40,024 bases of DNA from an uncultured Alphaproteobacteria bacterium (GTDB taxonomy: Bacteria; Pseudomonadota; Alphaproteobacteria; CAAHEQ01; UBA3637). Below, in pieces: positions 1 through 40,024 of this stretch; position 1 is the stretch's first letter; each line of letters begins with the position of its first letter. The stretch covers positions 1 through 40,024 of the forward strand of contig CASDQF010000047.1 in NCBI GenBank assembly GCA_949282845.1, in the 5' to 3' direction. The notes below the pieces were generated by a model. It saw only the letters and a list, made by a program, of their open reading frames with translations. It had not been told where the DNA came from and made no database searches. The position numbers and the translations under genes are program-made.

Positions 1-1
1 A

Positions 2-820
2 GGGAATAGTATAATAGGCAGTGGTGGAGGGACTGTTGTGACGGATGGAGCTGTGTATTGTTGTTTAAATTCGTCGATGGCGGGCTGTGGAGCATGTAAT
101 CCGGTCTATTATGTACCTGGGGAGATGACGGGGAATTGTGAGGGGTGTCCGGCAGGTTTATATGAAGATAATAATGGGTTATGGATAGATTGTGTTGAAT
201 GTACGGAAGATGCTCATTGTGATCCGAATAATTGTATAACGTGTCAGCGGAATAAGTGTTTATCGAAGTGTGAAGCAGGCGAGACCTGTAATGGGAAAGG
301 GGAGTGTTGTTCTGATGGAGTTGGGAATGATGGAGAATGTTGTCCAGCTTTGACAGATCCGGATTGTGAGACAGAAACCAATGAAAACGGTTGTACTGTG
401 TGTAAGACTTCTTGTCCAGATGAAACGCCTGTCTCTTGTAGCTTAGGGGAAGAAACTTGGTGTTGCGCTGAAGGGAATACTTGTGGTACTACGCAAGGAC
501 AGTGCTGCTTAGATGGACATTGTTGTAATCCAGGGGAACAACCAGGGCTCACTGCGGTCTTCATAGATCGTGGAACAACTAGTTATTATTACGGGTGTTG
601 TCCTGTAGGCACAAAATCAGCTTTAAGATCATCTATAGGATCAACTTGTTATCAAGAAGAAGCTTGTGTGTATGAAAGAGTTTATGCTTGTTGTGCTGGT
701 GTTGTTTCGTTGGGCTGTGATTGTCTAGTAGAAGGAAAAGAATGTTCATGGCAAGTGTGTGAGTTGTACACAGATGCGCATAACAATGATTGTTCTACAG
801 GCTGGATAGAACCATCTTAA
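2..820 (+). CDS. Cysteine-rich protein, 5'-truncated by window edge
   Basis: I do not recognise a named family. The reading frame is open from base 2, so the protein most likely begins outside the window. A GTG at 38 has a GGAGG seven bases upstream and could be a start, but the product would then begin MTDGAVYCC with no signal peptide. The visible 260 residues contain about 40 cysteines, many as CC pairs (VYCC, GECC, TWCC, GQCC, GHCC, YGCC), with Gly, Asp, Asn and Glu between them. Such spacing suggests a disulfide-rich extracellular protein, inferred only. Early codons (gcg, ggg, ccg, tcg) differ from the ribosomal genes that follow. It could be the distal part of a large adhesin or of a pilin-like protein with a cysteine-rich tail, given the type IV pilus operon at the other end of the window. 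No clear terminator follows it. Confidence 0.6.
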   Translation, partial: GNSIIGSGGGTVVTDGAVYCCLNSSMAGCGACNPVYYVPGEMTGNCEGCPAGLYEDNNGLWIDCVECTEDAHCDPNNCITCQRNKCLSKCEAGETCNGKGECCSDGVGNDGECCPALTDPDCETETNENGCTVCKTSCPDETPVSCSLGEETWCCAEGNTCGTTQGQCCLDGHCCNPGEQPGLTAVFIDRGTTSYYYGCCPVGTKSALRSSIGSTCYQEEACVYERVYACCAGVVSLGCDCLVEGKECSWQVCELYTDAHNNDCSTGWIEPS

Positions 821-871
821 GCTCTTATCGTAAAAAAGGCTGGTAGTTTTAAATAACTAAAAACAAAGTAC

Positions 872-902
872 TTGCAATTAGGAACGGAATCGTGTATATA
901 AT
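872..902 (+). promoter_or_regulatory. Promoter for rpsB-tsf
   Basis: A -35 box TTGCAA (872-877) is followed 17 bases later by TATATA (895-900), or 19 bases later by TATAAT (897-902). It lies about 125 bases upstream of rpsB, leaving room for the structured leader described separately. Confidence 0.6.
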
Positions 903-1025
903 GCCTTGCATAACGCACGCAGAAGTCCGCAAGGGCGGGTGTTCCGTCTAAAGCGCTCCGGTGTTTGAAAGGGTTTTCAAATTACTCTTCTGCGGAGGAA
1001 TAACTGGAAAAGAAAGGATTTTAAA
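903..1025 (+). promoter_or_regulatory. Structured rpsB leader, candidate S2 autoregulatory RNA
   Basis: The untranslated leader can fold into a closed domain. CGCAGAAG (918-925) pairs perfectly with CTTCTGCG (987-994). The enclosed segment holds two hairpins: CCGC/GCGG (927-930 with 935-938) and TTTGAAA/TTTCAAA (964-970 with 975-981). A purine-rich GCGGAGGA follows the closing stem, and the likely ribosome binding site AAAGGA is at 1013-1018. Many bacteria regulate rpsB by binding of S2 to its own leader; whether this is such an element is inferred from position and fold. Confidence 0.5.
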
Positions 1026-1811
1026 ATGTCTATTCCCACATTTACTATGCGTCAGCTGATGGAAGCAGGCGTTCATTATGGTCACCATACACGTCGTTGG
1101 AACCCTAAAATGGGTCCTTATATCTTTGGTTCGAGAGATGGTGTTCATATTTTAGATTTATCTCAAACAGTACCAGCTTTGAATCGTGCTTTGGAAGCGA
1201 TTCGCGAGGTTGCTGCTAAAGGTGGAAAGGTTTTATTCGTCGGAACTAAAAACCAAGCTGCGGATATCGTAAAAGAAGCTGCTTCTCGTTGCGGCGCTTA
1301 TTATGTCAATCATCGTTGGTTGGGTGGTATGTTAACAAACTGGAAAACTGTTTCCGGTTCTATTAAACGTTTAAAAGAAATTGAAGCAAAAGAAGAAAAA
1401 GGTGAACTTGAAGGTTTAACAAAAAAAGAACGTTTAAATCTGACTCGTGAACGTGAAAAACTTTTTGCTTCTTTAGGCGGTATTCAAGATATGAATGGTC
1501 GTCCGGACATTATGTTTGTGATTGACACATTAAAAGAACAATTGGCAATCAAAGAAGCCAATCGTTTGGGTATCCCTGTTGTCGCTATTTGTGATAGCAA
1601 TTCTAATCCGGATGATATTGATTATGTCGTTCCTGGAAATGATGATGCGATTCGCGCTATTCAATTCTATTGTGACTTGGTTTCGGGCGCAATTTTAGAC
1701 GGTATGCAGGAAGAATTGGCCGCTGCCGGTGTTGATTTGGGTGCCTCTGAAGAAGCACCTGCCGAGGCAGTTGTTGCAGTCGAAGAAACTGAGGAAAAAG
1801 CTGCTGAATAA
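1026..1811 (+). CDS. rpsB: 30S ribosomal protein S2
   Basis: This is ribosomal protein S2, a component of the small subunit needed for S1 binding and initiation. The 261-residue product opens with the typical [20 protein letters not shown] segment and has the signature stretches [24 protein letters not shown] and [19 protein letters not shown]. The C-terminus is an acidic Ala/Glu tail, common in alphaproteobacterial S2. The ATG at 1026 is preceded by AAAGGA. It heads the rpsB-tsf pair. A hairpin with a T-run after the stop probably lowers readthrough into tsf, so S2 would be made in excess over EF-Ts mRNA. Confidence 0.97.
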
Positions 1812-1833
1812 GGCAACTTTTTCCATAAATGCG

Positions 1834-1865
1834 AGGGCGGCGGCAGACAGTCGCTGCCCTTTTTT
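1834..1865 (+). terminator. Rho-independent attenuator between rpsB and tsf
   Basis: A ten-base-pair stem (1834-1843 with 1851-1860, two G-T pairs) with a seven-base loop is followed by a run of six T. It sits 22 bases after the rpsB stop and 29 before the tsf start. As tsf has no obvious promoter of its own here, partial termination is likely. Confidence 0.8.
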
Positions 1866-1894
1866 AATTAAAATTTTAACAAAAGGATGAAAAA

Positions 1895-2782
1895 ATGGCA
1901 GAAATTACAGCAGCACTCGTAAAAGAGCTTCGTGAAAAAACAGGCGCTGGTATGATGGAATGTAAAAAAGCGCTCAGTGAGACAAATGGAGATTTAGAAC
2001 AAGCTATTGACTGGTTGCGTAAAAAAGGCTTGTCTGTGGCCGCTAAAAAAGCGGGTCGTGTTGCCGCTCAAGGTTTGGTCGGCGTAAAAGCAGATGGTAA
2101 AAAAGGCGCTATTGTTGAATTAAACTCTGAAACAGATTTCGTTGCTAAAAATACAGAATTCCAGGAATTTTTGTCTCATGTAGTTGATACGGTTTTGGCT
2201 GATGGTGATTTAGAAGCCGAAAAAGCAGCTTTGACAAATTTGATTGCAAAAATCGGAGAAAATATGTCTTTGCGTCGGACACAAGCTTTATCCGTCGACA
2301 ATGGTATAGTTGCTTCTTACATGCATAGTCAACAAGCTCCGGGTCTTGGAAAAATTGGTGTTTTGGTTGCTTTAGAGTCTACGGCTCCGGCAGATAAATT
2401 AGCTGAGGTTGCAAAACAAATCGCAATGCATATTGCTGCTTCTGCTCCAAAATTTTTAGATGTTGCCTCGGTTGATCCTGCGGCTGTTGCTCATGAGAAA
2501 GCTATTTATTCAGAGCAAGCGAAGGCCTCTGGTAAGCCTGAAGCTATTATTGAAAAAATGGTTGAAGGTCGTATTCGTAAGTATTATGAAGAAGTTGTCT
2601 TGATGGAACAAGCTTATATTATGGATCCAGATAAAAAAGTGAAAGATATTTTAGCTGAAGCATCAAAAAATTTAGGAACACCTGTTGAATTAAAAGGATA
2701 TGTCCGTTATGCTTTAGGTGAAGGCATTGAGAAAAAGAACGAAGACTTTGCTGCAGAGGTGAATGCCCAGCTGAATAAATAG
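1895..2782 (+). CDS. tsf: Elongation factor Ts
   Basis: EF-Ts is the guanine nucleotide exchange factor that releases GDP from EF-Tu in the cytoplasm. The 295-residue length fits the family. The N-terminal UBA-like domain (about residues 1-55) contains [19 protein letters not shown]. The core domain holds the [10 protein letters not shown] motif used for contact with the EF-Tu nucleotide site, and the C-terminal part ends in a helical segment with the [13 protein letters not shown] pattern. The start ATG follows AAAAGGATG at 1881-1889. It is cotranscribed with rpsB through an attenuator and is followed after 25 bases by pyrH. Confidence 0.97.
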
Positions 2783-2801
2783 TCTTCTGAAGAGAAGGAC
2801 T
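2781..2801 (+). promoter_or_regulatory. Hairpin covering the pyrH ribosome binding site
   Basis: AGTCTTCT (2781-2788) pairs with AGAAGGACT (2793-2801) around a GAAG loop, with one bulged G at 2797. The right arm contains the only good Shine-Dalgarno sequence (AAGGA, 2795-2799) for the pyrH ATG at 2808, so folding would block initiation. The left arm begins just after the tsf stop, so ribosomes finishing tsf would be expected to melt it. Confidence 0.45.
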
Positions 2802-2807
2802 GAAATA

Positions 2808-3527
2808 ATGACAGACGACCCCCAATATCGACGCATTTTGTTGAAAGTATCTGGCGAGGGGCTTATGACAGGCGCAGAAGCGTTGGATCGAGAAAAGCTC
2901 TACCGTCTTGCTAATGAAATAAAGAATGTTCGACAAATGGGGGTCGAGCTGTGTTTGGTCGTGGGCGGAGGTAATTTCTTTCGAGGGGCTCAAGGAGCTT
3001 TAAAAGGCTTCGATCGTGTGACCGGCGACTATATCGGTATGCTGGCAACGGTGATGAATGCGCTGGCATTAGCGGAGATTTTAGAAGAAAATGGTGTTTC
3101 ATCTCGGATTTTTACTGCATTAGCTATTGAAGGTGTCGGTGAAGTTTTTAATCGTAAGAGAGCTTTAACTGCTTTGAAAAAAGGAGCAGTTGTTATTTTT
3201 GCGGCAGGAACTGGTAGTCCCTTTTTTACAACAGACACATGTGCCGCCCTAAGAGCAAGTGAAATGAAGTGTGATGCTTTCTTTAAATCAACTCAAGTAG
3301 ATGGTATTTATGATAAAGACCCTCGGAAATTTTCTGATGCAAAGCGGTATGAACATTTAACTTATGCTGAAGCTTTAGCTAAGAAGTTGGCGGTGATGGA
3401 TTTGACGGCAATGAGCTTGGCAGAAACAAATCATTTACCTGTCGTTGTATTTAAACAAGAAGAAGGTATTTTAACAGAAGTCATTCGTGGTCATGGCACA
3501 TTTACGGTGATGGATGACATTCAGTAG
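2808..3527 (+). CDS. pyrH: Uridylate kinase (UMP kinase)
   Basis: PyrH phosphorylates UMP to UDP with ATP, supplying all pyrimidine nucleotides. The 239-residue product belongs to the amino acid kinase family. It shows the N-terminal RILLKVSGEGLMTG strand and loop, the glycine-rich VVGGGNFFRG segment, GDYIGMLATVMNALAL and GTGSPFFTTDTCAALRA, followed by the KSTQVDGIYDKDP motif. Length and motifs match bacterial hexameric UMP kinases. The stop at 3525-3527 is 37 bases upstream of the frr start. The ribosome binding site lies within a hairpin, suggesting coupling to tsf translation. Confidence 0.97.
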   Translation: MTDDPQYRRILLKVSGEGLMTGAEALDREKLYRLANEIKNVRQMGVELCLVVGGGNFFRGAQGALKGFDRVTGDYIGMLATVMNALALAEILEENGVSSRIFTALAIEGVGEVFNRKRALTALKKGAVVIFAAGTGSPFFTTDTCAALRASEMKCDAFFKSTQVDGIYDKDPRKFSDAKRYEHLTYAEALAKKLAVMDLTAMSLAETNHLPVVVFKQEEGILTEVIRGHGTFTVMDDIQ

Positions 3528-3564
3528 GATTGATGGGAAAAAACTAAAAAAAAGAGAGGAACTG

Positions 3565-4125
3565 ATGAGTTATAATGAATTAAAACAAGATATGCAGGTG
3601 CGTGTTCAAAAGTCAATTGAGTCTTTAAAAAAGGATTTTTCAGGCTTAAGAACCGGTCGTGCTTCGACGGGTTTGTTGGATAGTATTATGGTAGACGCTT
3701 ATGGTTCAATGGTTCCTATCAATCAAGTTGGTAATGTCAGTGTGCCTGAGGCACGGATGTTGTCTGTTAATGTATGGGATAAAAATTTACTGAAACATGT
3801 TGAAAAGGCAATTCGAGAGTCTTCTCTTGGTTTAAACCCAATGAATGATGGTGTTCAAATTCGTATTCCTCTTCCTCCTTTATCGGAAGAACGTCGTGTC
3901 GAGCTGACTAAAATTGCCGGGAAGTATACAGAAGAAGCACGTATTGCTGTTCGTAATATTCGTCGAGATATTTTAGACAAGATTAAAAAGATGAAAAATG
4001 ATGGTGAAATTTCTGAAGATGATCAAAAGCGCTATGAAGAAGATGTTCAAAAAATGACGGATAAAGCTATTGAAGAAATGGATGAGTTATTAAAAGTTAA
4101 AGAAGGCGAGATTAAACAGGTCTAA
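3565..4125 (+). CDS. frr: Ribosome recycling factor
   Basis: RRF splits post-termination ribosomes together with EF-G. The 186-residue product matches the roughly 185-residue norm. It has the FSGLRTGRAS segment, the hinge after YGSMVPINQVGNVSVPEAR, and the long helical end with DEISEDD-like sequence GEISEDDQKRYEEDVQKMTD. An upstream in-frame ATG at 3514 lies inside pyrH and would add a non-conserved lysine-rich stretch. The ATG at 3565 has GAGAGGA at 3554-3560 and gives the conserved length, so it is preferred. The stop codon is followed one base later by uppS. Confidence 0.96.
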   Translation: MSYNELKQDMQVRVQKSIESLKKDFSGLRTGRASTGLLDSIMVDAYGSMVPINQVGNVSVPEARMLSVNVWDKNLLKHVEKAIRESSLGLNPMNDGVQIRIPLPPLSEERRVELTKIAGKYTEEARIAVRNIRRDILDKIKKMKNDGEISEDDQKRYEEDVQKMTDKAIEEMDELLKVKEGEIKQV

Positions 4126-4126
4126 G

Positions 4127-4831
4127 ATGACAAAGAAGCTCAATCATCTTGGGATTATTATGGATGGCAACGGGCGGTGGGCAACCGCTCGTGGTTTAGC
4201 TAGGACAGAGGGGCATAAGGCAGGCGCAAAAACGGTTTCTCGTATTTTGGAGGCATGTCAGAAGCGAGATATTCACTATGTGACATTGTATGCTTTTTCG
4301 ACAGAGAATTGGAAGCGCCCGGCAGGTGAAGTAAAAGTTTTGATGGATTTATTTAATGACTATTTAGATAAAGACGTTGCGGAACTTCAGAAAAAAGACA
4401 TCCGCATTCATTTTATTGGAGATAGGTCTCGTTTTTCACCGGAAATACAAAAGAAAATGAAGCGCATAGAAGAGAAGACGCGCGGAGACGAGACATATCA
4501 TTTAATTTTAGCATTGAGCTATAGCGGACGTGATGAGCTTGTTCGCGCGATGAAACAATTTGGAAAAGATATTTCTTTTGGAAAGAAACAGCCAGAAGAA
4601 TTGACGGAAGAAAGCTTCTCTTCTTATTTGGATACAGCAGGTTTACCGGATCCTGATTTAATTATTCGCACCAGTGGAGAACAGCGGATAAGTAACTTTT
4701 TATTATGGCAAATGGCTTATTCAGAGTTTTATTTTACCTCTGTTTTATGGCCTGATTTTTCAGAAAGTGATTTAGATGAGGCAATAGACTCATTTGAAAA
4801 ACGAGAACGTCGTTATGGCCAACTTCTTTAA
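4127..4831 (+). CDS. uppS: Undecaprenyl diphosphate synthase
   Basis: This cis-prenyltransferase condenses isopentenyl diphosphate with farnesyl diphosphate to give C55-PP, the lipid carrier precursor for peptidoglycan and O-antigen. At 234 residues it is of normal length. It has the catalytic-aspartate motif IIMDGNGRWA near the start, LYAFSTENWKRP, and the late signature IRTSGEQRISNFLLWQMAYSE. It begins one base after the frr stop, which suggests translational coupling. A 142-base gap with a new promoter separates it from cdsA. Confidence 0.97.
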   Translation: MTKKLNHLGIIMDGNGRWATARGLARTEGHKAGAKTVSRILEACQKRDIHYVTLYAFSTENWKRPAGEVKVLMDLFNDYLDKDVAELQKKDIRIHFIGDRSRFSPEIQKKMKRIEEKTRGDETYHLILALSYSGRDELVRAMKQFGKDISFGKKQPEELTEESFSSYLDTAGLPDPDLIIRTSGEQRISNFLLWQMAYSEFYFTSVLWPDFSESDLDEAIDSFEKRERRYGQLL

Positions 4832-4911
4832 GACAAAAGCTCTCTTTTAAAGCCGCTATAAACAGAATATGATTTTTGAACAGTAGAGTTGTGTGTTTCG
4901 TAAGAAACGCT

Positions 4912-4940
4912 TTGACAAAGGGTGGAGAGTTCTTTATACT
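4912..4940 (+). promoter_or_regulatory. Near-consensus promoter for cdsA onward
   Basis: TTGACA (4912-4917), a 17-base spacer and TATACT (4935-4940) form a nearly perfect vegetative sigma-factor promoter, 33 bases before the cdsA start. No other promoter this good was seen until the divK region, so it may serve much of the run to smpB. Confidence 0.8.
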
Positions 4941-4973
4941 TTTAGCGAAGTTTAACAATAAAAAGAGAAAATC

Positions 4974-5756
4974 ATGAAAAGTAATTTAGCTTTACGCATT
5001 TTTTCAGCATTGATATTAGCTCCGATAGTTTTAGGCGCTGTTTTTTTCGGTGATCCTGCTTATAATTTGCTTATTGCTGTCATCGGTAGTGCAATGGCTT
5101 GGGAATGGGAACATATGATTACAGGGAAAACATCTGCTGTTGCTGTTATTTTAGCTTCCACGGCTACAATGATTTCTTTTGTTGGGGCGACTGTTCCGGC
5201 CTTATCATTGGGCATTATTGCGGTTGCAGCACTGTTAGTTTATGTAAAATCAGGTAAAAAGCTTTTACTTTCTTTTGGTGTTTTTTATATTTGCATCCCT
5301 GTTATGAGCTTAATTTATATCGGCTATACGAATATGGAATATTCATTTGAAATGGTTTTATGGTTGATGTTCGTCGTTTGGGCGACAGATATCGGAGGAT
5401 ATGTTTTTGGTAAAAGCTTGGGAGGTCCTAAGTTGTTGCCTAAAATCAGTCCCAAAAAAACATGGTCAGGTCTATTAGGTGGTATGTTATTTGCCAGTAT
5501 TGTTTCTTATTTCTTTGTTCTGGTGATGAATCAACATTTCGAAGGGCATTTATCTATGCCATTTTTTGTGATTTCTAGTGCTGTTTTGGCAGTTATTTCT
5601 CAAATGGGCGATTTATTTGAATCTCGGATTAAACGGTATTTAAACATTAAGGATTCGAGTAATTTAATTCCAGGGCATGGGGGCATTTTTGATCGCGTTG
5701 ACGGTCTTTTATTCGCAGCACCGGTTGTTGCTTTATTTTTACTTTTTAGCAATTGA
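4974..5756 (+). CDS. cdsA: Phosphatidate cytidylyltransferase
   Basis: CdsA makes CDP-diacylglycerol from phosphatidate and CTP in the inner membrane, the branch point for all phospholipids. The 260-residue protein is almost wholly hydrophobic with several predicted membrane segments. It carries the family signature near the C-terminus: SRIKRYLNIKDSSNLIPGHG followed by GIFDRVD, with the Lys-Asp and His-Gly-Gly residues intact. ATDIGGYVFGKSLGG and KISPKKTWSG are also conserved. It ends seven bases before rseP; the usual alphaproteobacterial neighbour dxr is not in between. Confidence 0.95.
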   Translation: MKSNLALRIFSALILAPIVLGAVFFGDPAYNLLIAVIGSAMAWEWEHMITGKTSAVAVILASTATMISFVGATVPALSLGIIAVAALLVYVKSGKKLLLSFGVFYICIPVMSLIYIGYTNMEYSFEMVLWLMFVVWATDIGGYVFGKSLGGPKLLPKISPKKTWSGLLGGMLFASIVSYFFVLVMNQHFEGHLSMPFFVISSAVLAVISQMGDLFESRIKRYLNIKDSSNLIPGHGGIFDRVDGLLFAAPVVALFLLFSN

Positions 5757-5763
5757 GGTTTGA

Positions 5764-6867
5764 ATGACAGTTTTTATTTATTTGCTTGCTTTTGTTTTTG
5801 TTTTATCAATCGTCGTTATTGTTCATGAGGGCGGACATTTTTTTGTGGCTCGGATGTGTGGCGTGAAAGTGACGGTTTTTTCCGTCGGTTTTGGTAAAAA
5901 ACTGTGGAGCCGACGAGATAAAAAAGGAACCGAGTGGCGTTTATGCGCTGTTCCTTTGGGCGGTTATGTTCAAATGCTGGGTGATGAAGATGCTGCCAGT
6001 ATGAAGAAATCAGATAGCGGTCTTTCGGAAGAAGAAAAAAAGTATACTTTTATGGCACAGCCTTTATATAAAAGAGCTTTGATTATTTTTGCGGGACCGT
6101 TTATGAATTATTTGTTTGCTATTGTGGGATTGGCTTTGCTTTATATGACAATCGGTCAAATGCGATTGACGGCAGAGGTGGGGGAGGTTATTCCAAACTC
6201 AATGGCAGAAGAAGCAGGAATTTTACCGGGAGATGTGATTGTCGAAATCAATAATCAAAAAATAGAAGATTTTACGGATTTAAAGCGTATGATTGTTATT
6301 TCTAATTACGGAGAAGTGCTGACAGTTGTTGTTAATCGTAAAGGAGAGAGAGTTGAATTTCAGATTCTTCCAAAACCGATAGAGGGGGAAGAAGATGGTG
6401 TTCCTTTGTTGGGCGTTCGTACGCAGCCATATGCTGAAATGACTTATGAACGATATAATCCCATTATGGCTATCGGTAAAGCGGTAGAGACTGTTTATAT
6501 CATTACTGTTGATACAACGGTTTATTTATGGCAGGTGATTACAGGTAAACGATCAGCTGATGATATGCGCGGACCTGTCGGTATCGCAGAAGCTTCGGGT
6601 GATGCTGCTAAAGGTGGTGCTTTATCGATGCTTTTATTCTTAATTCAAGTTTCTGTCGGAATTGGCTTTGTTAATTTATTGCCGATTCCATTATTGGATG
6701 GAGGGCATTTGGCTATGTATGCTTATGAGGCAGTCATTCGTCGTCCTATGAGTGAAGCTCTTCAAAATGCTTTATTAAAAGTGGGAGTTGTTCTACTGTT
6801 AGCTTTGTTTGCTTTTACGCTATTTAAAGATATTCCTCGCGTGGCGCAAAGGATGCTTGGGCTATGA
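5764..6867 (+). CDS. rseP: Site-2 zinc metalloprotease RseP
   Basis: RseP cleaves membrane-embedded anti-sigma factors and leftover signal peptides inside the inner membrane. The 367-residue protein shows the zinc motif HEGGH (residues 21-25) in the first membrane segment, a PDZ domain with GEVIPNSMAEEAGILPGD, and the second active-site motif NLLPIPLLDGGHL in a late membrane segment. Only one PDZ domain is evident, so it resembles the shorter alphaproteobacterial forms more than the two-PDZ E. coli enzyme. It overlaps the bamA start by four bases. Its place next to bamA suits envelope stress control. Confidence 0.95.
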   Translation: MTVFIYLLAFVFVLSIVVIVHEGGHFFVARMCGVKVTVFSVGFGKKLWSRRDKKGTEWRLCAVPLGGYVQMLGDEDAASMKKSDSGLSEEEKKYTFMAQPLYKRALIIFAGPFMNYLFAIVGLALLYMTIGQMRLTAEVGEVIPNSMAEEAGILPGDVIVEINNQKIEDFTDLKRMIVISNYGEVLTVVVNRKGERVEFQILPKPIEGEEDGVPLLGVRTQPYAEMTYERYNPIMAIGKAVETVYIITVDTTVYLWQVITGKRSADDMRGPVGIAEASGDAAKGGALSMLLFLIQVSVGIGFVNLLPIPLLDGGHLAMYAYEAVIRRPMSEALQNALLKVGVVLLLALFAFTLFKDIPRVAQRMLGL

Positions 6868-9128
6868 TAAAAAAGCTGTGGTTTCTGTTTTATTTTTTGT
6901 TTATCAGCTTGGCTGTTCAAGCTGATATGACGGTTCGAACGATTCAAGTAACCGGTAATCAGCGGTTGGAGCCTTTTACGGTTTTGTCTTATTTGCCTTT
7001 TGAAAAGGGAGATACTATTACTTCAGAAGATTTAAATGCAGCTTTAAAAGATCTTTATAAAACCGGTTTTTTCGACGATGTCAAAATAGATGAAAATGGA
7101 GATACATTAACTATTCATGTTAAAGAAAGGCCTATTATCAGTTATATTGGATTTGAAGGAAACGATAAAATAGATGAAGATGTTTTAGCCGGCGAAATTC
7201 AAATAAAGGTAAGAGATGTTTATACGCCAACAAAGGTCAGAGGAGATGTAGCTCGATTAGAAACGATTTATAGGCGCATGGGTCTTTTTTCAGCTAAGAT
7301 TACATCTGAGGTTGAGCAAAAAGATAAAAATCGTGTTGAAGTTATTTTTAAGATAGATGAAGGTCCTAAAAATTATATTCAGGATATTTATTTTAAAGGG
7401 AATAAGCATTTTTCCTCTTCTGATTTACAAGAAGTTCTAATGAGTAAAGAAAAGCGGTGGTATCGTTTTTTATCAAGTACGGACACATATGATCCTGATC
7501 GTTTAAATTATGATAAGGAGCTTTTGCGTCGTTTTTATTTGCGTAAAGGATATGTTGATTTTGATATTAAAGATATGGTTGTTAAGAAAGATGAAAAGAC
7601 GGGAAACTTTATTATTACATTTGATTTAAATGAGGGGGAACGCTATCGTTTTGGAACTGCCTCCATTAAAGTGACTTTGCCGGATGTAGATATGAAAAAG
7701 TTGCAAAAGCAAATTGCTTTTAAAGCGGGTGCTTTTTATAATGCTGATTTAATTGAAGAGACAATTCAGAATATAACGGATGAACTAGGCCGTCTTGGTT
7801 ATGCGTTTGTGGAAGTTTTGCCGGAGTTTGAAAAGAATAATAAACAGCATATTGTTTCAGTTGTTTTCCGGATTAAAGAAGGGGCTCGTGTTTTTATCAA
7901 CAGGATTGATATTAAAGGCAACAGTCGTACTTTAGATAAGGTGATACGTCGAGAATTCCGTTTAAATGAAGGAGATCCATTTAATACAGATAAGATAAGA
8001 CGTTCTCGTCAACGGATAGAAAATTTAGGGTATTTTGATAAGGTTGATTTAAAAACTATTCCAGTTTCGAATGCTCCCGATAAGACGGACGTTGCCGTAA
8101 CGGTTTCAGAAAAATCAACAGGTGCTTTTAATGTGGGTGTTGGTTGGTCAACTTATGATGGCTTATTGTTTGAAGTTGGTGTTCAGGAACGTAACTTTTT
8201 GGGAACAGGGAATATTGTAGGAATTGTTGCGTCAACATCGGGTCGAGAAACACAAGTTGATTTGAGTTACACAGATCCCTATTTTATGGACATGCCGTTA
8301 TCTGCGGGTGTAGATGTTTTCCACTTTACTCGAGATTATACGGATGATAGTTCTTATAAATGGAAGACAACTGGTGCGGCAGTTCGTTTTGGTTGGGATT
8401 ATACAGAACGTTTTCGTCAGACAGTAAAGTATACTTTACAATCAGACGATGTGACGGACATTGAACCAGATGCCTCTATTTATATTAAAGAGCAGGAAGG
8501 TAAAAGCTCGTTATCTATGATCGGGGAAGTTATGAGCTATGATACACGAGATAGTGTGTATAATCCGACAGAGGGCTTTTATACTTCTCTTGGATTTGAT
8601 TTTGCCGGTTTGGGTGGAGATAATAAATTTGTTCGGGTCAATTGGAATGCCATGCAGTATTTTGAGTTGACGGAAAGATGGGTTTTATCAGTGAGCGGAA
8701 CAGCAGGTTATATTGTCGGCATTGCAGGGGAAGATGTTCGAATTAATAATCGCTATTATTTGGGTGGTTCTACTCTTCGCGGTTTTGAAATCGGTGGCGT
8801 TGGTGCCAGAGATAAGGCAACGGGAGATAGTTTGGGTGGCGATTGGCGTTTAACGGCTTCGACCCAGTTGATGTTCCCTTTAGGGTTGCCGTCTGAGTTT
8901 GGTATTCGAGGAAAGTTATTTGTCGATGCCGGTATGATCGGTAAACCGGATGGTCATTATGATTGGAATCAAGTTGATTACTCGAGTAAGCCTCGTGTAT
9001 CCATCGGAACAGGTCTTTTATGGCAATCTCCGATGGGACCGATTAACATTGATTTGGGTTTCCCAATTGTAAAAGAAAAATATGATGAAAAAGAAGTTTT
9101 CCGTTTGAATTTCGGAACAGGTTTCTAA
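6864..9128 (+). CDS. bamA: Outer membrane protein assembly factor BamA
   Basis: BamA is the central subunit of the machine that inserts beta-barrel proteins into the outer membrane. The 754-residue precursor has a signal peptide ending near AVQA (about residue 20), an N-terminal periplasmic region consistent with five POTRA repeats (roughly residues 22-420), and a C-terminal 16-strand barrel of the surface antigen D15 type. The conserved loop motif LRGF is present in STLRGFEIGGVG, and the chain ends in RLNFGTGF with a terminal phenylalanine as expected for a barrel. It overlaps rseP by four bases. No skp/ompH gene follows before lpxD. Confidence 0.96.
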   Translation: MIKKLWFLFYFLFISLAVQADMTVRTIQVTGNQRLEPFTVLSYLPFEKGDTITSEDLNAALKDLYKTGFFDDVKIDENGDTLTIHVKERPIISYIGFEGNDKIDEDVLAGEIQIKVRDVYTPTKVRGDVARLETIYRRMGLFSAKITSEVEQKDKNRVEVIFKIDEGPKNYIQDIYFKGNKHFSSSDLQEVLMSKEKRWYRFLSSTDTYDPDRLNYDKELLRRFYLRKGYVDFDIKDMVVKKDEKTGNFIITFDLNEGERYRFGTASIKVTLPDVDMKKLQKQIAFKAGAFYNADLIEETIQNITDELGRLGYAFVEVLPEFEKNNKQHIVSVVFRIKEGARVFINRIDIKGNSRTLDKVIRREFRLNEGDPFNTDKIRRSRQRIENLGYFDKVDLKTIPVSNAPDKTDVAVTVSEKSTGAFNVGVGWSTYDGLLFEVGVQERNFLGTGNIVGIVASTSGRETQVDLSYTDPYFMDMPLSAGVDVFHFTRDYTDDSSYKWKTTGAAVRFGWDYTERFRQTVKYTLQSDDVTDIEPDASIYIKEQEGKSSLSMIGEVMSYDTRDSVYNPTEGFYTSLGFDFAGLGGDNKFVRVNWNAMQYFELTERWVLSVSGTAGYIVGIAGEDVRINNRYYLGGSTLRGFEIGGVGARDKATGDSLGGDWRLTASTQLMFPLGLPSEFGIRGKLFVDAGMIGKPDGHYDWNQVDYSSKPRVSIGTGLLWQSPMGPINIDLGFPIVKEKYDEKEVFRLNFGTGF

Positions 9129-9174
9129 TAAAGACAACTAAAAGGCGTTGGAGCTAAAAAATAGAGGAGAGAAA

Positions 9175-10209
9175 ATGGCGGATTCAAGATTTTTTAAAAA
9201 GGAAGGTCCTTTCACGTTAGCAGAGCTCGCACAAAAATGTGAGTGTGAGTTAGGTCCATATGCTCAACCAGATTTGGTTCTGGAAGATGTAAAAGGTTTA
9301 GAAGAAGCAGGACCAAAAGATCTAACATGGGCTTTTATCGCTTCCGTTCGTGACAGTTTGAAGAAATCTTCTGCTGGCGCTTGTATCACTTCCGAGAAGT
9401 TTGTAGAATATGTTCCAGAAGGGATGGCTGTTCTTTTGTCAAAAGATCCTCATCGTTCTTACGGATTGGCAGCGCAGATGTTTTATCCGGAAAGAGTAGA
9501 AAGTTTTATTTCTCCAGAGGCCCATATTGATGAAACAGCTGTTCTCGGTGAAGGCTGTCGTGTAGAAGCGGGAGCATTCATCGGACCGCATGTTGAACTC
9601 GGGAAAGGCTGTCGTGTTGACGCTAATGCAGTCATCAGCTCTGGTGTTAAAATGGGCGATGGATGTATTGTTGGAGCAAATGCTTCGGTGAGCCATTGTT
9701 TAGCTGGAAATAAAGTTTATATTTATCCCGGCGCTCGGATTGGTCAAGACGGTTTTGGGTTTGCTATGTCGGTTAAAGGACCTGTGAAAGTACCTCAGTT
9801 AGGACGTGTTGTTATTGGTGATGATGTAGAAATTGGTGCTAATACAACGGTTGATCGCGGTGCGATGGGAGATACGGAAATAGGTTCTGGAACACGCATT
9901 GATAATTTGGTTCAGATTGCGCACAATGTAAAATTGGGTCGCTGTTGTGTTATGGTTTCACAAGTAGGCATCGCCGGTAGTTGTGAGTTTGGTGATTTTG
10001 TTGTTGCAGCAGGGCAGGCTGGTTTTGCCGGGCATTTAAAAGTTGGGACAGGTGCTCAGATAGGTGCTCAATCAGGTATTATGAAGGATATCCCCGCAGG
10101 AACAATCGTTATGGGAAGTCCGGCAGTACCTCATTTAGAATGGATGCGTATGAATGTATTATTGCAAAAGTTAGTTAAAGAGACAAAAAAAGGAAATAAA
10201 GATGTCTGA
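9175..10209 (+). CDS. lpxD: UDP-3-O-acylglucosamine N-acyltransferase
   Basis: LpxD adds the second, N-linked acyl chain in lipid A synthesis. The 344-residue protein has an N-terminal uridine-binding region followed by left-handed beta-helix hexapeptide repeats (about residues 100-300), for example [20 protein letters not shown]. The catalytic histidine is seen in [17 protein letters not shown] at 9148 in the same frame would add nine residues, but the ATG at 9175 follows GAGGAG at 9164-9169 and gives a typical N-terminus. The end overlaps fabZ by eight bases. Confidence 0.95.
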
Positions 10210-10672
10210 AGAACAAAAAGAAATGATTAAAGAAATCAATATTTATGAAATTATGAAAATGATTCCCCATCGGTATCCATTTTTATTAGTGGATAAAGTT
10301 GTGGATGTTATTCCGGGGCAATCAGGTGTTGGTATAAAAAATGTGACGATGAATGAACCTTTTTTTCAGGGGCATTTTCCTGAAAAGCCCGTTATGCCGG
10401 GTGTTTTGCAAATTGAAGCTATGGCTCAGACTTCGGGGATTATTGTTGTTTCCGAATTGCCAGAAGAAGAAAGAGGAAATATTGGTGTATTGTTTATGAC
10501 AATTGACAATGTTAAATTTCGGAAGCCTGTTATTCCTGGAGATCGTTTAGAGTTTCATGTAAAGAAAGAGCGAGCTGTTCGAAATGTCTTTAAGTTCAGT
10601 GGCGAAGCCTATGTTGACGGTGTGTTGGTTTCTGAAGCCGTTTTCAGTGCCATGATTATGAAAAATAACTAA
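10202..10672 (+). CDS. fabZ: 3-hydroxyacyl-ACP dehydratase FabZ
   Basis: FabZ dehydrates beta-hydroxyacyl-ACP in fatty acid elongation and competes with LpxA and LpxD for hydroxyacyl-ACP, which explains its usual place among lpx genes. The 156-residue hot-dog-fold protein has [14 protein letters not shown], the active-site histidine in [12 protein letters not shown] and the glutamate in [10 protein letters not shown]. The N-terminus carries about ten more residues than many homologues; the ATG at 10230 within the gene could be an alternative start. It overlaps lpxD and is followed by lpxA after 11 bases. Confidence 0.95.
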
Positions 10673-10683
10673 AGGAGAAGTAA

Positions 10684-11487
10684 ATGACCCATATCCATCC
10701 TACAGCGATTGTTGATGCGAAAGCATGCATAGCCGACGATGTAGAAATCGGACCTTATTGTACAGTTGGCCCGAATGTAAAAATTGGCAAAGGAACACGG
10801 CTTATTTCTCATGCGGTGGTGACAGGATACACAGAAATGGGAGAAAACAATACGGTTTATCCTTTTGCTGCGATTGGAACTTTAGCTCAACATGCACGTA
10901 GTAATGCTCCGGATGCGAAGCTGATTATTGGCAATGGGAATACTTTTAGAGAACATGTGACAGCTCATGTTGGCTCGGATGTTGATCAAAAAATTACGAT
11001 TATTGGTAATCATAATTTATTTTTAGTTGCTTCGCATATTGCACATGACTGTGTCTTAGGAGATAATATTATTATGAGTAATAATGCAACTTTGGCAGGA
11101 CATGTTCATGTTGAAGATAGAGCTATTATTGGTGGGCTATCAGCTGTTTTACAATTCGTTCGTATCGGTAAAGGGGCAATGATTGGTGGTATGTGTGGAA
11201 TAGCTCAAGACGTTATTCCTTATGGGATTGTGATGGGTGGCGTTCGTTCTGGTTTGGATGGATTAAATTTGGTTGGTTTGCGTCGTTCCGGTGTTGAAGC
11301 TAAGTTAATTTTTAATTTGCAAAAAGCTTATCAAGATTTATTCTTTAATAAAGAAAAAAGCTTTACAGAACGAGTGGAAGAGTTAGAAAATAATCCTGAA
11401 TATAAAGATAATCCGTTAGTTCAAGATGTTTTAACTTTTGTGAAAAATCCATCCAAATATAGCATCTTACAACCAGCGCAAGGTTAA
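10684..11487 (+). CDS. lpxA: UDP-N-acetylglucosamine O-acyltransferase
   Basis: LpxA catalyses the first step of lipid A synthesis, transfer of a 3-hydroxyacyl chain to UDP-GlcNAc. The 267-residue length is normal. The first two-thirds are hexapeptide repeats (HPTAIVDAKACIADDVEIGP onward), and the catalytic histidine lies in SHIAHDCVLGDN. The C-terminal helical domain contains the family-typical GLNLVGLRRSGV. AGGAGAAG precedes the ATG. It is part of the lpxD-fabZ-lpxA-lpxI-lpxB run. Confidence 0.96.
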   Translation: MTHIHPTAIVDAKACIADDVEIGPYCTVGPNVKIGKGTRLISHAVVTGYTEMGENNTVYPFAAIGTLAQHARSNAPDAKLIIGNGNTFREHVTAHVGSDVDQKITIIGNHNLFLVASHIAHDCVLGDNIIMSNNATLAGHVHVEDRAIIGGLSAVLQFVRIGKGAMIGGMCGIAQDVIPYGIVMGGVRSGLDGLNLVGLRRSGVEAKLIFNLQKAYQDLFFNKEKSFTERVEELENNPEYKDNPLVQDVLTFVKNPSKYSILQPAQG

Positions 11488-11496
11488 AAGGAAAAC

Positions 11497-12330
11497 ATGA
11501 GAAAGGTTGGTATTGTCGCCGGAGGAGGAAAGCTTCCGTTAATGGTTATCGAAGCCTGTCAAAAGCAAGGCCGTCTTTTTCATGTTTTTGCTCTTAAAGG
11601 TCAAGCACGACCTGAAGATTATTCAAATAAATTACCAATCAGTTGGATAAGATTAGGTGATGTTGGAAAAGGTTTTTCAATTGCTAAACAAGAACAATGT
11701 CAAGATATTTTGTTGATTGGTTCTGTACGTCGTCCAAGCTTTTCAGAGATACGCCCTGATTGGAAAGGAGTTAAATTTTTGGCCAAAGCAGGGATAAAGT
11801 CTTTGGGAGATGATGGGTTGCTACGTGCAGTGATTGCAGAAATAGAAAAAGAGGGCTTTCATGTGATTGGGGCAGATAGTATTCTTTCTGACTGTTTGGC
11901 GCCTTTAGGTATTTATGGTCGTATCAAACCAGATAAAGAAGCAAAGAAAGATATTGCGCGCGGATTTGAGGTTGCTAAAGCTTTGGGTCATGTAGATGTT
12001 GGTCAATCAGTTATTGTTGCAGATGGGATTGTTTTGGCTGTGGAAGCAATAGAAGGAACAGATGCGTTAATTGCACGTTCCAAAGATTTACATCGCTCGG
12101 GGACGCAAGGTGTTTTGGTAAAAGTTAAAAAACCAAAGCAGGAAAGACGAGCCGATTTACCGACAATAGGGACACAGACAATCGAAAATGCAGCAGCGGC
12201 AGGCTTAAAAGGAATCGCTATTGAAGAAGGCAGCACATTTGTTGTTGATATGAAATCCGTTATAGAATTAGCAAATAGACTCGGTTTGTTTGTGGTGGGA
12301 GTGAATGCATCATGTCTGCAAGAAAAATAA
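11497..12330 (+). CDS. lpxI: UDP-2,3-diacylglucosamine pyrophosphatase LpxI
   Basis: LpxI hydrolyses UDP-2,3-diacylglucosamine to lipid X. It replaces LpxH in alphaproteobacteria and is unrelated to it. The 277-residue protein opens with VGIVAGGGKLPL, has the LIGSVRRPSF segment of the N-terminal domain, and the C-terminal DUF1009 region with KPKQERRADLPTIGTQT and GLKGIAIEEG. Its place between lpxA and lpxB is diagnostic. The last 19 bases overlap lpxB. Confidence 0.94.
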   Translation: MRKVGIVAGGGKLPLMVIEACQKQGRLFHVFALKGQARPEDYSNKLPISWIRLGDVGKGFSIAKQEQCQDILLIGSVRRPSFSEIRPDWKGVKFLAKAGIKSLGDDGLLRAVIAEIEKEGFHVIGADSILSDCLAPLGIYGRIKPDKEAKKDIARGFEVAKALGHVDVGQSVIVADGIVLAVEAIEGTDALIARSKDLHRSGTQGVLVKVKKPKQERRADLPTIGTQTIENAAAAGLKGIAIEEGSTFVVDMKSVIELANRLGLFVVGVNASCLQEK

Positions 12331-13481
12331 AAGTTTTTTTAGCAGCAGGTGAGCCGTCCGGAGATTTATTGGCCGCTCGTTTAATGAGAGCTTTAAAAGC
12401 ACAGACGAATGGGCTTGTCGAATTTGTTGGCGTTGGCGGTGAAGCGATGAGAAAAGAAGGAATGTCTTCTTTATTTCCTATTTCTGAGCTGTCTGTTATG
12501 GGCTTTTGGGAGGTTGTACCAAGTATTCCTCGTATATTGCGTCGCATTTGTGAAACAGTTGATGCGATCGAGCGAGAAAAGCCAGATATCGTTGTGACAG
12601 TAGATAGTTGGAGTTTTTCAAAGCAAGTTCATTTACGGATTCAAAAAAAGAAGTTACAAATCCCCCATATTCATTATGTTGCGCCTCAAGTATGGGCTTG
12701 GAAAGAAAAACGAGCAAGGCAGATTAAAAAGTGGGTTGATTATTTATTGTTGCTTTTACCGTTTGAAGAAAAATATTTTGCGCCATATGGAATGTCAATG
12801 ACTTATGTCGGACATCCGGTTATTGAAGGGGGCGCTGATCAAGGAAATGCAAAGCGATTTTTAGAGGCACATGATTTAAGCTCAAGTGATTTGATTTTGA
12901 CGGTTCTTCCGGGAAGTCGTAAAACAGAAATAAAATATTTGCTTCCAGTTTTTCGAGAGGTCATTGTTCGACTTATTCAAAAATATCCTCATTTACAAGT
13001 TGTTATTCCGACGGTTGAGACAGTCAAAAAACAAGTTAAAGCCGCGACAATGAGTTGGCCGGTTAAGCCTTTAATCGTGACCGGAGAGCAAGAGCGTTAT
13101 GACGCTTTTGCAGCTTCTCGTGTTGCTTTATCGGCCTCTGGGACGGTCAGTTTGGAGTTATCTATGGCAAAAGTTCCCCATTTGATTGCTTATAAGGTTA
13201 GTCCTATAACAGCTTGGTTGGTCCGTCGTTTGATTAAAATTAAATATGTTAATCTTATCAATATTCTAGCAGATGAAAAAATAATTCCTGAACTTTTGCA
13301 AGAAGATTGCAATCCGGATCAAATTATGCTTGAATTAGAAAAGTTAATGACAGAAGAAGGCTGTATTCAACAGAAAAAAGCTTTTGCTGTTTTAAAGAAA
13401 TTAGGTGCTGGCGAAAAGCAAACTCCCAGCGAAAAAGCCAGTGAAGTTATAAGGAAGTTGATTACCGATAATGAGCACTAA
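12312..13481 (+). CDS. lpxB: Lipid-A-disaccharide synthase
   Basis: LpxB (glycosyltransferase family 19) joins lipid X to UDP-diacylglucosamine to give the lipid A disaccharide at the inner membrane. The 389-residue protein has FLAAGEPSGDLLAARLM at the N-terminus, YVAPQVWAWKEKRARQI in the middle, FVGVGGEAM, and the C-terminal ASGTVSLELSMAKVPHLIAY nucleotide-sugar site. It overlaps lpxI by 19 bases and fzlA by 11, so all three are probably translated from one message. Confidence 0.95.
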   Translation: MSARKIKVFLAAGEPSGDLLAARLMRALKAQTNGLVEFVGVGGEAMRKEGMSSLFPISELSVMGFWEVVPSIPRILRRICETVDAIEREKPDIVVTVDSWSFSKQVHLRIQKKKLQIPHIHYVAPQVWAWKEKRARQIKKWVDYLLLLLPFEEKYFAPYGMSMTYVGHPVIEGGADQGNAKRFLEAHDLSSSDLILTVLPGSRKTEIKYLLPVFREVIVRLIQKYPHLQVVIPTVETVKKQVKAATMSWPVKPLIVTGEQERYDAFAASRVALSASGTVSLELSMAKVPHLIAYKVSPITAWLVRRLIKIKYVNLINILADEKIIPELLQEDCNPDQIMLELEKLMTEEGCIQQKKAFAVLKKLGAGEKQTPSEKASEVIRKLITDNEH

Positions 13482-14151
13482 CCGATTGACACTTTATCAT
13501 TATCCTCTTTGTCCTTTTTCACGAAAGGTTCGGATAGCTTTGTTTGAAAAAGGCGTTCCTTATACACTTATTTTAGAAAAACCTTGGGAGCGTCGGATAG
13601 ATTTTTTGAAAATGAATCCGGCGGGTGAAGTTCCAGTTCTTGTGGATGAAGATGGTTCCATTATAGCCTCGCATACAGCGATTGTCGAATATATCAATGA
13701 AACACGTGTCGGGCTGGATTTGTTCGGAGATACACCGTTAATACGAGCAGAAGTGCGTCGATTGGCCTCTTGGTTTGATACGCTTTTTTATCGAGAAGTT
13801 TATGAAACACTTGTTATGGAAAAGTTAGCAGGTCAAATACAGTCCGGGAAAGAACCAAACTCAACATTTATTCGAATCGGTCGGATGAATTTGAAACGAC
13901 ATTTACGATATATTGAGTGGTTAATGGAACGGCGAAATTATTTAGCAGGCAATAAGATTTCTCTGGCTGATTTTTCGGCTGCGGCGCATGTGTCTGTTTT
14001 AGATTATTTGGGAGAGGTTTCTTGGGAAGAATATCCCGAGACAAAAGCGTGGTATGCTCGAATGAAGTCACGTCCTTCATTTCAGTCCTTGCTAAATGAT
14101 AGAATTGCTGGTATGATACCTCCAAATGCGTATTCGGATTTGGATTTTTAA
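13471..14151 (+). CDS. fzlA: FtsZ-binding GST-like division protein FzlA
   Basis: The fold is glutathione S-transferase: thioredoxin-like N-domain with LYHYPLCPFSRKVRIALFEK and NPAGEVPVLVDEDG, then a helical C-domain with AGNKISLADFSAAAHVSVLD. Details match FzlA of Caulobacter, which binds FtsZ filaments and activates septal wall synthesis: the KPWERR segment, TKAWYARMKSRPSFQ, and above all the C-terminal tail PPNAYSDLDF, which in FzlA is needed for signalling to the wall synthases. It is likely a structural division factor rather than a detoxifying enzyme. The start overlaps lpxB by 11 bases, linking division to lipid A genes. Confidence 0.85.
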   Translation: MSTNRLTLYHYPLCPFSRKVRIALFEKGVPYTLILEKPWERRIDFLKMNPAGEVPVLVDEDGSIIASHTAIVEYINETRVGLDLFGDTPLIRAEVRRLASWFDTLFYREVYETLVMEKLAGQIQSGKEPNSTFIRIGRMNLKRHLRYIEWLMERRNYLAGNKISLADFSAAAHVSVLDYLGEVSWEEYPETKAWYARMKSRPSFQSLLNDRIAGMIPPNAYSDLDF

Positions 14152-14168
14152 GAAAGAGAGGCTTTGAT

Positions 14169-14570
14169 ATGAAACAAAAAACATTCTCTTTATTAGGTTT
14201 GGTTGCTTGTTTGTTGGCTGGTTGTTCAAGCGGCGGTCAATCTATTTTTTATTGGCAAAAAGAAGGTGTTGGTCCCACTTGGTTCGCAAAGGACCATAAT
14301 GAGTGTTTAGCTGGTGCAGATTGGTGGCCTTGGAGTATGCCCGCATGGCCTCCCGGAACAAATAAATTACCGGAGCTTCGATTTGATAATAATGCAGATA
14401 ATGGTATTTGGGCAAATTATGTGCCTTATCCCGGAGCTCAGCCGGTTTATGTTAATTCTTTAGCAAATGATGCGACAATGTCTCCGAGCTCTTATCGGAG
14501 GTGTATGGAAAAGAAAGGCTATGTTCAACGTCAACCGATGGTCAAACGTCGCCAAGTTCTGCCTGAATAA
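14169..14570 (+). CDS. Small lipoprotein of unknown function
   Basis: I do not recognise the family. The 133-residue product has a lipoprotein signal peptide with lipobox LLAGC (Cys at residue 19). The mature part is rich in Trp, Pro and Asn (FYWQKEGVGPTWFAKDHNEC, WWPWSMPAWPPG) and contains two further cysteines, in NECLAG and RRCMEKKGY. The latter pattern, a late cysteine followed by MEKKGY, recurs in small outer-membrane lipoproteins of alphaproteobacteria (from memory). RBS AGAGAGG precedes the ATG. It lies 17 bases after fzlA and 11 before a glycosyltransferase. Confidence 0.8.
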   Translation: MKQKTFSLLGLVACLLAGCSSGGQSIFYWQKEGVGPTWFAKDHNECLAGADWWPWSMPAWPPGTNKLPELRFDNNADNGIWANYVPYPGAQPVYVNSLANDATMSPSSYRRCMEKKGYVQRQPMVKRRQVLPE

Positions 14571-14581
14571 GAAAGGATAAC

Positions 14582-15751
14582 ATGACACAGCCTATGAAGA
14601 TTATGCAAATTCTGCCAGCTTTACATGCGGGCGGAGTGGAACGTGGTACAATTGAAATTGCTAAGGCTTTAACACAAAAGGGTATCCCAAATATCGTTGT
14701 TTCTTCGGGCGGACCGATGGCTTATGAGTTAAAACGGATTGGTGTGAAGCATATTACGTTACCGGTTCATTCAAAAAATCCTTTTAAGATATTGATAAAT
14801 GCGCGTAAGTTACGTCAAATTATTCGTGAAGAGGGAATTACTATTGTTCATGCTCGTTCACGTGCACCTGCATGGGTTGCAAAAATAGCTTTAAAAAAAT
14901 GTTCTGGCGTTCATTTTTTAACAACTTTTCATGGTGTGTATAATTTAGGTCCATGGGGAATTAAACGGCCATATAATCGTGTGATGGCTTCCGGAGATTT
15001 AGTCATTTCGATTTCTAATTTTGTGACGCGTCATATTTTAAACACATATCATATTGCCAGTTCTCGAATACGGTTGATTTATAGAGGTGCAGATATCGAG
15101 AAGTTTGATCCTTTGAAAATTTCACAGGAGAGAATAGCAGATTTGGCAGAGCGGTGGCAAGTTCCTCTAGATAAGCCGGTCATTATGCTTCCTGGACGAT
15201 TGACGCGCTGGAAAGGGCATTTAGTTTTATTAGATGCTTTGGCTCAAATGAGAAATAAGAATGTCACTTGTATCTTCGTTGGTTCGGACCAAGGACGAAC
15301 AGACTATCATCAAGAATTAAAAAATCGAATTGAGAAATTAGGTTCTGAAACTTCTGTTATTATTAAAGATCATTGCTCTGAAATGCCTGTTGCATACATG
15401 TTGGCAGATATCGTTGTGTCCGCTTCTACCGATCCGGAGGCTTTCGGACGTGTTATTCCTGAAGCTCAGGCAATGGGTCGTCTTGTTGTCGGAACGGATC
15501 ATGGCGGGGCGACAGAGACGATTCAAAATGGTAAAACGGGTTTTTTAGTTCCTCCTGGTGATTCAGCTTCATTAGCTTCGACACTGGATATGATGTTGGA
15601 GATGAATTTGGGTGAGCGTAAAAAAATGTCGATGGATGCTATGAAATCTGTTCAGGACTATTTTTCTATTGAAAGAATGTGCGAAAAAACAATAGAGGTT
15701 TATAAAGAACTGAGCGCGGAGAAGATAGAATGTCCACAGATACCGAAATAA
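14582..15751 (+). CDS. Glycosyltransferase family 4
   Basis: The 389-residue protein is a GT-B fold, retaining glycosyltransferase. The N-domain begins KIMQILPALHAGGVERGTIE, with the GGVERGT acceptor loop. The C-domain has PGRLTRWKGHLVLLDAL and the nucleotide-sugar motif EAFGRVIPE, the E-x7-E pair of family 4. It has no membrane segment and would work on the cytoplasmic face. Its place after the lipid A genes suggests transfer of a sugar to LPS core or another envelope glycan; the substrate cannot be told from sequence. The end overlaps prmA by 22 bases. Confidence 0.88.
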   Translation: MTQPMKIMQILPALHAGGVERGTIEIAKALTQKGIPNIVVSSGGPMAYELKRIGVKHITLPVHSKNPFKILINARKLRQIIREEGITIVHARSRAPAWVAKIALKKCSGVHFLTTFHGVYNLGPWGIKRPYNRVMASGDLVISISNFVTRHILNTYHIASSRIRLIYRGADIEKFDPLKISQERIADLAERWQVPLDKPVIMLPGRLTRWKGHLVLLDALAQMRNKNVTCIFVGSDQGRTDYHQELKNRIEKLGSETSVIIKDHCSEMPVAYMLADIVVSASTDPEAFGRVIPEAQAMGRLVVGTDHGGATETIQNGKTGFLVPPGDSASLASTLDMMLEMNLGERKKMSMDAMKSVQDYFSIERMCEKTIEVYKELSAEKIECPQIPK

Positions 15752-16620
15752 CGAATTATCAAACAGTTTTCGTCGTTCCCGAATCTGCTGTTTCTTATTT
15801 TGATCGAGCTTTAGATCCGGATGCAGTAGCACTTATGATGGGACTGATAGAAAAAGGACCGGATAAGGGGAAGTGGAAAATCGAGGCTATTTTTGAGGGA
15901 GAACCTGATCGTCAGGCTTTGGGGACACTGATAGCGATTGCAGCCATGAGTGCCGGTATTCCTGAACCTGAGTGGGATTTAATGCCGATTCCAAAGAAAA
16001 ACTGGTTGAAAGAAAATTTAGTGAGTTTTCCTCCGATTAATTTAGGGCGGTATTATATTTATGGGTCTCATATTGAGATGCCTCCTCCATCTGATAAAAT
16101 AGCCCTTCAGATCAATGCGGCGACGGCATTCGGCTCTGGAGAACATGCAACGACGCAGGGTTGTTTGATGGCTTTTGAAGACCTTTTAAAAATGAAACAC
16201 CCTAAGGTGATTTTAGATATGGGATGTGGCTCTGGAATACTATCGATGGCGGCAGCTAAGGCGCTGGACCATCAGGTTCAGATTGATGCTGTGGATATTG
16301 ATCCTGAATCTGTTCGGGTGACACAAGAAAATTGTGTTAAAAATAAGGTTAGTGATTGTATCTGTGTTTGGCAAAGTGAAGGATATGAAAAGGTTGAAAA
16401 GCAATATGATTTAATATTTGCTAATATTTTGGCGCGTCCATTAATAGAAATGGCTTCCGATTTATACCAACATTTAAGACCAGAAGGATATGGAATTTTA
16501 TCTGGTTTTTTAACGCATCAAAAACCATGGGTGATGAAGGCACATGCTAAAGTAGGTTTGAGTTTTGTTAAAGCATACAAAGTCAAAGAGTGGAGTACAT
16601 TGATTGTTAAAAGAGATTAG
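15730..16620 (+). CDS. prmA: Ribosomal protein L11 methyltransferase
   Basis: PrmA trimethylates several amino groups of ribosomal protein L11 with S-adenosylmethionine. The 296-residue protein has an N-terminal substrate-binding domain (to about residue 100) and a class I methyltransferase domain. Motif I is ILDMGCGSGILSMAAAK, preceded by the PrmA-specific AATAFGSGEHATTQGC; the later motif is DLIFANILARPLIEMA. GGAG eight bases before the ATG supports the start, which lies inside the upstream glycosyltransferase gene. The end overlaps the aminopeptidase gene by 17 bases. Confidence 0.93.
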   Translation: MSTDTEITNYQTVFVVPESAVSYFDRALDPDAVALMMGLIEKGPDKGKWKIEAIFEGEPDRQALGTLIAIAAMSAGIPEPEWDLMPIPKKNWLKENLVSFPPINLGRYYIYGSHIEMPPPSDKIALQINAATAFGSGEHATTQGCLMAFEDLLKMKHPKVILDMGCGSGILSMAAAKALDHQVQIDAVDIDPESVRVTQENCVKNKVSDCICVWQSEGYEKVEKQYDLIFANILARPLIEMASDLYQHLRPEGYGILSGFLTHQKPWVMKAHAKVGLSFVKAYKVKEWSTLIVKRD

Positions 16621-18301
16621 AGCTTTTTTAAGACGTATCGGTGCCAACGCTTTAGTGATAGCACACGATGATGAATATCAAAATGAAACTTTATCGCCGG
16701 ATAAAGAGCGGCTTGCTTATGTGACAGGTTTTACAGGGTCGGCAGGTCTAGCGATTATTACCCCTCGTCAAGCTGTTTTATTCGTGGATGGTCGTTATGT
16801 GGAGCAAGCGAAGAAGCAAACAAAATTTAAAGTTTATCATGTTCCCAGACAACGAACGGTCAATGAGTGGTTTACACAATTTTTAAGACCTAGTTATATT
16901 GTCGCATATGATCCATGGTGTCATACAGTACGTCAAGTGAATGCATGGAGTGAAATTTTTACAAAACGAGGTGCGCAACTTTTACCTTATACGCCTAATC
17001 CGATTGATAAGTTTTGGCTAACACGTCCAGCGGCAAAGCCTGTACATGTCTTTGATTATCCAAAGCAACTTGCCGGGAAAACCACGAAGCAAAAGATTTT
17101 TCCTGTAAAAAAAATTCTTCGACAGAATGGATTAGATGCGTTTGTTGTGACGAGCCCAGATACGGTTTCTTGGATATTAAATAAAAGGAGTGACGCAGTA
17201 GCATATGCGCCACTTTATCTGGGACGTTTAATCATTTGGGCTTCGGGCGAGGTGATGCCATGGACAGAAGAAAACATAGCTTTATTAAAAGGAAAAATTA
17301 TAGGAGTTGATCCCAATGAGTGTCCTGTGAAAATTAAACAGGATGCAACGAATGCCGGCGCTTCTATTCATTTAATGACAAACCCTTTTTTGCGTTTAAA
17401 AGCGGTGAAGAATAAAGTTGAAATTCAAGGGATGCAAGAGGCCTGTTTTTTAGATAGCATCGCTTTGTGTCGATTTTTCGCCCGCCTTGCAAAAGAGCCG
17501 CAAAAAGGGACAGAGTTGTCTGTTTTACCTCAGTTAGAAATGTTCCGTCGACAAAGTGTTCTTTATCGAGAAAACAGCTTTAAACCGATTTCTGCGGTTG
17601 GTCGAAACGCAGCGTTGCCGCATTATGAACCAATCGAAGGGAAAGAGAGCTCGTTAAAGGGAGCTATGCTGTATCTTTTAGATAGTGGTGCACATTATTG
17701 GTGCGGTACAACAGATGTGACACGAACAGTTGCTTTATCGAAACCATCTCCTTTAATGAAAAAACGTTATACTCAAGTTTTGAAAGGACATATTAATTTA
17801 GCGAAAGCGGTTTTTCCGGAGGGAACAAGCGGCGCTAATTTAGATGTCTTAGCTCGACAACCGTTATGGGAAGAAGGTCTTGATTTCGATCATGGAACGG
17901 GTCATGGTATAGGTTGTTTTTTAAGTGTTCATGAGATGCCGCCAACTATTTCAAGGTATGCGACAGAGCCTCTTCTTCCCGGTATGATTGTTTCAAATGA
18001 GCCGGGATTTTATGCGCGTGGTAAGTTCGGTATTCGGATTGAAAATATGATGATGGTTGTCAAAGAAAAGAAAGCTCACAAAGGTTTTTTAGCTTTTGAA
18101 ATGTTGACATATCTGCCATTCTGTGATGAACTGATGGATGAGACAATGCTGTCGGATGAAGAAAAACAATGGATTTCTGATTATTATACTGAAATGGTTT
18201 ATCGAATTTATCCGAAGTTAGATGATGAGACACAAAAATGGATGAAAAAACAAGTCCGCAGATGGATACGCCTCGAAAAGAAAAATTCGATCTCCTCATG
18301 A
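16604..18301 (+). CDS. Xaa-Pro aminopeptidase (M24B)
   Basis: A manganese-type aminopeptidase that removes N-terminal residues preceding proline. The 565-residue product has the three-part layout of the longer aminopeptidase P enzymes: two creatinase-like N-domains (about 1-300), the pita-bread catalytic domain, and a C-terminal M24_C tail with LPFCDELMDETMLSDEE. Expected metal ligands are visible in LLDSGAHYWCGTTDVTRTV (two Asp), GTGHGIGCFLSVHE (His), SNEPGFY (Glu) and IRIENMM (Glu). The start is a TTG at 16604 with GGAG at 16592-16595; no ATG in this frame lies early enough. It overlaps prmA by 17 bases and ends in an ATGA overlap with the next small gene. Confidence 0.9.
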   Translation: MLKEIRAFLRRIGANALVIAHDDEYQNETLSPDKERLAYVTGFTGSAGLAIITPRQAVLFVDGRYVEQAKKQTKFKVYHVPRQRTVNEWFTQFLRPSYIVAYDPWCHTVRQVNAWSEIFTKRGAQLLPYTPNPIDKFWLTRPAAKPVHVFDYPKQLAGKTTKQKIFPVKKILRQNGLDAFVVTSPDTVSWILNKRSDAVAYAPLYLGRLIIWASGEVMPWTEENIALLKGKIIGVDPNECPVKIKQDATNAGASIHLMTNPFLRLKAVKNKVEIQGMQEACFLDSIALCRFFARLAKEPQKGTELSVLPQLEMFRRQSVLYRENSFKPISAVGRNAALPHYEPIEGKESSLKGAMLYLLDSGAHYWCGTTDVTRTVALSKPSPLMKKRYTQVLKGHINLAKAVFPEGTSGANLDVLARQPLWEEGLDFDHGTGHGIGCFLSVHEMPPTISRYATEPLLPGMIVSNEPGFYARGKFGIRIENMMMVVKEKKAHKGFLAFEMLTYLPFCDELMDETMLSDEEKQWISDYYTEMVYRIYPKLDDETQKWMKKQVRRWIRLEKKNSISS

Positions 18302-18537
18302 ATGCGGGAGACGAACTTTTAATTGTTTTTGAGGCAAATGATATGACTGTTGTTTCTCCGCACTTTTCCTTTGATGGGAAAGAAACAATGCTTTTATATA
18401 AAAATGGAACAACACAGCCTTTAATGTTTGAGCCTGTTCCTAAAGAGGCTCGTGAAGCGATGGTTCGAGCTCAACAGTTGTTATGTGTGGAAGTCTCTGG
18501 TGGTAAAATCGTTAATGAATATTATGCAGAAAAATAA
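18298..18537 (+). CDS. Small protein of unknown function
   Basis: I do not recognise this family. From the ATG at 18298, in an ATGA overlap with the aminopeptidase stop, the product is 79 residues. The same frame could start at 18238, giving 99 residues with a polar extension; neither start has a strong ribosome binding site, so the coupled start is preferred. The sequence is soluble-looking, beta-rich at first (DELLIVFEANDMTVVSPHFS) with a helical second half (VPKEAREAMVRAQQLLCVEV). It has no signal peptide. It sits between the aminopeptidase and the M23 peptidase genes, whose start follows its stop by one base. Confidence 0.65.
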   Translation: MNAGDELLIVFEANDMTVVSPHFSFDGKETMLLYKNGTTQPLMFEPVPKEAREAMVRAQQLLCVEVSGGKIVNEYYAEK

Positions 18538-18538
18538 G

Positions 18539-19516
18539 ATGAAATCAAAAAGAATATTTGAGCCAAAAGAGGTGTTAATCAAAAAGGGTGCGGTTGTTCG
18601 TCAGATGACATTAAGTTCATCTGCTCAATTTTTTATATTTATTTTTTTCTTGGCTTTTTTATTTTGGACGGTTCAGACTTCTTGTTTGTATTTTTTTGGA
18701 AATGATTTGGTGAGACAACGAGATCATCAAATAGCAGAATTATCTTTACAAAATGAAGTCCTTATTCGGGAATTGGCGACATATCGTTCTCGGGTCAAGG
18801 GAGCTGAAGCGCTCGTTCAAAGTATTCAGGAAACGCATAAGGACATCTTAAATAAAGTTGATGAGTTGGTGAGTGATGAATTGAAAAATACAAAAGATAG
18901 TTTTAGTCGTGTTTCGAAATCTTTAAAACAATCCGGATTATCTTTTGATAAGTTGTTTCAAAAAGTATATCAAAGTCAAGGTGTCGGAGGTCCTTTTATT
19001 CCGGATGAAGGAAATGAAATGATGGATTCTGTTTTGACAGAGCAAATCGGGAACATCTATCAAAAATTATCAAAGCTGGAAACTTTTTCTTATTTAAAAG
19101 AACAGCTTCCGTTAGGTGAGCCTTTAGATAATATACGTGTTACAGCGGCTTTTGGCCGTCGTCAAGATCCTTTTACAGGTCAGCTGGCTCAGCATGAAGG
19201 GATTGATTTGGGAGCTCCTGAAGGAACACCTGTTTATGTGACGTCTGCCGGACGGGTTAAAAGAGCTTTTACGAACGGCGCTTACGGAAAATTTGTCGAA
19301 GTTGAACATGAAATGGGTATTATAACAAGGTATGCTCACTTGAGTAAAATTCTGGTCAAGAAAGGGGATATGCTTCAAATAGGGGATTCTGTCGGATTAG
19401 TCGGGAATACAGGGCGTAGCACAGGTGATCATCTTCATTATGAGATTTTAATTAATAAAACGCCGGTTAACCCTTATCGTTTCATTCAGACAAAAAGGGA
19501 GAAAAATAATGTTTAG
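18539..19516 (+). CDS. M23 (LytM-type) peptidase, membrane-anchored
   Basis: The 325-residue protein has a short cytoplasmic N-terminus, one membrane segment at about residues 30-55 (FFIFIFFLAFLFWTVQTSC), a periplasmic coiled coil (about 60-180) and a C-terminal LytM domain (about 200-310). Zinc and catalytic residues are intact: His219 and Asp223 in HEGIDLG, His298 and His300 in DHLHYE. It is therefore likely an active endopeptidase cutting peptidoglycan cross-links. In-frame ATGs at 18428 and 18524 lie further upstream, but the one at 18539, one base after the previous stop, gives a typical N-terminus. It overlaps the bactofilin gene by eight bases, a pairing seen in many bacteria. Confidence 0.9.
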   Translation: MKSKRIFEPKEVLIKKGAVVRQMTLSSSAQFFIFIFFLAFLFWTVQTSCLYFFGNDLVRQRDHQIAELSLQNEVLIRELATYRSRVKGAEALVQSIQETHKDILNKVDELVSDELKNTKDSFSRVSKSLKQSGLSFDKLFQKVYQSQGVGGPFIPDEGNEMMDSVLTEQIGNIYQKLSKLETFSYLKEQLPLGEPLDNIRVTAAFGRRQDPFTGQLAQHEGIDLGAPEGTPVYVTSAGRVKRAFTNGAYGKFVEVEHEMGIITRYAHLSKILVKKGDMLQIGDSVGLVGNTGRSTGDHLHYEILINKTPVNPYRFIQTKREKNNV

Positions 19517-19931
19517 AAAAGCAAAATTACAAATTGAAGAAAAAAAGAAAAGTGGAGCTTTGAGTATTATCAGTGAAAATACTTTTGTGACGGGAGATAT
19601 TTCCAGTGAAGGTGAAGTTCATTTTGAAGGTGTTTTAGAGGGAAATATAAAAGCTACTCGTCTTGTTATTGGTGCGCATGGTCGTGTATCCGGTAGTTTA
19701 GCTGCTGAAGTAATTGAGGTTTATGGCGTTGTAATAGGAGATATTTCCGCTCGTTTTGTACGTTTAGGAACATCTGCTCGTGTTAATGGGAATATTACAC
19801 AAGAAGAAATTATTATTGAAGCTGGCGCTGTTTTGGAGGGGCGGTGTCATCGGGCTGATGAGCCTATACAAGCAGAACAAGGTCCGGAAGATTTAATGAT
19901 TACGGACGGGCGGATGAAAAAGGAAAAATAA
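19509..19931 (+). CDS. Bactofilin
   Basis: Bactofilins polymerise without nucleotide into filaments on the inner membrane and guide local cell-wall synthesis, stalks or chromosome elements. The 140-residue protein has the DUF583 beta-helix core (about residues 22-115) with repeating short strands such as GDISSEGEVHFEGVLEGNI and GRVSGSLAAEVIEVYGVVIG, framed by a lysine-rich N-terminus and an acidic tail. The gene overlaps an M23 peptidase by eight bases and smpB by one (TAATG). The close link suggests the filament positions the peptidase. Confidence 0.92.
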   Translation: MFRKAKLQIEEKKKSGALSIISENTFVTGDISSEGEVHFEGVLEGNIKATRLVIGAHGRVSGSLAAEVIEVYGVVIGDISARFVRLGTSARVNGNITQEEIIIEAGAVLEGRCHRADEPIQAEQGPEDLMITDGRMKKEK

Positions 19932-20410
19932 TGGAAAAAAAGTCTGCTTTAATTAGCGTCGGGACGGTTTCAAAAAATCGAAAAGCGCATTTTAATTATA
20001 CGATATTGGAGACCGTGGAAGCCGGTATTGTTTTGGAAGGGGCCGAAGTTAAATCTTTACGTGCAGGCCATGCTAATATTTCAGAAGCGTATGCTTCGGA
20101 AAAAGAGGGCGCTCTTTATTTGAACAATGCTCGAATTACAAGTTTAAAAGAAAGCGGGCATTTTCGACATATGGAAGCTCGTTCAAGAAAATTGTTATTA
20201 CATAAAAAAGAGTTGAATAAGTTGTTGGGATTGATTGCTCGTAAAGGATATACACTTGTTCCTCTTGATATTTATTTCAATGAAAGAGGATTGGCAAAAG
20301 TAAAATTAGGATTGGCTGTCGGGAAAAATACTGAAGATAAGCGCCAAACAGTTAAAAAAAGAGAATGGGACAGAGAAAAACGCCGTATTTTAACTTATAA
20401 AAACAAATAA
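19931..20410 (+). CDS. smpB: SsrA-binding protein SmpB
   Basis: SmpB carries tmRNA to stalled ribosomes for trans-translation. The 159-residue protein shows the OB-fold core beginning at NRKAHFNYTILETVEAGIVL, then GAEVKSLRAGHANISEAY, the NERGLAKVKLGLAVGK strand and the basic C-terminal tail KKREWDREKRRIL that enters the mRNA channel. Its ATG shares an A with the bactofilin stop. The gene ends six bases from the convergent uracil-DNA glycosylase gene, with no clear terminator. The tmRNA gene is not in this window. Confidence 0.96.
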   Translation: MEKKSALISVGTVSKNRKAHFNYTILETVEAGIVLEGAEVKSLRAGHANISEAYASEKEGALYLNNARITSLKESGHFRHMEARSRKLLLHKKELNKLLGLIARKGYTLVPLDIYFNERGLAKVKLGLAVGKNTEDKRQTVKKREWDREKRRILTYKNK

Positions 20411-20416
20411 AGTTTT

Positions 20417-21043
20417 TTATCCCTCTTTTGAATTCATAAGTTTTTTGATTTTTTTAAAGATATCTTCAAACATTTCAGTTGTTAACACGCCGGTATTCGT
20501 GTTGTAGCGCGAGCAATGATAGCTATCAATCAGAATTATTCCGTTTGGTAATTTATGTATAGTGGCATGACCAAAAGGATAAGCGCTCTTTTTGAGACCA
20601 AAAGCAGTTAAGACCGCACTATGTGAAACGGCGCCTAAAGATAAGATAATTTTTAAATTAGGCAGTTTTTTAATTGTTTCTTGTAAAAAAGAATTGCAGG
20701 TGCGTATCTCCTCCGGCGTAACTTTGTTTTGTGGAGGCACACATCGAACAGCATTTGTAATTAATGCTCCTGTCAATTTAAGTCCATCATGGGGATCTGC
20801 TTTATATTCTCCCTTCGCCCAGCCGTATTTAATCAATGTTGGATACAATAAATCACCGGCATAGTCTTTCGTAAAGGGGCGGCCTGTTTGATTGGCTCCT
20901 TTAAGTCCCGGGGCTAATCCCACAATCAATAAAGAGGCGTTTGAATCTCCGAATGGTGGTACGGGAGCATTAAAAAAAGAAGGAAATTTGATTTTATTTT
21001 CAGCAATAAAAGCAGCTAAGCGCGGGCAACGTGTACATTCCAT
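20417..21043 (-). CDS. Family 5 uracil-DNA glycosylase (UDGb)
   Basis: The 208-residue protein removes deaminated bases from DNA. Four cysteines of the 4Fe-4S cluster are visible: Cys3 and Cys6 in MECTRCPRL, and two in AVRCVPP and RTCNSFL. Motif A GLAPGLKGANQTGRPF and the late HCSRYNTNTGVLT match family 5 (UDGb) rather than family 4. The proline usual in the HPS motif is a cysteine here. An in-frame ATG at 21067 would add eight residues, but the ATG at 21043 has AAGGA nine bases upstream. It is convergent with smpB and divergent from divK. Confidence 0.87.
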   Translation of the reverse strand: MECTRCPRLAAFIAENKIKFPSFFNAPVPPFGDSNASLLIVGLAPGLKGANQTGRPFTKDYAGDLLYPTLIKYGWAKGEYKADPHDGLKLTGALITNAVRCVPPQNKVTPEEIRTCNSFLQETIKKLPNLKIILSLGAVSHSAVLTAFGLKKSAYPFGHATIHKLPNGIILIDSYHCSRYNTNTGVLTTEMFEDIFKKIKKLMNSKEG

Positions 21044-21055
21044 GATAAAAAATCC

Positions 21056-21084
21056 TTGTATCTTCATTTTATGAACAGTATGAT
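21056..21084 (+). promoter_or_regulatory. Possible divK promoter
   Basis: TTGTAT (21056-21061), a 17-base spacer and TATGAT (21079-21084) lie 35 bases upstream of divK. The -10 box is good and the -35 box weak. It overlaps the leader of the divergent glycosylase gene. Confidence 0.4.
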
Positions 21085-21118
21085 AAAAGAAAAAGAAGCC
21101 CTTTGCAAGGAGAAGAAG

Positions 21119-21481
21119 ATGGCGAAGATTTTAATTGTCGAAGACAATGAAATGAATATGAGATTATTTGCTGATTTGTTAGGCTCAAAAGGATATGAGG
21201 TCATTCAGTGTTTGGATGGGAAAAAAGCATTAGAAATTGCTAAAAATAATCGACCGGATTTGATTTTAATGGATATCCAAATGCCGGAAATTTCTGGTTT
21301 GGAAGTGACCGCACTCATTCGTCAAACTCCTGAGATTGCCAAAACAAAAATTATTGCTGTGACAGCTTTTGCTATGAAAGGTGACGAGCAAAAAATCATT
21401 GACGGCGGTTGTAATGGTTATATTGCCAAACCGATTTCCATTCCGGAATTTTTTGCGACAGTAGAAAGCTTTTTAAAATAA
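21119..21481 (+). CDS. divK: Single-domain response regulator DivK
   Basis: DivK is the diffusible receiver protein of the alphaproteobacterial cell-cycle network; phosphorylated DivK acts on the kinases DivJ, PleC and DivL to lower CtrA activity. The 120-residue protein is a stand-alone receiver domain: acidic pocket Glu8-Asp9, phospho-acceptor Asp52 in LILMDIQMPE, Thr82 and Lys104 in YIAKPIS. The stretches VEDNEMNMRLF, PEISGLEVT and VTAFAMKGDE are characteristic of DivK. An upstream in-frame ATG at 21056 lacks conserved sequence; the ATG at 21119 follows AAGGAGAAG. A terminator follows at once. No pleD gene accompanies it. Confidence 0.9.
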   Translation: MAKILIVEDNEMNMRLFADLLGSKGYEVIQCLDGKKALEIAKNNRPDLILMDIQMPEISGLEVTALIRQTPEIAKTKIIAVTAFAMKGDEQKIIDGGCNGYIAKPISIPEFFATVESFLK

Positions 21482-21509
21482 AAAAGGCCGGTTTCTTGCC
21501 GGCCTTTTT
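21481..21509. terminator. Bidirectional terminator between divK and TM2 gene
   Basis: AAAAAGGCCGG and CCGGCCTTTTT form an 11-base-pair stem around a TTTCTTG loop. The A and T runs on both flanks let it terminate both converging genes. Confidence 0.9.
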
Positions 21510-21511
21510 AT

Positions 21512-22309
21512 TTAGCATCCGGTTGAAAGGTCAATCATAACGATTGGTCCTAATCGTTTAATGCAAAATGTTCCTTCAAAACGATTGATTAAGTTATCAG
21601 AGACACGTTCTGGTACATTTTCTAAATAGACAATTGGATCTTCAGATTGATCTTTGGAAACCAGACAATGAATACCCTCGACAGGAACCGGTTTACCATC
21701 CATGAAAGAAGTACAATCCTCTTTATAAATAGCTGTTGCTTCTGGTGTAATCATGGAAACAATTGCTATTGTATGGGCACTATAATCTAATAGTTGATTT
21801 GCTCTATGTCTGTTCATAGCCATTGTATAACCGGCCAATCCACCGATGATAAAAACAATAAAGCCCAGAAGAAAAGTGATAACTTCAATAACAATAAAGA
21901 CGGTACGTAAGACGGGATTGGGCTTCATGAGTTTACCGGAACTATCCGTTTTGGTGGCACAAATGCTAACAAAAACCCAGATGAAAGCGATGATATACCA
22001 AAAGCCTAGGAATAAGAAGCTCAAAGCTCCGGCCAGGCCCGGTAAAGCCATGCCTAAGATTAAAGGAAGGACAGATAAAACTGACATGAAAATACCACGT
22101 TTAATTCGACCCACGTAGAATTGATGAACACCATAAATGCCAAGGAAAAAAGCCAACAGCAAATAAACGGTCATCGATTTGGCAGAATAGTCTTCGGTCG
22201 GAATTTCCTGACTGAGTAGCGCTTCTTTTTGTTGTTTGAATTCTTCTTCCGTGATGACCCCTTTTTTCTTTAGTCGAGCCAGCTTTTCAATTTCATCATA
22301 TTTGTCCAT
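21512..22309 (-). CDS. SHOCT-TM2 membrane protein with internal pilin-like helix
   Basis: Three parts can be seen in the 265 residues. Residues 5-33 (EKLARLKKKGVITEEEFKQQ) fit the SHOCT oligomerisation motif. Residues 45-120 are a TM2 domain, with LGIYGVHQFYVGRIKRGIF and several membrane helices. Residues 138-175 resemble the N-terminal helix of a type IV pilin: IE at 141-142, a hydrophobic stretch, then GYTMAMNRHRAN (160-171), close to GFTYAMNKYKAN in the prepilin at 39857. No leader-peptide cleavage site precedes it. The last 80 residues, with Cys199, Cys215, Cys249 and Cys265, look like a small extracytoplasmic domain. It follows the LD-carboxypeptidase gene by 26 bases. TM2 domains have no single known role. 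Confidence 0.8.
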   Translation of the reverse strand: MDKYDEIEKLARLKKKGVITEEEFKQQKEALLSQEIPTEDYSAKSMTVYLLLAFFLGIYGVHQFYVGRIKRGIFMSVLSVLPLILGMALPGLAGALSFLFLGFWYIIAFIWVFVSICATKTDSSGKLMKPNPVLRTVFIVIEVITFLLGFIVFIIGGLAGYTMAMNRHRANQLLDYSAHTIAIVSMITPEATAIYKEDCTSFMDGKPVPVEGIHCLVSKDQSEDPIVYLENVPERVSDNLINRFEGTFCIKRLGPIVMIDLSTGC

Positions 22310-22335
22310 TATTGTTCCTTTCCTTTAAAAGTTGT

Positions 22336-23211
22336 TTAAACGCATAAAGTTCCTTCAGCAGCAGATAGTAAGCCAGAAATACCAATAGGCAACACCGTGC
22401 GTGAGACAGCGTGACCGTAGGGAAGCCCCACCATAATTGGGATTGAATTGTTTTTATGTATTTGAGCGCTTGTATCTAAAAGAACTTCTTCAATTGTGCC
22501 GTCATTCGGATCAGATGAAATACATTCAAAAAAATCTCCCCAAATTAAGCCTTTTATGATATCAAAAACACCTGCCAGTCGCAAATGTGTTAACATGCGG
22601 TCAACTTTATAGGGTTCTTCTCGGACATCTTCAATGAATAAAATCGTGTCTTTGAAATCCGGTTGATACGGCGTTCCGATGAGCGTTTCTATTAAGGCTA
22701 AAGTGCCGCCGATAACTGTTCCTTCTGCTGCTCCAGGGTAAAGAACGGATAAAGGATAGGTTAAATTTTCTCCTTTAATACGTTTGACAAATCCTTCTTC
22801 AATTAAGGTATCTAATCCTGCCGGGGTAATATCTCTGGCAGGAGAAAGACCTGTAAAGGATGACCAGCCAGCCTTAGCCCAAAGAGCCAATTGTAATCCC
22901 GTTGTATCACTAAACCCAAATAAAGGTTTTTTATTTTTTCGAGCCGTCTCATAGTCAATTTTATCTAACAATCTTGGAGAACCATATCCTCCTTTAAGAG
23001 CAACAAGCATATCAATATTTGGATTTTTAACGAATTCATTGAAATCTTGAGCTCTGTCAATATCTTTTCCCGCTAAAAAACGCTCTTTGTCTAAGGCGTG
23101 AGGAGCAAGAATAACTTGGAAACCGTGCGCTTTAAACCATCCTTCGATACATTGTAAATCGATGGTTTTTGACGATGGGCTGGAAGGATTAAAAAGACCG
23201 ACGGTTTTCAT
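22336..23211 (-). CDS. LD-carboxypeptidase (S66 family)
   Basis: S66 enzymes remove the terminal D-alanine from murein tetrapeptides in the cytoplasm, a step of peptidoglycan recycling; the related MccF cleaves microcin C. The 291-residue protein has the Ser-Glu-His triad of the family: Ser101 in FGFSDTTGL, Glu194 in LFIEDVREEP and His267 in GLPYGHAVS. LVALKGGYGSPRLLDKIDY is the conserved oxyanion region. There is no signal peptide. The start overlaps the upstream Mur ligase gene by four bases (ATGA), so the two are translationally coupled, which favours a recycling role. Confidence 0.88.
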   Translation of the reverse strand: MKTVGLFNPSSPSSKTIDLQCIEGWFKAHGFQVILAPHALDKERFLAGKDIDRAQDFNEFVKNPNIDMLVALKGGYGSPRLLDKIDYETARKNKKPLFGFSDTTGLQLALWAKAGWSSFTGLSPARDITPAGLDTLIEEGFVKRIKGENLTYPLSVLYPGAAEGTVIGGTLALIETLIGTPYQPDFKDTILFIEDVREEPYKVDRMLTHLRLAGVFDIIKGLIWGDFFECISSDPNDGTIEEVLLDTSAQIHKNNSIPIMVGLPYGHAVSRTVLPIGISGLLSAAEGTLCV

Positions 23212-24578
23212 TTTTCTTCTCTCAAGCTATTTAATATTTTTTTTGCAAAGTCAGTTAAAGAGGTGTCTCTGGCACCCATAATTAAAATTTGATCTTTTGG
23301 ACGGATATGTTTCATAATAAAAGGAATAATATCTTCTCTTTCTTCAAAAAAGAAAGCCTTTCTTTGTTGTGCAGTCAAAGCTTTCACTAAATCAGCAGAA
23401 GAAATATCTTTTGAAACAGTTCCACCTTGATAGAAGATTTCAGGAAATAACAAAAAATCTTCTTCATTGGTGTGTTGAATAAATGTGCTAATTAAATCAT
23501 CTTTCATTAAACGTGTCGGAGCAAATCCGTGCGGTTGGAAAATGGTAAAAAGGTGTCCCCCATTAGCTTTTATTGTTTCAAGGGAGGCTGCTATTTTCTC
23601 TGGATTGTGAGCATAATCATCATAAACAGAAATTTCATGAACGTCTCCGATTTTTTCTAAACGTCTTTTTGTTCCTTTATAAGAAGCGAGAGCTTGTAAA
23701 GCTTCTATTGGATCAATACCGATAAGAGATGTTGCTGCGATTGCAGCGAGAGCATCTGCTACATTGTGTCGACCGGGGACCAATAGAGCAGCGTTAATCC
23801 CATTCATTTGAAAAGTTGTTTCGCCATTTTTTTGTATTATTTTTTCTGCGATAAAATCAGCTTCTTGTCCAGAGATTGAAAAAGTGACGGATTTATCTTT
23901 GGGAGAGATAAGTTGATGAGTATATGAACAATCTGCATTCAGGACACTTCCTGTTTGAGCACGATTTATAAAATTTTTAAAAAGAGGAATCAATTCTTCG
24001 ATTGGTTTATGATCTAAGGAAACATTAGAAACAACAGCGACAGTAGGATGATACAATTCAATAGAACCGTCTGATTCATCCGCCTCAATCACACAAATTT
24101 TTCCTTTGCCGAGTATCAAATTAGACGGTTCTTTCCCATATGTGTTTAACATAATTCCGCCATTAATAACAGTCGGCTCTTTTCCTATTTCATATAAAAT
24201 ATGTCCAATCATGGCTGTTATGGTTGTTTTACCACTTGTTCCGCCAACGGCAATACGAATGGGATACGAGTGAAAAATTTCAGCAAGCATTTCTGAACGT
24301 TTTTTGATAGGAATTTGTCGTTCTAAAGCTATTTGAACCTCCGGAATTGTATTTTCAACGGCGGAAGAGACAATAAGATATTCTGTTCGTTCGGAAAGTC
24401 CTGAGCCATCTTGAGGATAAATTTTAATACCTGCGTTTAGGAGAGCTTTCTTTATGGCCGGATTTTCACCTTTATCAAAAGCACGATCTGACCCTTTAAC
24501 TGTATGTCCGTTTGCAGCTAACCAAAGAGCGATCGAGCTCATTCCAATGCCACCAATCCCACAAAAAAAATAATTCAT
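23208..24578 (-). CDS. Mur ligase family protein (MurC/Mpl type)
   Basis: The 456-residue protein has the three Mur ligase domains. The N-domain starts YFFCGIGGIGMSSIALWLAA as in MurC and Mpl, the central ATPase domain has the P-loop GTSGKTT (113-119) and EADESD (165-170), and the C-domain has SVYDDYAHNPEKI. MurC adds L-Ala to UDP-MurNAc; Mpl attaches recycled tripeptide to the same acceptor. EADESDGS is closer to MurC, but the coupling to an LD-carboxypeptidase, which produces tripeptide, and the absence of other division-cluster genes favour a recycling ligase. I cannot settle which. It is the first gene of a three-gene minus-strand run. Confidence 0.82.
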   Translation of the reverse strand: MNYFFCGIGGIGMSSIALWLAANGHTVKGSDRAFDKGENPAIKKALLNAGIKIYPQDGSGLSERTEYLIVSSAVENTIPEVQIALERQIPIKKRSEMLAEIFHSYPIRIAVGGTSGKTTITAMIGHILYEIGKEPTVINGGIMLNTYGKEPSNLILGKGKICVIEADESDGSIELYHPTVAVVSNVSLDHKPIEELIPLFKNFINRAQTGSVLNADCSYTHQLISPKDKSVTFSISGQEADFIAEKIIQKNGETTFQMNGINAALLVPGRHNVADALAAIAATSLIGIDPIEALQALASYKGTKRRLEKIGDVHEISVYDDYAHNPEKIAASLETIKANGGHLFTIFQPHGFAPTRLMKDDLISTFIQHTNEEDFLLFPEIFYQGGTVSKDISSADLVKALTAQQRKAFFFEEREDIIPFIMKHIRPKDQILIMGARDTSLTDFAKKILNSLREEK

Positions 24579-24591
24579 TTTTTTTTCTTCC

Positions 24592-24620
24592 TTTACGAAC
24601 GCCCTATTTTTTTGTAGTAT
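24592..24620 (+). promoter_or_regulatory. Weak candidate promoter for the 24658 gene
   Basis: TTTACG (24592-24597), 17 bases, then TAGTAT (24615-24620), each matching four of six consensus bases. It lies in the 79-base divergent region between the Mur ligase and the secreted protein gene. The overlapping GTATAC palindrome could also give a minus-strand -10. Confidence 0.3.
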
Positions 24621-24657
24621 ACAAAAGAAATAGAAAAAGTAAAGCAGAAGGAGTCTT

Positions 24658-25284
24658 ATGATGATGAAATATTTATCTTTTTTAGCATTGTTACTGACTG
24701 TTATGCCGGCGACGGCTCAAACACCTCAACAAATGGAAATGTTGCGGTCACGTGGAGAAGAATATGAAGTTCCCGTTATGACGCCTGAGTTAATGCAAAA
24801 AGAAATGCAGCGGCTTCAAGAAGAATTGAATGAAAATGAACAAAAGACTTCTTCGGAACAACAAGCGCTTCCCCTTGAAAGTTCTGAAATGGGCGCCAAT
24901 ACATTTACTATTCCAAAAGATTTAACACAACAAGAAATAAAGCAACTCGCTAAACAACTGGTTGAAGATAAAGTTATTATCACACTACAAAAATTTCAAG
25001 TTATTGATGGAGGTGTAACGCCCCCTACTTGTTCATTCGAGACAACAGTTTTGAATACAACAAAAATGCCGTTAAAACGCTTGTTTATCTACTATAAATT
25101 TGGCGAAAGTGAAACTTATGCTGATTTTTCAACTATCGCAGCCGGTGCTGTCGGCGGAACACGAATAGCTATGGCTGGAGAAGCGTGTCGCGTTATTACA
25201 TCTAAGCCTAGTTTGCGTGTGATTAACTGTGAATTGGGGAATTTGTCAGAAGAAGCTTGTAAATCTCGGTTGATGATGTTGTAA
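24658..25284 (+). CDS. Secreted protein of unknown function
   Basis: I do not recognise the family. The 208-residue precursor has a clear signal peptide (LSFLALLLTVMPATA, cut before QTPQQ). A Gln/Glu/Met-rich helical region follows (about 22-75), then a probable beta domain from residue 85 to the end with cysteines in PTCSFETTV, GEACRVI, VINCELG and EACKSR, enough for two disulfides. AGAAGGAG precedes three tandem ATGs at 24658, 24661 and 24664. It is five bases from the lytic transglycosylase gene and probably cotranscribed, so a periplasmic wall-related role is possible. Confidence 0.75.
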   Translation: MMMKYLSFLALLLTVMPATAQTPQQMEMLRSRGEEYEVPVMTPELMQKEMQRLQEELNENEQKTSSEQQALPLESSEMGANTFTIPKDLTQQEIKQLAKQLVEDKVIITLQKFQVIDGGVTPPTCSFETTVLNTTKMPLKRLFIYYKFGESETYADFSTIAAGAVGGTRIAMAGEACRVITSKPSLRVINCELGNLSEEACKSRLMML

Positions 25285-25289
25285 AAGAG

Positions 25290-27008
25290 ATGAAGCGATT
25301 CTTCTTTTTATTGTTTTTTTTCTTTTTTTTAGCTGCACCTGTTTATGCAAAAGGTGTTACAGTTCTAACATTATCTGATCAAGAAAATTATCAAAAAATC
25401 TTTGATTTACAACAAAAAGAGGATTTTAAGTCGGCAGATCAATTCATTAAAAAACTACAAGATCGTTCTTTAATGGGGCATGTATTGGCTCAAAGATATT
25501 TTTCAAAGACCTATCGAACAAAACCAAAAGAAATAGAGGCTTGGTTTCAAAAATACGCAGATCATCCGGAAGCTCCCAGAATGTATGCTTTGGGTCAAAA
25601 AAAGAAAGCAAAGTTACCTCGTAAGAAGCCTGTTCCCTTATTCGGAAGCCGAAGCAATACATGTTCATTTATTTTCAGGGCAGAGCCAATAGATAGTATC
25701 GAAGGGCTTTCATTTTCTTATTTAAGCAAGGATAGACGCACTAAAGCAAAAAAGGTTATGAATCAAATAGCGCGTTATATTCGCGCGGGAAGGACTTTGA
25801 ACGCACGTCAGTTAATCGAAGGTCAAGATGCTAAGCTTTTATTTTCTTATCGGGATCATGATGCTGCTCGAATAGCATTAGCTTTTTCATACTTCCTAGA
25901 CGGAATGGATGATAAAGTTGTTAAAACGGCGTCTGAGGCCGTTAAACGTTCCGGAGATAAATTACCGTTAGGACATTGGACCTTGGGATTGTCAGCTTGG
26001 AGAACAGGAGATATTCAAACAGCTGCCTATCATTTTGATAAAGTGGCTCATCATCCCAAGGCTTATCCGTTATTAAAATCGGCGGGTGCTTTTTGGGCTA
26101 GTCGATCTAATTTGAAATTAGGTAATTTTGCTGTTGTTAATTCTTATTTAGAAATGGCCGCACAACACTCTCGAACTTTCTATGGCATTATGGCGACAAG
26201 AGCCTTGGGGCGTGATTTAAATCATACATGGGAAAAACCAGTCAGTGGTGAAGATGAAATTACGGAATCATTTTCTCATCCGACATTCGAACGTGTTTTA
26301 GCTTTAAAACAAATCGGGCAAGAAGAGTTAGCTCAGGCGGAACTAACGGCTTTATTTTTGAAAGCAGATAAAGACACACGTGCTTTGTTATCTGTTGTGG
26401 CTGAAAAAAACGGAATAGCCGCAGGAATAACGCAAATTGTCGGTAATTTAGATGGTGAAGATGCCCCTCGTTATCCTGCTCCGCTGTGGACACCGGAAAC
26501 CGGTTGGCAGGTGGATAAAGCATTGGTTTTTGCTTTCGTTAAACAAGAATCATGCTTTAATGAACGAGCTGAAAGTAGCGTGGGAGCAATGGGATTAATG
26601 CAGTTAATGCCTGATAATGCTAAAGAGCTCGCTCGAAGATTAAAGTTAGATTGGGATCGTAAAAAATTGACGGAACCTGAATATAATTTAGCTTTGGGAC
26701 AGCAATATTTACTTTGGTTATTGAATGATAAGCAAATTCAAAATAATCTTTTATTTACCGCTGTTGCTTATAATTCCGGTCCCGGTAATTTATATAAATT
26801 AAAAGCTCGAAAAACTTACAACAATGATCCTCTGTTATTTATTGAAGCGATCCCTTTTAAAGAAACACGAGGTTTCGTTGAACGTATTATGGCTAATTTT
26901 TGGATTTACCGGACACTGATGAATCAGCCGGTTCCTTCGTTGGATGCGCTCATTGAGGGAAAATGGCCGCTCTATCAGCCACAAGATAATGTTACTCAGA
27001 TAGACTAA
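25290..27008 (+). CDS. Lytic murein transglycosylase (Slt type)
   Basis: Slt enzymes cleave the glycan strands of peptidoglycan with formation of 1,6-anhydro ends in the periplasm. The 572-residue protein has a signal peptide of very hydrophobic Phe/Leu sequence ending near VYA. A long superhelical region follows (about 30-400) with tetratricopeptide-like repeats such as GHWTLGLSAWRTGDIQTAAY, then a C-terminal SLT domain. The catalytic glutamate is Glu420 in VKQESCFNERAESSVGAMG, followed by LMQLMPDNAKELA and AVAYNSGPGNL. It is convergent with virB4. It could serve general wall turnover or, like VirB1, open the wall for a secretion system; the family length favours the former. Confidence 0.92.
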   Translation: MKRFFFLLFFFFFLAAPVYAKGVTVLTLSDQENYQKIFDLQQKEDFKSADQFIKKLQDRSLMGHVLAQRYFSKTYRTKPKEIEAWFQKYADHPEAPRMYALGQKKKAKLPRKKPVPLFGSRSNTCSFIFRAEPIDSIEGLSFSYLSKDRRTKAKKVMNQIARYIRAGRTLNARQLIEGQDAKLLFSYRDHDAARIALAFSYFLDGMDDKVVKTASEAVKRSGDKLPLGHWTLGLSAWRTGDIQTAAYHFDKVAHHPKAYPLLKSAGAFWASRSNLKLGNFAVVNSYLEMAAQHSRTFYGIMATRALGRDLNHTWEKPVSGEDEITESFSHPTFERVLALKQIGQEELAQAELTALFLKADKDTRALLSVVAEKNGIAAGITQIVGNLDGEDAPRYPAPLWTPETGWQVDKALVFAFVKQESCFNERAESSVGAMGLMQLMPDNAKELARRLKLDWDRKKLTEPEYNLALGQQYLLWLLNDKQIQNNLLFTAVAYNSGPGNLYKLKARKTYNNDPLLFIEAIPFKETRGFVERIMANFWIYRTLMNQPVPSLDALIEGKWPLYQPQDNVTQID

Positions 27009-27099
27009 ACTTTCTATCTGTCTGTGATTTTTACGAATAATGAAAAGAAAAATAAACTTCCTTTTTTTTAATTAAAGAAAATTTTGATTTGTTTATTTA

Positions 27100-29532
27100 T
27101 TATGCTTTTTCCAAATAAGCCTTGATAAAGGCTTCTTGTTCTGGAATCTGCGCTTTTAATTGTTCTGCTAATAAAACGTGCTTATTACCTGATGAATAAA
27201 TTTTCAATAAAGGTCCTAATCCGCTTAAATCCACATCTAGAATGACAGATTCATGAATAGCTGGGCGACTGACCAAAATAGCATATTTCCTGTCTGCAAA
27301 TTCTTTTCCTAAAATAAAATTCATTTCACGTGGACTGAGATTCCAGCTGGCATAATCACGTTCTGTCGCCTGTGGATTTCGGAAGAAAATAACAGTTTGA
27401 CACTGACCGCGAATCACATCACCCAACCCTTTGGCTTCCAAAAAGTTCGGTTGCTGGAAAGCACACAAGAATGCTTGACGTTTTTTACGACCTTCACGTA
27501 AACCGACAATAAAACTGTCTTTAAACATCGGATGCTCTAACATGGGCGCCGTTTCATCAATCATAATCATTGAGGGTGTTCCTTGAGCTGCTGCAACAGT
27601 ATGAATACGATGCATCAAATAACTAATAACAGCCGGAGATAAAGTTCCATCTTGGAAAATTGTTGTAAAGTCAAAAGCCATGTATTGGTGAGCTGTCATA
27701 TCTAAGTTATCTTCAACAGAGTTAAAAATGCGTCCATATTGGTCGTTGTTTACCCAACGGAATAACTCTCGGCGCATTTGACCGGCCGGAGAAAAACAGC
27801 TCTTATATAAGTTTTTTAAGAGTCTTTCTTCCGGGCGCAAATATTCAAAGGCTGTGGTGACAGCACGAGCAATTTCTTGTTCTGATAAAGCATCGGTACA
27901 TCCGGTAATATCTCTCAGCCATGTCCTTAGGAAGGCTCGGTTGTCAGAGCTATCCGGCGTTGCAAAAGGATTGAGTGTCGTAGAGCCTTCTCCACCATCA
28001 AAACGGATATATGGGGCTCCTAAAGCCAATGCAAAAACTTTAGCACCATTATTGCGGTCAAAGAAATACACATTTAAATCCGGATGGCGCATGGCTTGTC
28101 CGGCCAAGAAAGAGAACATGGTTGTTTTACCTTGTCCTGTCGGACCGATTAGGGCCGTATGCGCAACGGCATAAGGTTCTGTCGATACATGGAATTGGAA
28201 AGCATAAGCTGTTCCAGTAATCGTTCTGAAATATGAAATCGGACCGGGACCCCAGTCTGATCGTGGTAAACCTTCTGCTGTTTTATCCATACTGATGGCG
28301 CAAGCAACGACACGAGATAAATATAAGAAAGTTTTTGGATAAACATCATAAGTCGGAAATTGTGAGAAAAAAGAGGCTTGAGCAGCCCAGCCCTCTCGAA
28401 CAGGGGTTACATTATAAAAACGGCAGATCCGTTCGACTTCTTCTTGTCCGAAATTCAGTTCTTCTTTACTGTCTCCGAAAATATAAAGTGTCATTGCATA
28501 ACGGTTTAATGTTTGCGCATTGACATCAGAAGCATCCAGCATTTCCATAGCTGAAGCATATTGTTCTTGTACGCCCATGGAGGGACTTGTCAATCGAGCT
28601 TGGCGCATTTGTTGTATCAGTAAAGCATTTGCTTTAACATAAGGAATAGCTTGAATGTTGTGAACGACATTTAGTTCTACATCGATAGACAAGAGATCCG
28701 CTATCATTTGTTCATCCATGAAATCTCCTGGTTTTCGAATGCCCATAACAATGCCTAGTTTTTCTCGGTCTCCTGCGAAGAAACGAACAATCCCTTCATC
28801 TTTTGTGAAATGGACATAATCTGAAGTTAATAAAGAATTTAAATCATCTCCTGTTTGCTTTCCAACAATAGGTTTCGGACGTGTTAATGGGCTTGATAGT
28901 TGCGCAAACAACCAGAAAGGACTTTTATCATCATGTTTGTGAGGTGTCTTTTCTGAAATTAAAACAGGATGATAATTTTCTAAAATAGCATACAATGCCT
29001 GTGCTGCTTGATTTAAATCTCTTTCAGCATTTTTTCTATCATTAACTGACAGAATAATATAATGCTTGTTTTTATAAATGCGATTCAGATTCTGTATCCA
29101 GGTTGAGGCAATCCGTTGTAATAAAGGATCTTTATGCGTTTCTGCCTCACTTAATGGAATTTTTTCTCGAATTGTAATAAGGCGAGAAGTAATTTCCAAT
29201 TCTGCCATACTATCAATCCAACGTTTGCGCATTTCCATTAAAGCATTTCTTTCTTCTGGTAAAAGAAGTGTTGTATCGGCTCCTTTAATTTCAAAAACTT
29301 TTACTGTCGATCCGTTCTTGCATCGGATTGTTGCACCATCTTCTTCAAGTCTTGAAAAAGGTAAAAAATCGGATACGCGTGTTTCACGAGGACGAGGTAA
29401 AACCCATTCTCCGAATTTTGTTGCTAAAATGGCAGCAAATGAAATAGCAGAAATAATACCTATTAAAACAACCGTTGTACTCGTTGCAGTCGCTGTATTA
29501 ACAATCATTGAAAGAACGCTGGCTTCGTCCAT
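27100..29532 (-). CDS. virB4: VirB4-family T4SS ATPase
   Basis: VirB4 is the conserved inner-membrane-associated ATPase that powers pilus assembly and substrate transfer in type IV secretion. The 810-residue protein begins with a probable membrane segment at about 21-38, then the CagE/TrbE/VirB N-domain (about 60-430), which includes DEGIVRFFAGDREKLGIVMG. The RecA-like domain has Walker A GPTGQGKTT (463-471) and Walker B MIMIDE with ETAPML (655-664). The motif FLCAFQQPNFLEAKGLGDVI fits the late region of VirB4. It lies 15 bases after virB3 in a virB2-virB3-virB4 order. Nothing else of the system (virB5, B6, B8-B11, D4) is in this window. Confidence 0.9.
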   Translation of the reverse strand: MDEASVLSMIVNTATATSTTVVLIGIISAISFAAILATKFGEWVLPRPRETRVSDFLPFSRLEEDGATIRCKNGSTVKVFEIKGADTTLLLPEERNALMEMRKRWIDSMAELEITSRLITIREKIPLSEAETHKDPLLQRIASTWIQNLNRIYKNKHYIILSVNDRKNAERDLNQAAQALYAILENYHPVLISEKTPHKHDDKSPFWLFAQLSSPLTRPKPIVGKQTGDDLNSLLTSDYVHFTKDEGIVRFFAGDREKLGIVMGIRKPGDFMDEQMIADLLSIDVELNVVHNIQAIPYVKANALLIQQMRQARLTSPSMGVQEQYASAMEMLDASDVNAQTLNRYAMTLYIFGDSKEELNFGQEEVERICRFYNVTPVREGWAAQASFFSQFPTYDVYPKTFLYLSRVVACAISMDKTAEGLPRSDWGPGPISYFRTITGTAYAFQFHVSTEPYAVAHTALIGPTGQGKTTMFSFLAGQAMRHPDLNVYFFDRNNGAKVFALALGAPYIRFDGGEGSTTLNPFATPDSSDNRAFLRTWLRDITGCTDALSEQEIARAVTTAFEYLRPEERLLKNLYKSCFSPAGQMRRELFRWVNNDQYGRIFNSVEDNLDMTAHQYMAFDFTTIFQDGTLSPAVISYLMHRIHTVAAAQGTPSMIMIDETAPMLEHPMFKDSFIVGLREGRKKRQAFLCAFQQPNFLEAKGLGDVIRGQCQTVIFFRNPQATERDYASWNLSPREMNFILGKEFADRKYAILVSRPAIHESVILDVDLSGLGPLLKIYSSGNKHVLLAEQLKAQIPEQEAFIKAYLEKA

Positions 29533-29547
29533 TTTTTCCCTCTTTAG

Positions 29548-29838
29548 TTATGGGGCGAGTTTCGTCCCTCTCTCCGAATAAATATTTTTATATGTTTTCA
29601 TAAAGGGACCGCGTGACTTCATCATATTTGATAAGTGTGGTTCTTTAGCACCTGCTGCGATTAATCCCAAATGAACAATCAAAATAGTAACGACCATCAT
29701 CAATGGGTTAATATCCCAAATAGCGATAAACATAAAAACCATAGGAAATTGAAGACCTAAGTTAGCCATTGCGGGAACCATTGGCGCCCAAAACAAACGT
29801 GGAGGCATAGCAACAGCTCTTAAAATTGGTTCTTTCAT
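29548..29838 (-). CDS. virB3: VirB3-family T4SS inner membrane protein
   Basis: VirB3 is a short membrane protein that works with VirB4 in T-pilus assembly. The 96-residue product starts MKEPILRAVAMPPRLFWAP, the common VirB3 pattern of a short N-terminus with a proline before the first helix. Two membrane helices follow at about 22-42 and 46-65, then a polar tail. An upstream in-frame start at 29889 adds a lysine-rich stretch; the ATG at 29838 has GAGAGGAA just upstream and is preferred. Its place between virB2 and virB4 supports the call. Confidence 0.82.
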   Translation of the reverse strand: MKEPILRAVAMPPRLFWAPMVPAMANLGLQFPMVFMFIAIWDINPLMMVVTILIVHLGLIAAGAKEPHLSNMMKSRGPFMKTYKNIYSERGTKLAP

Positions 29839-29954
29839 AGTAATTCCTCTCTTTTTCTTAAAGATAAACAATTTACTTTTTCCTGACAAGTCTTTTTTCT
29901 TAAAATTACAATAAAGAAATATTTTAATCGTTCAGTTGTTTATGTTTAAAATAT

Positions 29955-29988
29955 AAAAAAGCGCCAAAGTTTCCTTTGACGCTTTTTT
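29955..29988 (-). terminator. Terminator between virB2 and virB3
   Basis: On the minus strand an AAAAAAGCG arm and a CGCTTTTTT arm enclose an inner CAAAG/CTTTG pairing with one C-A mismatch and a TTTC loop. It lies directly after the virB2 stop and before virB3, so only part of the transcripts should reach virB3-virB4, letting the pilin be made in excess. Confidence 0.8.
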
Positions 29989-30006
29989 GAATGTTGAGTC
30001 GAATTA

Positions 30007-30405
30007 TTATGAACCTTGGAAAGTAGAACCAAGACCAGAACCAGTAGATTGTGTAGATCCAGCACCAGCTCCAGTTGCGTATTCAACAATGTATCCAGCC
30101 GCAGCAACAATTGCTAAACCGACGCATAAAGCTGCGAACCATTTCCATTGAATTTTTCCGAAGATGGCAAAGAACGCTAAAGCAACCAATCCAAAGCCTC
30201 CGATAATGAAAATCGTTGTACGAACGTTTAAGAAGGTTGTCAGTGTTTTACCAAATGTTAAGGTCCAAATTTTACCTGAACCAGCTGTATCGCCAACGCC
30301 TGTTGAATAAGTCGGGTCTGCAGGTTGAGCTAAAGCATCACCAGCCCACAGGAACAGGCCGACAACAGCAGCCAACATCAAAAATGAGAATAATTTTTTT
30401 AACAT
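30007..30405 (-). CDS. virB2: VirB2/TrbC-family T4SS major pilin
   Basis: VirB2 is the subunit of the T-pilus. The 132-residue precursor has a signal peptide ending GDALA, a short polar segment, two membrane helices at about 62-82 (IFIIGGFGLVALAFFAIFG) and 86-106 (WFAALCVGLAIVAAAGYIV) joined by a short KIQWK loop, and a Gly/Ser/Thr-rich tail. That layout is typical of VirB2 except for the longer tail. A TTG at 30417 in frame precedes the preferred ATG at 30405, which has a perfect GGAGG at 30411-30415. It leads the minus-strand group and has its own strong promoter and terminator. Confidence 0.82.
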   Translation of the reverse strand: MLKKLFSFLMLAAVVGLFLWAGDALAQPADPTYSTGVGDTAGSGKIWTLTFGKTLTTFLNVRTTIFIIGGFGLVALAFFAIFGKIQWKWFAALCVGLAIVAAAGYIVEYATGAGAGSTQSTGSGLGSTFQGS

Positions 30406-30445
30406 TTTTACCTCCAAATATAGTTTTTCCCTTTACTCTTTTTAT

Positions 30446-30474
30446 ATTATACTAAAAAAAGTACTTTATGTCTA
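30446..30474 (-). promoter_or_regulatory. Promoter for virB2
   Basis: Reading leftward, TAGACA (30474-30469), a 17-base spacer and a perfect TATAAT (30451-30446) form a strong promoter 40 bases before the virB2 start. Confidence 0.8.
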
Positions 30475-30530
30475 CCACTTTATTTTTAGTCTGTAAAGTG
30501 TTTTTTTTTTATAAAAGTATGAAATGATGA

Positions 30531-30559
30531 TTGACGGAGTCGTTGTTTTTTTATATAGA
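30531..30559 (+). promoter_or_regulatory. Promoter for the type IVb pilus operon
   Basis: TTGACG (30531-30536), a 17-base spacer and TATAGA (30554-30559) precede the first pilus-operon gene by 38 bases. It is divergent from the virB2 promoter; the two -35 boxes are about 57 bases apart, close enough for one regulator to act on both. Confidence 0.65.
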
Positions 30560-30597
30560 TAGAATATACTTGCTAAAAATGAAATAAGGATGAGATC

Positions 30598-31779
30598 ATG
30601 ACACATTTAAAATCTTTTCTTTTTGCAACTTCAGTTTTGACATCTTTTTTGGGGATGAGTAACTATACTTCTGTTGAAGCTAAAACACTTTGGCTTGAAG
30701 AAGATGATTTTCGTTCTTCAATTGCTCAGGGGGACGCTGAGGAAGTTCCGGCGGAGTTTTTGTTAACGGATGAAGAAATGCAACTTCAGACACAGGAAAT
30801 GCAAAAAGCCGCAACTTCTGTAGAAAAAGAAACGGTGTCAGATGAAAAAATTCCGACAATTACGGCCGAAGGTGGGTTTTTGTTGCCAACTTATGTTTTA
30901 CCAGAAGCGAATACAACAAAAACGGCTAATACGATAACACCGGTTGATGCAAATAATCCATGGAGAGGAGATGAGACAGTTTCAACTCCTTCTCCTAGTC
31001 AATCTGCTGATGCTATTAAAATTGCCGGAATGGCTTCAGTCTCTCAGACGAAAGAACAGCAGAATGAAGAAACGCAACTTTTGAAAAATATTGAAAAACA
31101 ATATCAGGATACTACGCAGTTATTGGCTGATACAGCAAAACGACTAGCTGCGCTTGAAAGTGGGATTAATGATTTAAAAGAAAAAAATACACAACTTGTT
31201 CAGACGGCTTCAGCAACACCGATTGTTCAAGAGCCTGTTCGTCGTCAACCTCTTTTATTGCCTTTAGCTCCGGTGAAGAGCGAAAAGCCAGAACCTAAAA
31301 AAGCGGCGATTGAGCCGGTTCGTGTTCAACCAGATAAGGTTTTATATATTGATTACGTTTTGTCTGTTTTGGAACGAGTTAACAATCAAACAGTTAATTA
31401 TTCCGAATCGGATGATTTAGTTTTACGTAGTATTCCGCAAGAATTGAAATTAAATTTTTTGCCAAACAGTGCAGATATTTCAACACAATCTTTTAAATGG
31501 ATTAAAGCTTTTTCATATCATCCAAAGAAATCAATGGCAGATATTGTCGAGGTTCGAATGTCCGCTCAGGATTTGGAATTGCAATCTCGTCGTTTTGCTT
31601 TGATTAAAGGTGCTTTACTCAGTAATGGATTGGCTCCGCGTCAGATTCGTTTTGTTTTAACAGATCGCGATCCGGATAGTATTGTTTTGAGAAATGTCAA
31701 AGTTCAGCCAGAACGTGAAGTTTTTTACGAAAGACAACAAAATGGAACATACACACCACAAATAATTCAAAAGTGGTAA
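30598..31779 (+). CDS. Secreted coiled-coil protein with OmpA-like C-terminus
   Basis: No family was recognised with certainty. The 393-residue precursor has a signal peptide ending SVEA, a long low-complexity acidic and Thr/Ser region, a coiled coil at about 155-200 (TQLLADTAKRLAALESGIND) and a C-terminal domain (about 250-380). The latter has the alternation of an OmpA-like peptidoglycan-binding domain: LNFLPNSADISTQSF, later LQSRRFALIKGALLSNGLAP and QIRFVLTDRDPDSIVL, though key residues are not clear. It occupies the position before pilL where R64 carries pilI-K, but does not resemble them to my knowledge. It might anchor the pilus machine to the wall. RBS AAGGA and a promoter lie just upstream. 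Confidence 0.7.
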   Translation: MTHLKSFLFATSVLTSFLGMSNYTSVEAKTLWLEEDDFRSSIAQGDAEEVPAEFLLTDEEMQLQTQEMQKAATSVEKETVSDEKIPTITAEGGFLLPTYVLPEANTTKTANTITPVDANNPWRGDETVSTPSPSQSADAIKIAGMASVSQTKEQQNEETQLLKNIEKQYQDTTQLLADTAKRLAALESGINDLKEKNTQLVQTASATPIVQEPVRRQPLLLPLAPVKSEKPEPKKAAIEPVRVQPDKVLYIDYVLSVLERVNNQTVNYSESDDLVLRSIPQELKLNFLPNSADISTQSFKWIKAFSYHPKKSMADIVEVRMSAQDLELQSRRFALIKGALLSNGLAPRQIRFVLTDRDPDSIVLRNVKVQPEREVFYERQQNGTYTPQIIQKW

Positions 31780-31876
31780 AAAAATATACGAATTGTTAAC
31801 ATTTCTGCCTTATAACTAAGAAAAGGACACGTATATCGAAGGTGATTAGTTTAATTTTTAGGTTGGAGATGACTTC

Positions 31877-32893
31877 ATGAAACAGGCAGTTAACAAAACG
31901 TTATTCAAAGCAACATTAACTATGACAGCTATTCTTTTGGCCGGATGTGCCGGAGAAAACAGCTCACAACAAACACCTTACACTTATTCTAGTACAGCTC
32001 AGCCAGCAGAGCCGTGTTTGTGTACGGAAACGGCTTTTCCGGAAGCACTGACTGTCGATCGGGTGGAAGTACAAGAGGTTATTATCGAAGATTCCAGCGC
32101 AATACGGTTTAAAGATAGACCTGTTTCAGCGTCAACGCCTGGTTTGGAAGAGAGAGTTGTTCCTGTAAAACAACCAAAAGTTAAAAAAGTAGCAGAACCT
32201 AAGCCTGTTCCACCGGTAGAAGTTAAACGTAAACCGGATGTTCCTGTTGAGGTTGAACCGGTTGTAGCACCGGTTGTTCCAGAAAAACCCGTTGTCGTAG
32301 AAGAAGTTGTTCCTCCTGTTCCACCAGAGGTCATAGAAAAACCAGTTGTTGAAGAAAGTTCGGATGGTTATATTAAAGAAATTAAAATTAAACAGGCTGT
32401 TGTCGGTGATCCCGTTCAAGAAGTGCGTGAAGAACCACCTTTGGTGATAGAAGAAACAGTTGTGGAAGAAAAAGTGGAGGAAGAGAAAGGTCCGACACAA
32501 GAAGAGGTCGATGCGGAGAAGGCTCGTTTACAGGCAGAGATGGATGCTTTAAAAAAACAACAGATGGATTTGGAAGCAGAAAAAGCTCGAATCGAAAAAA
32601 TGCGTGCTGAAGCTAAAGTTTGTGATGAAGTAAAAGATTGGGTTGCGGCTGAGGGTACAACGCTTCGAACATTACTGACAGAATGGGGAGATCAATCTGG
32701 CTGGAGAGTCGTCTGGAACATGGATCGTGATTACACATTAGAGGCTGGTGCTGTCTTCCGTGGTCGGTTCTTGGATGTTTCAGCGGCTTTATTACGCTCT
32801 TTTGCAAGAGCAACACCAGCTCCGAAGGGTGTTTTCTATAAGGGAAATAAAGTCTTAGTCGTCAGTACTCGGGAGGATGAGAATGCGGAATAA
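31877..32893 (+). CDS. pilL: PilL-like lipoprotein with TcpQ domain
   Basis: The 338-residue product has a lipobox LLAGC (Cys at about 23), a long Pro/Val/Glu-rich stretch (about 70-200) of the kind that spans the periplasm, a charged helix (DAEKARLQAEMDALKKQQMD) and a C-terminal TcpQ-type domain (about 245-335): WVAAEGTTLRTLLTEWGDQS, then GWRVVWNMDRDY. TcpQ domains assist or localise the secretin in type IVb pili; in R64 PilL carries one and sits before pilN, as here. GGAG nine bases before the ATG supports the start. The end overlaps pilN by 11 bases. The symbol is given by domain and order. Confidence 0.78.
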   Translation: MKQAVNKTLFKATLTMTAILLAGCAGENSSQQTPYTYSSTAQPAEPCLCTETAFPEALTVDRVEVQEVIIEDSSAIRFKDRPVSASTPGLEERVVPVKQPKVKKVAEPKPVPPVEVKRKPDVPVEVEPVVAPVVPEKPVVVEEVVPPVPPEVIEKPVVEESSDGYIKEIKIKQAVVGDPVQEVREEPPLVIEETVVEEKVEEEKGPTQEEVDAEKARLQAEMDALKKQQMDLEAEKARIEKMRAEAKVCDEVKDWVAAEGTTLRTLLTEWGDQSGWRVVWNMDRDYTLEAGAVFRGRFLDVSAALLRSFARATPAPKGVFYKGNKVLVVSTREDENAE

Positions 32894-34568
32894 AAAAAGT
32901 ATAAGTCCTATTTTGGCTGTGGGCTTAATGCTCAGCTGCCTTTTCATGACTTCCTGTAAAAATGATCATGTAAATGAAGTCAATGACAACATTCAGATGA
33001 TTTTAGATGAAGCTGAAGTCTACTCAGAACAAGCAAAAATTCCTTATACACCGGAACCAATTGACACAGTTATCAGCCGAGATGATATTTGGCTAGGAGA
33101 GGATAGCTTTAAAATTACCGGTGGAGAACCTTTTCCAATCGCATTAGAAACAAAAGATGCATTGACGGTTTCTTATAGTGATCCAATAGGCTTTGTTCCT
33201 TTAATAGATGAATTACGCGAAATGACAGGTTTGCGTTTTTCAATTGATGAATTACGAGCGAATAATGAATTGCCGGAAGAAGAGCTGCGCATCAATTATA
33301 CCGGAAGTTTGAGCGGTTTATTAGATTATTTATCTCACAAATATTCTATTTGGTGGCGTCATAGTAAAGGCCAAATTTCCTTTTATAAGATGGAAACACG
33401 AGTCTTTACTATTTATGCTTTGCCAGTGGAAAGTTCAATGAGTGCATCTTTAAGCGGAACGCCGATTAATTCTGGAGAAGGAAGTTCTGAAGGCGGAAAG
33501 ACAGAATTATCTATGTCGACAAAGGTAGAATTACAACTTTGGCAAAAGATTGAAGATGGAATTAAGCAAGTTATGGGTTCACAAGGTGAGATGTTAATTG
33601 ACTCAACATCAGGAAATGTGACTGTGACAGCGCCTCCATTTACTATTCAAAAGATTGCTCGTTATGTTCAGTCTTTAAATGAAAAGATGTCTCGTCAAGT
33701 TGCTATATCTGTAAAAGTTTTGCAAGTTTCTTTGGAAAACTCTGACCAATATGGCTTAAATTTGAATGCAGTCTTTAACTCTGGAAGTATTTCCAGCACA
33801 TTGGTTGGTCCTTTTGTTGCGCCTCAGGGATCTGCGACAGCAGGTATGTTGACAATGACGTTGTTAGATTCTAAATGGAAGGATTCGAATGCGATTATTC
33901 AAGCTTTGTCTACACAAGGAAAAACAGCATTAGTGACAAGCACTTCTGTGACAACTTTGAATAATAAAGTTGCTCCTGTTCAAGTGACAACACAAGAAAA
34001 CTATGTTAAAGAAACTACAATCGAACGAGATAATTATAATAATGACAATGGTACAACTTCCGTTGAGATGGATACCGATACTTTGAATTATGGCTTTACA
34101 ATGGAAATTTTACCACGAATTTTGGATAATGGTCGATTGATTGTCTTGTTTACCATGACATTAACAGATTTGATATCTTTGACAACTTTCTCATCTGATG
34201 GATCGTCTGGAAATAATGGTGATGATAATACCTCAGGTACAGATGATGGTACAGGTGATGGTACAGGTGATACAAATGATGATTTGTATAACAGTAATTC
34301 ATCTGATACAACGGTTGTTCAGTTGCCAAAAATGCAAACCCGTGGCTTTGTTCAAGAAATTGCAATGCGTTCAGGGTCAACATTGGTTTTAACAGGTTTT
34401 GAAACTATTCAAAACAAGACAGATACTTCTGGTGTTGGTCAGCCGAGAATTTCGATTTTAGGTGGAAAAGCATTTAGCGATCAAACACGTAATGTCTTGG
34501 TCATTTTGTTAACACCTGAAATTTTGGTATCTCCGCTGTCGCCGGAAACAAGAATGGAAAACTTCTAA
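32883..34568 (+). CDS. pilN: PilN-type outer-membrane secretin lipoprotein
   Basis: This forms the outer-membrane pore of a type IVb pilus (R64 PilN, BfpB and TcpC group). From the ATG at 32883, which has GGGAGG six bases upstream, the product is 561 residues; an ATG at 32877 is too close to that site. A lipoprotein signal ends LFMTSC. Short N-domains follow, with LREMTGLRFSIDELRANNEL, then the secretin core with ALVTSTSVTTLNNKVAPVQV, NYGFTMEILPRILDNGRLIV and VILLTPEILVSP. A low-complexity Asp/Gly/Thr/Ser insert of about 45 residues sits in the core near residue 450, probably on an exposed loop. A lipid anchor on the secretin itself is typical of the type IVb class. Confidence 0.88.
   Translation: MRNKKSISPILAVGLMLSCLFMTSCKNDHVNEVNDNIQMILDEAEVYSEQAKIPYTPEPIDTVISRDDIWLGEDSFKITGGEPFPIALETKDALTVSYSDPIGFVPLIDELREMTGLRFSIDELRANNELPEEELRINYTGSLSGLLDYLSHKYSIWWRHSKGQISFYKMETRVFTIYALPVESSMSASLSGTPINSGEGSSEGGKTELSMSTKVELQLWQKIEDGIKQVMGSQGEMLIDSTSGNVTVTAPPFTIQKIARYVQSLNEKMSRQVAISVKVLQVSLENSDQYGLNLNAVFNSGSISSTLVGPFVAPQGSATAGMLTMTLLDSKWKDSNAIIQALSTQGKTALVTSTSVTTLNNKVAPVQVTTQENYVKETTIERDNYNNDNGTTSVEMDTDTLNYGFTMEILPRILDNGRLIVLFTMTLTDLISLTTFSSDGSSGNNGDDNTSGTDDGTGDGTGDTNDDLYNSNSSDTTVVQLPKMQTRGFVQEIAMRSGSTLVLTGFETIQNKTDTSGVGQPRISILGGKAFSDQTRNVLVILLTPEILVSPLSPETRMENF
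34245..34268 (+). repeat. Tandem 12-base repeat in the secretin gene
   Basis: Two adjacent copies of GATGGTACAGGT encode DGTG twice inside the Asp/Gly/Thr-rich insert, with partial copies on both sides. Changes in copy number by multiples of 12 would keep the frame. Confidence 0.75.
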
Positions 34569-34583
34569 TAGAGGATTCAGAGA

Positions 34584-36065
34584 ATGGACGATACAAACGA
34601 AAAGGGGCAAAACTTTTTATTCCAGCCTCCGACAGGGCAGGGGGTCGGAGCAAATGACCCAGTTTTTGCATCGTCTTCTTCTGATAAGACGATGAACGCT
34701 GAAGCATCTTCTACTGTTCAAAATCAGGATACTGATAATGAGGAAGAGGAAAGTACTGCTCAGTTAGAATCTTCTGTTATTAAATTAGGGCGGCAAGAAT
34801 ATGCGGTCGGGTTGTTTTGGCAGCCCTTACAAGATGTTGATGATCCTATTCACGAAATTCGTGAAACAATGGAATCAGATGAAGGTGCTAATTTATATGC
34901 AATTCACTATGGTAGGGCTCCTCAGTATGGTATCGGGAAAAAGTCAAAAGGTCATCAAGAGGGACAAATTGTCGCCGGTATCTCTGTATTGGATGCTTTA
35001 TCGGATAAATCTTCTTTTGTCGCAGTTTTTAAGGTGGAAGAAGGATGGTGGTTTATTGCTGTTCGCAATGATTTAATACTACCGGAAGAAGATGTTCTCT
35101 ACAAAAATGAAAATGAAGCAAAAGATGCCTTTTTCTCAATGATGGCCGTTCCGGATTGGGGATATAAAATAGCTCCGGACACATGGCATATTGACGGTAC
35201 GGAAGAGATGGACTTGGAAGAACTGATTAAAAATACTTTCCAAGCACGTCTTTTAAGTCTAAGTGCTGCCCGAGGAACAAAAATTTTATTAGCAATCGCA
35301 GCGCTGATTTTGTTATTAGTTGCTGTCATTGTTTATTTGGTTATTTTCCTTTTAGATAGAGCAACACAAACACCGACAAAAATTGCTCCTGTTATCCCTC
35401 AGGCGACCATTAAAACGGTAGAACCGACAAGAGAAGAAGAAAAACCTTGGGAAAAATTAGTTGAAGTCAATCCATTCCTTGAGAGATGTTGGAGCTACGC
35501 TTATCAAATGAAGTCTATGCAAGTTCCTGGATGGTCATTGAACCAAATTGTTTGTACTCCAAAAGGGATTTCGACAGGATGGAATAAATCTTGGACGCCA
35601 GGTGGTCGTATAGCTTGGTTAACGGCAGCTTATGATGAATACAAATTTACGGAGGTTCCGAGTATTAATGAGTCTGGCACAGCTGCGACAATTTCGATTA
35701 AATTTGATGATTTACCAATTGTTGCTTCAACACCAACTTTGTCAATTGCTCGGATACGTCGCGAATTAACAGATATTTCTCAGGCGATTAACTTGCCGAT
35801 AGCCATGTCTGTTCAGCAAATTACAGTAGGTGGAGCTACTCCGGAACAACAGAAAGCAGCTCAAGCTGCTGGACAACCTGTTCCTGTCGGAAAGACTTAT
35901 AAGTATTTAACTTTTTCGTTTTCATCATCTTATGATCCACCGGCATGGGAGTCGTTTTTTGATAAATTTGCGGCTTTGGAACTCGTGAAGATTGAGTACA
36001 ATCCACAGTCGTCATCAGCATTATCTAATAACTGGAAGTATGAGGGAAGAATCTATGAAAAATAA
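34584..36065 (+). CDS. pilO: PilO-type pilus assembly inner-membrane protein
   Basis: The 493-residue protein has a cytoplasmic N-terminal part with EYAVGLFWQPLQD, resembling the start of the R64 PilO family (PAP_PilO), a membrane segment at about 232-252 (LLAIAALILLLVAVIVYLV), and a periplasmic C-terminal part with a compact domain near the end. PilO proteins link the inner-membrane platform to PilP and the secretin. It lies 15 bases after pilN and overlaps pilP by 11 bases. The PilO call rests on this topology, the N-terminal match and gene order. Confidence 0.75.
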   Translation: MDDTNEKGQNFLFQPPTGQGVGANDPVFASSSSDKTMNAEASSTVQNQDTDNEEEESTAQLESSVIKLGRQEYAVGLFWQPLQDVDDPIHEIRETMESDEGANLYAIHYGRAPQYGIGKKSKGHQEGQIVAGISVLDALSDKSSFVAVFKVEEGWWFIAVRNDLILPEEDVLYKNENEAKDAFFSMMAVPDWGYKIAPDTWHIDGTEEMDLEELIKNTFQARLLSLSAARGTKILLAIAALILLLVAVIVYLVIFLLDRATQTPTKIAPVIPQATIKTVEPTREEEKPWEKLVEVNPFLERCWSYAYQMKSMQVPGWSLNQIVCTPKGISTGWNKSWTPGGRIAWLTAAYDEYKFTEVPSINESGTAATISIKFDDLPIVASTPTLSIARIRRELTDISQAINLPIAMSVQQITVGGATPEQQKAAQAAGQPVPVGKTYKYLTFSFSSSYDPPAWESFFDKFAALELVKIEYNPQSSSALSNNWKYEGRIYEK

Positions 36066-36975
36066 AATTTTATCACATGTAATGGTTATGACAGCCTTTG
36101 GGCTTATCTTCACCTGTTCTCCTCTGAATGCGCAGGAGTCTCCAGCGCTCGTCACTTCCGAAGAGCCAACACCGGTCGATTTCCCGGGTCGTTCTTCCTT
36201 GGGTGAAATGAAGGAGGCAACATTGCCTAATTTAACGGATAGCGTTATTAAAGGACCTTCTCCGATGGGCGTTGTTGTTTCTAAAAAAGCACCTCCCAGT
36301 GAACAGCTTTTGGGACGTATTACCAGCGAAGTTTTTCATGAAATGGCAGACCTAGAAAGAGGAAATGTGTTTTTAAAACTTCAGACACAACGTGAGCAAT
36401 TAAAAAATGATCTAGAAAAATTAAAAGCTGCTTATCGGCAAGCGCGTTTGGATGAAATTGAAAAAAGAGAAAATGTTATTCGAACACGTGTCGAATGGAT
36501 GCAGGAACAAGAACGTATTCGTCAAGAAATTTTAGAGAAAAAACTGCAAACTGAGCTGTTGGAAAAAGAAATAGAAGAAGCGGAGTTGCGTAAAGAAGAG
36601 TTGCTAAAACCGAAGAAAGAAAAAGAAAATACAACGGTTTCTCCTTCTGAGGAAGTCGTAGCGGCAGAAGAAGAGGTCATTTCTGAAGAAACACCAATTG
36701 TTGAACCAGAAGGATTGCCAATGTTAACTATTTTAGACATTAAAGGTATGAAGAACCGTTTAACAGCTCGCTTGGTTGATGCGGAAGGACGTGTCCGTTC
36801 TGTTAAAGTTGGCTCAATCTTACCATCCGGTCATGTAGTTAAATCTATTGAAAAAACAGAAATTGTTTTCGAAAAAGATGGTAAACCAGAGATGTTGGCC
36901 ATAGAAACATTTGTTCCTGTTAAAAAAACAGTAAACACTGAAGAAACAACGAACCTTGAGGAAATTGAAGAGTAG
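36055..36975 (+). CDS. pilP: PilP-type pilus assembly protein
   Basis: The 306-residue precursor has a signal peptide ending PLNA, a central charged coiled coil (about 95-195, rich in Glu, Lys and Arg), an acidic linker and a small C-terminal domain: LTILDIKGMKNRLTARLVDA, then VRSVKVGSILPSGHVV. That resembles the R64 PilP family and the homology region of GspC/PilP proteins, which contact the secretin. In-frame upstream starts from 35992 lie inside pilO; the ATG at 36055 follows GAGGGAAGA and begins a good signal peptide. It is three bases from pilQ. Confidence 0.78.
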   Translation: MKNKILSHVMVMTAFGLIFTCSPLNAQESPALVTSEEPTPVDFPGRSSLGEMKEATLPNLTDSVIKGPSPMGVVVSKKAPPSEQLLGRITSEVFHEMADLERGNVFLKLQTQREQLKNDLEKLKAAYRQARLDEIEKRENVIRTRVEWMQEQERIRQEILEKKLQTELLEKEIEEAELRKEELLKPKKEKENTTVSPSEEVVAAEEEVISEETPIVEPEGLPMLTILDIKGMKNRLTARLVDAEGRVRSVKVGSILPSGHVVKSIEKTEIVFEKDGKPEMLAIETFVPVKKTVNTEETTNLEEIEE

Positions 36976-36978
36976 CAG

Positions 36979-38679
36979 ATGGCAAACGAAGAAGTTAAAG
37001 AACAATCTGAAGTATCAGAGAGTGTTGCGCCGCCAGAAAAAGCAGCAGAATTATTAACAGCGACTTCAAATGAAGAAGGTCCTCGCCGTCTTGTCACTTC
37101 TTCGCCTGAGTTTATTGCTTCTTTATTTGCCGATGGAAATGAGTGTATTACAGCTCCGTCTGGTGCTTTTCCTGTAAAGGATGAAACCCGTTTAATTCTT
37201 GCTTTATTCTCTAATGGCCGATTTTTAGTGGCTGAGCCATATCGACATGATGGTCGTGTTCTATCATTCCAAGTTTTGGCACGCAAACGAAATTTACAAA
37301 TCGGAGAGCCTGAATGCGTGTCTATGGCTGTTATTTCTGATATTTATGAATATGCGAATAAACGTCCAACGGCGACAGCCGAAGTTGTGGATGAGCAAGA
37401 TCAAATTCGGATGCAGCGTGACTTTGTGACGATTGTCACACACGCAGCTAAAATGAAAGTATCAGATATTCATATTATTGTTGCAGATCATACAACAGTT
37501 ATGTTTCGTATAAATGGTTTGTTGCAAGCGGAAATGGAATATAATAACGAATGGGGAGAGGCATTTGTTCGTGCAGCTTTCGCATCTGCGGATATTTCTG
37601 ATTCTAACTACGCTCAAAATGAATATCAATCTGCTCAGAAATCTGGTAAAACGCCATTAAGAGGGTCTAGAGGACGTCTTATGCTTCCTCCTGAAGTATT
37701 GGCTATCCGTTTACAGTTTAACCCGATTGCTTTCGGAACGCGCTATGTTGTCATGCGTTTGTTATATGCAGATACAGGTGCATCTATTAATGATCCGGCT
37801 AGTAATTTAGCTTCTTTAGGCTTTACGCCGGAAGAAGTAGATACATTTTATCGGTTGCGTGCTATGCCCATTGGGTTGGTTTTCGTTTCGGGACCAACCG
37901 GAAGTGGTAAAAGTACAACATTGCAACGCAATATGATTAATATGCTAAAAGAGCGCAATTATGAAATTAACCTGATTACTGTGGAGGATCCACCGGAATA
38001 TCCTATTCCCGGTGCACGGCAAATGCCGGTGACTAATGCAGGTATTGAAGAAGCAAAAGAACGTGAATTTACAAAGGCTTTATCAGCAGCTTTACGTTCA
38101 GATCCTGATATGTTAATGATCGGTGAAATTCGAACATTATCCGCTGCAGATTTGGCATTTAGAGGTGCTTTGTCAGGTCATGGCGTGTGGACAACAGTTC
38201 ACGCTAATAGTGCACCGGCTACCTTGATTCGTTTAAAGGATATGGGTGTTGAGGACTTTAAATTAGAGGATCCTAGTCTTATTCGAGGTCTGGTAGCGCA
38301 GCGTTTATTTAGAACTGTTTGTCCTTATTGTCGTATACCGGCAAAGGATGATTTACAGAATCAAACAGTTCAACGATTAAAGTCAGCTTTGGGTGATTTT
38401 GGATTAGAGCATGCTTATTTGCGTGGAAAAGGATGTCCAAAATGTGATTATCGGGGTGTTGTCGGACGAACTGTTGTGGCAGAGTTTTTAGTTCCTGATT
38501 CTAACTTTTTGGATTTAATGTTAAAGGGAGAAACTAAAAAAGCCATCAACTATTGGACAGAAGATTTAAATGGTCGAACATTAAAAGATAATGCAATTTC
38601 TCGGATGCTTAAAGGAGTTGTAGATATTGAGGAAGTTGAGCGCTGGACAGGTCTTTTGGATGAACGTGGCACTTATTAA
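36979..38679 (+). CDS. pilQ: PilQ-type pilus assembly ATPase (GspE family)
   Basis: This is the secretion ATPase that drives pilus extension at the cytoplasmic face; the name follows R64, where PilQ is the ATPase and not the secretin. The 566-residue protein has an N-domain (to about 150), then the catalytic core: Walker A GPTGSGKST (305-313), Asp box TVEDPPEYP (about 334-342), Walker B DPDMLMIGEIR (375-385) and His box VWTTVHAN (403-410). A zinc tetracysteine motif is complete: Cys448, Cys451, Cys486 and Cys489. No retraction ATPase (PilT) is seen in the window. The stop is 13 bases before pilR. Confidence 0.92.
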   Translation: MANEEVKEQSEVSESVAPPEKAAELLTATSNEEGPRRLVTSSPEFIASLFADGNECITAPSGAFPVKDETRLILALFSNGRFLVAEPYRHDGRVLSFQVLARKRNLQIGEPECVSMAVISDIYEYANKRPTATAEVVDEQDQIRMQRDFVTIVTHAAKMKVSDIHIIVADHTTVMFRINGLLQAEMEYNNEWGEAFVRAAFASADISDSNYAQNEYQSAQKSGKTPLRGSRGRLMLPPEVLAIRLQFNPIAFGTRYVVMRLLYADTGASINDPASNLASLGFTPEEVDTFYRLRAMPIGLVFVSGPTGSGKSTTLQRNMINMLKERNYEINLITVEDPPEYPIPGARQMPVTNAGIEEAKEREFTKALSAALRSDPDMLMIGEIRTLSAADLAFRGALSGHGVWTTVHANSAPATLIRLKDMGVEDFKLEDPSLIRGLVAQRLFRTVCPYCRIPAKDDLQNQTVQRLKSALGDFGLEHAYLRGKGCPKCDYRGVVGRTVVAEFLVPDSNFLDLMLKGETKKAINYWTEDLNGRTLKDNAISRMLKGVVDIEEVERWTGLLDERGTY

Positions 38680-38692
38680 AGGAAAGTTATAG

Positions 38693-39814
38693 ATGGCAGC
38701 ACAGGATACAAATCGTCAACATTATGTCGCTAAAAGACGTCGTTCTCTGAGTGGCGCCGAAGTTGCTTATGCTAAGTTTATGATGAAGGTGAGCCAGAAT
38801 GATCGTTTACGGATTTATCGAAAGCTGGCATCTTTATTAAGAAACCGGTTCTCTTTAATGGATGCCTTGGAAAGGTTATATGATATTGCGTCAAATAACG
38901 GAAAAAGCCCAGGGGATACGACAGCGATTGCCATTACACATTGGATGCGTTCTTTACAAAATGGTGAGAGTTTTTCTGCTGCTTTAAGAGGATGGGCTCC
39001 TCAGAGTGAGCTATTAATGCTTTCTGTGGGGGATATTGCTAATTTAGATGATGCACTATCTAATCTTATTCATGTTGTTGAAGGGACTAAGCGTATGAAA
39101 GAACCATTGGTTGGTGCATTAGCTTATCCGATGTTCTTGATGGTTATGGTTGTGTTGCTTATTTGGGCAGTCGGAGCGTTTATGGTGCCTCCTATGGTTG
39201 ATGCAGTTCCTGATTTGCAATGGCGGGGTCAAGCAAAAGCTTTGGTCGGATTATCGAATTGGGTGCGTTATAATACGTTTATTTTGTTTTCTATTTTACC
39301 AATTTTATTTAGTTTTATCACATGGACTATGCCTCGGTGGAAAGGGCATTTGAGGGCTAAATTTGATAGTATTCCTCCTTGGAACTTATATCGAATTTTT
39401 GTGGGTGTATCATGGCTTTTATCATTATCAGCTTTAGTAAAAGCAGGGACACCCGTTTCAAAAGCTCTTCGCTTATTGCGTGCAGATTCTTCTCCCTATC
39501 TTTTGTATCGGATTGAGCGTGCACTCATTTATGTAAATAATGGTGAGAATTTGGGAGAAGCTTTATATCACACTGAGTTAAATTTCCCAGATAAAGAAGT
39601 TATCGGCGACTTACAAATTTATGCGGAGTTAGATAACTTCCAAGTAGCTTTAGATCAATTAGCCAATGATTGGTTGGAAGATAGTATTCGTGATATCGAA
39701 CAAAAGGCAGCGGTTTTGAATGGTTTTGCCATTTTGTTAATTGCAGCCATCGTTGCTTGGGTTGTCATGGGTACCTTTGATATGCAGGATCAATTGGTCT
39801 CTGGAATGGGATAA
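38693..39814 (+). CDS. pilR: PilR-type pilus platform protein (GspF family)
   Basis: GspF-type proteins form the inner-membrane platform rotated by the ATPase. The 373-residue protein has a cytoplasmic start with RKLASLLRNRFSLMDALERL, a first membrane segment at about 143-165 (YPMFLMVMVVLLIWAVGAF), a second near 205-222, a second cytoplasmic repeat (WLLSLSALVKAGTPVSKALR) and a last membrane segment near residue 350 (GFAILLIAAIVAWVVMG). The duplicated GspF domain is thus present. AAAGGAAAG precedes the ATG. The pilin gene follows after 42 bases. Confidence 0.9.
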   Translation: MAAQDTNRQHYVAKRRRSLSGAEVAYAKFMMKVSQNDRLRIYRKLASLLRNRFSLMDALERLYDIASNNGKSPGDTTAIAITHWMRSLQNGESFSAALRGWAPQSELLMLSVGDIANLDDALSNLIHVVEGTKRMKEPLVGALAYPMFLMVMVVLLIWAVGAFMVPPMVDAVPDLQWRGQAKALVGLSNWVRYNTFILFSILPILFSFITWTMPRWKGHLRAKFDSIPPWNLYRIFVGVSWLLSLSALVKAGTPVSKALRLLRADSSPYLLYRIERALIYVNNGENLGEALYHTELNFPDKEVIGDLQIYAELDNFQVALDQLANDWLEDSIRDIEQKAAVLNGFAILLIAAIVAWVVMGTFDMQDQLVSGMG

Positions 39815-39856
39815 AGATACCAGAAAAAAATCAAAACTCTTTAAAGGAGAAGTAAA

Positions 39857-40024
39857 ATGCAAAAGAAATCCAATTTAGGCCGCAGCATGATAGAGATGCT
39901 GGGCGTACTGGTTATTATAGGCGTATTGAGCGTAGCGGCATTATTTGGATTTACCTATGCGATGAACAAGTATAAAGCGAACGAGACGATTCATGATGTG
40001 ATGTTACGTGCCTCGAATGTCCCG
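39857..40024 (+). CDS. pilS: Type IV prepilin, cut by window end
   Basis: Only the first 56 residues are in the window. They form a textbook type IV prepilin start: short basic leader MQKKSNLG, prepilin-peptidase site after Gly8, then RSMIE with glutamate at mature position 5, followed by a hydrophobic helix (MLGVLVIIGVLSVAALFGF) and an amphipathic part (AMNKYKANETIHD). Position +1 is arginine rather than the phenylalanine or methionine common elsewhere. AAAGGAGAAG precedes the ATG. By order it corresponds to R64 pilS, the major pilin, but it could be a minor pilin. Codons gcg, ggc, gta, ctg and agc are more frequent than in pilR next door. Confidence 0.88.
   Translation, partial: MQKKSNLGRSMIEMLGVLVIIGVLSVAALFGFTYAMNKYKANETIHDVMLRASNVP

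Follow-up and report, generated by a model that had tools for sequence, protein, structure and literature searches.

A type IV pilin domain carried by a conserved SHOCT-TM2 membrane protein in Alphaproteobacteria

The far half of a 265-residue membrane protein encoded by an uncultured alphaproteobacterium is a genuine type IV pilin domain that comprises the mid-portion of the pilin helix together with the entire globular head. Pilin domains normally stand at the N terminus, behind a cleaved leader; in this protein, the pilin helix comes only after about 130 residues of SHOCT-TM2. The fusion gene occupies positions 21512 to 22309 of the window (the whole 40,024-nucleotide stretch of DNA that was analyzed) on the reverse strand, as does every part of it described below, and was delineated as an open reading frame with Pfam matches to SHOCT and TM2 and with orthologues in the order. 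A ribosome-binding-like GGAAAGGAA lies among the upstream bases, immediately 5' of the ATG (22315 to 22323, reverse strand). An internal start at Met128, a residue common to all three species of the genus, was considered and thought unlikely, given that it has neither a clear ribosome-binding site nor a cleavage Gly.

The SHOCT domain (residues 5 to 32, positions 22214 to 22297; PF09851, 31.5 bits versus a cutoff of 27), which is predicted to be cytoplasmic, is N-terminal in this protein, whereas elsewhere SHOCT is predominantly C-terminal (PMC3581485). It is followed by TM2 (residues 43 to 85, positions 22055 to 22183; PF05154, 41.7 bits versus a cutoff of 27.9) and by a long hydrophobic stretch, delimited by hydropathy, the AlphaFold2 (AF2) model and alignment, that covers the 53 residues from 69 to 121 (21947 to 22105); AF2 places helices at 69 to 88 and 91 to 118 within it, and most relatives have a shorter stretch. 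The pilin long helix α1 then spans residues 132 to 187 (21749 to 21916), as given by the AF2 helix and segment identities, and the globular head spans residues 188 to 265 (21515 to 21748), as given by the sequence match, AF2, structural neighbors and cysteine positions. The first ~120 residues are thus those of SHOCT-TM2 proteins (PF09851 plus PF05154), but ordinary proteins of this kind stop after TM2, whereas the fusion continues into the pilin helix and head.

The pilin half was noticed in a sequence-only reading, which aligned 32 residues of the helix without gaps to a prepilin gene at 39857 to 40024 (forward strand) and counted 12 identities. That count is exact, and the similarity exceeds chance (pairwise BLASTP E value of 6e-6; none of 200 local shuffles scores as high). 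The contig ends within this prepilin gene, which closes a type IVb pilus operon on the same contig; the rest of the operon, annotated with Pfam (31877 to 39814, forward strand), encodes TcpQ, a secretin, PilO, the product of an ORF without a Pfam match, the T2SSE ATPase and the T2SSF platform protein. A CagE/TrbE/VirB4-family protein of type IV secretion is encoded near this operon, at 27103 to 29532. The homology spans the entire pilin head and is not confined to the 32-residue helix segment: residues 140 to 245 align with four complete prepilins encoded by the same genome, arranged as two tandem pairs (two on C36 and two on C40), with 40 to 43% identity and E values from 7e-20 to 2e-16. When a profile of 12 fusions was compared with a profile of 14 prepilins in hhalign, the two matched over 114 columns (probability 99.8, E value of 1.5e-29). 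No pilin family was called in the fusion protein by Pfam, NCBIfam made no calls on it (TIGR02532 was unmatched), and a profile search against PDB sequences returned no match. The prepilin matches (E value of 7e-20) and the profile match (1.5e-29) nevertheless rule out that the segment is an ordinary helix of the TM2 family. The earlier suggestion that the protein descends from a pilin gene is correct for its pilin half.

The AF2 model of the fusion protein (mean pLDDT of 85.5) predicts a pilin fold, with a 56-residue helix at residues 132 to 187, strands within residues 194 to 260 and the element order H-E-E-E-H-E-E, the same order as modeled for a resident prepilin. Thus, the helix and antiparallel β-sheet head that characterize a type IV pilin domain are both predicted, alongside the sequence homology to prepilins. 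Among the best eight rows of a VIA-align comparison with model residues 149 to 265, seven are type IV pilins and one is a protein named PilM; the pilins include 9iuf (Z of 8.3, rmsd of 2.7 over 114 residues), 7t31 (Z of 7.8), 6t8s (Z of 6.7) and 3hrv (Z of 6.2), and the neighbors of the prepilin model are largely the same. Because Foldseek alone yielded weak pilin matches (PilW, E value of 0.1), the assignment of the fold rests on homology first. The type IVb pilins TcpA, CofA and that of ETEC (9iuf), as well as the resident prepilins, share with the fusion the long helix, the antiparallel-sheet head, the element order and a cysteine pair, and the resident prepilins are also homologous in sequence over the head. 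Conversely, these pilins lack the SHOCT and TM2 domains that precede the pilin helix of the fusion and the extra membrane helices that anchor it, and the fusion lacks their leader, cleavage site and conserved Glu5.

The pilin helix of the fusions has diverged in one half and been retained in the other. As the sequence-only reading had noted, there is no cleavage site: Val137, not Gly, precedes the +1 position, so that the Gly-containing leader of a polymerizing prepilin subunit is absent. Glu5 fared differently. The Ile-Glu pair equated with it (Ile141-Glu142) is a real local match in the window protein, but it is not a feature of the family, for only two of the 13 fused proteins, the window protein and that of genome G002, have Glu at this place; the other 11 have Gly, Ala, Val, Leu, Ile, Cys or Trp, with Gly in the protein of G001, from the same genus as the window protein. 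Over the first 18 helix residues, LDY-type prepilins are 98% identical to one another, and the fusions are 11 to 38% identical to the prepilins; over the next 22 residues, identity between fusions and prepilins rises to 48 to 87%. The conserved mid-helix motif GGLAGYTMAMNRHRANQLLDY (residues 156 to 176, positions 21782 to 21844), defined by alignment with resident prepilins, is identical to theirs in its first 17 residues and ends in LLDY versus ILDY or VLDY. The DNA encoding these 17 residues differs from that of the resident prepilins at 6 to 8 of 51 bases, all silent, so the mid-helix was not copied recently by gene conversion. The first half of a pilin helix, including Glu5, holds subunits in the filament core. 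By these sequence comparisons, the filament-core half has drifted into a plain membrane helix, and the periplasm-proximal motif and the head have been retained. The resident prepilins that were read have Arg at +1, and prepilin peptidase (PF01478) was found in 40 of the 43 genomes of the order, with its usual N-terminal part (PF06750) in 0 of 43.

A full-length fusion is present in 12 of the 43 genomes of the order, in seven genera (E values of 6.5e-78 or lower), and a search for relatives combined with ORF reading likewise recovered the SHOCT-TM2-pilin architecture in 12 genomes. Fusions also occur in two genomes of a second alphaproteobacterial family, and sampling 385 genomes from the class and 398 from the phylum revealed none beyond these two families; in a scan of named species, all the fusions read were in Alphaproteobacteria records, mostly gut metagenome assemblies. 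The gene order around the fusion is kept across three species of the genus, and the pilin part has a dN/dS of 0.16 to 0.27 within the genus. The architecture is therefore conserved and under purifying selection.

Variants of the architecture were identified as well. In one (L197), SHOCT is joined straight to the pilin helix and head, without TM2, and in another (L203), TM2 is followed by a degenerate head-like region, without SHOCT. SHOCT-TM2 proteins of G020 and G061 (L020, L036 and L048) stop at the pilin motif, in GYxxALQ or YMAALQ, an ending suggestive of loss of the pilin head. Relatives that end in GYxxALQ would fit a decaying or chance fusion, and the ends of contigs within pilin genes in these genomes would fit an assembly chimera. 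Such explanations are nonetheless scarcely credible, given that the same architecture recurs in 12 separate assemblies, gene order is constant in three species of the genus, dN/dS is well below 1 and the first half of the helix is too diverged for a misjoin; the orthologues and dN/dS rule out a pseudogene or misassembly. Contigs end inside pilin genes both in the window (at 40024) and in G009 (L158 and L159); assemblies may break at pilin-helix DNA because it is so highly conserved. The genome of the window has 30 pilin-helix matches, some of which start long cysteine-rich proteins (L007 and L008, with open frames of 826 and 420 amino acids), and G017 has 57.

All 43 genomes of the order have a T2SSE match, and 31 of them carry pilus ATPase genes but no full-length fusion; the fusion is therefore not essential for pili. 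Pilus genes were detected in every fusion genome tested, so homologues in species devoid of type IV pili, which would have spoken against a link to pilins, were not encountered.

The fusion gene is not part of the pilus operon; its neighbors are an LD-carboxypeptidase-like gene and a response regulator gene, and stand-alone SHOCT-TM2 genes adjoin the fusion in several genomes, with no pilus genes nearby. Furthermore, the heads evolve fast in several genera, as seen from long branches. These observations are compatible with generic reuse of the pilin head as an ordinary periplasmic domain that binds a ligand or the cell wall, in a role unrelated to pili. On the other side, among the genomes tested, fusions occur solely where type IVb pilus genes are present, and in one genome (G010), a stand-alone SHOCT-TM2 gene lies next to the prepilin peptidase gene in divergent orientation, and two paired prepilins are encoded a few kilobases away. 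The gene directly after the fusion in G014 encodes a DUF805 protein whose N terminus matches SHOCT weakly (L206, 4223 to 4864), and DUF805 proteins with SHOCT-like N termini occur elsewhere in the order.

The resemblance of the fused heads to resident pilins also counts against generic reuse, which on balance we regard as doubtful. Three genera possess fusions as well as LDY-type prepilins; there, the best-scoring prepilins of this type for a fused head come from its own genus in seven of seven cases, with thin margins for genera g1 and g8 (for the window protein, 60.0 versus 59.7 bits) and with related sequences that are not independent. The cysteine spacing follows the same pattern. Counted from GYxxA, the cysteines lie at offsets 39 and 55 in the g1 fusions and in nearly all g1 prepilins (two have 38 and 54), and at 20 with 37 to 40 in g8 and g9, the exception being one SHOCT-only fusion with 20 and 56. 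Sequence and profile matches, the predicted fold and conservation all support the reading of the window protein as an uncleaved pilin segment behind the SHOCT-TM2 part, followed by a cysteine-bearing pilin head. The cysteine pair of this head, Cys199 and one in the Cys213 region, is predicted to form a disulfide and is spaced as in the resident prepilins. G010 has two fused heads, and both fall among the g9 prepilins (98/94 and 100/85). A fusion of the second family (G207) has a different head, of its own family's pilin type (E values of 1e-26 and 1.5e-22; clade support of 100/100).

A common origin for all the fused heads is compatible with AU tests (p of 0.22 to 0.25), and the tracking of resident pilins could therefore partly reflect shared ancestry. 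For the TM2 parts, a single clade of fusions set against stand-alone TM2 proteins is rejected (p of 9e-5), a result that could reflect loss of heads. Repeated capture of resident pilin heads is a lead, not a result. A broader conjecture, on the doubtful side but worth stating, is that these are tethered pilins, in which a cell's own pilin head was placed on a SHOCT(-TM2) base more than once, and that like-with-like recognition would serve to report or limit the pilin pool.

With respect to topology, SHOCT would probably be cytoplasmic, with TM2 in the membrane, the pilin helix crossing the membrane and the head most likely periplasmic. SHOCT inside and an even number of prior passes would place the head in the periplasm, where prepilins have theirs, and leave the lysine-bearing linker that leads into the pilin helix on the inside; the 53-residue hydrophobic stretch in the genus of the window permits a reading with a cytoplasmic head. 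Because the fusion has no peptidase site, no free mature N terminus, no conserved Glu5 and extra membrane helices, it should be neither extracted nor polymerized. Because the retained mid-helix and head resemble the resident prepilins most, homotypic contact with those pilins at the inner membrane would be its most likely job, and the SHOCT-TM2 part might signal the status of the pilin pool or hold assembly back. We tentatively favor, at somewhat less than even confidence, a membrane-locked, nonpolymerizable pilin paralogue that contacts resident pilins and acts as a sensor of the pool or a regulator of assembly. The sequence-only reading had proposed a permanent membrane base, an initiator or a decoy; as such an element of assembly, the protein would dock with the first pilins or the platform protein. 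A complete head and conserved mid-helix could pack against pilins, and the extra membrane helices should retain the protein in the membrane; nevertheless, the divergence of the first helix half, Glu5 included, and the absence of the gene from most piliated relatives make such a role unlikely.

The membrane-locked paralogue has a possible functional parallel in the PilS-PilA system of Pseudomonas, where an inner-membrane protein reads the pilin pool by direct contact (PMC6058289). The analogy suggests that the fusion might read the pool in a similar manner, as both are multipass inner-membrane proteins with pilin contact, proposed in the case of the fusion; it is a comparison of workings only, as PilS is a kinase and not a pilin, whereas the fusion has no kinase domain. 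In agreement with the sequence-only reading, the literature searched contained no described TM2-pilin fusion. No paper was found that treats the TM2 domain, SHOCT and pilin together, and single matches that pair "TM2 domain" with "type IV pil" or "prepilin" appear to be omics papers on other organisms. Nor was any paper found that links pilin to RF32, which may be the order concerned. The paper on SHOCT mentions TM2-SHOCT-helix-hairpin-helix proteins, and the word "pilin" is absent from it (PMC3581485).

A conserved, membrane-bound and nonpolymerizing pilin head would show a second use of the pilin fold, in a protein that separates the job of the head from that of the helix. To our knowledge, no function has been assigned to SHOCT-TM2 membrane proteins. 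If the fusion reads or restrains resident pilins, it would provide a handle on how order is kept in cells that carry dozens of pilin genes, as well as a first hint of a role for SHOCT-TM2.
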